Program-made: the position numbers and the translations under genes
Shown here: positions 1 through 64,000 of the stretch, in pieces
Layout: each line of letters starts with the position of its first letter
How positions within the stretch are numbered: position 1 is the first letter of the stretch
Notes under the pieces: generated by a model
Database searches by the model: none
Seen by the model: only the letters and a program-made list of their open reading frames with translations
What the model was told of the DNA's origin: nothing
Source: Fibrobacter sp. UWH6
GTDB lineage: Bacteria; Fibrobacterota; Fibrobacteria; Fibrobacterales; Fibrobacteraceae
Assembly: GCF_900142465.1 (NCBI RefSeq)
Contig: NZ_FRAX01000001.1
Coordinates: 248,001 to 312,000 of the forward strand
Direction of reading: 5' to 3'
DNA length: 64,000 nucleotides

Positions 1-1785
1 GACTGTATAGCCGGAGGCAACCACTAGGTTCCTATCATCGCTTGCGATGACAGGTGTATTTTCAAGATGGCTGATTTTCTTAGACCACTTCAGCTCCCCG
101 TTTTCGGTGTTGATGCAGAATAGTCTATCGGCTGCAGGATCTATCGTAAATAGGTCCTTCTTGTTGCCGAAAAGTTGGGGGTAGCGGGTTTTCGGTGAAA
201 TCGGAAGCAGGTTGATGTGTTTTGCTCCAATGGATTTCCCGTACTGGCTCAGAATAAGGTTTGTAGCGCGAGGATTGCTGGCCGAAAGTCGTACTGCTTC
301 TGACCAGGCTTTTTGCTTTTCCTTATTGCTGCTCTTCTTGTTTTCGAGGTAGAGGGCTTTTAGGAACCAACCTTCTGCGTTGCCGGGTTCCAGGCTGAAT
401 AGAGTGTCTAGCACGGGGGCCAGGGAATCCCACATGCCCCTTTCGTAAAGGCCGATGGCCTTGTTTGCGAATACTTCGGAACGAAGAATTTTCTTACCGT
501 AGTAACGGGGTTGAATGGGGTACAGTTTTCGTTCGCCAAAGTAAAGGAAGATTCCGTCTTCAGTATGGACGGGGGGTGCGTCAATCGGGGTGGTGAAGCT
601 AAAATTCCAAAGAGGGTACAACAAAGTGTCTACGGCTGTAATTGTACCTTCTTCGCTGAATAATCCTAAGGTTCCCTTGGCGAGGGGATAAATCTTGGTT
701 GCGTCACTACGGATTGACGCCCGGGTGAAGCCGCTTAATTGGTCAAAAAGGGAAACCTTGCCTGAAGCTTCCAGTACGACAATGTTGCGTTCAAAGCTGA
801 ACATGGACTCCACGTTGTTAATGGAGGTTTTCCAAATGGGATTGTTTCCTTTTTTGGGTACGTAACAATAAAGGTTTCCGTTTGAAACGAGGAATAGCAA
901 GTCCCTACTGATGATAGTCTGCTTAATAACGTCAAATTGGGCTATGCTGATGTTTTCATTTCCGGTTTCGGAAGACACAAAATGAAGCGCATTGTCGGCG
1001 CAGTTGAGTATGAAATCGTTTGTCGGTTTGTAGAAGCCTTCAATAGTGCAGTTTGAGTATTTTTCAGCGATGTTGGCAACAATACCTTTTTTATTGATAA
1101 TGTACAGTTGCGTATTGGTTTGAATGATGGCGTGATTGTCAAGGAACAGGTAGTCTGTTGCCTTGGCTATGCCGTAGCTGACTTGAGGCACGCTTGCGTG
1201 GAATTTCTGAAAATGCAGGCTGTCTCCATCTGCGGATTGATACCAAATACCCTTGCCGGTAATAAATAGTATCTGAGAGGCGCCGGGCAGTGTTGTCGGA
1301 ATAGGGATTATCTTCCCGTTGTCTATTCTGCCAACCGTTTCGTCCTGGAATAGACAGTAAGTTGGCCCCTCTCCAAAAAACCTCTTGATGCGGGTTCTTA
1401 AGTTGATTGGGGTGAGTAGGAAACTTTCAATCTGTTTGCTGGTGGCCGCATCACGTTCGGCTAGCCAATAAGATTTAGTTGTTTCGTTGGTTCTTGATAG
1501 ACTTTGCTTGTAATAGAAGTTCGACGAGGAATTGTTTCCGGACAATTCCTGGATTTTTCCCAAATAGAAGTAGGCGGATTCCTGATCTTCCTGATCACCT
1601 TCTGCGGCTACATTTTCCAATATGCGGATAGCTTCCGTCACGTCCCCTTTCATTTCAAACATGTAAACGGCTTCTTGTATCAAGCTTTCCATTTTACTTG
1701 CATGAGAAAAGACACTTAAGGTCAGTATGACCATAAGCTGCAGGATGAGTGCGGAACCGGCAAATTGTTTGAATCTATTCAACAT
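1..1785 (-). CDS. TPR/PQQ-propeller-like secreted protein, 3' end beyond the window
   Basis: An open frame without a stop runs from an ATG at 1785 to the left edge (595 codons read), so only the 3' end is missing. The N-terminus has a hydrophobic signal or anchor segment (about residues 9-27). A TPR-like helical stretch follows, then blade-like beta segments, a second TPR-like stretch (about 460-510), and a PQQ-type blade signature, LFCINTENGELKW, near the edge. The ATG overlaps the stop of the response-regulator gene by 11 nt, so it is probably translationally coupled and last in the LysM/sensor-kinase operon. Family knowledge suggests a periplasmic scaffold or sensor protein. The exact function cannot be read from the sequence. 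Confidence 0.75.
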   Translation of the reverse strand, partial: MLNRFKQFAGSALILQLMVILTLSVFSHASKMESLIQEAVYMFEMKGDVTEAIRILENVAAEGDQEDQESAYFYLGKIQELSGNNSSSNFYYKQSLSRTNETTKSYWLAERDAATSKQIESFLLTPINLRTRIKRFFGEGPTYCLFQDETVGRIDNGKIIPIPTTLPGASQILFITGKGIWYQSADGDSLHFQKFHASVPQVSYGIAKATDYLFLDNHAIIQTNTQLYIINKKGIVANIAEKYSNCTIEGFYKPTNDFILNCADNALHFVSSETGNENISIAQFDVIKQTIISRDLLFLVSNGNLYCYVPKKGNNPIWKTSINNVESMFSFERNIVVLEASGKVSLFDQLSGFTRASIRSDATKIYPLAKGTLGLFSEEGTITAVDTLLYPLWNFSFTTPIDAPPVHTEDGIFLYFGERKLYPIQPRYYGKKILRSEVFANKAIGLYERGMWDSLAPVLDTLFSLEPGNAEGWFLKALYLENKKSSNKEKQKAWSEAVRLSASNPRATNLILSQYGKSIGAKHINLLPISPKTRYPQLFGNKKDLFTIDPAADRLFCINTENGELKWSKKISHLENTPVIASDDRNLVVASGYTV

Positions 1786-2485
1786 CGAACTTGTAGCCTG
1801 CTCCTCGAACAGAAATTATGATTCTGGGGTCTGTCATGTCGTCTTCGATTTTCTTACGCAGGTTTCCAATATGGTTGTCGATCGTTCTTGTAGATGGCAT
1901 GTTCTCATCTGTATAACCCCAGATGTCCTTGAGTAGGTCTTCTCGTTCAACAACTTCACCACGGTGCATCCAGAAATATTTGATAATCTGGTATTCCCTG
2001 GTTGTAAGGTCCAGGGGTACGCCCTTCTTGACGGCCGAGAATTTCTTGATATCCACTTTCAAGTCTGCAAATTCAAGAACGTCCGGCACCACATTTCCGT
2101 TACCGGCCTGGGGTTCGATTCGACGTCGGAAAGCCTTGACTCTAGCCAGCAATTCCAGAATAGAAAACGGCTTGGTCACGTAGTCATCTGCGCCCATTTC
2201 CAGGCCTGCAACTTTGCTGGCTTCTTCGGTTTTTGCCGTGAGCATGATGATATAGCATTCCGGATGCTTGTTGCGGATATAGCGGCATACTTCAAAGCCG
2301 CTTTTCTTGGGAATCATCAAATCAAGCAGAACCAACTGCGGCTGGAATGAATCAGTCTTTTCGATGGCCTCTTCTCCATCACAGGCTGTTTCTACTTCGT
2401 AATTTTCCATTTCGAAGTTGTCTTGCAAACCAAATCGGATAATCTCTTCATCCTCAACAATGAGAATTTTAAAATTTTGTGCCAT
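1775..2485 (-). CDS. OmpR/PhoB-family response regulator
   Basis: 236 aa. The N-terminal receiver domain shows the acidic pair in VEDEE, the phosphoacceptor Asp55 in LVLLD, Thr83 and Lys105 in the TKPF motif. A C-terminal winged-helix DNA-binding domain follows (about 135-233), with LTTREYQIIKYF and the RTIDNHIGNLRKKIE recognition-helix region typical of OmpR/PhoB regulators. The gene starts 2 nt after the stop of the sensor kinase, so the two are almost certainly a cognate pair. The targets are unknown. Location between a LysM protein and a propeller protein suggests control of a cell-envelope function (inference). Confidence 0.95.
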   Translation of the reverse strand: MAQNFKILIVEDEEIIRFGLQDNFEMENYEVETACDGEEAIEKTDSFQPQLVLLDLMIPKKSGFEVCRYIRNKHPECYIIMLTAKTEEASKVAGLEMGADDYVTKPFSILELLARVKAFRRRIEPQAGNGNVVPDVLEFADLKVDIKKFSAVKKGVPLDLTTREYQIIKYFWMHRGEVVEREDLLKDIWGYTDENMPSTRTIDNHIGNLRKKIEDDMTDPRIIISVRGAGYKFDVE

Positions 2486-2487
2486 TC

Positions 2488-4548
2488 TTACTCCGCCCTT
2501 TTAAATTTTATGGTGAATGTGGATCCTTTCCCTGGTTTGCTGACGAGAGAAATTGTGGCCCGATGAGTTTCTGCCACTCTTTTTACAATGGCAAGACCTA
2601 GGCCAGAGCCTTTGGTACTGCGAGTCATTTCGTCACCAACTCTATAGAAATCATTAAATATATTTTTTTGTTCTGAACTAGCGATGCCGACACCAGTATC
2701 TGCTACAGAAAAAACGGACCATGAATCTTCTGTGTAGGTTTTTATTGTGATGTCTCCGGGAGCGTTCGTATATTTGATTGCGTTTTCGATCAAGTTTTGT
2801 GCGAGACTATATAATGCGGTGTAGTCGCCCATGACGAATACGTTAGGGTCGAATATGGTGTGGAACGTAAGTCCCTTCTCGACTCCGATGTCTTCAACGG
2901 CGTCAAAGACTTTTCTGGCGCAAATAGAAAAGTCTAACCGTTCCCATTTGAATGCTCCGGTTCCATGTTCCATGCGGGTGTAGTTGAGAATAGCCCCAAT
3001 GAGGTTTTCTAGTCGGGTCGCTTCCTTACCAATAAGGTTTGAGTATTCTTGTACCTTTTCCACTTTTTGAACTCGTCCCCTGGCCATCATTTCGGCAAAC
3101 ATCTTGATGGAGGTCAGCGGTGTTTTCAGTTCGTGAGAAACGCTGGAGAGAAAGTTTGCTTTCATGGACAGGAGTTTTCGTTCCTGTGTAATGAACTTAA
3201 ACATGAAGAAAGATCCGAATATTACCGTAATCAGGGCGAATAGCATCAAACCATACATTAGGAACATCCGATGGCGGGTTTCCTTTCGAATATCCTGCAT
3301 GTCTTTCTCGTAAAGGATCAACTCAAGACCGAGCGCGTCTTCCAGGTGTACTTGGTTGATTATCGTTGTGCTGTCGAGGGCGGTTCCCAGAAGGACAAGA
3401 TCGTTTTTGTCAATAACGGAGAAGGGGATGTTCTTCCAGCTTTGAGCTACGCTTTTGAGTTTGCCGAGGATTCTGTCTTTGTAGGATTCCTTGTCAATTT
3501 TGGCAATGACGACCTGGTCCCCAGAAAGGTAGGGGTATGACATCTTGAAGAGAATGATATCTTCATTGGATTTGAACGATATGCCGTCCTTACTTGCGGG
3601 GGTATTCTCTAGGATGTCCTGGAACTGGTCCTTGTGCTTGTAGAGGATGTCCATGTATCCAAGTTGCCTGTTGAAATTTTCACGTAAATTCCAGAAGGCT
3701 TCGCGCTTGTCCTGGGGAAGTTTTTCAAATGACAGAATCTGTGTAAAGGCGGATTCAAAGAAAAATCTGGATGATGCAATATTTTCTAGACTGGACCCTT
3801 CAAAGAATTCTGCCAGCACGGCAAGGCAGTAGTCCTGGGCTTCCTGATGCTTTTTCTGTTTGACAAGAATCTCGAAGTGCAACAGTCGGACCGACCATGT
3901 AAGGTCGGCGTGAAGGTAGCCCTGCTGGTGGGGATTTTGTTCCAGAAACTCCACTAGCTTTAAGGCGTCGTCATATTTTTTTTCTTTGTAGTACAGTCGG
4001 ATCAAACCCAATAAATCCTGGGTCTGTTCGGAGGGGTCGAACAAATAGAGGCTGGGCCTAAGCGATTTTGAACGCTTCTTGATGTAGTTCTTTCGGCTGT
4101 TTTCTTCTGTAAGTCCGGAGAATTCTTCGCTGAACAACTTTTTCTCTTTTAAGGTGGCGACCTTGTTTGAGAAATTTGTGGACTTGAAAAAGTGCCTTGA
4201 CGAAATGTCGGGATAGATCAGCGCACCTTGATTGAAAAGGAATATGGCTTCAATTCCGTCGACAGACTTGAATTCGGACGCATGACCAAAGTCTAGAAGT
4301 CGCTGGGGCTGTTCATAGAGAAAAAGTGATGCGTTCTTTGTTTCTAGAAAGACCTTGTGTTGCTCTTTTAGAACGCTTTCTTCAACGTCATTCTGAAATG
4401 CAGTCCTGTTTTCGTTGAAATTCTTTTGCGCCAGAAAGATTTCGTTTTGAATATTACGAAAACTGAGCACCGCCAGGATGGCGGTGGGTAGAATGATGCC
4501 TCCGACAAATAAGAGGATAAATAGCAGATTATTGCGGGAAACCTGCAT
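2488..4548 (-). CDS. Membrane sensor histidine kinase with large TPR-like periplasmic domain
   Basis: 686 aa. One membrane segment lies at about residues 8-28 and another at about 428-452, bracketing a roughly 400-aa extracytoplasmic region. That region contains helical, TPR-like stretches (about 165-260) instead of a common Cache or PAS sensor. The cytoplasmic part has a HisKA dimerisation domain with His472 in SSVSHELKTPLTS, then a HATPase domain with N box NLIENAIKYT, G1 box DTGVGI and G2 box GSGLGLAIV. It lies in one operon with the response regulator downstream. The ATG sits 9 nt after the stop of a 38-codon reading frame that is in the same phase, so a longer ancestral N-terminus is possible. 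The input signal is unknown. Confidence 0.93.
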   Translation of the reverse strand: MQVSRNNLLFILLFVGGIILPTAILAVLSFRNIQNEIFLAQKNFNENRTAFQNDVEESVLKEQHKVFLETKNASLFLYEQPQRLLDFGHASEFKSVDGIEAIFLFNQGALIYPDISSRHFFKSTNFSNKVATLKEKKLFSEEFSGLTEENSRKNYIKKRSKSLRPSLYLFDPSEQTQDLLGLIRLYYKEKKYDDALKLVEFLEQNPHQQGYLHADLTWSVRLLHFEILVKQKKHQEAQDYCLAVLAEFFEGSSLENIASSRFFFESAFTQILSFEKLPQDKREAFWNLRENFNRQLGYMDILYKHKDQFQDILENTPASKDGISFKSNEDIILFKMSYPYLSGDQVVIAKIDKESYKDRILGKLKSVAQSWKNIPFSVIDKNDLVLLGTALDSTTIINQVHLEDALGLELILYEKDMQDIRKETRHRMFLMYGLMLFALITVIFGSFFMFKFITQERKLLSMKANFLSSVSHELKTPLTSIKMFAEMMARGRVQKVEKVQEYSNLIGKEATRLENLIGAILNYTRMEHGTGAFKWERLDFSICARKVFDAVEDIGVEKGLTFHTIFDPNVFVMGDYTALYSLAQNLIENAIKYTNAPGDITIKTYTEDSWSVFSVADTGVGIASSEQKNIFNDFYRVGDEMTRSTKGSGLGLAIVKRVAETHRATISLVSKPGKGSTFTIKFKRAE

Positions 4549-4557
4549 AAGCTTCTT

Positions 4558-4674
4558 TTATAGCGGAAGGTATACTGACAATCCCGGGAACTGCAACACG
4601 ACCAAGCTTCCTGCCATTAGCAGGAGCAGCAAGGCAATTGCAATAAGGGAGATGGACAATAGCGGACGAATCAC
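4558..4674 (-). CDS. Candidate 38-aa single-pass membrane peptide between LysM protein and sensor kinase
   Basis: A GTG start overlaps the TGA stop of the LysM gene (GTGA), which is a classic coupling arrangement. The frame reads VIRPLLSISLIAIALLLLLM and continues to a TAA at 4558-4560. Residues 5-27 form one strongly hydrophobic helix after a short positive N-terminus. It ends 9 nt before the kinase ATG and is in the same phase as the kinase, separated by the single in-frame TAA. Seen directly: overlap, hydrophobicity and phase. Inferred: either a regulatory micro-protein partnering the kinase, or the remnant of a longer kinase N-terminus. No homologue is recognised. Confidence 0.5.
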   Translation of the reverse strand: MIRPLLSISLIAIALLLLLMAGSLVVLQFPGLSVYLPL

Positions 4675-5855
4675 TTGATTACGTTTGCCCTATGGGTAAC
4701 AGAAACCTTATGTCCCATTTCGACGCGGCGATTGTTGGAATAAATTTCGCGAATCAGCACCGAGGACTCGTTTTCTGCTGCGCGAGCGATGACGCCTCTA
4801 CCGAGAAGGCGAGGAGGCATGCTTGCATCAGACTTGTCTTCTTCCCAGATTGCCACAGCATCGCCGGTATTGTATCCCTTTGCGAAACCACCATCAATCA
4901 GAACGTAAGAATAAGCTCCGATAATCAGCATGGGGTCCATGGAATAACGAATAATGGCAAGGGAATCCATCTGGGCTGTCTTTTCTGCCGTATAACCTGT
5001 TACGTTAATGGGTGCAAGAGGCTGCTTCAGACGTGCTTTAGACTGGTTGATTTTGATTTCGCGGAAACTTTGTACAATCTGGGCACGAGACAAGGTGTCG
5101 CCGATAGCGGTTATTCTTGCAATGCCTGACAGTCTCAACAAGGCGAACTTGTCAAAACTTCTTCCCTTGGATGCGGGAACGTCAATAGCCTTGGCATCGA
5201 CAATTTCAATGAGGTCTCCCTTCTTGAGATTGCTATTGGTCTTTTTACCGATTCCTACGACAACTTCGCTTTCGGGAAGGTGGATCAGAGGTTCTTTCTT
5301 TTCTCCAGAACGGATAGAGAAGAAGGCGCTGTCCTTCTTAAGGGAGTCCAGGGTGTAGATCTCGGGTGCCAGAATCTGGTAGTATCCATTGAACAGCTTG
5401 GGTTCGGGGCGCTGCTTGTAGTAGTAGGAATCTGTAGGTTTCTGCTTCTTTTCCTTCTTGTTCTTGCTACGAAGATCGCCTAACATGCTTTCGAAGTCTG
5501 CGTTTCTTTCGTCACCGTCATCGCAGCCTGCAGAAGTAATTCCTTTCGGCAGGTTGGAGTCGGCCACTGCAGCGTCGCAGGGATACTTTTTCATTGCAGG
5601 GTCAATGTGGAGAACCGCTTCTTCGCGGGTGCTGTCGCCGAGGTAAATGGAGTCACCCGGGTAAATCCAGTGCGGGTCCTGGATGTGGCGGTTGTTTTCC
5701 CAGAGATCGGGCCATGCAAAGGGATCCTTCAGGAATTCGTCACTCAAGTCCCACAGGGTGTCGCCTTCCTTGACGATATAGGCGGATGCAACAAGGGCTG
5801 AAAATCCCAAGCCGATTGTTAGATACTTCAAAAGACGCATATTTGAAAAACGCAT
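4671..5855 (-). CDS. LysM-domain secreted protein
   Basis: 394 aa. A signal peptide (hydrophobic about residues 9-25, ending near SALVASA) is followed at once by one LysM peptidoglycan-binding domain, YIVKEGDTLWDLSDEFL to about residue 74 (IYPGDSIYL). The remainder (about 75-394) is beta-rich and not recognised. It resembles LysM-headed envelope proteins common in Fibrobacteres and Bacteroidota. It is the first gene of the tight run LysM, 38-aa peptide, kinase, regulator, propeller protein, 38 nt after the methyltransferase-like gene. A second in-frame ATG five codons downstream (5840) would give a more typical signal peptide. Probable periplasmic, wall-bound role (inference). Confidence 0.88.
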   Translation of the reverse strand: MRFSNMRLLKYLTIGLGFSALVASAYIVKEGDTLWDLSDEFLKDPFAWPDLWENNRHIQDPHWIYPGDSIYLGDSTREEAVLHIDPAMKKYPCDAAVADSNLPKGITSAGCDDGDERNADFESMLGDLRSKNKKEKKQKPTDSYYYKQRPEPKLFNGYYQILAPEIYTLDSLKKDSAFFSIRSGEKKEPLIHLPESEVVVGIGKKTNSNLKKGDLIEIVDAKAIDVPASKGRSFDKFALLRLSGIARITAIGDTLSRAQIVQSFREIKINQSKARLKQPLAPINVTGYTAEKTAQMDSLAIIRYSMDPMLIIGAYSYVLIDGGFAKGYNTGDAVAIWEEDKSDASMPPRLLGRGVIARAAENESSVLIREIYSNNRRVEMGHKVSVTHRANVIK

Positions 5856-5893
5856 ATAAAACCCTGCAGGCTGAAATAGCTTTTTATTGAAAT

Positions 5894-7246
5894 TTAACCT
5901 TTTCTCTGTTTGAACGTGGGTGCACTTTGGGCAAAATGCGGCCTTTCTGCGCTATTTTGGCGGTTTACACGTTCCTGAGGACGCTGAACATTACGAGATT
6001 TTGCCTTTTGTGCCGGGTTCTGTCCAAGAATTCCGGCTCTGTCGGGCACAAACAGGAACAGTATCTCGAATTTACCGCTTCCCGGTTCAAGGTACAGCGG
6101 GATGCTCTTGCGAAGCATATAACCTTCACGACGGAAATGCTTGATTTCCTTGGTTGCCACTTCCAGGTTAGATGTTTGCAGAAGAATTCGTTCCGGCCTG
6201 GACTGGGCTGCCATCTGTTCCACATTGGAGGCCAGGGACTCGTCTCCGGGCAGGTTGAAATAGAACGTCCAACGACCTTCGTTTTCTTCCTTGTTAAAGA
6301 ACTTGGTGAAAAAATCCGCATCCACATGACCGCGATAGAATCGCATGTTTTCGTCGGGGACGTTTCGACCATTCAAACGTGAAGACTGCATGGCGTATTC
6401 GCGGCAGTCCAGCGAGGCCACCTTCTTGAATCGGTTTGCCAGGGAGGCACTGACAAAGGAACAACCCGAGTAGAATTCAAAGAAACAGTCGTCCTGGTTC
6501 GGGTGAATGGCACTCTCGATTCGCATGGGAAGGCCGATCCATGCATTCCTTGCCTTGGGAGCCCAGTCGAGCACATGCATATAGATGCCGGTTCCGCCAA
6601 TAGAAATGAAGTCGCTGCCGAAGGCGCTCTTGGCTTCAACTTTCATGGGGGTGGTTCCGGTGGGATCGAACATGTAATCCGGAGTGCACTGGACGTGGTG
6701 ACAACTGATAATTTCCGGGCAGGAACGTTCCAGGAAGTCTACAAATGTCTTGTAGCCGTGTGCGGAATTTCTACCTCTGAGATTGACCTGGACCAAGAGG
6801 GCGAACTGGCCGTCTCCTGTAGCCCTAAAGCAAATTTGACGGAGGGCCTTGCCGAAAATACGGAGGTGGTCCTTTTTCAGCTGTTCATTAACTCGTGTAA
6901 CGACTTCAGGACGTTCCATGTCCTTGACGGGAGCTTCAATAACGAGTTTTTCGCTTGCGCCCTTGATGATTTTTACAATGCGCCAGTCGCAATTTTCTGC
7001 AGGAGTTTCCGCAGTATACCAGGCTTGGATTTTTCCAGGAATTTTTTCGGTTTCTGCCCAGGCGGCGAGTTGACGCTTAAGATCTTCGAAAGTTGGAATG
7101 ACTCGTTCGACGGGTTTTGCCGGTTTTACTTCTTCGTCAACCGTGGCCTTGGCAGCAACACGTTTGTTGGCAAGAGGCGCGGCAGGACGTCTTACGGTTT
7201 CGCGTCTTTCATTTGTCTTAAAGGGCTTTCTTTGCGGCTTGTACAT
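5894..7246 (-). CDS. RNA m5U methyltransferase homologue (TrmA/RlmD fold) with degenerate active site
   Basis: 450 aa, with basic low-complexity tails at both ends (1-45 and about 405-450). The middle aligns by eye to the class I TrmA/RlmD family. FEFYSGCSFVSASLA (257-270) stands in the position of the SAM motif DLYCG-G-FSL-LA, LDCREYAMQSSRLNGRN matches the motif II region, and LLQTSNLEVATKEIKHF (355-371) is followed by the REGY and FEILFLF strands. The catalytic SCNP is replaced by TSNL and the DPPR-type loop by NLPGDE (331-336). The protein probably binds RNA but should not methylate U by the usual Cys mechanism. It is 41 nt downstream of the primase-like ATPase gene. A remote, still-active variant cannot be excluded. 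Confidence 0.65.
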   Translation of the reverse strand: MYKPQRKPFKTNERRETVRRPAAPLANKRVAAKATVDEEVKPAKPVERVIPTFEDLKRQLAAWAETEKIPGKIQAWYTAETPAENCDWRIVKIIKGASEKLVIEAPVKDMERPEVVTRVNEQLKKDHLRIFGKALRQICFRATGDGQFALLVQVNLRGRNSAHGYKTFVDFLERSCPEIISCHHVQCTPDYMFDPTGTTPMKVEAKSAFGSDFISIGGTGIYMHVLDWAPKARNAWIGLPMRIESAIHPNQDDCFFEFYSGCSFVSASLANRFKKVASLDCREYAMQSSRLNGRNVPDENMRFYRGHVDADFFTKFFNKEENEGRWTFYFNLPGDESLASNVEQMAAQSRPERILLQTSNLEVATKEIKHFRREGYMLRKSIPLYLEPGSGKFEILFLFVPDRAGILGQNPAQKAKSRNVQRPQERVNRQNSAERPHFAQSAPTFKQRKG

Positions 7247-7287
7247 GTCAATATCTTTTTGTTAAATCTTTTCTATAAAGTATGAGC

Positions 7288-9042
7288 TTATACCAGGAAT
7301 CGCGGATAAATCCAGGAGCATTCGCGAGCGACCATCTTGGGGAATTCTCTGAAGTTTCCGTTAATCTGGTACAAGTTGAGGCTACCTTCAACCGGGGTCA
7401 GCTTCATGACAGAGTCTGCACGGGCTTCCAGGTATGGGAATTCGTCAATGTTGCAGCTGGATACAACGGCGCATCCGGTAAGTGCAATGATTGTATCGAT
7501 CATCTGCATCAATATCTGATGGGGAGAGCCGCTCAGTCGGGTAGACTTGGGATTGTGCAACACAGAAGAAATCGGGTCGATCACGACAACGCGGTAATCG
7601 TGGTTTTCCAGTTTCTTGGCCCCCTGGATTCTCTTGGCAATCAGCTGTGCTGTTTCAATCGGAGAAAGTGCAGTTCCGCGAAGATTCAGGAAACCGAACT
7701 TCGGGGTGCTGGCATTCAGGTCACGCTTAGATCCCAACAGGTGAAGGCGGTTGAGGAACACCGATTTAGTAAGTTCGAAATTAATGAAGAGAACGTCACT
7801 GGATGTGGTGGTATTACCGAACCAGTCTTCCCCGTAGCAAATGGACAGACCAAGGTCCATCAATGCAAGAGACTTGCCGCTCTTGGGAGGTGCCGTAAAG
7901 AGGAAGAATTCGCCTGCGCGGAGCATGTTTTCCACGATGGTCTGGTCTTTTTTCGGCGCTTCTTCACTGTCGCTAGCCAGCTCAATCAGCGGCTTGCCAT
8001 CCAGAGAATATTCCACCCATTCACGCCATTCCTTAAAGTTCTTGGCGCCCTGTTCCAGTCCGATAAGGTACTGCTGCTTACCGCCACGAAGTACGCCCGG
8101 CATGCGGACCATCATATGGGGATTTCGGTTGGACGAATCTACTTTAAAGCCCTGGGAATCCAAGGTCTTGAAGAGGAAGTCTACGCGTTCGTTATATTCT
8201 TCTTCGTCATTTGCAAAAATCTTGATCCAGGCCTGCACGGAGTTGGCGCCTGTGTTGACCAAGGCGGCACAAGGCAGGTTCAAGGCCTTGTAGTAAGCCA
8301 ACTGCTTGGCAAGACTCATCTTGGGGTTGTCGACGACGACATAACGGTAATGCCAAGATTCATCGGAGGCATCTTCTCCACCCTTAACGGCATTGATGCA
8401 CAGAAGAGCGCCTTCAGGACTGTCCAGGCTCTTCATTATTTTCTTAATGGCGTCATCCTGGCCAACGATGTTGGACACCAGTTCTTCGGTACTGTTGGAG
8501 GTGTTGGAAATCTTGAACTCGATGGTTTCATCTTGTTCGAAAGTAGATTCCAGCAACTTGGCCAAGTCTTTTCGCCAGTCGGCTGCAGGCCAGGGAATGG
8601 AAAGGGCTTCGGGGTCAATCTTGAAGTTTTGCAGAAGTTCAAGAGACTGGGTGTCCAGACCCATGGCGAGCATCTGTTCCATGGAAATCATTCCCGCCGA
8701 AAGGGGGGAGATTATGGGCATGGCTACAGTCTGGGGAGTGGCCGGTGCTGCTCCACCTTCCACTGCAGGGGCCTGTGCTACCGGAGCTGCTGCGGGTGCC
8801 GCTTCTGCGGGGCGTTCAGAGGAACGTTTTTCTGCAGAGAATGCTCGACGGAGCGTCTGTTCGACTTCGTCGCCATCCATGCCTTCATCGCGAGCTTTGC
8901 CACCCAATTGGAAGCTGGCGTCCATAAAGGTCCATTCTTCTTCCATGGCGGCAACACCGGCCTTATACAGTTCGGCCTTTAGTTCGTTTCCGCTGAATTT
9001 ACCTTTCAAAAACTGATTAATTATTTTTCTTGCGCTTTCCAT
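7288..9042 (-). CDS. Primase-like/RepA-type RecA-fold ATPase
   Basis: 584 aa. The N-terminal 75 aa are helical, followed by an Ala/Pro-rich linker (about 75-110). A region at about 210-345 resembles archaeo-eukaryotic primase-fold or replication-initiator modules: YVVVDNPKMSLAKQLAYY, TGANSVQAWIKI, then RNPHMMVRMPGVLRGGKQQY. A RecA/RepA-like ATPase follows, with Walker A APPKSGKS (384-391) and Walker B RVVVIDPISS around Asp489. This layout is usual for plasmid or phage helicase-primases, yet no phage genes surround it. Clear primase catalytic acids are not evident, so the primase-like part may be structural. It heads a minus-strand run with the dead methyltransferase homologue. Confidence 0.7.
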   Translation of the reverse strand: MESARKIINQFLKGKFSGNELKAELYKAGVAAMEEEWTFMDASFQLGGKARDEGMDGDEVEQTLRRAFSAEKRSSERPAEAAPAAAPVAQAPAVEGGAAPATPQTVAMPIISPLSAGMISMEQMLAMGLDTQSLELLQNFKIDPEALSIPWPAADWRKDLAKLLESTFEQDETIEFKISNTSNSTEELVSNIVGQDDAIKKIMKSLDSPEGALLCINAVKGGEDASDESWHYRYVVVDNPKMSLAKQLAYYKALNLPCAALVNTGANSVQAWIKIFANDEEEYNERVDFLFKTLDSQGFKVDSSNRNPHMMVRMPGVLRGGKQQYLIGLEQGAKNFKEWREWVEYSLDGKPLIELASDSEEAPKKDQTIVENMLRAGEFFLFTAPPKSGKSLALMDLGLSICYGEDWFGNTTTSSDVLFINFELTKSVFLNRLHLLGSKRDLNASTPKFGFLNLRGTALSPIETAQLIAKRIQGAKKLENHDYRVVVIDPISSVLHNPKSTRLSGSPHQILMQMIDTIIALTGCAVVSSCNIDEFPYLEARADSVMKLTPVEGSLNLYQINGNFREFPKMVARECSWIYPRFLV

Positions 9043-9284
9043 AGGGCAGCCTCAAACTCAAAAAAATACTCAAAGTTAATGTAGCTTATTTTTTTACTAG
9101 AAATTTACAGAAAGTGATTGGTTAGACATTATAGGGTATTTTTCCATGAAAAATGGCTGAAGTACGGTTTCCTTTTCCAAAAATGCCGTTGTTTCTCCTT
9201 ACAACGCGAAAACGAAATTCGATTAATCTTTTTTTTGTACAAACTTTAAATTTAGGGTAGGAATGTTGTTATTGGGAGAATAAA
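9043..9284. promoter_or_regulatory. Divergent intergenic region, ATPase gene / CotH gene
   Basis: 242 nt, AT-rich, with no credible gene. It contains TAAATTTA at 9247-9254, a possible -7 element for the CotH gene, and TAAATTTC-like words for the minus strand. A small inverted repeat CGTTGT-N8-ACAACG lies at 9187-9206 and could be an operator. No ribosome-binding sequence stronger than the GGGAG at 9274-9278 precedes the CotH ATG. Confidence 0.35.
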
Positions 9285-11114
9285 ATGAAAAAGGACTTCA
9301 AGAATCGAATTCTTGCAGGTATGTTTGGCTTGGTCGTTGCTAATGCGGCTATAGCCCAGACCTACGACTTGCCCATTATCTTTGTGGATACAAAGCAAAA
9401 ATGTCTGGACAAGAACGTTTCCGAAAAAATTCCTGCCACTATGAGGGTTTTGGATGCTGCTACAAATTCTGTAGCTGATAGCGCCAAGGGAAAACTCTAT
9501 GATATCGGAATTAAGGTGAGAGGGCAATCTTCCGCCCTGTTCCCAAAGCCGGGTTATAGTGTTGAAGTTCGTGATTCCATTGGTGGAGAAATCGATGTAA
9601 GCATGTTAGGTCTCCCCGCAGCAGACGACTGGGTGTTCCATGGTCCCTACGTGGACAAGAGCATGATGCGTAACTCCCTGGCCCATTGGCTTTTTAGGCA
9701 GGCCGGCCGCTATAGCCCCCGTACCATGCATTTTGACTTGTATATCAATGGTGTTTACCGCGGTGTGTATGTGCTAATTGAAAAAATCAAGCGTGGTAAG
9801 TACCGTGTGGATGTGGCCAAACTCAAGGAAGAAGATATTGAAGGTGATGAATTGACCGGTGGTTACATCTGGGCATTCGACAAGACCGGCACTAACACCG
9901 GCGGCGCAGGCAGCGGTGATGTCAATAACGAAGGTTTCAGTACTTCAGACGGTTTGAATGTCATTCTCCACTATCCTAAAAAAGACAATATCCAGGAGCA
10001 GCAGGAAAATTACCTGAAGAAGTACCTGAACGATCTTGAAGGTCTTTTCAAGGACGGAAAGAGTGGCTCTGGCTACGAGAACTACGTGGATGTAGGGTCC
10101 GCTGTCGATTACGTCCTTCATCAAGAAGTTACGAACAATGCCGACTCCTACTGGTGTAGCTTCTTCTTGCATAAAGATAAGGATAGCAAGGGCGGCAAGG
10201 TCACTTTAGGTCCTCCCTGGGACTTCAACTTGGCGATGAGCAACGGTACCTCTCCCGAAGGCCAGAACAATGGCGGCGGTATGTGGGGCGGCTTCGGTGG
10301 CATGGGTGGTTTCGGTGGCATGGGTGGTTTCGGAAGTTCGGGAACCACGGGCTGGCAAATCGAAAACAGCAGTAAGCAAATTGCCGACGGAAATGGCGGT
10401 GGCGGCATGTGGGGTGGCTTCGGAGGAAGTTCCCTGAAGGCTCCTCGTTGGCTTACCAGCATGTGGAAAAATCAGAGTTACCAAAGCGAATTGAAAAAAC
10501 GCTGGGCCGAATTGCGTAGTGGCGTATGGCATACCAAGACTATGGATGCCTATCTGGATTCCATGAAGGTCTACTTGAAAAATGCTGCCGACCGTAACTT
10601 TGAACGTTGGCCGAATTTAGGAAAGTCTAGCGGTCAGAACGATAATGATCCTCAGCCTATGAAGTACTGCAATCAATCTGGCGGAGGCATGGGAATGGCC
10701 ATGGGTGGTTACAACGCTGACACTTGGGACGGTGAAGTGGAGCACCTTCGCAAGAAGATGAAGGAACGTATGGCCTGGATGGATGAACAGCTCGGTTTCA
10801 CCGAACCCGCCAATCCCATTGTGACGGAACCGGTGATTCATATTCCCACCATCGAAGATAAGAAGGATACTGTATCTTCGCAGACGTTGGCTGTGGATTA
10901 CAGCCGGTTGTCTCCCACGAATTTCTTTGTCGTAAACGGATCAAACCTGGAAATTCAAACAGATATTGGCGGCACATTCGCCATTATGGATTTGAACGGA
11001 GCTATTCTTTACAAGACTAGAATTCAGGTGGGCTCTACATCCATGAAGGTTCCTGCCAAGGCTCAGAATAAGCATTGGATCGCTATCCTTAACGGGAAGA
11101 TGCTTTCCAGATAA
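9285..11114 (+). CDS. Secreted CotH-kinase-fold protein with Gly/Met/Trp-rich insertion
   Basis: 609 aa. The signal peptide is about residues 1-24 (ends ANAAIAQ). CotH-family blocks follow in order: IKVRGQSSALFPKPGYSVEV (about 73-92), DWVFHGPYVDKSMMRNSLAHW, YRGVYVLIEKIKRGKYRVDV and the metal-binding-like PPWDFNLAMSN near 315. A Gly/Met/Trp-rich insert (MWGGFGGMGG type, about 328-385) splits the domain. The last 70 residues, with ATFAIMDLNGA-like strands (GGTFAIMDLNGAILYKTR), look like a type-IX-like sorting tail seen in many secreted Fibrobacter proteins. CotH proteins in spore formers are protein kinases; the role here is unknown and probably extracellular. Monocistronic, followed by a strong terminator. 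Confidence 0.85.
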   Translation: MKKDFKNRILAGMFGLVVANAAIAQTYDLPIIFVDTKQKCLDKNVSEKIPATMRVLDAATNSVADSAKGKLYDIGIKVRGQSSALFPKPGYSVEVRDSIGGEIDVSMLGLPAADDWVFHGPYVDKSMMRNSLAHWLFRQAGRYSPRTMHFDLYINGVYRGVYVLIEKIKRGKYRVDVAKLKEEDIEGDELTGGYIWAFDKTGTNTGGAGSGDVNNEGFSTSDGLNVILHYPKKDNIQEQQENYLKKYLNDLEGLFKDGKSGSGYENYVDVGSAVDYVLHQEVTNNADSYWCSFFLHKDKDSKGGKVTLGPPWDFNLAMSNGTSPEGQNNGGGMWGGFGGMGGFGGMGGFGSSGTTGWQIENSSKQIADGNGGGGMWGGFGGSSLKAPRWLTSMWKNQSYQSELKKRWAELRSGVWHTKTMDAYLDSMKVYLKNAADRNFERWPNLGKSSGQNDNDPQPMKYCNQSGGGMGMAMGGYNADTWDGEVEHLRKKMKERMAWMDEQLGFTEPANPIVTEPVIHIPTIEDKKDTVSSQTLAVDYSRLSPTNFFVVNGSNLEIQTDIGGTFAIMDLNGAILYKTRIQVGSTSMKVPAKAQNKHWIAILNGKMLSR

Positions 11115-11134
11115 TTTGTACGGATTTTTCTTCC

Positions 11135-11190
11135 AACAAAAAAAAGTCCATCGGCGAAAAAGCCGATGGATTTCTCTTATATTTTTTTTC
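11135..11190. terminator. Bidirectional terminator between CotH and glnS genes
   Basis: A 9-bp perfect stem, TCCATCGGC (11147-11155) with GCCGATGGA (11162-11170) and an AAAAA-type loop, is flanked by A-rich sequence on the left and a long T-rich tract on the right. It can end transcripts from both sides. Confidence 0.85.
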
Positions 11191-11214
11191 AAGAACGTAG
11201 AATCGTTCCGCAAA

Positions 11215-12882
11215 TTACTTTGCAGGATTGAAACTGTCCTTCAGGCCAACGGTGCGGTTGAATACCAACTTACCCGGCTTGGAATCGTCGGAATCCAGGC
11301 AGAAGTAGCCGAGACGCAGGAACTGGAAGCGGTCTTCCATCTTGGCGTCGGCCAGGCTGGGTTCCAGCTTAGCCTGCTTGATGACCATGGATTCAGGATT
11401 CAGGTAGTTGTGCCAATCTTCGCCTTCGGGAACATCAGACGGATCTTCAAGAGTGAACAGGTTGTCGATGAGACGGACTTCTGCATCTACAGCATGAGCG
11501 GCGCTCACCCAGTGGATGGTGCCCTTCACCTTACGACCGTCAGGAGATTCGCCACCCTTGGAGGCAGGATCGTATTCGCAGTGAATGACGGTCACCTTGC
11601 CGTCTGCGTCCTTTTCGACGCTCTTGCAAGTTACGAAGTAGGCGCCCTTCAAGCGAACTTCGCCTTCCGGCTTCAAGCGGAAATACTTCTTGGGAGGTTC
11701 TTCCATGAAGTCTTCGGCTTCGATGTAAAGTTCCTTGGAGAACGGAACCATGCGGGTGCCTGCGTTCGGATCGTTGGGGTTGTTTTCAACTTCAACCATT
11801 TCCACCTTGCCGTCTTCCCAGTTGTCGATGACAACCTTCACCGGGTCGATGACTGCCATGGCACGCTTGGCGCTCTGGTTCAGTTCTTCACGGATGCAGA
11901 AGTAAAGCAGGTTCACGTCCACCATGGATTCAGCCTTGGACACTCCAATGCGGCTGCAGAATTCGCGGATGGAGCTGGGAGTAAAACCACGACGACGGAA
12001 GCCGCAGACCGTGGGCATACGGGGGTCGTTCCAGCCAAGGACTGCCTTGGTTTCCACCAGTTCCAAGAGCTTACGCTTACTCATCATGGTGTAGGTCAAG
12101 TTCAGGCGGGAGAATTCAATCTGCTGGGGGCGGTTTTCCAGACCCAGTTCAATGAGGAACCAATCGTACAGCGGGCGATGGGCTTCAAATTCCAAAGTAC
12201 AGATAGAATGAGTAATGCCTTCGATCCAGTCGCTAATGGGGTGAGCGAAGTCGTACATGGGGTAGATGCACCACTTGTCGCCAGTGCGGTGGTGAGTGCA
12301 GTGCTTGGTACGGTAAATCACCGGGTCGCGCATGTTCATGTTGGGGCTAGCCAAATCAACTTTTGCACGGAGGCACTTTTCGCCATCGGCATACTTGCCG
12401 TCACGCATTTCGCGGAACAGCTTCATGTTTTCTTCAACGCTACGATCGCGGTAGGGGCTGGGCTTAGAGGGCTTACCAGCATCGTTACCACGGTATTCCT
12501 GCATTTCGTCGCGGGTCAGGTCTTCAACGTAAGCCTTGCCCATTTCGATCATCTTTTCTGCAAAGGCGTAAATCTGGTCGTAGTAGTCAGAAGCAAAGAA
12601 TTCTTCCTTCCACTGGAAACCGAGCCACTTCACGTCTTCGCGGATAGAATCCACATATTCCACATCTTCCTTAGTGGGGTTGGTATCGTCGAAGCGGAGG
12701 TTGGTGAAACCGCCAAACTTCTGGGCGGTGCCGAAGTTCAGGCAGATAGACTTGGCATGGCCAATGTGAATGTAGCCGTTAGGTTCCGGCGGGAAACGGG
12801 TCAGCACCTTGTTGCGCTTACCGGTCTGCAAGTCGTTGACGATAATGTCTTGAATAAAATTCGAAGATTCAGGAATGTCCAT
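11215..12882 (-). CDS. glnS: Glutaminyl-tRNA synthetase
   Basis: 555 aa class I aminoacyl-tRNA synthetase. The HIGH signature appears in [17 protein letters not shown] (about 28-44) and the KMSKS-type signature as MMSKRKL. The C-terminal half carries the two anticodon-binding beta-barrels, and the length equals the usual GlnRS length. The GlnRS-type features ([30 protein letters not shown]) separate it from GluRS. It charges tRNA-Gln directly; a tRNA-Gln gene lies at 29528 in this window. It sits 57 nt downstream of cysK on the same strand. Confidence 0.96.
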
Positions 12883-12939
12883 TTTCTAACCTTTTAGGTT
12901 TTTGCCATAATTTTACGGGAAAAATGTAGAAAAATCCCT

Positions 12940-13863
12940 TTACTTTTCTGTCCACAGCCAGGTGCTGAGGTAGCGTTCGCCGGTATCAGGGAGCAGGGCC
13001 ACAATGCGTTTGCCCTTGAACTCAGGACGCTTTGCCACGGTAAGGGCGCATTCCAGGGCTGCACCGGAAGAAATACCCACAAAAATTCCCTCTTCTGCCG
13101 CTGCATCGCGGGCGGCCTTGCCAGCCTTTTCGGTGCTGGTCAGGTAGACTTCGTCCACCACCTTGGGGTCATAAATCTTGGGGATGAAGTTTGCCCCGAT
13201 ACCCTGGATCTTATGGGGGCCAGCAACGCCCTTGGAAATCATAGGGGAGTCGTCGGGCTCGATAGCGATTACATGCAGGTTGGGATTCTTTTCCTTGAGG
13301 TACTTTGCGGTTCCGCTGACAGTTCCGCCTGTGCCTGCCGTAGCGATAAATACATCCACCTTGCCTTCGGTATCTCTCCAGATTTCGGGACCGGTGGTCT
13401 TGTAATGGGCGTCGGGATTGGCGGGGTTTTCAAACTGCTGGGGAATAAAGCTCCCAGGATTTGCTGCCGCAATTTCGTTTGCCTTTTCGATACAGCCGGC
13501 CATTCCCCTGGCACCTTCGGTAAGCACAACTTCTGCTCCCAGGGATTTCAGCAGCATGCGTCGTTCCATGCTCATGGAGTCGGGCATGGTCAGCACAACC
13601 TTGTAACCCTTTACGGCTCCAACATAGGCGAGGCCTACGCCGGTGTTTCCACTGGTGGGTTCGATAATCAGAGCGCCGGGTTTCAGTTTGCCTTCCCTTT
13701 CTGCGGCTTCAATCATTTCTAGAGCCACACGGTCCTTGGCGCTGCCCAGGGGGTTGAACATTTCAAGTTTGACGTAGACTTCGGCATCACCCTTATTCAG
13801 TTTGTTTATGCGGACAAGGGGGGTATTACCGATAGTTTCAAGAATGCTGTTGTATAGTGACAT
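12940..13863 (-). CDS. cysK: Cysteine synthase A (O-acetylserine sulfhydrylase)
   Basis: 307 aa, full length. The PLP-binding lysine lies in NPLGSAKDR (about residues 37-45), the substrate loop is EPTSGNTGVGLAYV, and the phosphate-binding glycine loop is TAGTGGTVSGTAKYLKEK. It makes cysteine from O-acetylserine and sulfide in the cytoplasm. The gene lies 35 nt downstream of the DUF3300 gene and upstream of glnS on the same strand. The short DUF3300-cysK gap allows co-transcription, although the functions seem unrelated. Confidence 0.96.
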   Translation of the reverse strand: MSLYNSILETIGNTPLVRINKLNKGDAEVYVKLEMFNPLGSAKDRVALEMIEAAEREGKLKPGALIIEPTSGNTGVGLAYVGAVKGYKVVLTMPDSMSMERRMLLKSLGAEVVLTEGARGMAGCIEKANEIAAANPGSFIPQQFENPANPDAHYKTTGPEIWRDTEGKVDVFIATAGTGGTVSGTAKYLKEKNPNLHVIAIEPDDSPMISKGVAGPHKIQGIGANFIPKIYDPKVVDEVYLTSTEKAGKAARDAAAEEGIFVGISSGAALECALTVAKRPEFKGKRIVALLPDTGERYLSTWLWTEK

Positions 13864-13898
13864 CTGGTTACCAAGTGATAATTGGGAAAAAGGAAAAT

Positions 13899-14972
13899 CT
13901 AACGACGAATGCTTCTGCGGAAACCGCCATTACCTTGGCTGTTTGATTCTCGTGAACGATCATCTCCGTTGCGGCGATCGTCATATTTACGGTCGTCGTT
14001 ATAGGTTGAACTCTGGGAAGAATTCGTCTTCTTGTTTCTTGTCAAGTTCTGCGGATTGCTGACAGGTCTATATTCTTCCTGAGGATGTACATTTTCTGTT
14101 TTCGTGTATGTAGGTCTTTGTTGTTCCTGCTTTGCAGGCTGCGGTTTTGTTGAAGGCTTGGGACTAGTTTCCCTAACAGGAAGGCGATGATGGCTCTGGG
14201 GCTGGGATGGGGCCGGTGCGTAGGAATGTCCGCCATGCCTTGGGGGCTGTGCATTGTAATGGTGGCGCGGTCTAGGTGGACGCGGATGGTGACGGATGGT
14301 GTGGCTATGCCATTCGAACCAGGTGTCGCCCCAAACCCAATCGTTATACCAGTATCCAGTCCAGACCACATGGCCATAGTGCATCGGTACATAACGGTCT
14401 GTGTGAACATAATACACTACAGAGGGGTTATAGACAGGAACATAAATGTATTCCTTTTTCACCGGTTCAATTGTTATGTATACATCCCGTTCGACTTTTA
14501 TGTATTGGTCAGAGTTCAGATTCCCGTGGTCATAAGCAGCGTGGCGCATACGCTGGACTGCAAACATAACTTCGCCATTCTGATTCTTTACGGCTCTGCC
14601 CAGCTGAGATGTCCAGGTGGAGTATTTTGCCATGGTGGCAAGAATCGTCGGGAAGGGAATCAGGGCTAGAACACTGGCGTCGTAATCAAGGCCAGCGCGC
14701 TGCATTTCCGCCGTGAGTGCTTCACCTTTGAAACCCTTGTGGGCGTTTGCCCAGAGGCTTGCCGATGGAATTTCGTCATTGTGGGTTGATGCCGTTAAAA
14801 CGTGGGCCAACAGCGGATCTGGATAAAGTGCGATGGTTGCGACCAATGTATCCAATTCCTCTGCGGAATAGTCTGCCGCCTCGGCGCTTCCCGAGAAGGT
14901 CATGAGTGCAAAGGTTATTGCCAGGAACCATTTGACTAAAATGTTTTTCTGAAAAGACTTTTCCATAAACAA
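13899..14972 (-). CDS. DUF3300-family secreted protein
   Basis: 357 aa. A signal peptide (about 1-32, ending SGSAEAA) is followed by the DUF3300 domain (about 35-200), recognisable from TLVATIALYPDPLLAHVL, SASLWANAH, LDYDASVLALIPFP and YSTWTSQLGRAV. The C-terminal 140 residues are low-complexity and rich in His, Pro, Arg, Asn and Ser, a tail usual for this family. Function unknown; expected in the periplasm or at the outer membrane. A TAAATTGA element (14983-14990 on the complement) and a GGAG motif precede the ATG. Confidence 0.85.
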   Translation of the reverse strand: MFMEKSFQKNILVKWFLAITFALMTFSGSAEAADYSAEELDTLVATIALYPDPLLAHVLTASTHNDEIPSASLWANAHKGFKGEALTAEMQRAGLDYDASVLALIPFPTILATMAKYSTWTSQLGRAVKNQNGEVMFAVQRMRHAAYDHGNLNSDQYIKVERDVYITIEPVKKEYIYVPVYNPSVVYYVHTDRYVPMHYGHVVWTGYWYNDWVWGDTWFEWHSHTIRHHPRPPRPRHHYNAQPPRHGGHSYAPAPSQPQSHHRLPVRETSPKPSTKPQPAKQEQQRPTYTKTENVHPQEEYRPVSNPQNLTRNKKTNSSQSSTYNDDRKYDDRRNGDDRSRESNSQGNGGFRRSIRR

Positions 14973-15034
14973 CTCCTGTACCTCAATTTACAAAAAAGGC
15001 CTCTTCATGGATTTAATCCGCGGGAGTTTTTGTG

Positions 15035-15304
15035 CTAGAGGTAATTTTTGACTCTTATTTCAGGATTCAGATTTTCTTTGGGTAATTTAGGCACGTATAG
15101 CTTTACCGCATAGGCGTAGGAGTCGTTTTCGGCAATGATATCACCTTCCTGCAGGTCTTCATAAACTTCAATTTCGATTTCTACTCCGTCCCTGGCGGTC
15201 TTGCGATTCATTCGCATCGACAGTTCTTCCTTGGTAAAGAGGACGTCGATGACTTTCTTATAGCTGCCGTGATGGGTTGTGCCTAAAATTCGGGTACATT
15301 TCAT
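15035..15304 (-). CDS. Small UreE-N-like or unknown protein
   Basis: 89 aa. It begins MKCTRILGTTHHGSYKKVID, then LFTKEELSMRMNRKTARDG and EIEVYEDLQEGDIIAENDSY. The order of a TKEELSMRMNRKT-like helix, an acidic strand and a LQEGDII turn resembles the N-terminal domain of urease accessory protein UreE. The His-rich UreE C-terminus and any urease genes are absent. It is the last gene of the TPM, nucleotidyltransferase-like, LemA unit, 15 nt after LemA. I would call it hypothetical with a weak UreE-N resemblance. Confidence 0.6.
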   Translation of the reverse strand: MKCTRILGTTHHGSYKKVIDVLFTKEELSMRMNRKTARDGVEIEIEVYEDLQEGDIIAENDSYAYAVKLYVPKLPKENLNPEIRVKNYL

Positions 15305-15319
15305 TGGGCAAAACTCGAA

Positions 15320-15928
15320 TTACTTGGTGTCGAACTTTACTGTAGGAGCGGTGCTTGCGCCTGCGTCTGCAGAGAACTGCACTTTGGGGCTGGCTCCTGC
15401 AAATCCGGCAATCAGACTGTTGGGGAACATGCGGATGGTGGTGTTGTACTGCATGACCACTTCGTTGTAACGCTTACGTTCCACGGCAATGCGGTTTTCT
15501 GCACCTTCAAGCTGCACGCGCAGTTCCTGGAAACTGGTGTTGCTCTTCAAGTTCGGATAGTTTTCGCTGACAGCCATCAAACGCTGCAGGGCGCCGCCCA
15601 GGGTAGCCTGGGTTTCCTGAAAGCGCTTCATGGCCACTTCGTCGTTCAGGACGTTTTCGTCAACTTTAACGACGCCGCCCATATGGCTGCGGGCATCCAC
15701 AACGGCAGTCAGGGTGCTCTTTTCAAAGTCGGCTTCACCCTGCACGGTAGCCACAAGATTGGGAACCAGGTCAAAACGGCGCTGGTAGGTGTTCTCGACT
15801 TGAGCCCACTGGGCCTTTACGCCTTCGTCCAAGGCGATAATATTGTTATAGACGCTAACGGACTTGCCAACAATGATTGCTGCAAGCAAGATGACGGAAA
15901 CGAGAGTGCCGATAATTACCTTTTTCAT
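15320..15928 (-). CDS. LemA family protein
   Basis: 202 aa. An N-terminal membrane anchor (about 5-24) is followed by the LemA signature: YNNIIALDEGVKAQWAQVEN, YQRRFDLVPNLVATV, then FEKSTLTAVVDARS. A helical bundle leads to a C-terminal strand region ending FPNSLIAGF and VQFSADAG. Typical length. LemA proteins often pair with TPM-domain proteins, and one lies two genes upstream here. Its start overlaps the preceding gene by 4 nt (ATGA). The molecular role is unknown; membrane-anchored on the periplasmic side (inference). Confidence 0.92.
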   Translation of the reverse strand: MKKVIIGTLVSVILLAAIIVGKSVSVYNNIIALDEGVKAQWAQVENTYQRRFDLVPNLVATVQGEADFEKSTLTAVVDARSHMGGVVKVDENVLNDEVAMKRFQETQATLGGALQRLMAVSENYPNLKSNTSFQELRVQLEGAENRIAVERKRYNEVVMQYNTTIRMFPNSLIAGFAGASPKVQFSADAGASTAPTVKFDTK

Positions 15929-16614
15929 ACCACCTCCATGGTGTCGACGAGGTTGACTATTTCTGTGACGGTACTAATATAGCTATTCACGCTGTCCAGG
16001 AACAGTTTTTCGTTTTTGCTGCTGATGGGAGTCTGCAAGGCTGGGTAGTCGTTAAAGATCTGCTGGTGATTTTCGGGATATTCCCTGTGGTTCAGGTAGT
16101 ATACTCCGTACATGGTAGGAAGCATGGTGGAACTTGCCCGTACGAAGAATCCCAGGGGGTTGCGATCTTCCTTGAGGTAGGTAAAGGCCCTGCGCAGATG
16201 GACTAGCAAACCGCGCAACTCGCGTTCGCATTCCAGACGCAGACATTCCATGTTGGGCTCGTAATTGGGGAGGGGAGCTGCACCGGCAATGACTGCGTTG
16301 CGATGGGCGATGTGCAGAAATTCCAACGGGAAGACGTCTTCTGAAGACTGGATTTCCTTTAGGGTGAAGTAATAGCGGAATTCAATATTTTCTTTCTTGG
16401 CCTTTTTCAGCAGGTTCTGCAGGGGGGCGATCTTTTCGCTGGAGTTGTCCCTCAGAATGAAGCTGATAGTCCAGGGGGATTCCATGGAATTGAAACCTTC
16501 CATCAGACAGTCGCCGTGGGCGAAAGCCGAAATCAGGTTGTCGCCTAAAGTTTCCTGCAGAAGGCGGGGCCAGTCGGAATTCTGTAGTTCGATGACGCTC
16601 AAGTTCTTTTTCAT
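15925..16614 (-). CDS. Nucleotidyltransferase-fold-like protein of unknown function
   Basis: 229 aa, soluble. The opening LLQETLGDNLISAFAHGDCL, then SPWTISFILRD, has the strand-turn-strand spacing of minimal nucleotidyltransferase domains. However, the expected GSxxxG and DxD residues are altered (AHGDCL; TISFIL). The C-terminal half (about 110-229) is all-helical and resembles helical substrate-binding domains attached to such folds. It is coupled to LemA (ATGA overlap) and lies 90 nt after the TPM gene. Likely a degenerate nucleotidyltransferase homologue. The assignment is tentative. Confidence 0.6.
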   Translation of the reverse strand: MKKNLSVIELQNSDWPRLLQETLGDNLISAFAHGDCLMEGFNSMESPWTISFILRDNSSEKIAPLQNLLKKAKKENIEFRYYFTLKEIQSSEDVFPLEFLHIAHRNAVIAGAAPLPNYEPNMECLRLECERELRGLLVHLRRAFTYLKEDRNPLGFFVRASSTMLPTMYGVYYLNHREYPENHQQIFNDYPALQTPISSKNEKLFLDSVNSYISTVTEIVNLVDTMEVV

Positions 16615-16704
16615 ATATCAAATGCCTATCTAAAAATTCAAGTTATATCCATTTATGGATTGCAAAAATCATATGGGGCGTTTTGCCTGTGCCGCGCTAA
16701 ATTA

Positions 16705-17520
16705 TTACCAGCTTCCGCCGGAACCGCCGCCACCAAAGCCTCCTCCGCCGAAGCCGCCACCAAAGCCTCCTCGACCGCCGAATCCTCCGCCAAAGCCACC
16801 GCGGCTTCCGCTGTTTCGGCTAGCGTTACCGATGGCATTGCCCAGCATAAACCAGAGGCAACCATTTCCGCGGCTTCCACTAAACTTGGCCATCATCAGC
16901 ATAAAGGCGACAAACATGATGAACAGCACCATGCGTGCAGGAACTCCGCTTTCTTCGGGAACTGGGTTTTCGCCGATATTTAGCTGGATGTTCTTTTCTT
17001 TTGCGATGACTTGTGCAATTTCCCAGGCTAGAGCTAAAATTCCCGTTCCGTATTTTTGTTGCCTAAATGCAGGAACTAGTGTTGCCTGTTGCAACCTTTC
17101 TGCAAGGGCGTCAGGCAGGTATCCTTCGGCTCCATAACCGACTTCCACGCTACGTCGACGTTGCTTCTGGGCGACGAAAATCAAAATTCCTTCATTGGAT
17201 TTTCCACCGACGCCCCAGTTCTGCGCCGTACGGACTGCGAAGTCCCTGTAGTCGTTGTTCCCAATGTCGTTCATAAGGGCGGCCGCTAACCCTACACCGG
17301 CCTTCCTGTATAATTCTTCTGCAATCAGATTGAACTGTTGCACTTCCTGTGCGCTCATTAAACGATTTTCGTCGTAGACATAGCTGTTTACAGGACGGGC
17401 TGGCAGTTCTTTATCGCTGCCGTTTTTTAAGCCGATCCCCGCAAAAGCAGTTGAGGCCAGGGCTATACATAAAAGTATCGCCCACATTGCTATTGATGAA
17501 ACGGAACTCTTCTTTCTCAT
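16705..17520 (-). CDS. TPM-domain (YgcG-like) membrane protein
   Basis: 271 aa from the ATG at 17520, which I prefer. It gives a proper signal peptide (MRKKSSVSS, hydrophobic, ending ASTAFAG), whereas the in-frame start 57 nt upstream lies inside a terminator hairpin. The TPM domain (about 40-160) shows YVYDENRLMSAQEVQQFN, RDFAVRTAQNWGVGGKSNEG and VGYGAEGYLPD. A membrane segment follows (about 220-238), then the family's typical Gly/Phe-rich tail (GGFGGGFGGRGG). TPM proteins have been linked to phosphatase activity and photosystem repair in plants; the bacterial role is unclear. First gene of the unit with LemA. Confidence 0.88.
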   Translation of the reverse strand: MRKKSSVSSIAMWAILLCIALASTAFAGIGLKNGSDKELPARPVNSYVYDENRLMSAQEVQQFNLIAEELYRKAGVGLAAALMNDIGNNDYRDFAVRTAQNWGVGGKSNEGILIFVAQKQRRRSVEVGYGAEGYLPDALAERLQQATLVPAFRQQKYGTGILALAWEIAQVIAKEKNIQLNIGENPVPEESGVPARMVLFIMFVAFMLMMAKFSGSRGNGCLWFMLGNAIGNASRNSGSRGGFGGGFGGRGGFGGGFGGGGFGGGGSGGSW

Positions 17521-17534
17521 TGGTTTGAAAATAG

Positions 17535-17574
17535 AAAGTTCATGGACTGATGTTAGACCATGAACTTTTTTTTT
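17535..17574. terminator. Terminator between TPM and LPP20-like genes
   Basis: An 11-bp stem, AAAGTTCATGG (17535-17545) with CCATGAACTTT (17558-17568), is followed on the plus strand by nine T. On the minus strand the tract after the stem is weaker (CTTTCTATTTT). It probably ends the LPP20-like transcript and also places the TPM start downstream. Confidence 0.7.
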
Positions 17575-17618
17575 CAAAAATGTAGGGTGTATTTTTGCGT
17601 TTAAATGTGTTTTTTATC

Positions 17619-18842
17619 TTATTTACAATAATCGTCTAATTGTTTCTTTAACGGCGTAAAGTTGATCTTCTTTATGACAGCAATAGTGGCATCCATTTCT
17701 CGTTTGCCGTTTTCATGGCCCGATGTAAGGAAAGTAATATTGTCTCCCTTTAGGGACAGATTCACGTCATAAGGTGTTGTGAACTTTCCCGGAACATATT
17801 CTATGGGTTTTCCTGCACTTGTTGAAATGTTTAATTTTAGAATGGGTGATTTTGCATCGGAATCAATAAAAATTGATTTTTTTGCCAACCCTTTTTCAAG
17901 GGCACTGCAAATCGTTGCGTCTTCCTTACATTGAACATTTATGTTGCAGCGGGTCTGGGAAACCTTGAAATCGATTTCAATTTTCTTGCGTAAGCCAGAT
18001 GCGGTGAGGTAATCTTCAGGCAGGTTTGGCTCGATTACAATGACAAAGGGACCTTTGTCGATGTCAATGTTTTTTATGTTGAATCTTGCGGTTCCGTCCT
18101 TTTGAGTTCGTCTTTCATCTAGAACTGTTCGCCCCTGTTTTGCGACGAGCGTGAAACCTTCGATGAATTCTTTTTCGTTAGATACCGTTACTTCAAGGGG
18201 CGAAATTTCAGGTTTTGACAGTTGTAGCGGTTGACTAGGACCTTCAAATTTTAATTTGGAAAGTTCACGGACGATGTCTGATTTTATTCCCTGGAGGTCA
18301 TGCTTTAAACGATGACTTTCGTTTATGGGGTATACCTTGCCCAGTTCATTGACCAGGACATTGTATTGCGCAGGAAGGGGTTTTGCTTTTTCGATGGCCT
18401 CGATTGCACTATCGAACCTTCCCTTGTTTAGTGCGTCCCTTGCCGTTTCTTCCAGTTTTGTAACGTCTAACTGGATAGATTTCATCTTGAATTGAATGTC
18501 TGCGGTGAATTCATCAAGGTCCAGTGTCGCCGTAGCCTTGAAACCTTTGGCGGCAGGTTCCTTTTTTACAACGACTCCCTTAACCTGGATGTCGCTGGAA
18601 ACCTTGCTGTTAGAGAGAAAACTTTCGCTGAAGGAACTCTCTTTTCCAGATGTAATTTCTTCCTTGTTTAAAGTCTGATTGACTTTGACTTGTGCAGAAA
18701 TTTGCTTTGCAACGCCTGCGATGGCGGCATTGTTTGCCTCTTCCTGGGATTCCTGCGAAGTGGCTGTATAGGTAATAATCTTGCCTGCCTGGGCGTAGGC
18801 GACAAGCATAGTACACAGCGCTACCATTTTAAGAGTCTTCAT
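17619..18842 (-). CDS. LPP20-like secreted protein
   Basis: 407 aa with a signal peptide (about 1-19, ends AYAQAG). Residues 20-120 resemble the LPP20/FlgT-N fold: an Ala/Gln-rich helix (EEANNAAIAGVAKQISAQVK), a strand-rich part with SSDIQVKGVVV, and ATATLDLDEF. A helical TPR-like piece (about 130-165) and two beta domains follow; two cysteines near 300-312 and another pair may form disulphides. It is coupled (ATGA, 4-nt overlap) to the DUF6175-like gene upstream. Probable periplasmic or outer-membrane-associated protein; the function is unknown. Confidence 0.7.
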   Translation of the reverse strand: MKTLKMVALCTMLVAYAQAGKIITYTATSQESQEEANNAAIAGVAKQISAQVKVNQTLNKEEITSGKESSFSESFLSNSKVSSDIQVKGVVVKKEPAAKGFKATATLDLDEFTADIQFKMKSIQLDVTKLEETARDALNKGRFDSAIEAIEKAKPLPAQYNVLVNELGKVYPINESHRLKHDLQGIKSDIVRELSKLKFEGPSQPLQLSKPEISPLEVTVSNEKEFIEGFTLVAKQGRTVLDERRTQKDGTARFNIKNIDIDKGPFVIVIEPNLPEDYLTASGLRKKIEIDFKVSQTRCNINVQCKEDATICSALEKGLAKKSIFIDSDAKSPILKLNISTSAGKPIEYVPGKFTTPYDVNLSLKGDNITFLTSGHENGKREMDATIAVIKKINFTPLKKQLDDYCK

Positions 18843-19843
18843 AGAACATCCATTATGATCAGCTTCTTGGTGATGTTGATCTTCTTTGTGGAGGCGGTTG
18901 ATTTTACGGCTTTGCGAATTTGGCTATAGACGTCGTTTACGTCGTCAGAGTCGCTGTAGACAACCATGTCGATGGTTTTGGCAGTCATGGTGTTGACTTT
19001 TGCCTTTTTGAACTTGGTTTTCACGTTCTGGACAATGTCCTCTTCAACATCCTCAATTTGGCTGTCGTCGTAATCGCCGCGGATGTTCATGATGACCTTG
19101 TATTTATTGCCTTCTCGAAGGTCATCGGCCCAGTAGGCGTAAATTTTGGATTCCAGTCCGGGCATGGCTTTTTTCGCGGCAGTTTTCAAATTTGCCTGCT
19201 GGTCAATTTTCTCCATTCTGCCGTGGCTGTCGATTGTGGAGTTCTGGGTTCCTAGAAGTCTAGCCGTTGAAGACTCGTAGGCGTTCAATTCTACGGTAAC
19301 AATACCACGGCGGTCTACAGAGCCTGAAAACTTGATGTAGACATCGGCATTGAGCACGAGACTGGCCAAGTAGGCCAAATCCTCATCGGAACTGGCCAGA
19401 CTGTTCTGTACCTGGATGACTTTATCTAGCGCTTCATTTCCTTCTAGATACTTGACTTCATACCGACGTTGAGTCAAGTATTCGTTAATTCCGTCCATGG
19501 CCGCCCTGGCAAGGGGATTGTTTGTTACAACTTGAAGACCGCTTAGCCCCTTAGAATTTAAGGCGGGAATGACCATAATGACCGGATGTGGAAAATCTTC
19601 GGGAATGGATGTTATGACCTGGGGCTGACTCTGGGGTTGATCCTTGGGAGCGTATTTTCCCTCATATTGGGAATAGCGATCTGTATGCTTGATTTCTCCA
19701 CCGCTTTTCTTGGCGGTTGAGGAGCCGTCTAATTCCTTATATGCGGAATTTGCGTTCTTACGTGTAGAAACCGTGCCGTTATCTGCTGCGGCAATCGATG
19801 CAAAAAGTACCAGAAATCCAATTGCGTAATTTACAAAGTTCAT
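18839..19843 (-). CDS. DUF6175-like secreted protein
   Basis: 334 aa from the ATG at 19843, where a signal peptide begins (MNFVNYAIGF, cleavage near ASIAAADNG). A TTG six codons upstream is possible but less likely. After a polar linker (about 20-80) comes FPHPVIMVIPALNSKG, then LARAAMDGINEYLTQRRYEV and LAYLASLVLNADVYIKFSG. This pattern I associate with DUF6175, found in Bacteroidota-type bacteria. The C-terminal part has ferredoxin-like alternating strands. It is co-transcribed with the LPP20-like gene. Role unknown, probably an outer-membrane or surface process. Confidence 0.65.
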   Translation of the reverse strand: MNFVNYAIGFLVLFASIAAADNGTVSTRKNANSAYKELDGSSTAKKSGGEIKHTDRYSQYEGKYAPKDQPQSQPQVITSIPEDFPHPVIMVIPALNSKGLSGLQVVTNNPLARAAMDGINEYLTQRRYEVKYLEGNEALDKVIQVQNSLASSDEDLAYLASLVLNADVYIKFSGSVDRRGIVTVELNAYESSTARLLGTQNSTIDSHGRMEKIDQQANLKTAAKKAMPGLESKIYAYWADDLREGNKYKVIMNIRGDYDDSQIEDVEEDIVQNVKTKFKKAKVNTMTAKTIDMVVYSDSDDVNDVYSQIRKAVKSTASTKKINITKKLIIMDVL

Positions 19844-20005
19844 ATGAATAAAATTACCCAATCATTTGGCATATGTCAAAGTGGAAGTAAACTTTTTTTA
19901 ATGAACAATGCGTTTTTTTAATGACAAGTATACCATTCCCTAAAAACACTATATATTTAAAACAGGTTTAATGGTTTAATAAAGACGTTGCATGAGGATG
20001 CTATA

Positions 20006-20641
20006 ATGGAAAAATGGTTTTGGCTTCCCGACTGGGCTTCGGATTTGAGTCTGTGGGAGGATGATCTTATCAGTGCAAATCCGGAGGCTGAACACGTCTT
20101 TGTCTCGTATGGAGACATGGTTTCCTGTTTAGACGGAATGTATGGCCTAAAGGGTCTTTCCGAGGCGACAACTGTTGTCGCTTGGGGGCTTGGCGCCTTG
20201 GCTTTGCTTAAGGATGCCAAGAATAAGCCTTGCGGTCAGAAGTGGATTCTTTTGTCGCCTTATGCAGATTTTTGTGATGAAGAAAGCAACTGGACCGATC
20301 AAACTTTGACTTTTATGGCCAGGCAGGTTCGAAATGCTGCTGAACCGACCTTGAATGCTTTTATGGAGTTCCTGGAAAATGAGTTTGGCGAATGGCAGGA
20401 TGAATGGTTCAGTGCCGCCTTGAAAATGGATAAAAACGCACTTGGTGATGGCTTGAATTATCTTGTGCGAAATAAAATTGATTCAAAAATTGAAGATAAC
20501 GGAGAAACAAAGGTCCTGTTTGGACGTATGAACCAGGCCGTCTTACCTAGTTTGACGTTGGGTTTGAAAGAATTCTTGCCCAATGCTGAATTTAAGGAAC
20601 GCCCCAAGGCCGGCCATTGGCCTCCGATGCTTATGCTTTAA
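20006..20641 (+). CDS. BioH/BioG-type alpha/beta-hydrolase homologue lacking the nucleophile
   Basis: 211 aa, from the ATG preceded by GAGG; an upstream in-frame TTG at 19988 is less likely. It starts with WFWLPDWASDLSLWEDDL, the W-based opening of BioH/BioG-like hydrolases. The nucleophile elbow reads VVAWGLGALALL: the expected Ser of GxSxG is Gly61. The C-terminal AGHWPPM keeps the catalytic-type His. The acid loop is not obvious. A non-catalytic or diverged homologue of pimeloyl-ACP esterase-type enzymes is the best call. It converges on lnt and overlaps its 3' end by 11 nt. A TATATTTA element lies at 19952-19959. Confidence 0.7.
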   Translation: MEKWFWLPDWASDLSLWEDDLISANPEAEHVFVSYGDMVSCLDGMYGLKGLSEATTVVAWGLGALALLKDAKNKPCGQKWILLSPYADFCDEESNWTDQTLTFMARQVRNAAEPTLNAFMEFLENEFGEWQDEWFSAALKMDKNALGDGLNYLVRNKIDSKIEDNGETKVLFGRMNQAVLPSLTLGLKEFLPNAEFKERPKAGHWPPMLML

Positions 20642-22574
20642 TTTTACGAAAGCAACGGCAGTTTAATGTCAGGGCGATAATCAAGTACGCCAGGAAGAAT
20701 ATTAAAAGGCCTGTTTCTACATGATCGCCGATGTGGCTATATAAGGTATCTCTTGTTTTAAGAGGTACCTTTCTCTGTATGACGGCATCGGTGAAAAGTT
20801 TAGTGTTTAGATCGAAGTGCCCATATTGGTCGATGAATACAGAAACACCGCTGTTGGCCAATCTTGCTACGGGCATTCCATTTTCTATGGCGCGGTAGCG
20901 AACCAGGTTCAAGTGCTGGTAGGGGGCCGTACTTCTGCCGAACCAACCGTCATTGGTGATGTTCACCATAAGGCGGGAACCGCTGCGGATGGCTTCTCGA
21001 ATTAAATCACCAAAAATGGCGTCATAGCAAATGTATGGAGTCCAGTCGTAAGGTCCGTATACGGGGGTTTCCTTGCCAGGAACAAAATCACCTTCGCCCA
21101 GGTCCACATAATTCAAAATGGGGAATATATCGTCAAAGGGGATTCTTTCGCTGAAAGGTACCAAATGCTTCTTGATATATCGGCTGTATCCCGATTCGCC
21201 GGGTCTGAACAGGAAAGAGGCGTTATAAATGTCAAACTTGCGAATGCTGCCAGGAGGGTTTCTTTTATAATCTAGGGCTCCGGTCATCAGTTGTGCGTTT
21301 TTCAGTGTGGCCGTCTTGTTGAGGAGTCGGATGACTGCGGGCTGCCTTCTGATGTGGTCGGGAATGGCGGTCTCTGCGAGGACGATAAGGTTTGCTCCCG
21401 CACGCACGCTGTCGTTTACCATGCCGATTGTCTTGTTGACGATGGAGTCAAAACGGTCCTTGCTCCATTTGGCACCTTGGGCGATACTGGGCTGGACCAG
21501 GGCAATTGATGGATTTTCGGGGGAATCAGCGTTGTTGAAAGGTTGGGCTTCCTTTGAAGAAAGAACAATTGAACCCTGAATTAGAAGCAGTATGAAAATG
21601 ACTGCGGGAACCGAGAAAATGGGAAGTGCCTTTTTGAGATTTTTGCAGTTGGCCAAGGCATGGGCGACGGCCTGGTTGGAGGCAACGACCATGATCGTGT
21701 AACCAAAGATGCCGACCCAAGGGAGCATTTGCAGAAGTTCCAGATGGTTTCCGAAGGTGTAACCTAGGTGGCTCCATGGAAAACTGAAATCCCCTCGGGT
21801 ACGAGTCATTTCAAGACCTGCGTAAAATACGGGGAAAAGGGGGAGCAGTAAACGATGGCCTTTGATGGAGGCCTTTGCTGCTAGAGTGTAGACGTACGCG
21901 GCAAGAACGTTGTATATGCTGAAGTAGGCGATGAGTAGGAACAGTCCGAACAATATCAATCCCGACGGAGCTGTTTCTACATGCATTACATTGTAAATCC
22001 AGTAGTAGTTGATTGTATTGTATAGGATGGCTGACCAGAATGTGGCGAACAGGGCCTGTTGCCTTCCGTAACGGTTAAGGACTATAAACCAGGGAACTAG
22101 CTGCAATAACGCTGCCGGGCCAAGGGGCATGGGTGGGTAGGCGAACGCATAAAGTCCCCAGGAGAAAGTACATAGCATCAAGGCGGTTCGTGAATCCTGT
22201 TCCTTGATTCTGCGTATGTTCCAGCGGAAAAAATTGACTAGCCAGAACAGGCCGACTGGGCAGAACGTCATGGCGATCTGGACGATACCAGCATGGCCGG
22301 CTCCATTATAGTTGGCAGTATTGTAGTCTATGGCCAGATTTAAAAAGGATAGGACGCTGTACGTGTAAATCCAACGAGTAAAGTTCTTTCGGATTGTTTT
22401 GACAAAAAGAAACGGAAGTGCCAATATAAAGGGAATACACTGGATGTTCTGGGTGTAGAGTCCAGGTTCGTCAGCCCTTGCTGCAAAAATAATGATTTCA
22501 GCAATGAAGGTTACCGCAGCGTAAATCTTGTAGGCTTTCGGCAATTCGCAAATATATCGTTTGACCTTTTCCAT
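20631..22574 (-). CDS. lnt: Apolipoprotein N-acyltransferase
   Basis: 647 aa membrane enzyme that N-acylates the lipoprotein N-terminal Cys in the inner membrane. The nitrilase-fold periplasmic domain (about 353-600) holds the triad Glu401 (VLAETAIP), Lys469 (YIKKHLVPFSERIPF) and Cys516 (YICYDAIFGD). The protein is about 130 aa longer than typical Lnt because of additional hydrophobic segments at the N-terminus (about 17-120). The start is 11 nt after rsmI. The presence of many lipoproteins in the window fits. Co-transcribed with a lipoprotein gene and rsmI. Confidence 0.95.
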   Translation of the reverse strand: MEKVKRYICELPKAYKIYAAVTFIAEIIIFAARADEPGLYTQNIQCIPFILALPFLFVKTIRKNFTRWIYTYSVLSFLNLAIDYNTANYNGAGHAGIVQIAMTFCPVGLFWLVNFFRWNIRRIKEQDSRTALMLCTFSWGLYAFAYPPMPLGPAALLQLVPWFIVLNRYGRQQALFATFWSAILYNTINYYWIYNVMHVETAPSGLILFGLFLLIAYFSIYNVLAAYVYTLAAKASIKGHRLLLPLFPVFYAGLEMTRTRGDFSFPWSHLGYTFGNHLELLQMLPWVGIFGYTIMVVASNQAVAHALANCKNLKKALPIFSVPAVIFILLLIQGSIVLSSKEAQPFNNADSPENPSIALVQPSIAQGAKWSKDRFDSIVNKTIGMVNDSVRAGANLIVLAETAIPDHIRRQPAVIRLLNKTATLKNAQLMTGALDYKRNPPGSIRKFDIYNASFLFRPGESGYSRYIKKHLVPFSERIPFDDIFPILNYVDLGEGDFVPGKETPVYGPYDWTPYICYDAIFGDLIREAIRSGSRLMVNITNDGWFGRSTAPYQHLNLVRYRAIENGMPVARLANSGVSVFIDQYGHFDLNTKLFTDAVIQRKVPLKTRDTLYSHIGDHVETGLLIFFLAYLIIALTLNCRCFRKIKA

Positions 22575-22585
22575 GAAAAAACTCG

Positions 22586-23272
22586 TTAAAGACCGCTCTT
22601 GTCCTGAGGGTTGAAAACTAATACGAATTCGCCTTTGGGCGGATGACTTTTAAAGTGGGCAGAAATTTCTGTCGGCGTCCCAATAAGATGTTCCTCGAAC
22701 TTCTTGGTCAATTCTCGCATGAGGGCGATCTTGATGTCTCCGAATACGAGCTTGATTTCTTCGACGAACTTGTCGATGTTGTGGGGGCTGGCGTAAAAAA
22801 TCTGGGTCGCTTCCTCATCCTTCAGTTTTTCTAGTAAGTGGATGCGCTGGGCGCTCTTCTTAGGGGAGAAATACTGGAATGCAAAATGGTCGGTAGGCAT
22901 ACCGCTACTGATCAGGGCGGTAATCATGGCGCAGGGGCCGGGGATGGCTCGAACGTCGATTCCTTCACGGACACATTCTCTAACTAGGTTAAATGCCGGG
23001 TCGGCTACGCCTGGGGTTCCTGCGTCGCTTATCAGCGCAATGTCGCCCTCGTTTTTTAGAAATTCAACGTACTTGGGCGTGACCTTTTCCTTGTTGAAAT
23101 CGTGATAAGGTTCCATGGTCGTGTTGATGCCGTAGGCATCGAACAGGATTCGGCTGTGACGGGTATCTTCTGCCAGAACCAGAGGAACTTCCTTGAGAAT
23201 ACGGACTGCTCGATAGGTGATGTCTTCCATGTTGCCGATGGGAGTCGCGACAATGTATAGTGTATGAGCCAT
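22586..23272 (-). CDS. rsmI: 16S rRNA 2'-O-ribose C1402 methyltransferase
   Basis: 228 aa tetrapyrrole-methylase-fold SAM enzyme. Family marks are LYIVATPIGNMEDITYRAVRIL, VLAEDTRHSRILF, ISDAGTPGVADPAF and the proline-rich GPCAMITALISSGMPTDHFAF. It is somewhat shorter than the E. coli enzyme because the C-terminal extension is missing, as in many species. It methylates C1402 of 16S rRNA with RsmH. It is the middle gene of lipoprotein-rsmI-lnt. Confidence 0.95.
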   Translation of the reverse strand: MAHTLYIVATPIGNMEDITYRAVRILKEVPLVLAEDTRHSRILFDAYGINTTMEPYHDFNKEKVTPKYVEFLKNEGDIALISDAGTPGVADPAFNLVRECVREGIDVRAIPGPCAMITALISSGMPTDHFAFQYFSPKKSAQRIHLLEKLKDEEATQIFYASPHNIDKFVEEIKLVFGDIKIALMRELTKKFEEHLIGTPTEISAHFKSHPPKGEFVLVFNPQDKSGL

Positions 23273-23283
23273 GGTAAAAATCT

Positions 23284-23880
23284 TTATAATGAGGTGTTGT
23301 AGCTGAGTACGGAATTTAAATCTGCTTGACGGGAACCCTGTAACTCGAAGCGGAGCCTCTGAATTAATTTGCGGTGCATTTCCTTGGCGGCGTTGTTAAT
23401 CAGGTCGCTTCGCATGCGGCCGTATACGGTGGCCTTGATCTGTTCCTGTTCCGAAAATTCAACGTGCTTGACCAGAGTGCCATTGCAGAAAATGCGGGCG
23501 CGGAGGGTAAAGCTTAAGGTTTCATCTACAGGGAGGATTGGCCAAAAGGGGATAATCACGGCTCCCAAAGTCCATGAACTCGGGGCCGATTCCTGCTTGA
23601 CTGATGCGATGATTTCGGCGTTGCCTCGGCACGAATTTCTTGGATAATCCTCTGGCGTTGCCGCTGCCGTGTAAGCACGTAGCAAATCTTGGCTTAATTC
23701 CAGGCTGTCTCCGCCATAAACGAAGGGAATATTTCCAAAGAAACTGAACTTTTCCTGAGTTAAGGGAATGTTCTCTAGATTTCCTTGTTGCAGATTTACG
23801 GAACAGCCCGATAAAAAGGCCAACAGTATCGTAGCGATCAAAACGCTGATTTTTCTTTTGCTTCTCGTGTAAAACATCAT
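23284..23880 (-). CDS. Putative outer-membrane lipoprotein
   Basis: 198 aa. A basic N-terminus is followed by a hydrophobic stretch and a lipobox, FLSGC (Cys at about residue 26). The rest is a small soluble domain with a SWTLGAVIIPFWPILP segment that looks like an amphipathic or membrane-touching loop. No family is recognised. It heads the operon with rsmI and lnt, 11 nt before rsmI. The TATCTTTA at 23884-23891 (complement) ends only 3 nt before the first ATG, so the mRNA may have no leader. Confidence 0.8.
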   Translation of the reverse strand: MMFYTRSKRKISVLIATILLAFLSGCSVNLQQGNLENIPLTQEKFSFFGNIPFVYGGDSLELSQDLLRAYTAAATPEDYPRNSCRGNAEIIASVKQESAPSSWTLGAVIIPFWPILPVDETLSFTLRARIFCNGTLVKHVEFSEQEQIKATVYGRMRSDLINNAAKEMHRKLIQRLRFELQGSRQADLNSVLSYNTSL

Positions 23881-23932
23881 TTGTAAAGATACAAAAGTAT
23901 GGGAGTTCCTATTGTTTTATTAAATTGCGGAT
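23881..23932. promoter_or_regulatory. 52-nt divergent promoter region with two start-proximal elements
   Basis: The complement holds TATCTTTA (23884-23891), 3 nt from the lipoprotein ATG. The plus strand holds TAAATTGC (23921-23928), 4 nt from the lpxH ATG. There is no room for a leader with a ribosome-binding site on either side and none is seen. Confidence 0.5.
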
Positions 23933-24655
23933 ATGGATTTACCAGTAGTCTTTATATCTGATGCCCATCTGGGTGTGAACACTCCGTTCTGTGTTGCTAA
24001 TCGCGAAGAGAAACTTGTGCAGTTTTTAAATCAGCTACGCGGTAAAATTTCTCACTTGGTCATTGCGGGCGACCTGTTTGAATTCTGGTTTGAGTATAGA
24101 GATTACGTTTGCCGAAACCATTTTGAACTGTATTTTTCTCTTCGGGAATTGGTGAAATCCGGTGTGGAAGTTCATCTTCTTCAGGGAAATCATGATTTTG
24201 CCTATGAGGATTTCTTCCCCAAAACGCTGGGCGTTCAAGTCCATAAGCAGGTTATTCTTGAGGTTCAGGGGAAAAGGGTCCTCTGTTGCCATGGCGATGG
24301 CGTTGCCAAGTCTGATAAGGGTTATCGCGTCATGCGAAAAATCCTTGATTTTCCGCTAAACCGCAAACTTTTTAAGTTGATCCATCCGGATTGGGGGATG
24401 AGTCTCGCTCGATTTGTTGGCAGTAGTAGCCGCAAGGCTGGCGAAACAAGAGTCATCAATATGGACGAGTATCTGGAATGGGCCGGCGGCGCTATGAAAA
24501 AGAACTGCTGTGACTACTGCGTTCTGGGGCATCACCATATAGCGGGAGTATGGCCTGTTAAGAATGGTGTTGTCGCTTCTGCCGGGGACTGGATGAAAAA
24601 ACTCACCTACGTCCAGATGGAAGCAGGTGAGTTAGTTTTAAAGGATTTTTTGTAG
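23933..24655 (+). CDS. lpxH: UDP-2,3-diacylglucosamine diphosphatase-like metallophosphoesterase
   Basis: 240 aa calcineurin-like phosphoesterase. Metal ligands are SDAHLG (Asp10, His12), AGDLFEFWF (Asp47), QGNHDF (Asn86, His87), CCHGDG and LGHHHIA. The GDLFEFWFEYRD block and overall length match LpxH-type enzymes, which make lipid X in lipid A synthesis at the inner-membrane face. It lies divergent from the lipoprotein-rsmI-lnt operon, another envelope cluster. LpxG/LpxI replacements do not look like this. The exact substrate is inferred from the family. Confidence 0.85.
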   Translation: MDLPVVFISDAHLGVNTPFCVANREEKLVQFLNQLRGKISHLVIAGDLFEFWFEYRDYVCRNHFELYFSLRELVKSGVEVHLLQGNHDFAYEDFFPKTLGVQVHKQVILEVQGKRVLCCHGDGVAKSDKGYRVMRKILDFPLNRKLFKLIHPDWGMSLARFVGSSSRKAGETRVINMDEYLEWAGGAMKKNCCDYCVLGHHHIAGVWPVKNGVVASAGDWMKKLTYVQMEAGELVLKDFL

Positions 24656-24659
24656 GGGC

Positions 24660-25103
24660 TTAGTTCCCGTTGAAGGCGTCTGCGCGACTCTCTGTGGAAT
24701 GCATCATCTTCTTGCTAGAGTTTGAACCCCAAATCTTGGCGACGAGATCCATGCTAGCAAAGCTATCCCAGTAAGCGTCTACCCAGCACCAATGGTGAAC
24801 TTCGCCCTTGGCGTCGGTGATAGTCCAATTCTTGAGCGCTGAAAAAGTCATCACAATCGGATCGGGCTTGCTGGAAAATCCATAACTGTTGGTTTCTTCG
24901 GGAAGCTCTATAGTTATGGTCCAGGCGTTTCCGTCGGTCCTCTTGAAAATGAAAACATTCAGTGCGATAATAACCGCGAGGGCTATAAGTGCGCCTCTAA
25001 AGTTCTTTTTCGTGAGAAAAAAGATGCAAAGAAGCGCGAGGAGCACGCAAATGGCTCCAAAGTTATAGTGTACGGTATAAAATGCCTTAAGAACATCTAT
25101 CAT
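24660..25103 (-). CDS. Small membrane protein of unknown function
   Basis: 147 aa. Two hydrophobic segments (about 14-31 and 38-54) are followed by a soluble, probably extracytoplasmic domain with TWTITIELPEE-like strands (WTITIELPEETNSYGFSSKP). No family is recognised. It begins 21 nt after the AbrB-like gene on the same strand, so the two are likely co-transcribed. Its stop is 4 nt from the convergent lpxH stop. Confidence 0.7.
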   Translation of the reverse strand: MIDVLKAFYTVHYNFGAICVLLALLCIFFLTKKNFRGALIALAVIIALNVFIFKRTDGNAWTITIELPEETNSYGFSSKPDPIVMTFSALKNWTITDAKGEVHHWCWVDAYWDSFASMDLVAKIWGSNSSKKMMHSTESRADAFNGN

Positions 25104-25124
25104 GACGATCCCCTCGCTTAAGGC

Positions 25125-25877
25125 TTACTTCTTGTTAGCCTTTGCTGCCGCTCTCTGTTCTGCGACCAGGGAGGCAACGCTGAAGGACAGGACCTTGCCT
25201 TCGATCTTGCATTCGGTGCGGTAGCTCTGTCTCGGGAGAGCGATTCCATGAGAAGAAAGAGTTCCCATGAAGGAGGCGTTTGCGTGGCTAGCGATAGTAC
25301 GAACGTTGATGAATCCCTTGTCCTTGCTGAAAGTCAGGGAGAACACCTTCTTGGTCTTGTCGTATTCTGCAACCATGGTCTTGTTTACGGCCGTGTTGAC
25401 TGCATTCTTGGAGTTGCGGTCGAAAATGATGGTTCCACGGGAGTCGATGGAGAGCATGGTCTTGTTTGCAACAGAGTTACGGCATGCGATAAGCTTCCAT
25501 TCGCCCTTCTTCTTGGAGGAGGCGTTCTTGCTGGTGAAGATGTACTTGTTGCCTTCCTTTTCCAGGATGTAGGGGCCAGTTACGATCTTTTCGCCGATGG
25601 CGTTAAGGGCACCCTTGAAATACAGGAACTTGGACTTGGAACCGTTGACACCCAGAATGAAGCGGAAAGAAGTAGCCTTTGCTTCCTTAACGGGAGTGAT
25701 AGCCACGCGCTTGCCTACCGGGTCAACTTCGATATCTGCATAGGGGCCAACATCGATTGTTTCGCCACGGGGACCAGTTGTCTGCTTGGCCATTTTGTCG
25801 AGTTTCATGGTTCGAATAGCTTCTGCCGGGAAGCGGATGAAGCCACGAATGTCCATTTTAACAATAATTCCGTCCAT
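25125..25877 (-). CDS. Protein with two AbrB/SpoVT-like half repeats
   Basis: 250 aa, no signal peptide. The N-terminal MDIRGFIRFPAEAIRTMKL followed by ADIEVDPVGKRVAITPV has the swapped-hairpin pattern of AbrB/SpoVT DNA-binding domains. A second, weaker copy begins near residue 140 (LSIDSRGTIIFDRNSKNAVN, then VAEYDKTKKVFSLTF). Each copy leads into a similar beta region (FRFILGVNGSKSKFLYFKG; IRTIASHANASFMGTLSSHG), so the protein is an internal duplication. AGAGG precedes the ATG. It may bind DNA or another ligand; neither is proven. Confidence 0.65.
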   Translation of the reverse strand: MDGIIVKMDIRGFIRFPAEAIRTMKLDKMAKQTTGPRGETIDVGPYADIEVDPVGKRVAITPVKEAKATSFRFILGVNGSKSKFLYFKGALNAIGEKIVTGPYILEKEGNKYIFTSKNASSKKKGEWKLIACRNSVANKTMLSIDSRGTIIFDRNSKNAVNTAVNKTMVAEYDKTKKVFSLTFSKDKGFINVRTIASHANASFMGTLSSHGIALPRQSYRTECKIEGKVLSFSVASLVAEQRAAAKANKK

Positions 25878-26031
25878 TATTACACCTCTTTTATTTGTTG
25901 TTTTGCTTGTAAATTAACAATTTTTAAACCTTAAATGCAATGATTATAAGAAAAAAAACAATAATGCTTGTTGTGAAGGCTACATTATGTAAGGTAAATC
26001 ACATAGATAACTGGGGAAAAACGCCTTTTTT
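25878..26031. other. AT-rich spacer between two minus-strand genes
   Basis: 154 nt with no gene. It contains the leader of the AbrB-like gene (AGAGGTG close to the start) and T-rich tracts after the hydrolase-like gene stop; no clear hairpin is seen. Confidence 0.4.
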
Positions 26032-26838
26032 TTACCTTGTTTGGGCAGTAAGATGTTGTAAGGCTTGGTTTAATTTATTACTTAAGGGACTGCCTTGAGC
26101 CTTGATTTTTTTGAAATTGGGGTGTTCTTTTTCGAAAATCAAGTTGCTTTCTTGCCTATTTTGTCTATCCTGAATGAGAATAACCTGTTCTGGAATAGCT
26201 ATTTCGTTCAAGTCGGGCATGTCGACTTTTGTCCGTATCAAAAATTTGGGATAAAGAAGTCTGTATTTTTCGTTGATCTTGTCGGCAATGCTGCTGATGG
26301 GGTCAATTAAAAATAAACTGCTTTTTTTTGTGTATTTAAGTTGTTCTGCGGCTAAAATAGCTCCGATTCCCCTTCCGGCGACTATTTCAGGCGCCCTGCC
26401 GGTAATTTGGCTTGCGCAAGCGGTGATTTGCCTGGCGTCATCTAGAAAATTCTCTGAGGAGGGGGTTCCCTTGTTGTTTCCGCTGCCTCTATAATTGAAT
26501 GTGACTAGCGTGCTTTGTGCATTTTCTCCCGCTTCGGCGAGAAATTGGGCCCCATCTTCATCTGTGTCGGGGAAATAGAGCAGAATGGACTTGTTATCCG
26601 AACCGAGCTGCCAACCGCTTAAAATGTTGCCGTCTTCCAGCGTGCAGGAAATCTGTTTTGCCTTGCCCTGAATCGCTGCGTTGGCTTCTTTGTGGGTAAT
26701 TGCCCGCGGAAATGCGATTTGGCGTTCTGTAAGTGCAAGGTAGAATACCATGCTGCAGTAAATGAGGGCGAGAGCACCTAAAAGTCGTAATATTCTAAGG
26801 AAAAAGCCCTTTATAGATGATGGATTGAACGAATTCAT
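26032..26838 (-). CDS. Membrane-anchored alpha/beta-hydrolase homologue lacking the nucleophile
   Basis: 268 aa. One N-terminal membrane segment (about 15-36) is followed by an alpha/beta-hydrolase-like domain: KSILLYFPDTDEDGAQF, TLVTFNYRGSGNNKGTPSSE, FLDDARQITA. The elbow reads VAGRGIGAILAA, with Gly157 where Ser is expected. The final catalytic His is also not evident (KIKAQGSPLSNK). The order of blocks matches membrane-anchored BEM46/YtfL-like hydrolases. Probably a non-catalytic homologue. TATCTTTG on the complement (26844-26851) ends 5 nt before the ATG, suggesting a leaderless mRNA. Confidence 0.7.
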   Translation of the reverse strand: MNSFNPSSIKGFFLRILRLLGALALIYCSMVFYLALTERQIAFPRAITHKEANAAIQGKAKQISCTLEDGNILSGWQLGSDNKSILLYFPDTDEDGAQFLAEAGENAQSTLVTFNYRGSGNNKGTPSSENFLDDARQITACASQITGRAPEIVAGRGIGAILAAEQLKYTKKSSLFLIDPISSIADKINEKYRLLYPKFLIRTKVDMPDLNEIAIPEQVILIQDRQNRQESNLIFEKEHPNFKKIKAQGSPLSNKLNQALQHLTAQTR

Positions 26839-26944
26839 GTATACAAAGATAGAAAAATAAGGATGAAATAATAAAAGTAACTTATAAAGTTCTGTATACG
26901 GACGTGGACTGTTCCCGTATGGAATCTTACAAGGAAAATTATAA

Positions 26945-27000
26945 AGAAAAAAGGACTTCCGCTTGGAGTGAAGCGGAAGTCCGAGGGATGGGATTGGGTG
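26945..27000 (-). ncRNA. Candidate small RNA of about 55 nt
   Basis: On the minus strand a promoter-like TATATTTA (27006-27013) is followed by GGGAACACCCAATCCCATCC and then a perfect 12-bp hairpin (26953-26964 with 26971-26982), and six T, C, TTT. Element plus terminator predict a short untranslated transcript beginning near 27000. There is no reading frame of meaning. Its 5' end overlaps one GGTGTTCCC repeat. No RNA family is recognised. Confidence 0.4.
26946..26982 (-). terminator. Strong minus-strand terminator upstream of the hydrolase-like gene
   Basis: Stem GGACTTCCGCTT / AAGCGGAAGTCC (26953-26964 / 26971-26982), 12 bp perfect with a 6-nt loop, followed on the minus strand by TTTTTTCTTT. 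No annotated minus-strand gene lies upstream of it, which is why a small RNA is proposed. Confidence 0.8.
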
Positions 27001-27155
27001 TTCCCTAAATATAGGCTAATTTTTTTAAGGTGGGTATAGGAAAAATGCATGGTGTTCACGAAAGTGTTCTCTAGGTGTTCTCTAGGCTGATACTAGTAGT
27101 AAAGCGGCTTTTTTTACATCGTCAAGGGGGTGCTTTTTACAAAGAAGGTGTTCCC
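26997..27155 (+). repeat. Array of five GGTGTTC-type repeats upstream of TIGR02147 gene
   Basis: Copies: GGTGTTCCC at 26997-27005, GGTGTTCAC at 27051-27059, AGTGTTCTC at 27063-27071, GGTGTTCTC at 27074-27082 and GGTGTTCCC at 27147-27155, all in one orientation. Copies three and four form a perfect 11-nt tandem (GTGTTCTCTAG twice). The first copy abuts the minus-strand promoter element and the last lies 18 nt before the TATATTTC of the regulator gene. This arrangement looks like iterated operator sites. Confidence 0.6.
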
Positions 27156-27187
27156 AAAAATGTCCGAAAAAATTATATTTCCTGCTG

Positions 27188-28042
27188 ATGAACGTTTATG
27201 CATATTACAATTACAGGAAGTACCTGCAGGACTATTATGACTACCGGAAGTCTGTCCAGCGGTATTTTTCCTATAGGTCTTTTGCCAAGAAGGCGGGGTA
27301 TTCGTCTTCTGGATTCTATCTAGACCTGATTCGTGGCCGTAAGTCTCTTACGCCCCAGATGCTGCCGAAGTTTATTGCGGCGCTGGGACTGAACGAGAAG
27401 GAAGGCCGCTATTTTACCTTGATGGTTGATTTTACTCATGCTACTACTCCGGCATCCAAGCAGGCTATCTTCGAGCAGATGTCTGCTCTGTTGCCCAGTG
27501 CCATCAAGTCTTTGACCAAGAACCAGCAGGAATACTACAGCAAGTGGTATTATGTGGCTGTTCGCGAAGCCCTTTCCGTGCTGAATATTGGCGAGAAGAA
27601 TATTCAGGAACTGGCGCTGTTCCTGAACCCGAAGATCACGCTCCCGCAGGCAAAACAGGCTATTCAGCTCCTGTTGAACCTGCAGTTGATCGAATTGGAT
27701 ATTACCGGTTGCTATCGTTCTGTGAACAAGGCCATCTTCAGTGGGTCCGAAATCGCTCCGCTGTTCGTTCATCAGTTCCAGAAACAGATGATTGATTTGG
27801 GTAAAGATGCCCTGGATCACTACAGCACCGAACGTAGAAATGTATCTTGCATGACAATGAGCGTGTCTGCCGAAGGTCTGGAACGTATTATCAGCAAGAT
27901 TGACTTGTTCCGCAAGGAAGTTGTCGACATTGTCCGTTCCGACGAAGGCGAGACTATGATTGCCCAGATGAATATTCAGTTCTTTCCGCTGAGTAAGGAA
28001 AAGGTTGCCTTGCCTCCGGAACCTGATGAGGAGGATGCATGA
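27188..28042 (+). CDS. TIGR02147-family regulator
   Basis: 284 aa. The N-terminus YAYYNYRKYLQDYYDYRK and YFSYRSFAKKAGYSSSGFYLDLIRGRKSL fits the TIGR02147 family, whose first 70 residues resemble a helix-turn-helix DNA-binding domain. The rest is helical (KEGRYFTLMVDFTHA; ISKIDLFRKEVVDIVRSDEGE). The family is found mainly in Fibrobacter, in many copies next to lipoprotein genes, and is thought to be regulatory. It overlaps the downstream lipoprotein gene by 4 nt (ATGA). TATATTTC (27174-27181) ends 6 nt before the ATG. Likely acts on the GGTGTTC array (inference). Confidence 0.9.
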   Translation: MNVYAYYNYRKYLQDYYDYRKSVQRYFSYRSFAKKAGYSSSGFYLDLIRGRKSLTPQMLPKFIAALGLNEKEGRYFTLMVDFTHATTPASKQAIFEQMSALLPSAIKSLTKNQQEYYSKWYYVAVREALSVLNIGEKNIQELALFLNPKITLPQAKQAIQLLLNLQLIELDITGCYRSVNKAIFSGSEIAPLFVHQFQKQMIDLGKDALDHYSTERRNVSCMTMSVSAEGLERIISKIDLFRKEVVDIVRSDEGETMIAQMNIQFFPLSKEKVALPPEPDEEDA

Positions 28043-29478
28043 GGACTCGCTTTTTGAATTGTTTGATGCTGGTGGCGTTTTGCGTCGCCGGGCTCGCTTT
28101 CGTGAGTGCCTGTTCCAGTGACTCCAGTACTGCAGGAACTGTGACTGATACGGGCAATACCATTGCTACAACTGAAGCTGAAGTGGCCGGCGTGGTCCAT
28201 CGTGCCGATGGCTCTGTTGCCGTGAACGCTACTGTCAGGATGGCCAGGTTGGCAAGCTCTGAGGCAGATTCTTATGAAATCCCCGAGTCTAGGGATACTG
28301 TGACGGACTCTGCAGGTCGGTTCGCCTTTGCCGTTGCAATGGCTGACACCTTCCAGTTGGCTGTTTTTGATTCCTTGGCATCTGAAATTTTCTACCTGCC
28401 GTATACGACTTCGAAGTCTGACGATTACGATTCCATCAGGCTAGAAAAGGCCGCCTTGTTTAACGGCGTTCTCCTTTATGAAGAAGCCGATTCTGCAGTG
28501 AAGGTTGGCTCCCACTTTATTGTTAGCCTGACAGGAACGCCCTTCTTCCAGAGCGTATTTGCTGGCGATTCGTTCAGCTTGATGATTCCCGCTGGTACTG
28601 GCTGGATGTCGTTCTTCCCCTGGGACCCGGAGATTGTTGCCAAGCTGCAGGATTCCGGTGTCGCGGACAGCCTGATTTATCGCCGCTGGGAACTGAAGGA
28701 CTCTGTTGCTGCCGGAGATACCGTTACACAGGGACCGTTCATCTGGAGCATTAAGTCTGACGTGGATTCCCTGATCAAGGAAGAGGAAGAAGTCGCTAAG
28801 GTCGTATCCCGTATTAGCGGTACCGTTATTTGCAAGAGCGGCAAGCCTTGTGACAGTGTGGAAGTCATGCTGATTACGGATCTGTACGGCTTTGACTTTG
28901 TCGAAGGTGATTCTGTTGAATTTGTTGTAAATGCGAAGACGGATAGCCTTGGCCGCTGGTGGTTGCCTGTTCCGGAATCCGTTCCCGAAGATTCCTTCAG
29001 AGTTGAATATCGATTGATGATGGATGGCTTCCCGGTCCAGGTTGGCGTGTCCCGCTATGTGATGGCTGGTGAAGTCAAGAATCTGAAGGACACGCTGGAT
29101 GTCGGTGTAGACACGTTGAGCAAGCCGTCGGGACTGTCTTATGGTGTTGCCCTGGTTGTTGACCGCGAAGATACGACCCAGTCTAGTGACTGCATGCTGA
29201 ATAGCGTTGTTGTGGGTATTAAGGGTACATCCCATTTTGTTCGCGACGTCACTTGCTACGATGAGGCTTCTCTAGTGGATCTGCCTATGGGCGTACAGGA
29301 TGTGATTCTCTATTCCGGCGACCCCAAGGTCGTGGCAAAATTGCGTGAGATGGAGGTCCCCATGATGTACTATGTGACCCAGAATGCGGTGTCTTTGCCC
29401 GAGGGAAGTGTCCAACAGGTACAGTGGATGACCTATAGTCCAATCAATCTCAGCATTTTTTCTGAAAAAAATGAATAA
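28039..29478 (+). CDS. Large lipoprotein with repeated carboxypeptidase-regulatory-like domains
   Basis: 479 aa. The signal peptide ends in a lipobox, VSACSSD (Cys about residue 25). A Thr/Ala linker is followed by a beta-sandwich domain, AEVAGVVHRADGSVAVNATVRM, which is a carboxypeptidase-regulatory-like pattern, and a second such unit starts at about 258 (SRISGTVICKSGKPCDSVEV). Translationally coupled to the TIGR02147 gene, the standard partner arrangement in Fibrobacter. Surface or periplasmic; ligand unknown. A hairpin (29488-29515) follows 9 nt after the stop. Confidence 0.85.
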   Translation: MRTRFLNCLMLVAFCVAGLAFVSACSSDSSTAGTVTDTGNTIATTEAEVAGVVHRADGSVAVNATVRMARLASSEADSYEIPESRDTVTDSAGRFAFAVAMADTFQLAVFDSLASEIFYLPYTTSKSDDYDSIRLEKAALFNGVLLYEEADSAVKVGSHFIVSLTGTPFFQSVFAGDSFSLMIPAGTGWMSFFPWDPEIVAKLQDSGVADSLIYRRWELKDSVAAGDTVTQGPFIWSIKSDVDSLIKEEEEVAKVVSRISGTVICKSGKPCDSVEVMLITDLYGFDFVEGDSVEFVVNAKTDSLGRWWLPVPESVPEDSFRVEYRLMMDGFPVQVGVSRYVMAGEVKNLKDTLDVGVDTLSKPSGLSYGVALVVDREDTTQSSDCMLNSVVVGIKGTSHFVRDVTCYDEASLVDLPMGVQDVILYSGDPKVVAKLREMEVPMMYYVTQNAVSLPEGSVQQVQWMTYSPINLSIFSEKNE

Positions 29479-29484
29479 AACCCC

Positions 29485-29515
29485 TTGCCAAGGTTAATTT
29501 TATTAGTTAACTTTG
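29485..29515 (+). promoter_or_regulatory. tRNA-Gln promoter, Bacteroidota type
   Basis: CTTG (29484-29487), a 20-nt spacer, then TAACTTTG (29508-29515), which matches TAnnTTTG exactly. The mature tRNA starts 13 nt after the element, leaving a start site near 29521. The same bases also form a 10-bp inverted repeat (CCAAGGTTAA / TTAACTTTGG, 29488-29497 / 29506-29515) that may aid termination of the lipoprotein transcript. Confidence 0.6.
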
Positions 29516-29527
29516 GCTCACCGACGA

Positions 29528-29598
29528 TGAGTTATGGTGTAACGGTAGCACAACAGATTCTGACTCTGTTTGTCTAGGTTCGAATCCTGGTAACTCAA
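29528..29598 (+). tRNA. tRNA-Gln (anticodon CTG)
   Basis: Cloverleaf by eye: acceptor TGAGTTA with TAACTCA (7 bp); short D arm GTG / CAC around TAACGGTAG; anticodon stem ACAGA / TCTGT with loop TTCTGAC, anticodon CTG reading CAG; T arm CTAGG-TTCGAAT-CCTGG with one G-U pair. The 3' CCA is not encoded. The U1-A72 pair is a Gln identity feature. Confidence 0.93.
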
Positions 29599-29608
29599 CG
29601 AAAAAAAG

Positions 29609-29638
29609 AGAGATTCCCTTTGGGAGTCTCTTTTTTTA
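29609..29638 (+). terminator. tRNA-Gln terminator
   Basis: Stem AGAGATTCCC / GGGAGTCTCT (29609-29618 / 29622-29631), 10 bp with one G-U pair and a TTT loop, followed by a T tract. Confidence 0.9.
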
Positions 29639-29681
29639 TTTCCAAAAAGTTTGCGTTGTCCTTTTGAGGCTTCGTCTATAT

Positions 29682-30209
29682 TTAAAGGGTGTAGGTAAAG
29701 CCTACGCCCCACAGTACATTTGGGGCGTCGTGATCCTTGAACTGGTAAAACGGCACGCTGATTTGTGTATATAGACCGTACATGTGGACCCACATTTCCA
29801 TGGAAATGTCCAGTTCTTCCTTGTAGTTGAACGGGTACGCGTACTTTTTCTTGTTGGCGTTGTTTATGGCCTGGTGCATCTTGTTGGGGGCTTCGGCGTA
29901 TTCGTAGCCTGCGCCAATGCCGACATCGAATTTGAAGGGGAGTTCGCTAAAACAAGTCCAGAGGAGGCTTCCCCTGATGCTGGCCCAAAAATCATTTTCG
30001 CCGTAATGCATGCCCATGCCCTGCACTCTAAAGGCAAGGCTTCTGAAGTCAAGGCCTGCGACCAGTACCAATGGAGCCTGGTTCCGTGTGCCGATCCCAA
30101 CTTCGATTTTTATATCGGAGGGCTGTTTGGGTGCTTCGGCAGCGCCTGAATGAACCGCCCCCAAAAGGGTTAATCCGAAAGGTATTATCATTTTGGGGAG
30201 GAGATTCAT
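29682..30209 (-). CDS. Small outer-membrane beta-barrel-like protein
   Basis: 175 aa from the ATG at 30209, which begins a signal peptide (MNLLPKMIIPFGLTLLGA, cleavage near SGAAEA). A GTG 12 codons upstream is less likely. The mature part alternates hydrophobic residues (IKIEVGIGTRNQAPLVLVAG, LPFKFDVGIGAGYEY, HMYGLYTQISVPFYQF) and ends VLWGVGFTYTL, as expected of an 8-stranded barrel. No family is recognised. TATAATTG on the complement (30215-30222) ends 5 nt before the ATG, another possible leaderless start. It is convergent with the tRNA gene. Confidence 0.7.
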   Translation of the reverse strand: MNLLPKMIIPFGLTLLGAVHSGAAEAPKQPSDIKIEVGIGTRNQAPLVLVAGLDFRSLAFRVQGMGMHYGENDFWASIRGSLLWTCFSELPFKFDVGIGAGYEYAEAPNKMHQAINNANKKKYAYPFNYKEELDISMEMWVHMYGLYTQISVPFYQFKDHDAPNVLWGVGFTYTL

Positions 30210-30356
30210 ACTGACAATTATAGTAAACCTCGTGATTATTTGCACAAATGAGGGCGTTGATATAAAAAAATGGGGTTTATAATAAAAATAAAAGTTCTAT
30301 CTTTTCGTTAACTTAACCGCCGCGGCGTATGCCAGGCTCAAAAAAAAGGAAAACAT

Positions 30357-31253
30357 ATGAAGTTGAAGAATTTCTTTATGTCTTGCGTTGCAGCATGTGC
30401 TTTGGCTGCTCCTGCTATGGCAGAAGGTGGCATGTTCGAAGGCGCTCTGCCCGAAAACTGGACTGCTGATGTTGTTGCCGGTGTCAAGTATAACTATTAC
30501 AACTTCCACAACTGGCAGCAGGATGGTACTTCCAACTACACTTGGTTGGTGACCTTTGATGCAGACGTGCAGGGTAAGTGGAAGGTTGCCAACTGGCGTA
30601 ACCTGGTGGATATCGATCTCGGACAGACTTGGACCGATGGCCAGGGCCGTCGTAAGTCCTCTGACCGTCTTTTCTGGGAATCCATGCTTGACTTCAACAT
30701 GACCGAAGTGCTGAAGCCCTACGTCGGAAACCGTTTTGAAACTCAGATGATTGCCGGCTACACCTATAGCGAAGATGAAGATGGTAACGAAGTCAAGAAG
30801 GCTGTCTCCAGCTTTATGGACCCTGCTTACGAAACTCAGGTTGCCGGTCTTGCCTATATCCCCAATGATATGTTTAGCCAGCGTCTCGGTTTTGCAAACC
30901 GCATGACCATTTCTAACGGCTACGGCTACGCTGATGAACACGGTGCCGAAAAGATTGCTCGTGGCGAACGCGACCATCTTAAGACCGTGAAGGATGAACC
31001 GGGTCTGGAATCCGTTACTGAATTCAAGTACGGCTTTTCTGATGTGGTTAGCTTCAAGAGCCGTCTGTGGGCATTCACCAACTTTGAAGGTGTCAACGCA
31101 ATTGACGGTCGTTGGGAAAACTTGCTGACTGTTCTGATTGCCCCGCTGATCGAACTGCAGGTTGGCTTCGATATGGCTTACGACCTGGATCAGGATGAAG
31201 ATGCTCAGGTTAAGAACATGGTGCTCTTCGGTCTGACCTGGCGCTGGTTCTAA
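30357..31253 (+). CDS. DUF3078-family outer-membrane beta-barrel protein
   Basis: 298 aa. The signal peptide is about 1-22 (ends PAMAEGG). The DUF3078 pattern is clear: YNYYNFHNWQQDGTSNYTWL, WRNLVDIDLGQTWTDG, RRKSSDRLFWES and LKPYVGNRFETQ. The protein ends with FGLTWRWF, a terminal aromatic typical of outer-membrane barrels. Related proteins occur across Bacteroidota with unknown role. GGAAAA lies before the ATG and TATCTTTT is at 30298-30305. Monocistronic, with a strong terminator after it. Confidence 0.9.
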   Translation: MKLKNFFMSCVAACALAAPAMAEGGMFEGALPENWTADVVAGVKYNYYNFHNWQQDGTSNYTWLVTFDADVQGKWKVANWRNLVDIDLGQTWTDGQGRRKSSDRLFWESMLDFNMTEVLKPYVGNRFETQMIAGYTYSEDEDGNEVKKAVSSFMDPAYETQVAGLAYIPNDMFSQRLGFANRMTISNGYGYADEHGAEKIARGERDHLKTVKDEPGLESVTEFKYGFSDVVSFKSRLWAFTNFEGVNAIDGRWENLLTVLIAPLIELQVGFDMAYDLDQDEDAQVKNMVLFGLTWRWF

Positions 31254-31272
31254 TATTTAGAGAATCCGATAG

Positions 31273-31314
31273 ATATAAGAAGAAGGCTCGCTTCGGCGAG
31301 CCTTCTTCTTATAT
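31273..31314 (+). terminator. 19-bp terminator hairpin with TTCG loop
   Basis: Perfect stem 31273-31291 / 31296-31314 around TTCG. The 3' part ends CTTCTTCTTATAT rather than with a pure T tract. It separates DUF3078 from the convergent TPR-like gene. Confidence 0.8.
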
Positions 31315-31326
31315 GGTGCAAATTTT

Positions 31327-31944
31327 TTACGGTTCGTAATTTAATAATTCCTGAATCCAGGCGTCCTTAGCCTTGCGGATCTTTTCTAGGGAGGCGTCAT
31401 CTGCGGCGCTGTTGTCTCTCAATTCGGCTAATTCAGTGTACTGCCTTGCCAGGAGTTCCGCCTTAGGGTAGTGGGGGATGAGGCTTGATAGGCGTTCCTG
31501 GATTGCCTTGTCGGAATAGAGCCGGTTGATTCCTTCTAGCCAAAGGCAGATGTGTGCTTCCTTGTTGCCGTTCTGCCGTTCTTGGTCGGCTTCGCTGAAT
31601 TCCGGGGGCGTTATCTGGTCTAGCCAGTCCGCTTCTTGCTCGAACAGTTGGTTGTCTTCTTCCAGGGCGTTTGCCTTATTTCGTAATTCCAGCTGCTTTT
31701 TTAGGAAGGGACGGTAAGACTCCACATCTTGGTCTAGACCGTTTTTTTTCAGAAAATTCCCAAGATTACGCAGATTTGATTCTGACGGATTGTTCAGGAG
31801 GCATTCCTTTAGCACGGCTAGCTGATCTTTAGAAGGCAACTTTTTGAAATTTTCGTTATGTGCGTTAGCTGCCTTGACGCGAAGCCAAAAAATTCTCAAT
31901 AGAATTAGTGCGGTTATGATGGGTAAAATAATGGTAAATGACAT
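31327..31944 (-). CDS. Membrane-anchored helical, TPR-like protein
   Basis: 205 aa from the ATG at 31944 (MSFTIILPIITALILLRIFW), where a membrane anchor begins. The frame continues upstream another 44 codons, but that extension is basic and composition-poor and I leave it out. After the anchor come helical pairs (KDQLAVLKECLLNNPSESNL, NLGNFLKKNGLDQDVESY) reminiscent of TPR units, then an acidic middle (about 120-150). No family is recognised. Single gene, convergent with DUF3078, divergent from the fibro-slime gene. Confidence 0.65.
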   Translation of the reverse strand: MSFTIILPIITALILLRIFWLRVKAANAHNENFKKLPSKDQLAVLKECLLNNPSESNLRNLGNFLKKNGLDQDVESYRPFLKKQLELRNKANALEEDNQLFEQEADWLDQITPPEFSEADQERQNGNKEAHICLWLEGINRLYSDKAIQERLSSLIPHYPKAELLARQYTELAELRDNSAADDASLEKIRKAKDAWIQELLNYEP

Positions 31945-32160
31945 AATGGGTGCTATTTTAGAAAAATGAAGGGGGAAAATGCCTTTTTTGAAACGAAAGT
32001 TCCTGCTGTGGGCGAAAAAAGGTGTGTTTTTATGGCTTTGAACGTTCCTTATTGCTTTTTTACAGATATTTTTCAATTTTCGTTTTTAATATATAGTCTA
32101 AAATGGTGTATATTTAGCGTTGAATATTCATAACCTGTGCACAGGTGGAGATTGGACTAT
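31945..32160. promoter_or_regulatory. Divergent upstream region of the TPR-like and fibro-slime genes
   Basis: 216 nt, AT-rich. TATATTTA at 32109-32116 is the probable -7 element for the fibro-slime gene, with TTTTT about 21 nt upstream. The leader has GGTGGAG at 32144-32150, 10 nt before its ATG. Nothing firm is seen for the minus strand. Confidence 0.45.
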
Positions 32161-34965
32161 ATGAAATTGGATCGTTTTAAACGGATATCTCTTACCGCGA
32201 TGATGTTTGGACTCGCTGGGGTGGTTTCGTCCTTTGCGGTTGTTGAAGATAACCAGAGAGAACTGGATATTGTTGTCCGCGACTTTGACGTGGGTCATCC
32301 CGACTTTGAAAACTTCCAGGAAGAAGCTTATTACAGCATCTTTTCTGGCAAGGATGATGCTAAGCCGAGTTCCTGGTTGGCTACATACAGCACGGATCCG
32401 ACGTGGACTGGTCGTCGATCTAACTATGGTAAATATGGTTGCGGTAATACCCAGACTCCTGATTACGGTCTCCCCGTAGGTACCGAAGGCTATCCCAAGG
32501 CTAACGCCGATGGTTCCGTGATGACCAAGTCCGGTGCCGTTTCTACGGTTCCCGACTATATTACCGCTATTTCTAGAGTTACAAACCAGGGTTATGCCTG
32601 GTACGGTGAATTCAAGGATTGCTCTTACGATGCTAAGCTGAATCCCCTTAGCCTAAAGACTATGCGTGGTCTTGTGTCTGAATTGTGCTCCGACGCTTCT
32701 TCGACTTGGGCCGCCAATATGGCCGACAGCAAAAAGGAGTGTACCGCAGGTAAGGTCTGTAAGGGTCACTCCTGGTCACAGATTGTGTACGTGACTCCGG
32801 GCCTTGTTGAACGAAACCTGCAGTTCGTTCAGGATCCCAACGATCCTAACGGCGGTCTGGACATGTATTCTCCCATAATTTCCGCTAAGCGTGAAGGGTG
32901 TGATAACCAGTATTTCAGCCAGTGGTATGCGGATGTAGATAATGTCAACCTGCGTACCAATACCACCTTGATCCTGGATCAGGATCCTAGTGATCCGAAG
33001 TACTTTGAAATCGATAAGAACTGGAACAATGGTGGTTACTTCCCGCTGGATTCCATTTCTGATGATGGCGAATTTACCTGGCTGGGACCCAAACCCCAGT
33101 ATCCGAATCAGTACGGCGCACAGTCTCTTTCCATTTTCTGCCCGCCTTATGAATATCGATATGCAAAGGACCAGACCGACTTTAAGGGTTCGAATACTGC
33201 AGAACTTTGCAATGCCTGGAAGCGTAATGGTGGTCCCAAGGTTGGTGCTGCCGCATATCAGGCTGCTGCCACTTCTGAAATTGGCCTGCGTCACCTGCGC
33301 AACTATGGCTTTACCATGATGGGTTACGCCGCATTTAAGTACAAGAAGGGTGCTGGTGAAGTGTTCGAATTCACTGGTGACGATGACATGTGGATTTACG
33401 TGGACGGCGTTCTGGTGGTTGACCTGGGTGGTACTCACTTGGCTGCAGCTGGTAAGGCTGACATGGACTACCTTTCTGGTCAGAAGTTTGGTGTCGCCGG
33501 TTTAGGTGGCTTTGCTCATGGTTGCTGGCCGGGCGATCCTCTGGAACAGGCTGACTCCTGCTCTATCAAGCTTGATGCTGATGGTACCTGGAAGGATGGC
33601 TCCTGGCATCATATCCACTTCTTCTATGCTGACCGTCAGACCGATGGTTCTAACCTCCGTATCCGCAGTTCTCTTTCTGAACTCGCTCCGTCTCGCTATG
33701 GTCAGCCCTCTGTAAGTAAGTCTGTGGTGACTACCGACAGTACTGGTAAGCAGACTGTCAGCGTGACCCTGAATACTACTCTGGATGAATCCTCCTTGAT
33801 TAACATCAGAAACGCTGCCGCAACAGGCACCGCTCCGGTCTTGCTGGTGATGAGAACGGTCTATGATTCTACCGGTGCTTCTTCTACTAAGGTTTATGGC
33901 TACTACATTACCTCTATTTCTGATGGTATTAACCTTGGTTCTTCTGGTATTCAGTACGATATGGAAGGTATCTTGGTCGATGCTGATGGTAATGTTATGA
34001 CTTCTGGCATTTCCGGTAACGACAAGATTGCATTCAATTTCCGCGATCCTGAAAACGAAATTGCCAACGACGAAGAACTGAAGGCTGCTTATGTGTCTAC
34101 TGTGGGTCTTGATGCTTGGAATCAGATGATTTCCTGGACCAAGAAGATGGACGCCGCTGGTTTCGATATCAAGTCTTCTTCTGGAAAGAAGGTGATTGGT
34201 TTCCCGGATACTCCTAGCGATTGGTCTGTTACTCAGTTCGTGGGTAACCCCAACGTCGAAACCTTCGTTCTTGACAAGAATATTGACCGTCCTGAATTTG
34301 ATAAGCAGGCTGCTGTATTGACCGAAGTTGCCAAGAACAACAGTGGTGAATTGCCTGCTGACTTTACCGCTGACTTGATCATTACCTCTATCCCCACTTC
34401 TGCTGGTAATGGTAACCCGCTGGTGCTGTCCAACGAAGATAAGAGCTCCTTCTCTAAGGCTGGTGCTAATGGTACTGTTGGTGCCGGTTCTGTGGCTTAC
34501 GTCGGTGGTAAGGCAAGCGCATCTTCTATGTGCTTCAGCGATGAATCTGGTGTTGAAAGCTGCACAAGTATTTCTTATCCGGTTTCTGGTCCGTTCCGCC
34601 TTAACGTTCGCGTGTTCGACCATATGGGCCATTTTGTTAGCCAGTACCAGAAGCGTATGAGTGCTGACGAAATTCATAAGGCTCTGGGTGGCGAAACTGC
34701 TAAGCTTGGCGCCTGCGGCGAGGAATATCCGCTGTACGGTTCTACTGGCTTGGGCTGGATGACTATCAAGATGTATCCTGTTTCTCAGAGCGGCCGTATG
34801 ATTGCAACTGGCCCGTACATCTACCAGGTTACCTTCATTCAGGAAGACTACAAGTACTGCGTGAAGGGCGGCGATGCTGACGAAGCTGGTCAGATCAAGA
34901 CCAACACTTACAAGCGTACCTCTGATACTTATCGTTTCGGTTACCGCCGTCATAAGAATAAGTAA
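32161..34965 (+). CDS. Fibro-slime domain secreted protein
   Basis: 934 aa. I choose the ATG at 32161, which starts the signal peptide (MKLDRFKRISLTAMMFGLAG, ends SSFAVVEDN); a GTG eight codons earlier adds nothing. The N-terminal third opens with ELDIVVRDFDVGHPDFENFQ, the entry of the fibro-slime domain. The core motif GEVFEFTGDDDMWIYVDGVL, then VVDLGGTHLAAAG, is near residues 400-440, followed by HHIHFFYADRQTDGSNLRI. Immunoglobulin-like beta domains make up the rest. Fibro-slime proteins are known in Fibrobacter succinogenes for surface attachment to cellulose. A strong terminator follows. Confidence 0.93.
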   Translation: MKLDRFKRISLTAMMFGLAGVVSSFAVVEDNQRELDIVVRDFDVGHPDFENFQEEAYYSIFSGKDDAKPSSWLATYSTDPTWTGRRSNYGKYGCGNTQTPDYGLPVGTEGYPKANADGSVMTKSGAVSTVPDYITAISRVTNQGYAWYGEFKDCSYDAKLNPLSLKTMRGLVSELCSDASSTWAANMADSKKECTAGKVCKGHSWSQIVYVTPGLVERNLQFVQDPNDPNGGLDMYSPIISAKREGCDNQYFSQWYADVDNVNLRTNTTLILDQDPSDPKYFEIDKNWNNGGYFPLDSISDDGEFTWLGPKPQYPNQYGAQSLSIFCPPYEYRYAKDQTDFKGSNTAELCNAWKRNGGPKVGAAAYQAAATSEIGLRHLRNYGFTMMGYAAFKYKKGAGEVFEFTGDDDMWIYVDGVLVVDLGGTHLAAAGKADMDYLSGQKFGVAGLGGFAHGCWPGDPLEQADSCSIKLDADGTWKDGSWHHIHFFYADRQTDGSNLRIRSSLSELAPSRYGQPSVSKSVVTTDSTGKQTVSVTLNTTLDESSLINIRNAAATGTAPVLLVMRTVYDSTGASSTKVYGYYITSISDGINLGSSGIQYDMEGILVDADGNVMTSGISGNDKIAFNFRDPENEIANDEELKAAYVSTVGLDAWNQMISWTKKMDAAGFDIKSSSGKKVIGFPDTPSDWSVTQFVGNPNVETFVLDKNIDRPEFDKQAAVLTEVAKNNSGELPADFTADLIITSIPTSAGNGNPLVLSNEDKSSFSKAGANGTVGAGSVAYVGGKASASSMCFSDESGVESCTSISYPVSGPFRLNVRVFDHMGHFVSQYQKRMSADEIHKALGGETAKLGACGEEYPLYGSTGLGWMTIKMYPVSQSGRMIATGPYIYQVTFIQEDYKYCVKGGDADEAGQIKTNTYKRTSDTYRFGYRRHKNK

Positions 34966-34984
34966 TAGCGGTTAGCAAAGTTTA

Positions 34985-35014
34985 AAAAGCCTCGGCTCAA
35001 TGCCGAGGCTTTTT
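34985..35014 (+). terminator. Fibro-slime gene terminator
   Basis: Stem AAAAGCCTCGGC / GCCGAGGCTTTT (34985-34996 / 35002-35013) with a TCAAT loop and a T tract. A second hairpin, AACTACCGGC-GTA-GCCGGTAGTT (35025-35047), lies behind it and may serve the convergent minus-strand gene. Confidence 0.88.
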
Positions 35015-35086
35015 GTATAGAGAAAACTACCGGCGTAGCCGGTAGTTCCGTAAAAGCCTTCTGGCAGACATGCAAAAATGTTGGAA

Positions 35087-36391
35087 TTAAACTATAGAAC
35101 CAATGAGGGCGAATGGTTCGGCGGCCGTTATTTTGACTTGTAGGCGGGTGCCAGTTTTTATTGGTTGAAGACCTTCGCTCAGAGCAACTGGGCGGTAGGC
35201 GTCGTTGCGGGCGATGATGGTGCCTTGGCGATAGCCTGCTTTTTCTACGGTCACACGCTCTGTCTGACCAATCCAGCGGGCGTTATTTTCTGTAGCGATA
35301 GCCTGGAATGCGGCGGCCAGTTCTGCAGATCGACTGTGTTTAACGGTGTCGGGCACGATTGGCTCTAGACGGCTTGCTACCGTACCTGGGCGGCTGACGA
35401 AGCGGGTTATGTTGCAGACCGTAGGGTGTGTTTCCTGGAGGATGTTTAAGGTGTCCTTGAAGTCCTGGTCCGATTCGCCGGGAAAGCCGACAATAAGGTC
35501 TGTGCTGAGGGTGAACAAGCTGAATCGCTTGTTGAACTCGTTTGCCAGCTCCAGGTAATCCTTGGCGGTATGTTTGCGGTTCATCAACTGCAGAACGTGC
35601 TCGGATCCGCTCTGGACGGGAAGGTGGATGAATTTGTAGACACGGTCGTCCTGGAAGCATTCCATGAGCGGTTCCAGGTAGCTTTTGATGTGCCGCGGGT
35701 TGCCCATGCCTAGGCGGATGCGGTAATCGCCTGGAACTTTGACGAGTATCTGCTGAACCAGTTCAGCCAGGTTTTGGGCGGGAAATTCTGCGCGGGAGTT
35801 CCCTGCAAAATCAAATCCGTAGCAACCGCAATCCTGGCCTGTAAGCTGTATTTCGATGCAACCGTCAGAAACGAGTCGCTGTACCTGCTCTACGATAGAT
35901 TCTGCAGAAAAGCTACGCAGTCGCCCTTTGACTAGGCGGGTGGAACAGTAGGCACATGCGTCTAGGCAGCCTTCTTCGATGTTGACGATACCTACGAGAG
36001 GGGATTCGCGAAGAACGGTTCCCGGCTTGAGGATAAGTGTTTCTTGGGATGTTCTTTCTTTGCTTAATTTGTTGAGGCTTGTAAATCTGACGTCCTCAAA
36101 AAGTTTGCGAACCTCTTCCTGCAGATCCCTAGGGGCGCAGCCTGTTACAAAGAAAGTTGCCTGGGGTGCAATGGCTTTTGCCTCGCGCAGTAATTTTAGT
36201 GCCGTTGAATTCCCCTTGACCGTGCATACGTTCAGGATAAATGCGGCTGGTTCTAGGCCTTCTTTGGGGAGGCCAAAGGTGACGTTAAATTCGTTGTCAA
36301 AAAGTCGAGCGATTTTTTCGCCCTCTCCAAAATTTGCAGCACATCCCTGGCTAATGACGGAAAGGGTTGGTTTATCGGTCGAATTTTTCAA
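35087..36391 (-). CDS. MiaB-like tRNA methylthiotransferase of the archaeal/CDKAL1 type
   Basis: 434 aa from a TTG at 36391, preceded by CGGG; a GTG at 36451 is the other possible start. The N-terminal domain has the three iron-sulphur Cys (SQGCAANFGEG, LNVCTVKG, VTGCAPRD). The radical SAM cluster is GCLDACAYCSTRLVKGRLRS. Blocks such as LTGQDCGCYGFD, RIRLGMGNPRHIKSY, YKFIHLPVQSGSEHVL and NITRFVSRPGT match the archaeal/eukaryotic (CDKAL1, e-MtaB) type more than bacterial MiaB or MtaB. A C-terminal TRAM domain follows. Predicted to convert t6A37 to ms2t6A37 (inference). The start overlaps the SpoIID-like gene. Confidence 0.85.
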   Translation of the reverse strand: MKNSTDKPTLSVISQGCAANFGEGEKIARLFDNEFNVTFGLPKEGLEPAAFILNVCTVKGNSTALKLLREAKAIAPQATFFVTGCAPRDLQEEVRKLFEDVRFTSLNKLSKERTSQETLILKPGTVLRESPLVGIVNIEEGCLDACAYCSTRLVKGRLRSFSAESIVEQVQRLVSDGCIEIQLTGQDCGCYGFDFAGNSRAEFPAQNLAELVQQILVKVPGDYRIRLGMGNPRHIKSYLEPLMECFQDDRVYKFIHLPVQSGSEHVLQLMNRKHTAKDYLELANEFNKRFSLFTLSTDLIVGFPGESDQDFKDTLNILQETHPTVCNITRFVSRPGTVASRLEPIVPDTVKHSRSAELAAAFQAIATENNARWIGQTERVTVEKAGYRQGTIIARNDAYRPVALSEGLQPIKTGTRLQVKITAAEPFALIGSIV

Positions 36392-37868
36392 GGGTGATTC
36401 CCGGGTAGTAGTGGGTGAGGATTTCCTGGTAGGATTGTCCTGCCTGAGCACGGGCGCGGACTCCCATCTGACACATGCCGACTCCGTGGCCGAAGCCGGT
36501 ACCTGTGAGGATCCATTCCTTGCCGCTTTGCTTGATGGTAAAGAATGATGAAGGGAGGATGGAGTTGTTCTTTTTAAAGAGCCAGCGGGTTCTGTCGGTA
36601 AGAACTTCGATGTCGCCCTTGTCGGTTTTTACAACCAAGGTCTGAATACGACCGCTTTTTAGTTTGTTCTTGACCGTGATTTCCTTGACTTTCTTGAAAT
36701 CTTTGGTTGCGACGGAGGATAGCTTGGCTTTTGATTCGGTTAAATTGCGCTTGATTAGGTCGGCGATTTCTTTGTCTGCAAAACGGCGTTCCCATTTCAT
36801 GTAGCTGGATTCGTTGCAGAAGGGGGTGCCATCGTTACGACGGTCTGGCTTGCTCTGGAGGTAGGGGAGGTTTGGACGATTCCAGGTGGCTAGGGTTTCT
36901 GTGGTTCCGCCGCAGGTGGAATGGTAATAGGCGATTATGAATTCTCCGTTGTACATCATGGTAACGCCTGCGGTGGCCTTGACGGCGGCGTCTGTAAGGG
37001 GGGTGGCGCCTTCTAGTCCTTTATAGACTTGGTCCTTGGTGTCGGCATAGACGTCAAACCCTTGGGCTTCGCGGCTATTGTAATGCTTGTAGGCGTATGT
37101 GCGGGCTGCGACAGCTTGGGCCTTCAGGGCTTCGATGCGACCGCTGTCAAGTTTGCCGATTTCGTAGGGAATGACGCCGCGTAGGTAATCTTCTACGTCT
37201 ACGGAGTTGATAGCATCTACCTTGCCGTTGCTTGCCCTGAAAAGGACTGTACCCGGATAGCATGCCCGCTGAAGACTTTTGGTATCTGCTGCAAAGGCGA
37301 TGCAGGATCCGTCTTCGTTGCCGAATTCACGGGATTCCATTTCCATGGACTGGCCCTTGCTGGAAAGTTTTATGCTTTTCCCGCTGGCGGTAATTTTGAT
37401 AATTTCGTCGGCGTATTTTAGGTAGGCTTCCTTGGCTCCAATAAGCACCCCGACTCGGAGAGGGCGGTCTAAATCCTGGGGAACCTTGCGCTCTTCGAAT
37501 TTTACCGCGGTCTCCTGAAGGGGATCTGTTCCTTCGGTGGAAATTGCGGAAATTGGGACGAATGGGGAACTTGTTGCTACGCTGGCGGAACTGCTGACGG
37601 CATTGGCTGAACTGGCCACCATGTTGGCTGAGCTGGCGATAGAATTTGCTGCGGAACTACCTGCCGAGTTGGCAGCGAGGCTTGAACTAGAAAATTGGGC
37701 TTCCGCAGTGTTGGAGGCTTCGATGGGAACAAAGCGTATGACTTCGGTTTCTTCTACATCTCCTGGCAGATCGAAACCGTCGGATACAGAAACAGCCTGC
37801 GGTTCCGCATAAACGGAACTTAGCAGGCTGGCTGCAAACCAGAGGGATGTCAACAGTCTGGCCAACAA
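36372..37868 (-). CDS. SpoIID/LytB-domain secreted protein
   Basis: 498 aa. A signal peptide (about 1-21) is followed by a Ser/Ala/Asn low-complexity linker (about 50-105) and the SpoIID/LytB domain: VDVEDYLRGVIPYEIGKLDS, EALKAQAVAARTYAYKHY, YHSTCGGTTETLATW and, at the end, GFGHGVGMCQMGVRARAQAG. In spore formers SpoIID is a lytic transglycosylase on denuded glycans. Here it is presumably a periplasmic cell-wall enzyme or rare-lipoprotein-like factor. It lies 12 nt after def, in the unit yajC-def-spoIID-like-methylthiotransferase. Confidence 0.9.
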   Translation of the reverse strand: MLARLLTSLWFAASLLSSVYAEPQAVSVSDGFDLPGDVEETEVIRFVPIEASNTAEAQFSSSSLAANSAGSSAANSIASSANMVASSANAVSSSASVATSSPFVPISAISTEGTDPLQETAVKFEERKVPQDLDRPLRVGVLIGAKEAYLKYADEIIKITASGKSIKLSSKGQSMEMESREFGNEDGSCIAFAADTKSLQRACYPGTVLFRASNGKVDAINSVDVEDYLRGVIPYEIGKLDSGRIEALKAQAVAARTYAYKHYNSREAQGFDVYADTKDQVYKGLEGATPLTDAAVKATAGVTMMYNGEFIIAYYHSTCGGTTETLATWNRPNLPYLQSKPDRRNDGTPFCNESSYMKWERRFADKEIADLIKRNLTESKAKLSSVATKDFKKVKEITVKNKLKSGRIQTLVVKTDKGDIEVLTDRTRWLFKKNNSILPSSFFTIKQSGKEWILTGTGFGHGVGMCQMGVRARAQAGQSYQEILTHYYPGITLEKFDR

Positions 37869-37880
37869 ACCCTCTGTTAT

Positions 37881-38423
37881 TTAATGCTTGCCCTTGAGCT
37901 TTGCCTGGGTGTCCTTGGCCATCTTCTTCAGCTTGGACTGGGTCATGGTGCGGTCTGCTGTAGAAATCTTGTCTACGAACAGGTCGCCACTCAGGTGATC
38001 CACTTCGTGCTGGATGCAGCGTCCGAAAAGGCCGTCGCAGTTATGGATTTCCTGGGCTTCTCCATTGATGTCGAAGAAGCGGACACACACCTTGTTGGGG
38101 CGAACCACATTGCAGAAGATGTCGGGAACGGAGAGGCAACCTTCGTCATAGTCCACCATTTCTGCGTCAGGTTCGGCTTCCCATTCCGGGTTGAACATGA
38201 TGTAGGGGTTGGGTTCCTCTTCGTCGGGAATGGACGTGTCGATAACCACCAGTCGGATGTTCAGACCGACCTGCGGTGCGGCAAGACCACAGCCGGGAGC
38301 CTTGTACATGGTTTCCAGCATGTCTTTTGCCAACTGGCGCAGCTCCGGAGTGATTTCGGTGATGGGGGTGCACTTCTTGCGAAGCACCGGATCGCCATAA
38401 GTTCTAATAGAGAGCAATGCCAT
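37881..38423 (-). CDS. def: Peptide deformylase
   Basis: 180 aa. The three family motifs are present: GCGLAAPQVGLNIR, EGCLSVPD and QHEVDHLSG, the last with the metal-binding HExxH-type histidines. It removes the N-formyl group from new proteins in the cytoplasm. The gene follows yajC by 3 nt. The length is typical. Confidence 0.97.
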   Translation of the reverse strand: MALLSIRTYGDPVLRKKCTPITEITPELRQLAKDMLETMYKAPGCGLAAPQVGLNIRLVVIDTSIPDEEEPNPYIMFNPEWEAEPDAEMVDYDEGCLSVPDIFCNVVRPNKVCVRFFDINGEAQEIHNCDGLFGRCIQHEVDHLSGDLFVDKISTADRTMTQSKLKKMAKDTQAKLKGKH

Positions 38424-38426
38424 AGA

Positions 38427-38804
38427 TTACTTCTTTTCTTCGGTCTTTTCGACAGGCTTGGCTTCGGCGTTCAGAACGCGCATGATTGCAGCCTTTTCGA
38501 AGTCGATAAGGGTGGTGGAACCGGTACGTACGGTAACAGTGGTAGAGGTTTCGTCGATGTTGGTGACGACGCCGATGATACCTGCAGTGGTCATAACCTT
38601 GTCACCCTTCTTCAGAGCCTTGCGCATGGCTTCCATCTGCTTCATTTCCTTATTCTTGGGGCGGATGAAGAACAGCCACATTACGACGAAGAGAAGAATC
38701 AGGGGGAGGAAACTGGCGAGACCACCCTGCTGCTGTTCTGCAGCGGCGTCTTGTGCGAATGCGGCAACGGAAGCGAGGGTAACGAGAAGAGCAGAAATTT
38801 TCAT
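38427..38804 (-). CDS. yajC: Preprotein translocase accessory subunit YajC
   Basis: 125 aa. A short signal-like N-terminus (ALLVTLASVAAFAQDAAA) precedes a membrane segment, SFLPLILLFVVMWLFFIRP, then the family mark RPKNKEMKQMEAMRKALKKGDKVMTTAGIIGVV. The N-terminal signal-like part is longer than in E. coli YajC. First gene of the unit that ends with the methylthiotransferase. TATCTTTT (38842-38849, complement) and GGAAAGG precede the start. Confidence 0.93.
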   Translation of the reverse strand: MKISALLVTLASVAAFAQDAAAEQQQGGLASFLPLILLFVVMWLFFIRPKNKEMKQMEAMRKALKKGDKVMTTAGIIGVVTNIDETSTTVTVRTGSTTLIDFEKAAIMRVLNAEAKPVEKTEEKK

Positions 38805-38854
38805 TTTTGAAACCTTTCCTTGATGGTTGAATTATTCATTGAAAAGATAGTAAA

Positions 38855-39772
38855 CTAAGAAACTAGATGTTTGTCTAGCATGGGGAAAATGCGGTTGAGT
38901 TCCAGTAAATCCAGAACCTTTTCGAAGTCCCCTCTAAAGGACTGGATGCTTTCCAGGGGGTCATCGGAATTCGGGGAGGCTACCTGTGCAGAGGGAATGA
39001 GAAGACCGCGTTGAATCAAGGGCTGTATGGTCCGCAAGGTCAAGGTCAGATGAAGTGACTTCTTGGCGATAGACATCAGTGTTTCGGTCTGTACGGTGAA
39101 TGTTCCGTTTTTCAGCGGGTCTCTGCTTTCCTGGACCGTCTTGGTAACTGCGGTAAGAACCATCTGTTCGGTCATGGATAGGATGCTAGGCGAAACCTTC
39201 TTATGGATGGCTCGGTAGCAGATGGTCTTATACAGCAGAGAAATGACGCGAGGGCTCTCAATACGAATTTCGTCGCCTAAGACCTTGAGGACATCTATGC
39301 TCTGCAGAGTCTGCAGTAGTCCCATTGTTTCGTCGTCATCGATATTGAAAAGCTGGTGGACTTCTTCGCAGATTTCCTGCACCGGTGTGACAGTACCTCG
39401 GGAGCTTAGTAGATAAAGTAATGCGGGGAGAGCTTTTACCTTATTGCTCTTTATAAGGTTGTTCTTGGCGATGTGGGTTCTGCTGGCCAGGAAGGTGATG
39501 ATGGACATAAGCCAGCTGGGTTCCTTGGCCAGGGCGTCCTGCAGTCCCGCAGGGTTGATGACCTGCAGTTCACACTGTGTTTTTGCCTTGAGGGTTTCCT
39601 TGGCTGCGGCTCCTTCCAACAGGCTGAATTCGCCAATGATAGAACCCGGTCCGTATAGCCGGATCTTGGGCTTTTTAGAAGACGATCCTTCCAATTCGCC
39701 GCTCTTGACAATGAAGAGGGTATTGTTCTTGTCGCCTTCGGTGCATAGATATTCGCCAGCGTTCAGAATCAT
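38855..39772 (-). CDS. Cyclic-nucleotide-binding-fold protein without DNA-binding domain (copy 1)
   Basis: 305 aa. A cNMP-binding beta-roll spans about 1-95: GEYLCTEGDKNNTLFIVKSG, YGPGSIIGEFSLLEGAAAKE. The conserved Arg of the phosphate-binding cassette is not in place (AAAKETLKA). About 200 helical residues follow with no recognisable HTH. The start overlaps the stop of copy 2 by 1 nt (TAATG). Its architecture matches copy 2, so they are diverged paralogues. Last gene of the rplS-downstream run. Role unknown. Confidence 0.75.
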   Translation of the reverse strand: MILNAGEYLCTEGDKNNTLFIVKSGELEGSSSKKPKIRLYGPGSIIGEFSLLEGAAAKETLKAKTQCELQVINPAGLQDALAKEPSWLMSIITFLASRTHIAKNNLIKSNKVKALPALLYLLSSRGTVTPVQEICEEVHQLFNIDDDETMGLLQTLQSIDVLKVLGDEIRIESPRVISLLYKTICYRAIHKKVSPSILSMTEQMVLTAVTKTVQESRDPLKNGTFTVQTETLMSIAKKSLHLTLTLRTIQPLIQRGLLIPSAQVASPNSDDPLESIQSFRGDFEKVLDLLELNRIFPMLDKHLVS

Positions 39773-40761
39773 TATAGAACTCCTCGAACATTGGTTTCGT
39801 ATCGCAGGGCCTTCAGGTAGTATTTAATCGTCCCTAAATTGATGCTATACTGTTGATTGCCTGCAGGCTTGAACCAGCCTAACTTCTGCAGACGGATCCA
39901 TTCCGAAACGTCGGCGTTGGTGTCGTGCTTTCTGATGAACGCAAGCCAGCCGGGGCTGTCCATAAGGGTGTCTTCGGACATGGCCGAAAGAAGAACCAGC
40001 ATCTTTTTCTGGTACAGAGTCAGTTTATAGGGCTCAAATGGCTGACCTGCGTCACTTACTTCCTGGAAGTCTACGAATATCCTCAAAAGTTCGGCGTCTA
40101 TAATCTTGCAGACGACGACTCCCTCTTTTTTGGAAATTTCAATGAGGTGGCGACGGAAGAGACTCTTAAAGTCTAGCTGGACCGTGGTAAAGTCTAATTT
40201 TGTAATCCAGCAAAATTCCTGAATCAGTTCTGCAACGTTGTGTAAAATAGGACCGTTGGAACTTTTTGATTTTTTCTTGCTTAGGAATAGGGCGAGACTC
40301 TTTATTGAGTTTTCGACGCGGGGCTGCTGGGCGGCCTGCTTAAGGCGTCGAGTCTTGCTTGACAGACTTTTGATTACGGCAAGGAGCCATAGGGGAAGGC
40401 GTTTTAGTTCTGATTCCATACACTCTTCGTTCACTAGAGTGATGTCGGACTTTTGGGTGGCGGCGATTTCGTATTTGAACGGTTCACGCTCCAAAAGGGC
40501 GGCCACGCCAACGAGGTCACCTGGATGCATTGTAAATACGATGTCTTCTGGGCTGTCCTTCTCTCTTGCGATAAGTTCCCCGTCATTGAGGATGACGATG
40601 CTCCTTTCGGGTTCCTTTTTAGGGTTTACGTCAGAAGAGCCTGCGGCAACGCTAACTTGATTGGGTCCGTTGGGAGTATATACAACAAATCCCGCCTCCA
40701 CGTTTAAACGGGTGGGCGGGATGATTTGCTGTCGGGAATCTCCTGATTTCTTGGAATTCAT
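39772..40761 (-). CDS. Cyclic-nucleotide-binding-fold protein without DNA-binding domain (copy 2)
   Basis: 329 aa. After a 20-aa polar start comes a degenerate beta-roll (SIVILNDGELIAREKDSPED, MHPGDLVGVAALLEREPFKY), lacking the Glu and Arg of the cassette. The helix RLPLWLLAVIKSLSSKTRRL parallels EPSWLMSIITFLASRTHIAK of copy 1, and similar helical C-terminal halves follow. No DNA-binding helix is recognised. It begins 40 nt after rplS on the same strand. Probably a non-cAMP-binding partner of copy 1 (inference). Confidence 0.7.
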   Translation of the reverse strand: MNSKKSGDSRQQIIPPTRLNVEAGFVVYTPNGPNQVSVAAGSSDVNPKKEPERSIVILNDGELIAREKDSPEDIVFTMHPGDLVGVAALLEREPFKYEIAATQKSDITLVNEECMESELKRLPLWLLAVIKSLSSKTRRLKQAAQQPRVENSIKSLALFLSKKKSKSSNGPILHNVAELIQEFCWITKLDFTTVQLDFKSLFRRHLIEISKKEGVVVCKIIDAELLRIFVDFQEVSDAGQPFEPYKLTLYQKKMLVLLSAMSEDTLMDSPGWLAFIRKHDTNADVSEWIRLQKLGWFKPAGNQQYSINLGTIKYYLKALRYETNVRGVL

Positions 40762-40801
40762 GGAGAAAACCGCCTATACGCGCCTTAAATACGCCTTGCG
40801 A

Positions 40802-41146
40802 TTACTGGCGTTCGTCGATACGAGCAGCCTTACCGCGGAGGTCGCGCATGTAGTAAATGCGAGCCTGGCGAACCTTACCCGGGCGATCCAGAAGGATGGA
40901 AGCGATACGGGGAGAGTTGACCGGGAAGATACGTTCAACGGCAACACCGTTGGACATCTTGCGGACGGTAATGGTCTTGGAGATACCAGAGTTCTTGACC
41001 TGGATGATGACGCCCTTGAACGGCTGGATACGTTCCTTGGTGCCTTCAATAACCTTGACGTTCACGGTGACGGTGTCGCCAGAGCGGAATGCCGGGAGGT
41101 CGGTCTTCACGTTTTCATTCTGGATTGCTTCGATATTCAGGGACAT
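40802..41146 (-). CDS. rplS: 50S ribosomal protein L19
   Basis: 114 aa, standard length. Family features are [55 protein letters not shown] and a C-terminal [19 protein letters not shown]. It sits at the 30S-50S interface. The position after trmD gives the conserved rpsP-rimM-trmD-rplS order. Confidence 0.98.
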
Positions 41147-41161
41147 AATGTACCTCGTTAA

Positions 41162-41866
41162 TTATTTGATGCCAAATTTAGTATCTCTTTCGAGATTTTT
41201 AAAGATGTCTGGGCGCCTTTCTTCCGTTCTTTTTAACGATTCTTGACGCCTCCAAGCCGCTATGTTCTTGTGATGGCCCGAGAGAAGCACATCTGGAACT
41301 CTTTTCCCTTCAAAAACTTCTGGACGCGTGTAAACCGGCCAGCCGAGGACTCCCTGGGCGAAAGAATCGGTGTCTCCGGATTCTCTGTTACCCAGTGCGC
41401 CGTCAATCAGGCGGACAACTGCGTCTGTTACCAGCATGGCGGGCAATTCACCACCACTGACAACGAAGTCGCCTATGGAAATTTCAAGATCCACTTCGGA
41501 CTGGCGGATGCGGTCGTCGATTCCCTTGTAGTGTCCGCAGATCAGGACCAGGTGCTTTTCTTTCGAAAGTTCCTGGGCCATCTTGTGGTTAAAGGGAACG
41601 CCGTCTGCAGTCAAGTAAATGACCTTGCCGCCGTCTTCCTTGACGCCTGTACTGCGGATTGCGTTTGCCAGGGGTTCCGGTCGGATGACCATGCCCGGTT
41701 CGCCACCGTAGGGGACGTCGTCTACCTGACCATAATCGTTGATTGCGAAGTCTCGCAGGTAGACTGTATTGAATTCCATAAGCCCCTTATTCTGAGCCCT
41801 GCCCATGATAGAAGTTTTCATGGGGGTGAACATTTCCGGAAAAATGGTGATGCAGTCAATTTTCAT
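41162..41866 (-). CDS. trmD: tRNA (guanine-37-N1)-methyltransferase
   Basis: 234 aa SPOUT methyltransferase. It begins MKIDCITIFPEMF, then YGGEPGMVIRPEPL, and the knot region VLICGHYKGIDDRIRQ and VSGGELPAMLVTDAVVRLI. It makes m1G37. A typical TrmD has about 240-250 residues, so the C-terminus is normal to slightly short. Between rimM (8 nt) and rplS (15 nt). Confidence 0.97.
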   Translation of the reverse strand: MKIDCITIFPEMFTPMKTSIMGRAQNKGLMEFNTVYLRDFAINDYGQVDDVPYGGEPGMVIRPEPLANAIRSTGVKEDGGKVIYLTADGVPFNHKMAQELSKEKHLVLICGHYKGIDDRIRQSEVDLEISIGDFVVSGGELPAMLVTDAVVRLIDGALGNRESGDTDSFAQGVLGWPVYTRPEVFEGKRVPDVLLSGHHKNIAAWRRQESLKRTEERRPDIFKNLERDTKFGIK

Positions 41867-41873
41867 AACTGGA

Positions 41874-42440
41874 CTATTTTTCCCCCGGACACATGCTCTT
41901 GAGGTAGTCTGCGTCGCAGGTAATGCTCTCGTCCTCTTCGTCGACTTCTACAACACAGTCGTCGACCCAGGGGGCTAGAATGGGTTGAGCGGAAAACTCT
42001 TTCTGGTACTCCAGATCAAACTTGATCTGAAAGGCATAGACGGTGGGGAGTTCTTGAACCTCAATGACCTCGCCAACTTCTCTGCCATCTTCCAGTTTGA
42101 CACGGAATCCTTCCAGGTCGTCAATGTAATATTCGCCCTCGGGGGCGGGAATGCGCTCGGATTCAGGAATCATCAAGTCGCCATTGACAAAGTGGGTAAT
42201 GGATTCGGGGGTGTCGTACCCCTTGAATTTCAGCAACCACAAGTTGTTTGCCAGCTTGGAATCTTCCACCGTCAGTTTAACCAGTTCGCTATTGGTCTTT
42301 TTTAGCATCACATCCTTGAGCTTCTCGTGACGGGTAAGGTCGTGAGTCAGAGGCATCGCCTTGATATAGCCCTTTACGCCATGTGTGCGCATGAGCTGGC
42401 AGACGGTGATGAACTCTTCTTGTGCTTCGGATTCAGACAT
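41874..42440 (-). CDS. rimM: Ribosome maturation factor RimM
   Basis: 188 aa. N-terminal RimM beta-barrel (LMRTHGVKGYIKAMPLTHD) and C-terminal PRC barrel (YYIDDLEGFRVKLEDGREVG, ILAPWVDDCVVEVDEEDESI). It assists 30S head maturation by binding S19. It lies 8 nt before trmD. An intrinsic terminator separates it from rpsP. Confidence 0.95.
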   Translation of the reverse strand: MSESEAQEEFITVCQLMRTHGVKGYIKAMPLTHDLTRHEKLKDVMLKKTNSELVKLTVEDSKLANNLWLLKFKGYDTPESITHFVNGDLMIPESERIPAPEGEYYIDDLEGFRVKLEDGREVGEVIEVQELPTVYAFQIKFDLEYQKEFSAQPILAPWVDDCVVEVDEEDESITCDADYLKSMCPGEK

Positions 42441-42537
42441 TAAAGACGTGGGTGGGAATCTGACTACAGTAAACTAAAAAGCGGATACTGTTTATGGAAG
42501 GTGATTGCAAAGGGGCTGGAACCTTTCGATTCCGTTT

Positions 42538-42570
42538 AAAAAAGCCTCGCGCAGGTTCACTGCACGAGAC
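42538..42570 (-). terminator. Terminator or attenuator between rpsP and rimM
   Basis: On the minus strand GTCTCGTGCAG (42560-42570) pairs with CTGCGCGAGGC (42544-42554), 11 bp with two G-U pairs, followed by six T. It lies 18 nt after the rpsP stop and inside the conserved operon order. Confidence 0.75.
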
Positions 42571-42588
42571 CCTTTCAAAATGCTTGAA

Positions 42589-43026
42589 TTAAGCTTCTGC
42601 AGGTGCTTCTGCGGGTGCTTCAGCAGCGGCAGCGGCTTCAGCTTCGGCAGCAGCCTTGGCAGCCTTTTCAGCTTCGATCTTGGCGAGAGCCTTAGGACCG
42701 AGCTTTGCCTTCTTTTCCTTAACAGCCTTGGGAGCAGCAACCTTACCTTCGATGGAACGGCCAGCCTTCATTTCGTGGAAGAGTTCCATGATACCAGCCT
42801 GCTTCATCAGGTTACGAACAGTGTCAGAGGGCTGAGCGCCAGTGGAGAGCCACTTGAGAGCCTTTTCCTGATCGAACTTGATTTCGGGGGTCTTGGTGTT
42901 GGGGTTGTAGAAACCGACCTGTTCGATAAAGCTATCGTCGCGTGCCTTACGGCTGTCGATAACGACTACGCGGTAGATCGGGTTGTGACGCTTACCAAAG
43001 CGAGAAAGACGGATAGCGGTTGCCAT
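42589..43026 (-). CDS. rpsP: 30S ribosomal protein S16 with long Ala/Glu-rich tail
   Basis: 145 aa from the ATG at 43026, which is preceded by AGAGG; the reading frame continues upstream but homology starts here ([20 protein letters not shown]). The S16 core is about 85 aa ([20 protein letters not shown]). The remaining 60 aa are Lys/Ala/Glu-rich ([20 protein letters not shown]) and end in APAEAPAEA, an extension seen in some FCB bacteria. TATATTTG (complement of 43093-43100) lies 66 nt upstream. Confidence 0.96.
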
Positions 43027-43100
43027 TTTAACCTCTTTAAATATTGTCTCGGGGATGAACCTGCCGAAACGGGGTTGTTCAATTGTTTTGGCCAAATATA

Positions 43101-43532
43101 GTAACATTGCTTTTGTGTGTAAAGGACGGCAACGAAAAAAAATCCGTTCTTTGCATACAAAGTATTTATTGGATGGAGATGATTTTGAGGCGTTTAAGCT
43201 GGTAATTGGCGAAATTCGCTCAAAAATTGGGTTTTTGTGTGGGAAAAACGCCTTGCTGTCGGACTAGCCGCAGGAATTCTTTTCAGACGTTTTTCTGTGC
43301 GTTTTCAGCATGTTTTTTATGGTTTGACCTTGCTTTTCTGACGAAAACCATTGTTCCAGGCTGGAATTTTCCATTGCGTAATATTACCCGGTGTAATATT
43401 CCAACGGTTAGTACTCGTTGATTTTTTATCAACAAGACATGGATTTGTCTGTGTGAAAATTCTCACACCAGTGGGTAAATTATAAGTGTAAGCGGGTGGT
43501 GCCGCGGTAAACTTTAAAACGAGGTTTTGGAT
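43101..43532. promoter_or_regulatory. Regulatory-rich intergenic region between rpsP and the 32-aa peptide
   Basis: 432 nt without a supported gene. It contains a palindrome GTAATATTAC (43378-43387) and a second GTAATATT (43393-43400) that form an AATATTAC / GTAATATT inverted repeat. GTTGAT-N5-ATCAAC lies at 43417-43433, and a CRP-type palindrome at 43451-43468. The density of inverted repeats suggests several regulator sites. Confidence 0.45.
43451..43468 (+). promoter_or_regulatory. CRP-type palindrome TGTGA-N6-TCACA
   Basis: GTGTGA (43451-43456), AAATTC, TCACAC (43463-43468): both half-sites match the CRP consensus exactly. It is 65 nt upstream of the 32-aa peptide ATG. A TATAAG (43481-43486) or TGTAAG (43487-43492) downstream could be the -10 region, so the site would sit near -34 to -40. 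Confidence 0.55.
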
Positions 43533-43631
43533 ATGGAAAAGAAAACTGTAAAGATGTATGCTCCTATTGTTGAAACCATTTGGGGAGCATTGGTCGTAGT
43601 GGGCTTCTGCTCCTACATCTTCCTTGTTTAA
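43533..43631 (+). CDS. Candidate 32-aa single-pass membrane peptide
   Basis: MEKKTVKMYAPIVETIWGAL and twelve more residues, ending in LV before TAA. Residues 12-32 form one hydrophobic helix after a positive N-terminus. GAGG at 43521-43524 gives an 8-nt spacing to the ATG, and a good terminator follows 37 nt after the stop. A complete unit with a regulatory site, ribosome-binding site, start, stop and terminator supports a real gene. No family is recognised. Sandwiched between rpsP and ffh but on the opposite strand. Confidence 0.6.
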   Translation: MEKKTVKMYAPIVETIWGALVVVGFCSYIFLV

Positions 43632-43667
43632 TTAGACTCGCCTTTAGCCAAGTTTGGTGGTTGAGAA

Positions 43668-43700
43668 GAAAGGAAGTCGCCCTAGGCGACTTCCTTTTCA
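43668..43700 (+). terminator. Terminator of the 32-aa peptide gene
   Basis: Stem AGGAAGTCGCC (43671-43681), loop CTA, GGCGACTTCCT (43685-43695), 11 bp perfect, followed by TTT. A-T pairs extend it on both sides. Confidence 0.8.
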
Positions 43701-43772
43701 CATAGTCAGACTTTAAAAGAAAAAGATTAGTGTTTTTTGGTCCTTCGGACCCAAAAACGTCGGCTCGGAAAT

Positions 43773-43794
43773 GAAAATGAGTTACCTCATTTTC
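43773..43794 (-). terminator. Possible ffh terminator
   Basis: GAAAATGAG / CTCATTTTC (9 bp, 4-nt loop) lies 13 nt after the ffh stop. There is only a weak T-rich tract after it. Confidence 0.4.
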
Positions 43795-43806
43795 GCTTCT
43801 CTCACC

Positions 43807-45174
43807 TTAGTGCTTTTTTTTCTTCTTGTTCTTATCCTTGGGGGGAGTGTAGTTGGAGCCGATCTGGGCGCCGCCGTTCTGTCTCTTGGCGAATTCGCCA
43901 ACCTTCTTGAACATTTCCTTCATGGTCTCGTACTGCTTGAGCACGGCGTTCACGCGACCGATTTCGGTGCCGGAACCCTTTGCCACGCGGTCCTTGCGGC
44001 TGCCGTTGAGGATGCTGGGGTTCTTGCGTTCCTTGGGGGTCATGGAACTGAGGACGGCTTCTACGTAGACAAGTTCCTTTTCGTCAATCTGGTCGATGGG
44101 CAGCTTGTTCAGGCCGGGGATCATGCCCAGGATGTCCTTGAGGCGGCCCAGCTTCTTGATGGTGCGGAGCTGGTTCAAGAAGTCATTCAGGTCGAAGGTG
44201 TTGTTCAGGATCTTCTTCTTGAGGTCCTTGGCGTCCTTTTCGTCGATGACCTGCTGTGCCTTTTCCACGAGAGAGACCACGTCGCCCATGCCGAGGATAC
44301 GGCTTGCCATACGGTCCGGATGGAACAGTTCGATTTCGGGGAGCTTTTCGCCGACACCGATAAAGCAGATAGGTACGCCGGTCATCTTCTTGATGGACAG
44401 GGCTGCACCGCCGCGGGTGTCGCCATCCATCTTGGAAAGGCAGACGCCGGTGAACTTCAGTCGCTGCCAGAAGGTTTCGGCGACATTTACGGCTTCCTGA
44501 CCGATCATGGCGTCGGCAACGAAGAGCACTTCGTCGGGGTGGACGGCTTCCTGGGCCTGTTCCAGTTCCTGCATCAGTTCTTCGTCGATCTGCAGACGGC
44601 CTGCGGTATCGTAGATTACCAGGTCAAAGCCGTTGTCCTTGGCGTACTGGTAACCATGCTTGATAATTTCTACGGGATTGCCCTGGCCTTCGTCGTAAAC
44701 GGGAATGCCGATGGACTTGCCCAGCACCTGCAGCTGCTTGATAGCGGCGGGGCGGTATACGTCGGCTGCCACCAGGAGAGGCTTACGCTTCTTCTTGGTT
44801 CGCATCCACAGGGCGATCTTTCCTGCGAAGGTGGTCTTACCGGAACCCTGAAGGCCCACCATCATGATGCCCACGGGAGCGGGGGCGGAAAGGTTGATTT
44901 CCTTAGTTTCGCCACCCATGACGGCAACAAGTTCGTCGTGGATTATTTTCACAATCTGCTGACCCGGGGTCACGGAGGTAAGCACTTCGCTGCCGAGGGC
45001 CTTTTCCTTGACGGCCTTCACGAAGTCGCGGGTTACGTTAAAGTTTACGTCGGCTTCCAGGAAGGCGCGGCGGACTTCGCGAAGGGATTCCGCAACGTTT
45101 TCTTCGGTAAGCTTGCCCTGGCCACGCAGGTTCTTGAGGGTATTTTCTAGAGAATCAGTCAACTGTGAAAACAT
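43807..45174 (-). CDS. ffh: Signal recognition particle protein Ffh
   Basis: 455 aa. N domain, then the GTPase G domain with P-loop GLQGSGKTTFAGK, DTAGRLQIDEEL and SKMDGDTRGGAALS, then the Met-rich M domain (GMIPGLNKLP, MTPKERKNPSILNGSRKDRVAKGSG). It binds the signal-recognition RNA and targets membrane proteins. The protein start is fixed by homology (MFSQLTDSLENTLKNLRGQG). TATATTTG on the complement (45183-45190) ends only 8 nt before the ATG, so the mRNA appears leaderless or nearly so. Confidence 0.97.
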   Translation of the reverse strand: MFSQLTDSLENTLKNLRGQGKLTEENVAESLREVRRAFLEADVNFNVTRDFVKAVKEKALGSEVLTSVTPGQQIVKIIHDELVAVMGGETKEINLSAPAPVGIMMVGLQGSGKTTFAGKIALWMRTKKKRKPLLVAADVYRPAAIKQLQVLGKSIGIPVYDEGQGNPVEIIKHGYQYAKDNGFDLVIYDTAGRLQIDEELMQELEQAQEAVHPDEVLFVADAMIGQEAVNVAETFWQRLKFTGVCLSKMDGDTRGGAALSIKKMTGVPICFIGVGEKLPEIELFHPDRMASRILGMGDVVSLVEKAQQVIDEKDAKDLKKKILNNTFDLNDFLNQLRTIKKLGRLKDILGMIPGLNKLPIDQIDEKELVYVEAVLSSMTPKERKNPSILNGSRKDRVAKGSGTEIGRVNAVLKQYETMKEMFKKVGEFAKRQNGGAQIGSNYTPPKDKNKKKKKH

Positions 45175-45192
45175 AGTGGGGGCAAATATAGT

Positions 45193-45250
45193 AATTATGA
45201 ATTATGAGTTATGAATTATGAGATGAATTACGAGTTACGAATTACGAGAG
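45193..45250. repeat. Tandem words of (A)TTATGA / TTACGA
   Basis: About 58 nt of imperfect short units, ATTATGA, GTTATGA, AATTATGAG, then ATTACGA, GTTACGA, ATTACGAG. It lies just upstream of the ffh promoter and outside any gene. Similar T/A/G words occur at 63129-63165 and as TTTAACC words at 58561-58589. Confidence 0.6.
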
Positions 45251-45339
45251 AGGGGGAGGGTAAAATCTGATTTTTTAGAAAAAATATGGTTGGTTCAAAA
45301 GTTTATTGCTAAATTGTGCACCTGCTTTGAGACGGTCTC

Positions 45340-46758
45340 ATGATTGATGAATTTACCGGACATATCGAAAAAACTCCAAAGATCAAGTTCAGAAAGAACG
45401 GCGACATCAAGGATGTGCTGGTGGTGGCGTTGCCCATGCTGCTTTCCATGTCCTTTGATACCTTGATGACCTTTGTAGACCGTCTTTTCTTGAGTCGGTT
45501 GGGTCCTGCCGAAATGAACGCCAGCCTTGGTGCGGGCGGCATGAATCTTGTCCTGATCACTTTTTTCACGGGTATGATCAGCTATACGACGGCAATGGTT
45601 GCCCAGCGTTTTGGTGCCGGAAAGAAGCAGGAATGCGCCAGCGTGTTCATGCAGGCCGTGTATTTATCCCTTGCCTGCGTGCCCTTTCTCTATTTGATGA
45701 TCCCCCTGGGGCATCTGATTTTTGAACAGCAGGGATTGGCGGCGGACCAGCTGGCTTATCAGAAACTGTACTTTAATATTTTGATGATTGGCGGAATTGT
45801 TTCTCTGGTTCGAAATGCGGCTCCTTGTTTCTTTAGCGGAATCGGTGAGACGAAGATTATCATGAAGGCTGCCTTTGCGGGTATGCTGGTAAATATTGTC
45901 TGTAACTATTTCCTGATTTTCGGTGTGGGCCCGTGTCCGCGTCTAGGTGTGGCGGGAGCGGCCTATGGTACAGTCATTGGTAATATCGTCTCGACGGTGA
46001 TGTTGTTTGTGGTCTATTTTGGCAAGCGGTACCATTCGCTTTACGGAACAAGGTCGAACCTAAAATTTAATCTGGCTCAGGTGAAGGAACTGCTTAAACG
46101 AGGCATGCCATCAGGCGTAGAAATGTTCCTGAATATGGCGGCGTTCCAGCTGATGATTTTGCTGTTCCACGGCCTTGGTGCCGAAGCGGCCACTGCGGCC
46201 TCCATCATGTTTAACTGGGATATGGTGGCCTATGTGCCATTGATGGGTCTGGAAGTAGCGTCTACCAGTTTGGTCGGACGTTATGTTGGTGCAAAAAGTG
46301 CTGCCGCGGCCTCCCGCTCTACGTATTCAGGTCTAAAGGTGGGGTGGGGGTATTCCCTGCTGATTGCTGTCCTTTTGATATTCTTGCCAGGCGTTCTGGC
46401 CGACGTGTTTAGGCCCGACGTGACCGCCTCTGCAGAGGCTATAGCCATATTCGAATCTGCCCGTCCCATGGGGATCTTTATGCTGCGTTTTGCAACATTG
46501 TATATCTTCGTGGAAGTACTGCTGGTAGTTTACTGTGGTGCCCTGCGCGGCGCTGGAGACACGGTGTGGGTCATGTGCGCCTGTGCCGTTATGAACTGGT
46601 TTAACACCATAGCCCTATACGTAGCGGCCTATATCATAAAAGTGCCGCCCCATTATGCGTGGATTATCGTGGTGTGCGTGTATAGCACGGCGCCAGTCCT
46701 GTTCTACTTGCGCTGGAAGAGCGGCAAGTGGCGGCGCCATGTGCTGGATAAGAATTAG
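45340..46758 (+). CDS. MATE-family multidrug/Na+ or H+ antiporter
   Basis: 472 aa with 12 hydrophobic segments. The two-fold MATE pattern is visible: VDRLFLSRLGPAEMNASLGA near the start and, in the second half, LGAEAATAASIMFNWDMVAY, GLEVASTSLVGRYVGAKSA and YCGALRGAGDTVW. It is an inner-membrane exporter for cationic compounds (family role). The substrate is unknown. Start at the ATG of MIDEFTGHIEKTPK; no strong ribosome-binding site. Confidence 0.9.
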   Translation: MIDEFTGHIEKTPKIKFRKNGDIKDVLVVALPMLLSMSFDTLMTFVDRLFLSRLGPAEMNASLGAGGMNLVLITFFTGMISYTTAMVAQRFGAGKKQECASVFMQAVYLSLACVPFLYLMIPLGHLIFEQQGLAADQLAYQKLYFNILMIGGIVSLVRNAAPCFFSGIGETKIIMKAAFAGMLVNIVCNYFLIFGVGPCPRLGVAGAAYGTVIGNIVSTVMLFVVYFGKRYHSLYGTRSNLKFNLAQVKELLKRGMPSGVEMFLNMAAFQLMILLFHGLGAEAATAASIMFNWDMVAYVPLMGLEVASTSLVGRYVGAKSAAAASRSTYSGLKVGWGYSLLIAVLLIFLPGVLADVFRPDVTASAEAIAIFESARPMGIFMLRFATLYIFVEVLLVVYCGALRGAGDTVWVMCACAVMNWFNTIALYVAAYIIKVPPHYAWIIVVCVYSTAPVLFYLRWKSGKWRRHVLDKN

Positions 46759-46764
46759 AAAAGC

Positions 46765-47031
46765 CTAGTTGGTGCAACCGGCTGCGGTCATTCGTTCCAT
46801 GAATCGGCCGGCGAACAGGTCCGGACTTGTCTGCATTAGCAAGGAGTTGTTGGCTTCCTTGCGGTAGGCGTCGTACTGTTCGCAAAGGTCGAAGTCGCAG
46901 GTCATGGTGACAGAAGCCTTGCCACTACCGCAAGTTTGCGTTCCAGTGGCAGATGCTGAAGAACTGGATTCGCTACATCCGCAAAGAAGAGCTAATCCCA
47001 ATACTGCGATACAAAGTAAAGTTTTTCCCAT
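46765..47031 (-). CDS. Small Cys-containing lipoprotein
   Basis: 88 aa. The signal peptide ends in lipobox LLCGC (Cys about residue 19) followed by a Ser-rich linker. The mature part has four cysteines (QTCGSG, MTCDFDLC, AGC), enough for two disulphides. No family is recognised. TAGTTTTG (47054-47061, complement) with CTTG 20 nt upstream is a good promoter, and AGAGGAC precedes the ATG. Confidence 0.75.
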   Translation of the reverse strand: MGKTLLCIAVLGLALLCGCSESSSSASATGTQTCGSGKASVTMTCDFDLCEQYDAYRKEANNSLLMQTSPDLFAGRFMERMTAAGCTN

Positions 47032-47095
47032 AATCTTTTGTCCTCTTGACTCCCAAAACTATCTAATAATTTGTAGAAAAGCAAGTTTGTTGAAG

Positions 47096-47359
47096 TTAAA
47101 ATGATTTTTCAGAGAGGTCGACCAACTCGAAACGGTATTTCTGCTTGACTTCCGGGTATTTTTCGTGGTCCACTTCGCTTAAAAACATGGACTTTTCGCG
47201 GATCCACATGGCGTTGTCGCCGTAAAGTTTGCGGTAAATGACGTAATCTTCCTGAGTTTCGGAATGCTTGGCCACCCCTTCTACGATGTAAAAACGATTT
47301 TTGAAGTGCCTATAGATTCCGTGGACCTTGATTTCCCGAATTTCCTCTTTGTTTTCCAT
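47096..47359 (-). CDS. DUF1653-family protein
   Basis: 87 aa. The DUF1653 pattern is complete: [50 protein letters not shown] and RFELVDL. The family is cytoplasmic and of unknown function, sometimes near nucleotide-metabolism genes. Single gene, 64 nt before the lipoprotein gene. Confidence 0.9.
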
Positions 47360-47487
47360 ATTGTATGCAGTCCTTTTTTGCTTTCACCCATTTATAGGAA
47401 AAAATATGGGGAATGCGGGCCGGGAACGCAGATTTTAAAAAATAAAGTAGAGGAATCGGCTTGGAACGCCCAAAAAACGTAATGCAT

Positions 47488-47519
47488 TTTGCCGTATCAC
47501 TCGCCTTTTATTATATTTA
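47488..47519 (+). promoter_or_regulatory. ilvC promoter, Bacteroidota type
   Basis: TTTG (47488-47491), 20-nt spacer, TATATTTA (47512-47519). The leader to the ATG is about 40 nt and contains AGAGG at 47549-47553. Confidence 0.65.
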
Positions 47520-47564
47520 CCCCCGTAAAAACTTTAAATACTACTCAAAAGAGGTTAAATAATC

Positions 47565-49049
47565 ATGGGTATCAATTACTTCAATTCCATTCCTCTGCGT
47601 CGTCAGCTGGAAGAAATCGGTCACTGCCGTTTCATGGATTCTTCTGAATTTTCTCGCGGTGTAGAAGCCCTCAAGGGCAAGAAGATCGTGTTCGTCGGTT
47701 GCGGCGCTCAGGGTCTCCATCAGGGTCTCGACCTGCGTGATAGCGGTCTCGATGTTTCCTACACCCTCCGTCCGGAAGCAATCGCTGAAAAGCGTCAGTC
47801 CTGGAAGAACGCTACCGAAAACGGTTTCGCCGTCGGTACCTACGAAGAAATGATCCCCACTGCTGACCTGGTTTGCAACCTCACACCGGATAAGCAGCAC
47901 CACAACGTGATCCCCGCTGTCATGAAGCTCATGAAGAAGGGCGCAGCTCTCTCCTACAGCCATGGCTTCAACATCGTTGAAGAAGGCCAGCAGATCCGTG
48001 AAGACATCACCGTTATCATGGTGGCTCCCAAGGGTCCGGGTTCCGAAGTCCGTTCTGAATACGTTCGCGGTTTCGGTATGCCCTGCTTGATCGCTGTCCA
48101 CCCCGAAAACGACCCCGAAGGTAAGGGTTGGGACTATGCTAAGGCTTACGCCGCTGGTCTCCACGCTGACCGTCCGGGCGTTCTCGAAAGCTCTTTCGTC
48201 GCCGAAGTGAAGTCTGACCTCATGGGCGAACAGACCATCCTCTGCGGTATGCTCCAGACCGGTACCATCCTCTGCTACGACAAGATGGTCAAGGAATTCG
48301 GTGTTGAACCGGCATACGCAACCAAGCTCCTCCAGTACGGTTGGGAAACCATTTCCGAAGCCCTGAAGCACGGTGGCATCACCAACATGATGGACCGTCT
48401 CTCCAACCCGGCTAAGGTTCGTGCAAACGAACTCTCCGAAAAGATGAAGGTCATCATGCGCGGCCTCTATCAGGAACACCAGGACAACATCATCTCCGGT
48501 AAGTTCTCCTCTACCATGATGATCGACTGGGAAGCTGGTGACAAGGACCTCCTGGCATGGCGTGCAGCTACTGGCGAACTGGAATTCGAAAAGGTTGCAG
48601 CTACCGACAAGGCTATCTCCGAACAGGAATACTTCGACCGCGGCGTCCTCATGGTCGCTATGATCAAGGCCGGTGTGGAACTGGCATTCGAAACCATGTG
48701 CTCCGTCGGCATCAAGCCCATGAGCGCATACTACGAATCTCTCCACGAAACTCCGCTCATTGCAAACCTCATCGCTCGTAAGAAGCTGTTCGAAATGAAC
48801 CGCGTTATCTCCGACACCGCAGAATACGGCTGCTACCTGTTCGCTAACAAGTGCGTGCCTCTGCTGAAGGACTTCATGGCTAAGGAAGTCACTAAGGAAG
48901 ATATCGGCGCTATCTTCGGCGAAGGCAAGTCCACCGCTGTTGATAACGAAGAACTCATCAAGGTCAATGCAAGCATCCGCAAGCACCCGGTTGAAGAAAT
49001 CGGGGCTTGGCTGAGAGCCAGAATGAGTGGTATGACCCGCGTGGTGTAA
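47565..49049 (+). CDS. ilvC: Ketol-acid reductoisomerase (long, class II)
   Basis: 494 aa, the long class II form as in E. coli. The Rossmann motif [20 protein letters not shown], then [19 protein letters not shown] (Arg and Ser suggest NADPH). Two C-terminal knotted domains ([19 protein letters not shown]-type metal ligands and the second copy near [15 protein letters not shown]). It converts acetolactate and acetohydroxybutyrate in Ile/Val/Leu synthesis. Single gene with its own promoter and terminator. Confidence 0.97.
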
Positions 49050-49079
49050 TACCAACATTCGTTTGTTAACGATTTTATG

Positions 49080-49110
49080 TCCCGTTAGGTTTTGCCTAGC
49101 GGGATTTTTT
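49080..49110 (+). terminator. ilvC terminator
   Basis: TCCCGTTAGG / CCTAGCGGGA (49080-49089 / 49095-49104), 10 bp with one G-U, then TTTTTT. Confidence 0.9.
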
Positions 49111-49237
49111 GTTTCGTTTTGGTTACGTATATTCCTGATTGGAATATAAAGAACCTTTAGAAAGTCCTTGTGCACTATTTTTTTTTAGGTGGGATTATTG
49201 TAGTTTAGACCATAGGGAATTTTTTGGGTTAAGTGCT

Positions 49238-50827
49238 ATGATCAGTTCAAAAGAAATTTTGGAGAATCTGGACTCGGCTATAGCCGGCGAGGAGTTTCAA
49301 GTTTATTTTCAGCCGCAGTATAACCATTCTACTGGGATGCTGATTGGTGCGGAAGCGCTCGTTCGTTGGGCGTCTCCTAAGTTCGGTTTTATTTCTCCTG
49401 CTGATTTTATTCCTGTTCTTGAAGAGCAGGGACGTATTCCCGAGATTGATCTCTATGTCTTTGAACGGGTCTGCAGATTTCTTCGCCATAGCATAGATTC
49501 TAATTTGCCTTTAGTTCGCATTTCGGTGAACATGTCCCGAAATGATATCTTGCGGGAGGATTACATCCAGAGAATGGAAGCCCTCCGTTGCAAGTATGAT
49601 GTTCCTACAAAGCTCATTCATGTGGAATTGACAGAAACGGCTGCAATTTCGGGCTCCCAGATTATCATTGATACCATCGATAAATTGCATCGACTGGGAT
49701 ACACTGTCGAAATGGATGATTTTGGCAGTGGGTATTCTTCGCTGAATGTGCTGAAGGATATTGATTTTGACGTTCTCAAGTTGGACCTGAAATTTATTGC
49801 GGGAAGTATCGGTAACGAACGCGGCGGAACGATCCTGAGCTCCATTGTGCGTATGGCCAAGTGGCTGCAGCTTCCTGTAATTGCCGAAGGTGTTGAAACC
49901 GTTGAACAGGCCGATTTCTTGAAGAGTGTCGGTTGCGATTACGTACAAGGTTTTCTGTACTCCAAGCCTGTTCCTATCTCTGAATATGAGAAACTTTTGA
50001 ATGGCAATTCTGTGGGCTCCATTGTACCGCAGATGAATTTGAACAGTGTCCTGGATGCGGGTAAATTCTGGGATCCTGATTCTCTTGAAACCTTGATTTT
50101 CAGCAACTTTGTGGGAGCCGCCGCTATTCTTGAACAGCGTGGCGATTCTCTGGAAGTTCTCCGGGTGAATCCTAAGTTCCTTCGCGAAATGGGTATGAAC
50201 TTGTCTGAAAAAGACTTGGTGAACTCGAATCCGGTCAAGACGATGGATGCTTCTAACATGAAGATCTATATGGAGTGTCTGGAAAAGGCGGCAGAAAAGA
50301 GAGAGGAACAGGAATGTGAAACCTGGAGAAATGTGCGCTCGGCCTGCTGCGGCTTTGAACGGCTTTGCGTGCGTAGCTGCATTCAGTTGATTGGCGTGAG
50401 CAAGGTTAGCCGTCTCTTCTTTGTGACGATAAGAAACATTACAGTCGAAAAGAATATGCTGCTCCAGATGCAGGCTGCAGAGCGTCGCTTTAAGGCCGCC
50501 AGTGAACAGGCTAATATTTATTTCTGGGAGTACTCTGTGGCTACCAAGGAAATGCGCCCCTGTTTCCGCTGTCAGCGTGACCTTGGCTTGCCTCCCTTGG
50601 TTCGTAATTATCCGGAGCCTGTTATTGAAAATGGATTTTTCCCTGCGGATTTTGCGGATATGTACCGTGAATGGCATCGAAAGATTGACGCTGGCCTCGC
50701 TAGTGTGGAAGGCATCATTCCGTTGACCGAAAAGAGGATCCCGTTCCATGTCCGTTATACCACGGAATTTGATGAAAATGGTCGCCCTGTCAAGGCCTAT
50801 GGATCTGCCACCATGGTGGTGGATTGA
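49238..50827 (+). CDS. EAL-domain c-di-GMP phosphodiesterase with C-terminal sensor-like region
   Basis: 529 aa from the ATG at 49238 (MISSKEILENLDSA); an upstream in-frame start adds an unlikely extension. The EAL domain (about 12-250) keeps the catalytic set: GAEALVRW (Glu39), ISVNMSRND (Asn), HVELTETA, MDDFGSGYSSL (Asp pair), VLKLDLKFI (Lys), IAEGVET (Glu) and VQGFLYSKP (Gln). So it should be active. There is no GGDEF domain. The C-terminal 270 aa look like a PAS-type region (EVLRVNPKFLREMGMN; RFKAASEQANIYFWEYSVAT) and hold several Cys. Cytoplasmic; degrades c-di-GMP to pGpG (family role). Confidence 0.93.
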   Translation: MISSKEILENLDSAIAGEEFQVYFQPQYNHSTGMLIGAEALVRWASPKFGFISPADFIPVLEEQGRIPEIDLYVFERVCRFLRHSIDSNLPLVRISVNMSRNDILREDYIQRMEALRCKYDVPTKLIHVELTETAAISGSQIIIDTIDKLHRLGYTVEMDDFGSGYSSLNVLKDIDFDVLKLDLKFIAGSIGNERGGTILSSIVRMAKWLQLPVIAEGVETVEQADFLKSVGCDYVQGFLYSKPVPISEYEKLLNGNSVGSIVPQMNLNSVLDAGKFWDPDSLETLIFSNFVGAAAILEQRGDSLEVLRVNPKFLREMGMNLSEKDLVNSNPVKTMDASNMKIYMECLEKAAEKREEQECETWRNVRSACCGFERLCVRSCIQLIGVSKVSRLFFVTIRNITVEKNMLLQMQAAERRFKAASEQANIYFWEYSVATKEMRPCFRCQRDLGLPPLVRNYPEPVIENGFFPADFADMYREWHRKIDAGLASVEGIIPLTEKRIPFHVRYTTEFDENGRPVKAYGSATMVVD

Positions 50828-50884
50828 TGACCGTGGGGAATAAGAAATAATTATTTCATTCTATGTAAAATGTCTGACCTTAAA

Positions 50885-50917
50885 GGCGCAATTCCTTGTG
50901 AATTGCGTCTTTTTTTT
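50885..50917 (+). terminator. EAL gene terminator
   Basis: GGCGCAATTC / GAATTGCGTC (50885-50894 / 50900-50909), 10 bp with one G-U, followed by eight T. Confidence 0.9.
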
Positions 50918-50991
50918 AGATTACAACCCTAGGGGAGACGGCTCCAATTTTTTATTTTTGACCCGATAAATTTTATGCATGTGGAGCATAT

Positions 50992-52476
50992 ATGTTCAAA
51001 GTTGGATTTGATAACGACGCGTACTTGAGAACGCAGTCCGAGAAGATTGCCGAACGTATTGCAAAGTTCGGTGGAAAGCTTTACCTTGAATTTGGCGGAA
51101 AGCTCTTTGATGACCACCACGCAAGCCGTGTACTGCCTGGCTTCGCCCCAGATTCCAAGATCCGCATGCTCGAAAAGCTGAAGGACAAGGCCGAAGTTAT
51201 TATCGCCGTCAATGCCAACGATATCGAAAAGAATAAGGTCCGTGGCGACCTCGGCATTACCTACGATCAGGACGTTCTCCGTCTGATCGACGCCTTCCGC
51301 GGTTACGGTCTCTATGTGAGCAGCGTGGTGCTGACTCGCTGGCAGGACCAGCCTAGCGCCCTGGCTTACCAGAAGAAGTTGGAAGGTCTAGGTCTGAAGG
51401 TTTACCGCCATTATCCCATCGCTGGTTACCCCAACAACATTCCTCTGGTAGTGAGCGATGACGGCTACGGCAAGAACCAGTTTGTTGAAACAACCCGCGA
51501 ACTTGTGGTGGTGACCGCCCCGGGTCCGGGAAGTGGAAAGATGGCTGTTTGCCTCTCCCAGATTTATCACGAAAATACCCGCGGCGTCAAGGCCGGTTAC
51601 GCAAAGTTCGAAACGTTCCCCATCTGGAACATTCCTCTGAAGCACCCGGTGAACTTGGCTTACGAAGCTGCTACCGCAGACTTGAACGATGTGAACATGA
51701 TTGACCCGTTCCATCTGGAAGCTTACGGCAAGACCACCATCAACTATAACCGTGATGTTGAAGTGTTCCCGGTTCTGAACGCTCTGTTCACTCGCATCCT
51801 TGGTGAATCTCCGTACAAGAGCCCCACTGACATGGGCGTGAACATGGCTGGTAACTGCATCATCGATGATGACGCTGTTAGCGAAGCCGCCAAGCAGGAA
51901 ATCATCCGCCGCTACTACAACACCCTCTGCGATGTCCGTAAGGGCAACGCTGATCAGGATCAGGTTTACAAGCAGCAGCTGGTCATGGAACAGGCTCACA
52001 TTAGCACCGCCGACCGTCCGGTGGTGGCTGCCGCTCTCAAGCGTGCCGCAGAAACTAACGGCCCCGCCGTTGCTATTGAACTTCAGGATGGCGCTGTGAT
52101 TGCCGCAAAGACTTCTTCCTTGCTGGGTGCGTCCTCTGCCATGCTTCTGGATGCCCTCAAGCACCTGGCTGGTATTCCTGATGAAGTCCGTCTGCTTTCT
52201 CCCATGGTCATTGAACCTATTCAGAGCCTGAAGACCAAGCAACTGGGCCACACCAATCCCCGTCTCCACATGGACGAAGTGTTGGTGGCTCTCTCTGTCT
52301 GCGCCCTCACGGATTACAACGCAAAGATCGCTCTGGAAAAGCTTCCGGAACTCCGCCACTGCGAAGTCCATGCCAGCGTCATCCTCTCTCAGGTTGATGT
52401 AGGCGTGTTCCGCCGCCTGGGTGTGAACTTGACCTCTGAACCGAATTATCAGACTAGCAAGTTGTATCATACCTAA
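50992..52476 (+). CDS. DUF1846-family protein
   Basis: 494 aa. The family's blocks are evident: GFDNDAYLRTQSEKIAERIA, YLEFGGKLFDDHHASRVLPG, IIAVNANDIEKNKVRGDLGI, VTAPGPGSGKMAVCLSQIYH and a C-terminal QLGHTNPRLHMDEVLVALSV. The family is widespread and conserved, cytoplasmic, with a P-loop-like GPGSGK and unknown role. TGGAGC gives a ribosome-binding site before the ATG. Single gene with its own terminator. Confidence 0.93.
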   Translation: MFKVGFDNDAYLRTQSEKIAERIAKFGGKLYLEFGGKLFDDHHASRVLPGFAPDSKIRMLEKLKDKAEVIIAVNANDIEKNKVRGDLGITYDQDVLRLIDAFRGYGLYVSSVVLTRWQDQPSALAYQKKLEGLGLKVYRHYPIAGYPNNIPLVVSDDGYGKNQFVETTRELVVVTAPGPGSGKMAVCLSQIYHENTRGVKAGYAKFETFPIWNIPLKHPVNLAYEAATADLNDVNMIDPFHLEAYGKTTINYNRDVEVFPVLNALFTRILGESPYKSPTDMGVNMAGNCIIDDDAVSEAAKQEIIRRYYNTLCDVRKGNADQDQVYKQQLVMEQAHISTADRPVVAAALKRAAETNGPAVAIELQDGAVIAAKTSSLLGASSAMLLDALKHLAGIPDEVRLLSPMVIEPIQSLKTKQLGHTNPRLHMDEVLVALSVCALTDYNAKIALEKLPELRHCEVHASVILSQVDVGVFRRLGVNLTSEPNYQTSKLYHT

Positions 52477-52531
52477 GCAAGGTAATCCTTCGCTTTAAAG
52501 CTTCGGCTTATCGTCGCACAGATTTCAATTA

Positions 52532-52561
52532 AAAAAGTCCCGGAGTAATCCGAGACTTTTT
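52532..52561. terminator. Bidirectional terminator after the DUF1846 gene
   Basis: AAAAAGTCCCGGA / TCCGAGACTTTTT (52532-52544 / 52549-52561) with one mismatch and a GTAA loop. It also serves the convergent small membrane protein gene. Confidence 0.85.
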
Positions 52562-52563
52562 AG

Positions 52564-52896
52564 TTACCATGAAAGTAAAACAATTCCTGTGGTACCAAGG
52601 GCGATTAGACCTGCTCCAGCTCCGATGCCTGTTGCACTACCACTGTTTAAACCTACGTCAACACCAATCACCATAATTCCGCCAAGTATTCCTGCGACAG
52701 AATAAAGGTAACCCATAAATCTCAAAAAAGGGCTGTGATCGGAATAATCACCGTCGTAATTTGTGTCGTGGACGTAATTCTCTATATTAGTAGGAATGGA
52801 TTGCACAATTCTAGATTCATGCGTTACAATAGGGGTGGCCGCAAACGAATTTAATGCGAGTAGGAGAATAAACAAGATTGTGCTTACGGATTTCAT
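52564..52896 (-). CDS. Small secreted or membrane protein
   Basis: 110 aa from the ATG at 52896 (MKSVSTILFILLLALNSFAA), the start of a clear signal peptide; a TTG three codons upstream is in frame. The mature part has a polar HDTNYDGDYSDHSPF segment and two C-terminal hydrophobic stretches (about 58-77 and 85-108) rich in Gly. No family is recognised. A minus-strand terminator of the upstream gene (52912-52938) lies just before it. Confidence 0.65.
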   Translation of the reverse strand: MKSVSTILFILLLALNSFAATPIVTHESRIVQSIPTNIENYVHDTNYDGDYSDHSPFLRFMGYLYSVAGILGGIMVIGVDVGLNSGSATGIGAGAGLIALGTTGIVLLSW

Positions 52897-52911
52897 GATA
52901 ACCAATATAAA

Positions 52912-52938
52912 AAACGGCCGGCATAAACCGGTCGTTCT
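52912..52938 (-). terminator. Terminator of the Cys-cluster protein gene
   Basis: On the minus strand AACGACCGG and CCGGCCGTT pair with one mismatch around TTTATG, followed by six T. Confidence 0.7.
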
Positions 52939-52960
52939 TTAAAGCTTCGTTAGTCTGATA

Positions 52961-53692
52961 TTACTTAGCCTTTTTCGGGGGGTGAGCTGCAATCTTCTTG
53001 GTGCCCTTGGCCTTTTCGGCTTCGAGTGCTGCCTTTTCTTCGGCTTCGGCTGCAGCTTCAGCTTCGTCGAATGCGGCCTGCATTTCTTCCAGAGCGCCAA
53101 CGGGATCGTCTTCGATGATTTCGGAAGCTTCGTCTACCAGTTCGGCGAATTCGTCGTACCAGTCTGCGAAGATTTCCACTTCCAGGTGGTCAACACCGGG
53201 AACGGTGAGACGGACGCCGCAACTTTCGCCAACGCGGTCCATGTAAGAAGCGATTTCCGGCTTCAGGAGGGACAGGTCCAGGCCGTCCAGGTCTTCCGGT
53301 TCCAGCCATACGCCATCTTCTTCCTCTTCTTCAACCTTAGCTGCCTTCTTGGACTTCTTGTCTGCCTTCTTTTCGGCCTTGTCTTCGCAGCAGCAACCGC
53401 ACTGGCAACCGCAATTGCAGTCGGCGCCGTAGGTTTCCAGATATTCTTCGTCATCCATACCGCTGTCATAGAAGAATTCGTCTTCTTCAAGGTACAGGGT
53501 TTCGACAAAGATGCTCTTTGCGCCCAGGGACTTTGCGGCTTCGATGAATTCCTTCAGGTCGCCACCAAAGTAGCGGGTTGCTTCCACTTCTTCGTTCAGG
53601 GTCTGAACGGGGATGGGGAGGAGCTTCTGCTTGCTGATGTAAGCGCAGACTTCGTCGCTAATGGACTTCTGAACTTTCTGATTCTTAGCCAT
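52961..53692 (-). CDS. Acidic protein with a dense Cys cluster
   Basis: 243 aa, no signal peptide. A globular N-terminus (1-90) resembles proteins of about 80 aa with TLNEEVEATRYFGGDLKEFI. It is followed by DCNCGCQCGCCCEDK, seven cysteines in eleven residues (92-102), a Lys-rich linker, a second folded part (SLLKPEIASYMDRVGESCGV to about 195) and an Ala/Glu/Lys-rich tail. The cluster looks able to bind metal or iron-sulphur. No family is recognised. AAGGAG precedes the ATG. Confidence 0.7.
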   Translation of the reverse strand: MAKNQKVQKSISDEVCAYISKQKLLPIPVQTLNEEVEATRYFGGDLKEFIEAAKSLGAKSIFVETLYLEEDEFFYDSGMDDEEYLETYGADCNCGCQCGCCCEDKAEKKADKKSKKAAKVEEEEEDGVWLEPEDLDGLDLSLLKPEIASYMDRVGESCGVRLTVPGVDHLEVEIFADWYDEFAELVDEASEIIEDDPVGALEEMQAAFDEAEAAAEAEEKAALEAEKAKGTKKIAAHPPKKAK

Positions 53693-53705
53693 GATATTCT
53701 CCTTG

Positions 53706-53847
53706 TGAGGTATGAGGTTCGAGGTCGCTCGCAGTGCTCGCTTGAGGTATGAGTCAAATGATCGCGGCTTTGCCGCCTTACTTTAACTCAAAGGTCCGAA
53801 GGACCGTCCTCAAACCTGAAAGCACCGAAGGTGCGCCCTCAAACCTA
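53706..53847. repeat. Modular hairpin repeat region (copy B)
   Basis: GAGGTATGAG words, GCTCGC twice and three mini-hairpins with 5-bp stems and 3-nt loops: GCGGC-TTT-GCCGC (53764-53776), GGTCC-GAA-GGACC (53793-53805), GCACC-GAA-GGTGC (53822-53834). Words such as CTCAAACCT separate the hairpins. Related arrays lie at 61367-61440 and 62436-62586. Confidence 0.75.
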
Positions 53848-54804
53848 TTAAACGTGATACTTCTTGAGGCTTTCTGCCTTTTCGTTGATGAGCTTCATGA
53901 TGCGTTCTACGGCTTCTTCGCCGCGGGCGGTGTCCTTGACGCTGGTCATGGGCTGGAACAACGGGCTGTTGAACATGGTTCCCAGAGGAATGGGGTTCTT
54001 GCGGCAGAAGGTTGCTTCCACGTAGTCGCGGGCTGCGCTCTGCAGGTCCTTGGCCTTGGAGGCATCGCCAGCAGCGTATGCCTTGTAAAGGTCAGAGAAA
54101 ATCTTTGCAGCTTCGGGAATGTTACCGGTAGCGGTAATCAGGCCCTGGCCACCCATTTCAAGCATATCGATGAAGAATCCGTCTTCGCCAGAGAGAACGG
54201 CGAAGTCGTTGTTCTTGGTTTCGTTGATGACGCGCTTGGTGTCTTCGTGGAACTTTTCGCCGATACGGAAGTCAACTGCCTGCTTGAGACCGATGATGTT
54301 CTTGTCTTCGGAAAGGGCGATGAGGGTGTCGGGGTGGACGTAGCTAGCGGTACGGCCCGGAACGTTATAGATGATGATCTTGGCGCCAGTTTCTTCGCTC
54401 AAGGTCTTGAAATGCTTTTCGATGCCTTCCTGGGACGGGTTGTTGTAGTAACCGGTCACGCAGAGCATGGGAACTTCAGCAATCTTCAGGATTTCCTGAA
54501 TCATTTCCACAGATTCACGAGTGCAGTTGGAGCCTGCGCCTGCGATAACGGGAACGCGGCCGCCTACGTAGTCCAGAGTGAACTTGATGATGTCCAGATG
54601 CTGCTTGTGAGTGACGGTGGCGCTCTGACCAGTGGTGCCAACCGGGAGAATACCGGAAACGCCAGAGGCAATGAGGTCGTCAATCATCTTTTCCATCTTC
54701 TTGTAGTCGATGGAGTTGTTAAGGTTCTTAGGATCATCGTTCATCAGCGGAGTGAACAATGCGGGAAAAACACCAGTAAGTTGAGAAGCTTTTGTAATTT
54801 GCAT
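53848..54804 (-). CDS. dapA: 4-hydroxy-tetrahydrodipicolinate synthase
   Basis: 318 aa. DapA marks: GVFPALFTPL, GVSGILPVGTTGQSATVTH, VIAGAGSNCT, CVTGYYNNPSQEG, YNVPGRTASY and the Schiff-base lysine in IIGLKQAV. It condenses pyruvate and aspartate semialdehyde in lysine and cell-wall diaminopimelate synthesis. It is longer than E. coli DapA (292 aa). The start is fixed by homology, and TATTTTTA on the complement (54809-54816) ends 4 nt before the ATG, suggesting a leaderless mRNA. Confidence 0.95.
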   Translation of the reverse strand: MQITKASQLTGVFPALFTPLMNDDPKNLNNSIDYKKMEKMIDDLIASGVSGILPVGTTGQSATVTHKQHLDIIKFTLDYVGGRVPVIAGAGSNCTRESVEMIQEILKIAEVPMLCVTGYYNNPSQEGIEKHFKTLSEETGAKIIIYNVPGRTASYVHPDTLIALSEDKNIIGLKQAVDFRIGEKFHEDTKRVINETKNNDFAVLSGEDGFFIDMLEMGGQGLITATGNIPEAAKIFSDLYKAYAAGDASKAKDLQSAARDYVEATFCRKNPIPLGTMFNSPLFQPMTSVKDTARGEEAVERIMKLINEKAESLKKYHV

Positions 54805-55084
54805 GCCTTAAAAATAGCTATAAAATGAAGATTTGGACCTTGCAAATGTCGCTTTACCCCCATTATTTTTCGCGAAAATCGGTGTAAACGGGGGATTTGG
54901 TGCCTTTAAGGACGTAATGACCTGGATTTTTACCTTTCTTTTTACCGTATGCTGTTCTTTTTATGTCAAAAAATAACATTAAAATATACAGGGGCGAGAT
55001 AAGCCCCTTTTTGGTGGGGAGGGGTATCGTTTGTAACAAAATTTTTGTAAATTAATGCCCGAAAACTTTAAAATAGGAACCACT
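54805..55084. promoter_or_regulatory. Divergent upstream region of dapA and the phosphohexomutase gene
   Basis: 280 nt. The dapA promoter element is at its left end. A short terminator-like hairpin AGGGGC / GCCCCT (54990-54995 / 55003-55008) with TTTT lies 70 nt before the mutase start, and TAAATTAA (55048-55055) just before an in-frame ATG at 55055. CCCCC (54856-54860) and GGGGG (54890-54894) may pair across TTTTCGCGAAAA. No gene is seen. Confidence 0.4.
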
Positions 55085-56698
55085 ATGGAAAACATTACTC
55101 AGATTTGGAAGAAGATCCAGTCCCCCGAATTTAACCCCGCTACCGACATGGCTCTGGTAGAACAGGTCAAGCAGGTGGCTCTCACCTCTCAGGAACCGGC
55201 AAAGGTTAGCTTCGGCACTTCCGGCTGGCGTGGCGAAATCGGTTCTGAATTCACTCTCCGTAATCTGCAGGTCGTAGGCGCAGCTATCGTCCGCCTCTAC
55301 AAGGAAGCTGATGCTGCCATGTTCGAAGCTCTTGGCGTCAAGGACTTCGCTGAACTTCAGAAGCGCGGCGTTGTGGTTGGCCACGACAACCGTCTCCTGG
55401 GTCACGAATTCTGCGAAGCTGTGGCTGACCAGTTCGCCAAGGCCGGTGTGAAGGTTTACTACGGCAACGAAATGCCGACTCCGGAATTCTCCGCTGCAAT
55501 CGAAATGCTGGGTGCTGCCTGCTCCATCAACATGACTCCTAGCCACAACCCCAGCCACTACAACGGCATCAAGTTCAACCCCGCAGACGGCGGTCCTGCA
55601 GGTCCGGAAATCACCAACGTGATTACCAAGCTCTCTAACGAAATGATGAGCACCTGGAAGTTCGAACCGGTCTCCAAGGTTGACTGGGAAATCATCGACT
55701 CCCTGAAGATCTACAAGGAATTCCTGATCAAGCAGGGCACCATCAAGTTTGACCGTATCAAGGACTTCATCAAGAAGGATCGTCTGACTTTGGTCTGCGA
55801 CCACGTTCACGGTTCTACCCGTCGTCGTCCGGCCGCTCTCCTGGACAATCCCCAGTGCCTCGTTACCATCCGTAACGAAGACGACAGCCTGTTCGGCGGT
55901 GTTGCTCCGGAACCGTCTTCCAAGAACCTGGAAATGGTCCGCAAGGCTCTGGACGAAAGCAAGTCCTTCTTCCGCCTGGGCGCAATCTTTGACCCGGATG
56001 GTGACCGTATCCGCTTCTACGATGGTTCTCGCGAAATCGACATGAACCAGTTCGGCGCAATCGCTTTCCACTACATGGCTACCTGGCGCAAGGAACAGGG
56101 CGTGGTTGCAAAGTCTGTTGCTACTTCTAACTTCGTGAACATCATTGCTGAAAAGCTGGGCGTTCCCGTTATGGAAACTCCGGTGGGCTTCAAGAACTTC
56201 CGCCCCTGGTTGTCTCGCAATGCCAAGGATAAGGCTCTGGTCGCCTTCGAAGAATCTGATGGTATTTCCGGCCTCAACAACACCCTGGAAAAGGATGCTC
56301 AGTTCGGCCTTCTCATCGCTCTCGAAATCATGGCTACCACCGGCAAGAACCTGGGTGAATACCTGGATGCCCTCTATGCTGAATATGGCCGCTTCTACCC
56401 CAGCCGCGCTGGTTTCGAAGTGGACAAGTCCCTGGTCGGTGCTCCGCTCATCGCCAAGGTGAACGCTGTTGCCGAAGCCGCACAGGTCGGTGCTAAGGTC
56501 ATGGTGGGCAACACCGAAAAGACCGTTAAGCAGTTGCTCACTCTCGACGGCGTGAAGATCATTTTCGAAGACGATTCCTGGATGCTGGTTCGCCCGTCCG
56601 GTACCGAACCCAAGGTTCGTATCTATACCGAATGCCGCAACCCGGATGAAAAGGATCCCATGTTCGAAGCAGCCAAGGCTCTGTTCTACAAGAACTAA
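55085..56698 (+). CDS. Phosphoglucomutase/phosphomannomutase family enzyme
   Basis: 537 aa from the ATG with AGGA 7 nt upstream; an ATG 30 nt upstream lies directly behind a TAAATTAA element. Family motifs: FGTSGWRGEIG, the active Ser in MTPSHNPSHYNG, the metal loop DPDGDR and the substrate loop RPSGTEPK. It moves phosphate between positions 1 and 6 of hexoses. Whether the preferred sugar is glucose, mannose or glucosamine cannot be read. Divergent from dapA. Confidence 0.92.
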   Translation: MENITQIWKKIQSPEFNPATDMALVEQVKQVALTSQEPAKVSFGTSGWRGEIGSEFTLRNLQVVGAAIVRLYKEADAAMFEALGVKDFAELQKRGVVVGHDNRLLGHEFCEAVADQFAKAGVKVYYGNEMPTPEFSAAIEMLGAACSINMTPSHNPSHYNGIKFNPADGGPAGPEITNVITKLSNEMMSTWKFEPVSKVDWEIIDSLKIYKEFLIKQGTIKFDRIKDFIKKDRLTLVCDHVHGSTRRRPAALLDNPQCLVTIRNEDDSLFGGVAPEPSSKNLEMVRKALDESKSFFRLGAIFDPDGDRIRFYDGSREIDMNQFGAIAFHYMATWRKEQGVVAKSVATSNFVNIIAEKLGVPVMETPVGFKNFRPWLSRNAKDKALVAFEESDGISGLNNTLEKDAQFGLLIALEIMATTGKNLGEYLDALYAEYGRFYPSRAGFEVDKSLVGAPLIAKVNAVAEAAQVGAKVMVGNTEKTVKQLLTLDGVKIIFEDDSWMLVRPSGTEPKVRIYTECRNPDEKDPMFEAAKALFYKN

Positions 56699-56750
56699 GT
56701 CTTGATTAGTGGATTGGGTTTCTAACCCGAATTAAAAGAGGATTAGAATT

Positions 56751-57518
56751 ATGAAGAAGTTACTTGCATTTCTCTTTCTGGCCTTTGCAGTTGTTTGCTC
56801 TGCTCAGAACCTGAAGCCTGAATTCCAGGCTTTCTCTGGGGCGCTGCTTAAACTGAAGAAGGTTGAAAAGGGTTTCCACAAGTTCCAGTTGACGGTGGAT
56901 GTCGCTCCGTGGGCCTTCCAGGCTACGGGTGAAGTCCAGGCTCCGGGTGGAGACGGCGACGTCTTGATTACCGGTCTCTTTGACGGTGAACTTTATGCGG
57001 TTCTCGCATACGTTCCCTCTACGGCTGCTGGTACCGACGGTCAGGAATATCAGGTTGGTTTCTTTGACATGATGCTTTATTATGAAGAAGAACCTACCCG
57101 TATTCGTAACCTGAAGTTCAAGCTGTTGCCTCCGGCCAACGATGAATGGGCTAAGGGCATTCTGAAGGATGCTCTGGAATCCGGTTCCTTGATTGGTAAC
57201 GTGTGGGGCGGTAAGTATGACCGCGCCATTACCAAGGCTTCCGCTGATCCTATGGACAAGAAGAAGTTGCAAGCTCTTCAGAAGAAGAACGGAAACCGCA
57301 AACTTTCTGATGACGATGGAACCATTTCTACCCGCAAGCGTCGTGTAGAAGCTGAAGAAGCTCCCGTTACGAAGCCGGCCAAGAAGGGCAAGGCTGTAAA
57401 GGATGAGGCTCCTGTCAAGAAGAATAAGCACAAGAAGGTTTCTTCTGGTGATGGCTGCGATGATCCGAGCCTGAGCGTCAAGGAAAAGCGCCAGTGCGCT
57501 ATGCGTAAGAAGAAATAA
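56751..57518 (+). CDS. Secreted protein with Lys-rich tail
   Basis: 255 aa. The signal peptide (about 1-19, ends VVCSAQ) is followed by a compact domain (about 20-165) with FHKFQLTVDVAPWAFQATGE and TGLFDGELYAVLAYV. The C-terminal 90 residues are charged and Lys-rich (SDDDGTISTRKRRVEAEEAP). No family is recognised. AGAGGATTAG is the ribosome-binding region. It follows the mutase by 52 nt and is probably in its transcript, and a strong terminator follows. Confidence 0.75.
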   Translation: MKKLLAFLFLAFAVVCSAQNLKPEFQAFSGALLKLKKVEKGFHKFQLTVDVAPWAFQATGEVQAPGGDGDVLITGLFDGELYAVLAYVPSTAAGTDGQEYQVGFFDMMLYYEEEPTRIRNLKFKLLPPANDEWAKGILKDALESGSLIGNVWGGKYDRAITKASADPMDKKKLQALQKKNGNRKLSDDDGTISTRKRRVEAEEAPVTKPAKKGKAVKDEAPVKKNKHKKVSSGDGCDDPSLSVKEKRQCAMRKKK

Positions 57519-57546
57519 TCTTCTTTGTAGTTCGAAACTTATAAAT

Positions 57547-57583
57547 GCCGCTGCCTTTCGTAGAGAAGGGTGGCGGCTTTTTT
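57547..57583 (+). terminator. Terminator after the Lys-tail protein gene
   Basis: GCCGCTGCCTTT / AAGGGTGGCGGC (57547-57558 / 57566-57577) with G-U pairs, then TTTTTT. Confidence 0.9.
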
Positions 57584-57681
57584 CTTGATTTTTTATATAA
57601 AACTTGCGGAATTTAAGGACAGACGTCCAAAAAAAAATTATTTTTTGACCCGAAACTTTTGCAACCTATATGAGGTAATTT

Positions 57682-58425
57682 ATGTCCGGTCACTCCAAAT
57701 GGGCCACCACCAAACGTAAGAAAGCTAAGACTGACGTTGCCCGTGCTAAGGCATGGAACAAGTTGATTAAGGAAATTTCTATCGCTGCTAAGCTTGGCGG
57801 CGGCAACCCGGATGCAAACCCGCGTCTCCGTGCTGCTATCATCAAGTCCAAGTCTCAGAGCTTGCCCACCAAGAACATCGAAAGTGCTATTGCCAAGGGT
57901 ACTGGCGCTAACGGTGGTGCAGACGTTACCGAACCGCTGTACGAAGGTCGCGGTCCTGCAGGCATTGCCATCATGGTGCAGTGCATGACCGACAACAAGG
58001 TTCGTACCGTTGCTGAAATCCGTAACATCTTCAACAAGAACGGCGGCGCCATGGGCGAAACCGGTTCCGTTACTTGGGCATTTACCTACAAGGGTATGAT
58101 TGTTATCGATGCAGAAAAGTACAGCGAAGATCAGGTTATGGACCTGGTTCTGGAAGCTGGTGCAGACGACATGAGCACTGAAGACGGCATCCACGAAGTT
58201 TCCACCTCTCCGGAAGCATTCGACGCCGTTACCCGCGCTCTTGAAGGTGCTGGCATCGAAATGATGAGCGCTGAAATCACCTACGTCGCTAACGACCCCG
58301 TCAAGCTGGGCCACGACGACGCTGTGAAGCTGCTCAAGCTCATCGACAAGTTCGAAGATCACGACGACGTTCAGGACGTTTACCACAACGCTGAAATCGA
58401 CGAAGCTGACATGGACGCTGAGTAA
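57682..58425 (+). CDS. yebC: YebC/PmpR-family protein
   Basis: 247 aa, standard length. N-terminal MSGHSKWATTKRKKAKTDVA, then NPRLRAAIIKSKSQSLP, EGRGPAGIAIMVQCMTDNKV and NGGAMGETGSVTWAF. YebC proteins were annotated as transcription regulators, and newer work links them to translation of difficult peptide stretches. TTTG-N19-TATATGAG (57645-57675) may be the promoter, and TGAGGT gives the ribosome-binding site. Confidence 0.96.
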   Translation: MSGHSKWATTKRKKAKTDVARAKAWNKLIKEISIAAKLGGGNPDANPRLRAAIIKSKSQSLPTKNIESAIAKGTGANGGADVTEPLYEGRGPAGIAIMVQCMTDNKVRTVAEIRNIFNKNGGAMGETGSVTWAFTYKGMIVIDAEKYSEDQVMDLVLEAGADDMSTEDGIHEVSTSPEAFDAVTRALEGAGIEMMSAEITYVANDPVKLGHDDAVKLLKLIDKFEDHDDVQDVYHNAEIDEADMDAE

Positions 58426-58463
58426 TCCTCTGTAACCTATAAAGCGAACTTCGCGAATTTGAG

Positions 58464-58492
58464 AAGTCCTCGGTTTAGACCGAGGACTTTTT
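58464..58492 (+). terminator. yebC terminator
   Basis: AAGTCCTCGGT / ACCGAGGACTT (58464-58474 / 58479-58489) with a TTAG loop, 11 bp perfect, followed by a T tract. Confidence 0.92.
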
Positions 58493-58530
58493 ACTCATAC
58501 GACGTAAAAAATAGGTGCCGCGGACTTGTC

Positions 58531-58557
58531 AAAAAGGCGACTCCACCGGAGTCACCT
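58531..58557 (-). terminator. Amidase-operon terminator (minus strand)
   Basis: On the minus strand AGGTGACTCC pairs with GGAGTCGCCT (58548-58557 / 58535-58544) across GGT, 10 bp with one G-U, then TTTT. It lies 25 nt after the amidase stop. Confidence 0.85.
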
Positions 58558-58582
58558 CTCTTTATACTTTAACCTTTAACCT

Positions 58583-59722
58583 TTACCTGCCCAGGGTTTC
58601 GCGGTAGTTGTGAACGGCTTCCTTGTAGCTGGTGACTGCCTTGGAAATGCGTTCTGCGATATCCTTCTGGCCGGCGTCGCTCATCATGTAGGCTTCGTCT
58701 TCAAGGTTGCTGATGAAGCCGATTTCGTAAAGGACTGCGGGCATTAATGCACCCACCAGGACCATGAAGCCTGCACCGCCTACGCCACCTGCCTGGCGAC
58801 GGATCTTGCCGCCGTCCATGGCCTTTAACATTTCTTCGGTGAACATGTAGCTGTTCTGCTTGTACTTTTCGAGGCGGGCTTCCAGCTTAAACCATTCGAT
58901 GGGGGAGAGTTCTTCCTTGGCGTTCTTTTCGCCGTAGAGGGTGGCCACCTTGTTTTCGCGGCGGGCGATGGCCTTGTCTTCTTCGCTTTCGGGAGCGCGG
59001 AGTACGTAGACGTGGTAGCCCTTGATAATCTTCTTGCGTTCGGGAGTGGCGTCAACGGCGTTGCAGTGGAGGCTGATGAAGAGGTCGCCATCCCATTGGT
59101 TTGCTAGATTGGCCCGCTGGCCCAGTTCGACAAAGTAATCCTTGTCGCGGGTCATCTTGACGATAAAGCCTTCCTTTTCCAATTCCTTCTTGAGGAGCTT
59201 GCCTACGGTAAGGACAATGTCTTTTTCTTGAGACTTGGAACCGATGGCGCCTGAGTCCTTGCCGCCGTGGCCCGGGTCGATAACGATGGTCTTGACTTCG
59301 CGGGTGCCTGCGGTTTCATTTTTTGCGGGGGCGGGTGCTTGGGCTGTGGTTGTTGTATTTGTTGCTGCGGGGGCTGCCTTTACACTGCTTGATGAAACGG
59401 CTGCCTGTTGGGCGGAACTTTTTGCGGTTTGTTCTGCCTCAAAAAATTTTGCTGCGTCGACGGAATCAATTTGGATGCGGCCTGCAGAAAGAACTGGAGC
59501 TGCTGCAAGGTTGATTGTCTTGCCGTGGAGACTTGCGTAGGGGAGGCCGATGGCGAACTTGACCGTGTCCTTGTTTCTTTCTAGGGTGAACGTTTTTTGA
59601 ACGGGATACCAATGGAAAGAGGCGCCCTTACTTTGGGCGAAATTCTCTACGTCCGTTTTACCGGCCCACACCGCAGAGGCGGTTGCTAGGCAGAAAAGCA
59701 GTACCCACAAAACCTTGTTCAT
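58583..59722 (-). CDS. N-acetylmuramoyl-L-alanine amidase (Amidase_3)
   Basis: 379 aa. The signal peptide is about 1-20 (ends AVWAGK). An AMIN-like beta domain (about 25-100) and an Ala/Ser/Thr linker (about 100-135) precede the Amidase_3 domain: VIDPGHGGKDSGAIG (zinc His), ELGQRANLANQWDGDLFISLHCNA (zinc His) and YEIGFISNLEDE (catalytic Glu). It cuts the amide bond between MurNAc and the peptide in cell division. Its start overlaps the smpB stop by 1 nt, so the transcript is probably shared with smpB and obgE. Confidence 0.95.
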   Translation of the reverse strand: MNKVLWVLLFCLATASAVWAGKTDVENFAQSKGASFHWYPVQKTFTLERNKDTVKFAIGLPYASLHGKTINLAAAPVLSAGRIQIDSVDAAKFFEAEQTAKSSAQQAAVSSSSVKAAPAATNTTTTAQAPAPAKNETAGTREVKTIVIDPGHGGKDSGAIGSKSQEKDIVLTVGKLLKKELEKEGFIVKMTRDKDYFVELGQRANLANQWDGDLFISLHCNAVDATPERKKIIKGYHVYVLRAPESEEDKAIARRENKVATLYGEKNAKEELSPIEWFKLEARLEKYKQNSYMFTEEMLKAMDGGKIRRQAGGVGGAGFMVLVGALMPAVLYEIGFISNLEDEAYMMSDAGQKDIAERISKAVTSYKEAVHNYRETLGR

Positions 59723-60192
59723 TACTTGTGTGCCTTTGCTGCGCGATCCATTTCCATCTTGGCGTCGCGTTCCATAATGGTCTGACGTTTGTCGTGCTGG
59801 TCCTTACCGCGGCAGATGCCCATTTCCAGCTTGGCGCGACGATTCTTGAAGTACAACTTCAGAGGAATCAGGGTGCAGCCCTTCTGTTCCTTGGCCTTGC
59901 GCATCTTTTCGATTTCGTGGCCATGGGCCAGGAGCTTGCGGCGTCTTGCAGGAATGTGGTTGAAGCGGTTGGCGAATAGGTACTCGTCGATGCGGGCACC
60001 TACCAGCCAGAGCTCGTTCTTCTTTTCGTCAATGTCAATCCAGGCTTCGCCAATGGTACACTTGCCGTCGCGAATGGACTTGACTTCGGAACCGATGAGC
60101 ATGATGCCCACCTCGAAGGTTTCGTCCACGAAGTAAAGGTGGTTTGCCTTTCTATTCTGGATGACGGGTGTTGACTGTTCCTTTTTTGCCAT
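59722..60192 (-). CDS. smpB: SsrA-binding protein SmpB
   Basis: 156 aa, normal length. The oligonucleotide-binding barrel has RKANHLYFVDETFEVGIMLI, GSEVKSIRDGKCTIGEAWI and KEQKGCTLIPLKLYFKNRRA, then KLEMGICRGKDQHDKRQTIM and a basic tail. It delivers tmRNA to stalled ribosomes. No tmRNA gene was noticed in this window. It lies 11 nt after obgE. Confidence 0.97.
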   Translation of the reverse strand: MAKKEQSTPVIQNRKANHLYFVDETFEVGIMLIGSEVKSIRDGKCTIGEAWIDIDEKKNELWLVGARIDEYLFANRFNHIPARRRKLLAHGHEIEKMRKAKEQKGCTLIPLKLYFKNRRAKLEMGICRGKDQHDKRQTIMERDAKMEMDRAAKAHK

Positions 60193-60203
60193 GGACTTTT
60201 ACC

Positions 60204-61358
60204 TTACTTGGACTTTTTTGCGGCAGGCTTCTTTGCGGGAGCCTTCTTGGCAGGAGCCTTTGTGGTCTTGGATGCGGGCTTGGCTGCGGTCTTGGATGCT
60301 GCCTTGCGTTCTGCCTTGGCAGCAGTCTTTGCGGCGGCCTTCTTGACAGGTGCTTCTACCTTCCTGGTTTCCCAGCCCACCTTTTTCTTTTGGACGTGGG
60401 GGACTGCCTGATCCAGGGCGTCACGGAGTTCCATGCAACCTTCACCGGTAAAGGCAGAGGTGATGATAACCTTTTCCTTATGTTCCGCAAACTGTTTGAT
60501 GGCCTCTTCGATGCCCAGGTCACTTTTGTTCAGGGCGATTACGTAGGGCTTCTTGGCTAGCTTCGGGTGGAATGCCGCCAGTTCTCCCTTCAGAACCGTG
60601 AACTGTTCGTAGGCGTTTTCTGCAAAACCGTCAATTACGAACAAAAGAGTGTGGGTGCGTTCGATGTGCTTCAGGAACTGGTGACCCAGACCCTTGCCTT
60701 CGCTGGCGCCTTCCAGGAGACCCGGAATGTCGGCCACCACAAAGCTATGTCCGTTCATCTGCACGATGCCAAGCACCGGTTCCAGAGTGGTAAAGGGATA
60801 GTCGCCCACCTTGGGACGTCCGCTGGAAATCTTGTTCACCAGACTGGACTTGCCTGCGTTGGGGAAGCCAACCAGACCGACGTCTGCCATGAGCTTCAGT
60901 TCCAGGAACAGTTCGCGCTTTTCGCCTGCTTCGCCCGGAGTGCATTTGCGAGGTGCCTGGTTAGAAGGGGTGGCGAAGTGCTGGTTGCCCATGCCGCCCT
61001 TGCCGCCACGGGCAGCAATCCAGCGCTGGCCGTCTTCGGTAAGGTCTGCAAGAATTCGACCTTCGGCATCCTTGACGATAGTTCCCTTGGGTACGTCTAC
61101 GATGAGGTCTTCTGCAGATCTGCCGGTGCAGCGCTTGGCGCCGCCGGCTTGACCGGGGCGTGCCTTGTACAGACGTGCGTTACCCATGTCCAGCAGGGTG
61201 GAATACTGTTCGTTGACTTGGAGGATAACGTGACCGCCACGGCCGCCATCTCCGCCATCGGGGCCGCCCAGAGGTACAAACTTTTCACGGTGGAAACTGC
61301 AGATGCCGTCACCGCCCTTGCCGGAGCGCACTTCGATTGATTTTTCGTCTAAAAACAT
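60204..61358 (-). CDS. obgE: Obg-family GTPase
   Basis: 384 aa. The glycine-rich Obg fold (GKGGDGICSFHREKFVPLGG, GPDGGDGGRGGHVILQVNEQ, GKGGMGNQHFATPSNQAP) is followed by the GTPase domain with GFPNAGKSSLVNKI, DIPGLLEGASEGKGLGH and ALNKSDL. The C-terminus is a Lys/Ala-rich tail (AAAKTAAKAERKAASKTAAK) with no OCT domain. It acts in late 50S assembly. The start lies in a modular repeat region, and the ATG has no ribosome-binding site. Confidence 0.97.
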   Translation of the reverse strand: MFLDEKSIEVRSGKGGDGICSFHREKFVPLGGPDGGDGGRGGHVILQVNEQYSTLLDMGNARLYKARPGQAGGAKRCTGRSAEDLIVDVPKGTIVKDAEGRILADLTEDGQRWIAARGGKGGMGNQHFATPSNQAPRKCTPGEAGEKRELFLELKLMADVGLVGFPNAGKSSLVNKISSGRPKVGDYPFTTLEPVLGIVQMNGHSFVVADIPGLLEGASEGKGLGHQFLKHIERTHTLLFVIDGFAENAYEQFTVLKGELAAFHPKLAKKPYVIALNKSDLGIEEAIKQFAEHKEKVIITSAFTGEGCMELRDALDQAVPHVQKKKVGWETRKVEAPVKKAAAKTAAKAERKAASKTAAKPASKTTKAPAKKAPAKKPAAKKSK

Positions 61359-61366
61359 AACAGGTT

Positions 61367-61440
61367 TCGAGGTCCGAGGTATGAGCTCGTCGCTTCGCTC
61401 CTTTGAGTTTGAGTTAGGCGGCTTCGCCGCAGGGTTAGAG
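61367..61440. repeat. Modular hairpin repeat region (copy C)
   Basis: GAGGTCCGAGGTATGAG at its left, the GTCGCTTCGCTC words and the mini-hairpin GCGGC-TTC-GCCGC (61418-61430). The words TTTGAGTTTGAG echo the other copies. It overlaps the last codons of argC. Confidence 0.65.
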
Positions 61441-62409
61441 TCCTAACGTTTCGTCGAGACCGAGAGCGATGTTCATGTTCTGGATGGCGGCACCGCTGGC
61501 GCCCTTGCCCAGATTGTCGATGATTGTTGTAACCTGCATGACGGTTTCGTTACCGAAAACCTGGATGCAAGCATTATTTGTGTTGTTGCAGATGGTGGGG
61601 TTCAGACGGCCGTTGATCAGTGCCGGAGTCTCTGCAGGGGTTGCTTCGTAAGGCATGACGGTTACGAAGTTGGAGCCTGCGTAGTGTTCCTTGAGGATGT
61701 CGGTCAGGTCCTGAGGTCCAACCTTCTTGCTAAGCTGGTTTGCAAAGAGGGCTACGGTTACGGCCATGCCCTTGTAGTAGGGGCCAAGCACCGGATTGAA
61801 GAAGGGCGTGTTTTCCAGTTCGCAGTACTTCTTCATTTCGGGAATGTGCTTGTGAGAAAGGGCCAGGGCGTAAGGTGCCGGAGCCATGATGGGGAGGGAT
61901 TCTCCTGCCTTGTGGCCAAGAGCGCTTTCGTCTTCGTATTCGGCGATGAGCTTCTTGCCGCCACCGGAATAGCCGGTGATGCTGTAGGCTGCCAAGTTTG
62001 TGGACTTGGGGAGAATGCCGCTTGCGACCAGCGGGTGTACGCCAAGGATAAAGCCTGTGGCGTGGCAACCGGGGTTAGCAATGCGCTTTGCTGTGCTGAT
62101 GGCCTTGCGCTGTTCTGCAGAAAGTTCGGGCATGCCGTAAGTCCAGTCCGGGTTCACACGGTGAGCCGTGGAAGCGTCGATGATTACGGTGTTCGGATTG
62201 GTGCAGAGCGCTGCACTTTCCACGGCGGCTGCATCGGGCAGGCACAGGAAAGTCACGTCGGATTCATTGATCAAGCGCTGGCGTTCGGCGGTATCCTTAC
62301 GCAGTTCCTGGGAAATGCGCAGAACTTCGATATCGTTACGCTTTGCGAGTCGATCATAAATCTGAAGACCGGTGGTACCAGCTTCGCCATCAACAAAAAT
62401 CTTGAACAT
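61435..62409 (-). CDS. argC: N-acetyl-gamma-glutamyl-phosphate reductase (short type)
   Basis: 324 aa of the shorter argC type. The NADP fold opens with FVDGEAGTTGLQIYDRL, then VTFLCLPDAAAVESA, IDASTAHRVNPDWTYGMPEL and the catalytic Cys in IANPGCHATGF. It reduces N-acetylglutamyl phosphate in arginine synthesis. The gap to obgE is 76 nt of repeat, so the two may or may not be co-transcribed. The alternative would be aspartate-semialdehyde dehydrogenase, but these motifs fit argC. Confidence 0.93.
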   Translation of the reverse strand: MFKIFVDGEAGTTGLQIYDRLAKRNDIEVLRISQELRKDTAERQRLINESDVTFLCLPDAAAVESAALCTNPNTVIIDASTAHRVNPDWTYGMPELSAEQRKAISTAKRIANPGCHATGFILGVHPLVASGILPKSTNLAAYSITGYSGGGKKLIAEYEDESALGHKAGESLPIMAPAPYALALSHKHIPEMKKYCELENTPFFNPVLGPYYKGMAVTVALFANQLSKKVGPQDLTDILKEHYAGSNFVTVMPYEATPAETPALINGRLNPTICNNTNNACIQVFGNETVMQVTTIIDNLGKGASGAAIQNMNIALGLDETLGL

Positions 62410-62435
62410 TGCTTTTATTCCTTAGGAAATCAGGG

Positions 62436-62586
62436 ATGAGGTCGCGACGATGTCGCTTTGAGGTCGCTCGCTGTGCTCGCTAGAGGTAAGTTAAATTGTC
62501 GCAGCGAAGCCGCTATTCCTTAGCTCAAAGGGCCTTTGGCCCGCCCTCATGCCTCAGAGCACCGCAGGTGCGTCCTCATACCGTCG
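62436..62586. repeat. Modular hairpin repeat region (copy D)
   Basis: GAGGTCGCTCGCTGTGCTCGC matches GAGGTCGCTCGCAGTGCTCGC of copy B. The mini-hairpins are GGGCC-TTT-GGCCC (62530-62542) and GCACC-GCA-GGTGC (62559-62571). Joined by CTCAAAGG, CCCTCATGCCTCA and CGTCCTCAT words. It fills the whole gap between argC and the YchJ gene. Confidence 0.75.
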
Positions 62587-63084
62587 TTACTTACCAGCGC
62601 CGCAGCACTTCTTGTACTTCTTGCCAGAACCGCAGGGGCACGGATCGTTACGGCCGACATCCGGACCGGTCTTCTTCACGGTTTCCTGCTTGACTGCACG
62701 GCCGTCATAGAAGAACCATGCGCCACCAACCTTGTGGAATTCGCCCAGTTCGTGGTGGTTACGGGTGATGTTGCCCTGCTTGAAGCGAGCTACGAATTCG
62801 ACCCAGCCGATGTTCTTTTCTTCTTCGGTCTTGGTCTGCTTGATTTCGATGCCCAGCCATTCGGATTCCTTGCTCCATGCTTCGACGCTAGCTTCGTCGA
62901 AATCGGAACGCTGAGTAGCTTCCAGGGATTCCTTGAGCCATGCGATTTCGTGCTTGGCGTAAGCGGTGTAGCGAGAACGCATCAGTGCTTCGGGAGAAGC
63001 GGCGAGAGCAGTCTGCTTGATGACCGGTTCGCAGCATTCGCAATATTCTTTACCGGAACCACAGGGGCATAAATCTTGAGCCAT
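62587..63084 (-). CDS. YchJ-family SEC-C protein
   Basis: 165 aa. A SEC-C zinc-binding motif stands at each end: [16 protein letters not shown] (about 5-20) and [15 protein letters not shown] (about 148-162). The middle is a YchJ-type domain ([54 protein letters not shown]). The role is unknown; SEC-C motifs in SecA bind SecB or ribosomes. GAGG precedes the ATG and TATCTTTT is at 63121-63128 on the complement. Confidence 0.92.
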
Positions 63085-63128
63085 AATAACCTCGTTAAAA
63101 GTGTGAAAAATTTACAGCGAAAAAGATA

Positions 63129-63165
63129 GAAAAAAGGTTAAAGGATAAAGTTTAAAGTTTAAAGG
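63129..63165. repeat. Tandem TTAAAGG/TTTAAAG words
   Basis: GGTTAAAGGATAAAGTTTAAAG and TTTAAAGG follow each other in the spacer upstream of the YchJ gene, on the plus strand. CTTTAACCTTTAACC at 58567-58581 is the reverse-complement analogue at the end of the amidase gene spacer. Confidence 0.55.
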
Positions 63166-63193
63166 CGGTAGGCTGTTTACGGCGAAAAAAAAA

Positions 63194-63215
63194 GGCGCGG
63201 GATGACCGCGCTCCT
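63194..63215 (-). terminator. Terminator of the methyltransferase gene
   Basis: GGCGCGG / CCGCGC-T-CC around GATGA, with a T tract on the minus strand (63183-63192 is A-rich on plus). Confidence 0.75.
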
Positions 63216-63244
63216 TTATCCTTTCGCCTATAACCTTTATGCTA

Positions 63245-63865
63245 CTACAGGCACTTCTTGAGAATCCAGAATTCTTCCTTACCTGCACGGTCGGGGAGGC
63301 TGTTTACGGCCGGGATGCGTTCAACCACATCGAAAACGCCGCCGAGACGAGCCATCAGTTCGCCTTCGCTGGTGCAGTGCGGAGGACCCTGCAGGGTCTT
63401 GCCGTTCATCAGCGGGTACATGAGGGAAATCAGCACTCCGTCGTCCTTCAGCATCTTGTAGCAGACTTCGAAGAATTCGTCGCGACGACCCGGATGGATT
63501 GCAGTGAAGGTACCGTAATCGTACACGATATCGAACTGCTGGCCGCCACGCTTCTGATCCTTGGGAGAAAGGGTGAACAAGTCCAGGTCCAGGGAACGGA
63601 GGTTCTTGTGCTTGCGGCTCAAGTGGTCCAGTTCATCGACTGCGGTTGCTGCGAAATCTACTGCCAGAACGTCATGGCCGCGCATGGCCCATGCTTCGGC
63701 GTCGTAACCAAAGCCTGCGCCAGGAACCAGCACGGAGCCGGTAGCGGGGCAGGAGGGGTTCTTGAAAAATTCCAGCAGGGCAGGGGTAGCCTTCTTGGTG
63801 TTCCAATAGTCCTTGCCTTCTGCGTAAAGATTATCCCAAAATTCCGGGAGGTTTTGTGTCAACAT
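63245..63865 (-). CDS. TPMT-family SAM-dependent methyltransferase
   Basis: 206 aa. Thiopurine-methyltransferase-like layout: FWDNLYAEGKDYWNTKKATP, SAM motif SVLVPGAGFGYDAEAWAMRG, then HDVLAVDFAATAVDELDHLS and the family's DIVYDYGTFTAIHPGRRDEF. Bacterial members methylate selenium, tellurium or thiol compounds; the substrate here is unknown. AGGAAGG precedes the ATG. Confidence 0.9.
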   Translation of the reverse strand: MLTQNLPEFWDNLYAEGKDYWNTKKATPALLEFFKNPSCPATGSVLVPGAGFGYDAEAWAMRGHDVLAVDFAATAVDELDHLSRKHKNLRSLDLDLFTLSPKDQKRGGQQFDIVYDYGTFTAIHPGRRDEFFEVCYKMLKDDGVLISLMYPLMNGKTLQGPPHCTSEGELMARLGGVFDVVERIPAVNSLPDRAGKEEFWILKKCL

Positions 63866-64000
63866 TATTTACCTTCCTGTTTGTTTCTCTTGCTAATTAC
63901 TTATCCTAATTCCAAATTTGATTCCGTCCTGGAGCCCTGTGCCGAACCTTGTCAGTCCTGCCTGGGCTTTGCGTCGGGGAGGCTGTGGCCTCTTTCAAAT
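63866..64000. other. Right edge: no supported feature
   Basis: 135 nt. The complement has a short open stretch ending TFGTG-type residues (AGLTRFGTGLQDGIKFGIRI) before a TAG at 63893, reminiscent of an outer-membrane barrel C-terminus, but a TGA close to the edge limits it to about 35 codons. Not called as a gene. Confidence 0.3.

Follow-up and report, generated by a model that had tools for sequence, protein, structure and literature searches.

Within the window, the whole stretch of 64,000 nucleotides of Fibrobacter sp. UWH6 DNA that was analysed, an array of short direct repeats fills the gap between a minus-strand hairpin with its T-run on one side and the ORF at 27188–28042 on the other (Table 1). 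This ORF encodes a protein of the TIGR02147 family, here termed the regulator, and probably forms one operon with the predicted lipoprotein gene that follows it. A homologous lipoprotein ORF was identified in 65 of the 66 orthologous loci, at 23–69% identity.

Table 1. Features of the regulator–sRNA locus, in window positions.
Feature	Position	Strand	Remarks
Candidate sRNA, ~55–58 nt	26948–27005	-	covariance model 81.4 bits; start predicted at ~27005–26999
Intrinsic terminator hairpin of the candidate sRNA, 12 pairs	26953–26982	-	T-run at 26952–26947
Site 1, GGGTGTTCC context	26996–27004	+	covers the predicted sRNA start; nearly all orthologues have GTGTTC
Putative sRNA -10/-7 element TATATTTA, TAnnTTT type	27006–27013	-	TAnnTTT there in many orthologues
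Extra GGTGTTC copy	27051–27057	+	54 nt after site 1
Site 2, first half of the tandem	27064–27069	+	11 bp to site 3 in orthologues with the tandem
Site 3, second half of the tandem	27075–27080	+	11-bp tandem partner of site 2
Site 4, GGTGTTCCC	27147–27155	+	40 nt before the regulator ATG, position of a -33/-35 element
Putative regulator -10/-7 element TATATTTC	27174–27181	+	14 nt before the ATG; mRNA would be near-leaderless
TIGR02147 (Fsuc_second)/DUF4423 protein, 284 aa	27188–28042	+	NCBIfam, Pfam
Predicted lipoprotein (CarboxypepD_reg)	28039–29478	+	4-nt overlap of its start with the regulator stop

The regulator matches TIGR02147 with 347 bits over residues 1–270, against a cut-off of 50 (NCBIfam), and DUF4423 in Pfam. 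Its predicted structure (pLDDT 82.9, pTM 0.57) shows an N-terminal XRE-like helix-turn-helix (HTH) and a winged-helix-like domain at about residues 108–186. By comparison with the PDB, the N-terminal domain (residues 5–89) was nearest to HigA/DdrO-type repressors and the second domain to ArsR/MarR-type regulators, in both cases with a Z of ~8, a range that may reflect only common arrangements. The HTH_3 profile scored 13.1 bits on the window protein against a cut-off of 23 (E 0.1); the best HTH matches among family members were to HTH_31 (E 1.4e-4) and HTH_3 (E 0.0045). For the regulator phmmer found no PDB relative, a family profile gave weak HTH matches only, and Foldseek returned nothing under E 0.001. 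In the literature search no paper mentioned TIGR02147 and DUF4423 appeared in one table entry, which is consistent with the statement in the sequence-only reading that no operator was known for this family.

Four exact copies of GGTGTTC lie on the same strand in the array (26997–27003, 27051–27057, 27074–27080, and 27147–27153). An AGTGTTC at 27063–27069 is the fifth copy of the array, giving five GTGTTC on one strand with a G before four of them. The sequence-only reading had described five GGTGTTC in one orientation; number and orientation stand, with one copy reading AGTGTTC instead. The perfect 11-nt tandem that it reported (GTGTTCTCTAG, twice) is present at 27064–27085, and the outermost copies lie close to the putative promoter elements as it had proposed. 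The first is 2 nt from the minus-strand TATATTTA (27013–27006), and the last ends 20 nt upstream of TATATTTC (27174–27181), the 18 nt given earlier being correct when counted from GGTGTTCCC. Within this single genome the clustering of GTGTTC is suggestive and only moderately unusual. When the 349-nt intergenic region was shuffled 20,000 times with dinucleotides preserved, a 6-mer with at least five copies arose 64 times (p ~0.003), and a 6-mer with five copies was present in 41 of 2,624 overlapping windows of the genome. Across the whole 64-kb window the count of GGTGTTC is unremarkable.

Conservation of the array across species, as judged by sequence comparison, is decisive. Of 80 Fibrobacter genomes, 78 have a close TIGR02147 orthologue, and 64 further orthologous loci, taken from named genomes, carry the same array upstream. 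At least two GTGTTC were present in 72 of 76 distinct orthologous promoters vs. 2 of 318 background upstream regions (taken from 400 kb of the genome of the window), and at least three on one strand in 65 of the 76 vs. none of the 318. An array arising by chance is ruled out by this conservation. The occurrence of repeat arrays upstream of orthologues had been set as a test beforehand, and such arrays were found across the Fibrobacteraceae.

Four sites recur, namely one over the predicted sRNA start, the tandem pair, and one ~40 nt before the regulator ATG. The earlier count of five copies holds for this locus, but the conserved set comprises four; the copy at 27051 is a lineage extra, limited to the clade of the window, where it reads GTGTTC or is degenerate, and in other lineages the tandem pair lies one slot nearer to site 1. 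The tandem spacing is 11 bp in all 75 promoters having a tandem, which lies 55–57 or 64–67 bp from site 1 across orthologues, and in 72 of 77 promoters site 4 lies between -41 and -34 relative to the ATG. Among groups of equal spacing the sites are 0.90–1.00 identical vs. 0.53–0.62 for the spacer between the tandem and site 4, and pairwise identity of site 4 reaches 0.98–1.00 in two aligned classes. In Fibrobacter of the rumen and gut, conservation this strict suggests that the protein may act through these sites on its own gene as well as on the RNA. Elsewhere in the genome of the window the tandem pattern is near background (25 vs. 16) and the array therefore appears private to the locus; GGTGTTCTCTAG has one further copy only. 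A genome-wide GTGTTC regulon was rejected, the 11-bp tandem pattern being near background away from the locus.

A number of relatives depart from this layout. The tandem was lost in two relatives (loci L111 and L116), in which the sRNA was not detected and two sites remain; in terms of genomes, G050 and G055 have apparently lost the RNA and the tandem and kept two sites. In G146, whose orthologue is 59% identical, the array was kept and the RNA diverged, while G123 kept the array together with a similar C-rich stretch and hairpin that was not called by the covariance model. One clade (L091–L098) has a reverse-orientation GTGTTC close to where the -35 of the sRNA promoter would be, ~134 nt upstream of the regulator; other clades have GTATACC or GTGATACG in that place, perhaps a degenerate site. 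Copies of GACAACGG are 109 bp apart in the paralogue L009 (-168 and -59), a spacing that is also found between the two sites left in L111 and L116, possibly by coincidence.

Words of the TANNTTT(G) type are most frequent at -13 relative to the first ATG in long ORFs of the genome of the window, which suggests that many Fibrobacter mRNAs may be near-leaderless. A TAnnTTTG promoter element is known from Bacteroidetes; our literature search returned no paper on start sites of Fibrobacter succinogenes. With TATATTTC at -14, site 4 would take the place of the -33/-35 element and site 1 would lie over the likely sRNA start. These positions would favor repression.

The candidate sRNA consists of an invariant 5′ region (GAACACCCAAUCCCAUCC) followed by the terminator hairpin, the minus strand reading GGGAACACCCAAUCCCAUCCCUCGG, then the 12-pair hairpin and then the T-run. 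An 18-nt sequence in the 5′ region (GAACACCCAATCCCATCC) is invariant in 40 distinct sequences, and compensatory changes were identified in 11 of the 12 hairpin pairs, or in 10 of 12 on an alignment not fitted to the structure; the fold has a z of -7.4. The candidate thus combines a conserved structure with an intrinsic terminator. One strong covariance-model copy was found per genome in Fibrobacter and in five other genera of the Fibrobacteraceae, beside the regulator orthologue in the loci checked, so that the two genes lie back to back and are conserved together. There was no match in genomes where the best TIGR02147 protein is a distant paralogue (for instance all of genus g4, G073, and G147), and weak matches outside the Fibrobacteraceae (E 1e-4 to 0.01) were taken as chance. 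Rfam gave nothing at the gathering score in 26000–28500, only a sub-threshold chance match. Covariation and the invariant 5′ sequence back the earlier suggestion of a candidate sRNA next to the array, which is here a well-supported candidate for a new sRNA family. A near-full-length complement of the RNA occurs in its own genome at its own locus and at one 3-mismatch site only, and a 12-letter core occurs at 52 scattered places in the 80 genomes and at none in its own. No convincing targets were identified by long complementarity. In L079 (2768–2843, a MAG) a different sequence right behind the invariant 5′ region disrupts the hairpin, and in G018 the hairpin is shortened.

The hairpin could instead belong to the leader of the leftward gene (at 26838) and serve there as an attenuator; this gene lies on the same strand, and its family is the neighbor in ~60 of the 66 loci. 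Such a role is very improbable because a separate TATCTTTG, at -13 relative to the start codon of the leftward gene, lies downstream of the terminator. Furthermore, the hairpin sequence changes freely next to a constant 5′ region, which means that the two have kept no alternative pairing, and in the distant relatives L110, L115, and L194 the hydrolase gene on the left was not found while array and hairpin are present.

The spacing between the tandem and site 4 varies among orthologues, mostly by whole helical turns. Where site 4 starts with G or A the distances are 20–21, 50–53, 62–63, 72–74, 83, and 94, near whole multiples of 10.5, with one outlier at 99. On the regulator gene tree, 13 changes of at least 4 bp were reconstructed (45, -31, 20, 10, 11, 42, -21, -11, 21, -11, 10, -9, and 14). 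Their mean cosine at 10.5 bp is 0.73, which random draws from two null models attained in ~2 of 100,000 cases (simulated p ~2e-5), and the best period is 10.6; the parsimony reconstruction and the 4-bp threshold were the analyst's choices. A clade with TTGTTCCC as site 4 is about one-third of a turn off (66–68, 76–77, and 57), and its distances shift by about whole turns among its own members. Pooling all distances gives a weak phase (R 0.34, p 0.09). The whole-turn changes in spacing point to a DNA-bound protein, as phasing is expected for protein contacts along DNA and not for RNA pairing.

This bears on the possibility that the repeats act at the RNA level, as pairing sites for the sRNA 5′ end in a longer regulator transcript. 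Sites 1–4 are indeed complementary to the invariant 5′ end of the sRNA, with GGGAACACC complementing GGTGTTCCC, but whole-turn spacing is a property of DNA, and the likely regulator promoter, at -14 from the ATG, lies downstream of all the sites. In addition, the sites vary to A or T where the sRNA has an invariant C, and two of them persist in L111 and L116, where the sRNA was not detected. We give pairing a very low probability.

A further line of evidence comes from paralogues, the genome of the window having 22 full-length TIGR02147 genes. A best-repeat scan of these 22 promoters gave a clear result for only about six, and five or six of the 21 paralogues had no clear repeat by a simple scan; the best-repeat scan misses spaced half-sites and comparison of subfamilies was used instead. 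One of these six or so results, that for L012, looks like the terminator of an upstream gene. Among the subfamilies compared, the GTGTTC half-site is found in orthologues of the window gene only, GTATCATT in 14 of 15 FSKLAG-type promoters, GTATAGTA in all three FCK-type promoters and TGAATCATAT in all four L016 orthologues, so that the table of half-site vs. subfamily is nearly diagonal. The layouts are alike. In other Fibrobacter genomes one subfamily has AATGATAC near -135, GTATCATT near -122, and a third half-site, again GTATCATT, at -51. Another subfamily has the same geometry in other letters (TA(C/T)TATAC/GTATAGTA/GTATAGTA), and the paralogue L014 in the genome of the window has TATAATACA/TGTATAATA/TGTATAATA at -133, -121, and -49. 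The repeats are direct at the window locus vs. inverted pairs in several paralogues. A palindrome is conserved in four orthologues of L016. The sequence-only reading had asked for gene-specific repeats upstream of other TIGR02147 genes, and subfamilies with their own half-sites in a similar layout answer to this.

Since the half-sites differ between subfamilies whose promoters are similarly laid out, the operators appear to follow the protein, and the half-site table is the strongest evidence that TIGR02147 proteins may bind their own promoters. Another DNA-binding protein recognizing GTGTTC, with the TIGR02147 gene and the sRNA merely among its targets, would leave the same local conservation, and computation cannot name the binder. 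We nevertheless consider a foreign regulator unlikely, as it would not produce distinct half-sites with a like layout in the other subfamilies, and beyond this locus the array is nearly absent.

The array is thus best read as an autoregulatory operator of the TIGR02147 protein shared with the divergent sRNA, to which we assign a probability of about four in five. The autoregulatory iterated operator suggested beforehand gains support from the conserved arrays and the subfamily-specific half-sites. Counting against it are the weak HTH matches, the clade whose site 4 is out of phase and the weak phase of the pooled distances, the two relatives lacking the tandem, the contrast between direct repeats here and inverted ones in paralogues, and the paralogues with no clear repeat. 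This operator would lie between the near-leaderless regulator promoter and the divergent promoter of the ~55-nt sRNA, with the XRE-like HTH recognizing GTGTTC(C/T)C. The protein may occupy the tandem half-sites, which at 11 bp are one helical turn apart and on the same face, and would also bind proximally, at site 4 in its own -35 region and at site 1 over the sRNA start. Because of the whole-turn spacing, the tandem-bound and promoter-bound proteins may touch each other, perhaps by looping. Judged from site positions only, the most likely outcome is that both promoters are repressed and relieved by a signal. Alternatively, the sRNA could be activated from the tandem, 55–67 bp upstream.

Divergent regulator/sRNA pairs are represented in enterobacteria by OxyR–OxyS, SgrR–SgrS, and GcvA–GcvB (PMC4423775). 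The locus of the window resembles these in that a transcription factor gene adjoins a divergent candidate sRNA gene, the two having a putative control region in common, and in an sRNA that ends in an intrinsic terminator. Those pairs involve proteins of the LysR type or SgrR, whereas here the protein is of the XRE-like TIGR02147/DUF4423 kind, the candidate sRNA, of 55 nt, has 18 invariant nt in its 5′ region, there are four phased GTGTTC sites, and the regulator has a putative near-leaderless promoter and a lipoprotein in the same probable operon. With its TIGR02147 paralogues the regulator shares family membership and private promoter repeats; it differs from them in being near-universal and single-copy in the genus, in having a candidate sRNA as partner, and in that its repeats are direct instead of inverted. 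Operators with several phased sites and looping are known from lambda CI, lac, and ara. As in these, distal and proximal sites lie whole helical turns apart, but the half-sites here are 6–8 bp and iterated as direct repeats, and looping is suggested by spacing only.

A large uncharacterised family would hereby gain its first candidate binding sites, with an operator rule that is testable on every TIGR02147 member, and the paralogues, with a common layout and differing half-sites, form a natural set for the study of divergence in DNA specificity. The RNA would add a new sRNA family to a cellulose-degrading phylum in which our literature search found no described sRNA. The TIGR02147 gene and its lipoprotein look like a paralogous two-gene module. 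It is conceivable, though doubtful, that across the Fibrobacterota such pairs are envelope-sensing modules with private operators (a distal pair plus a proximal half-site), and that one ancient module gained an sRNA output.

In the genome of the window a TIGR02147 fragment with two TGA stops (G000:C21:35302–35553, L023) is likely a pseudogene. By a simple lipobox scan ~15–16 of the 22 TIGR02147 genes are directly followed by a lipoprotein ORF, often with a 4-nt overlap, and many of these lipoproteins have a recurrent VAG(G) shortly past the lipobox cysteine.
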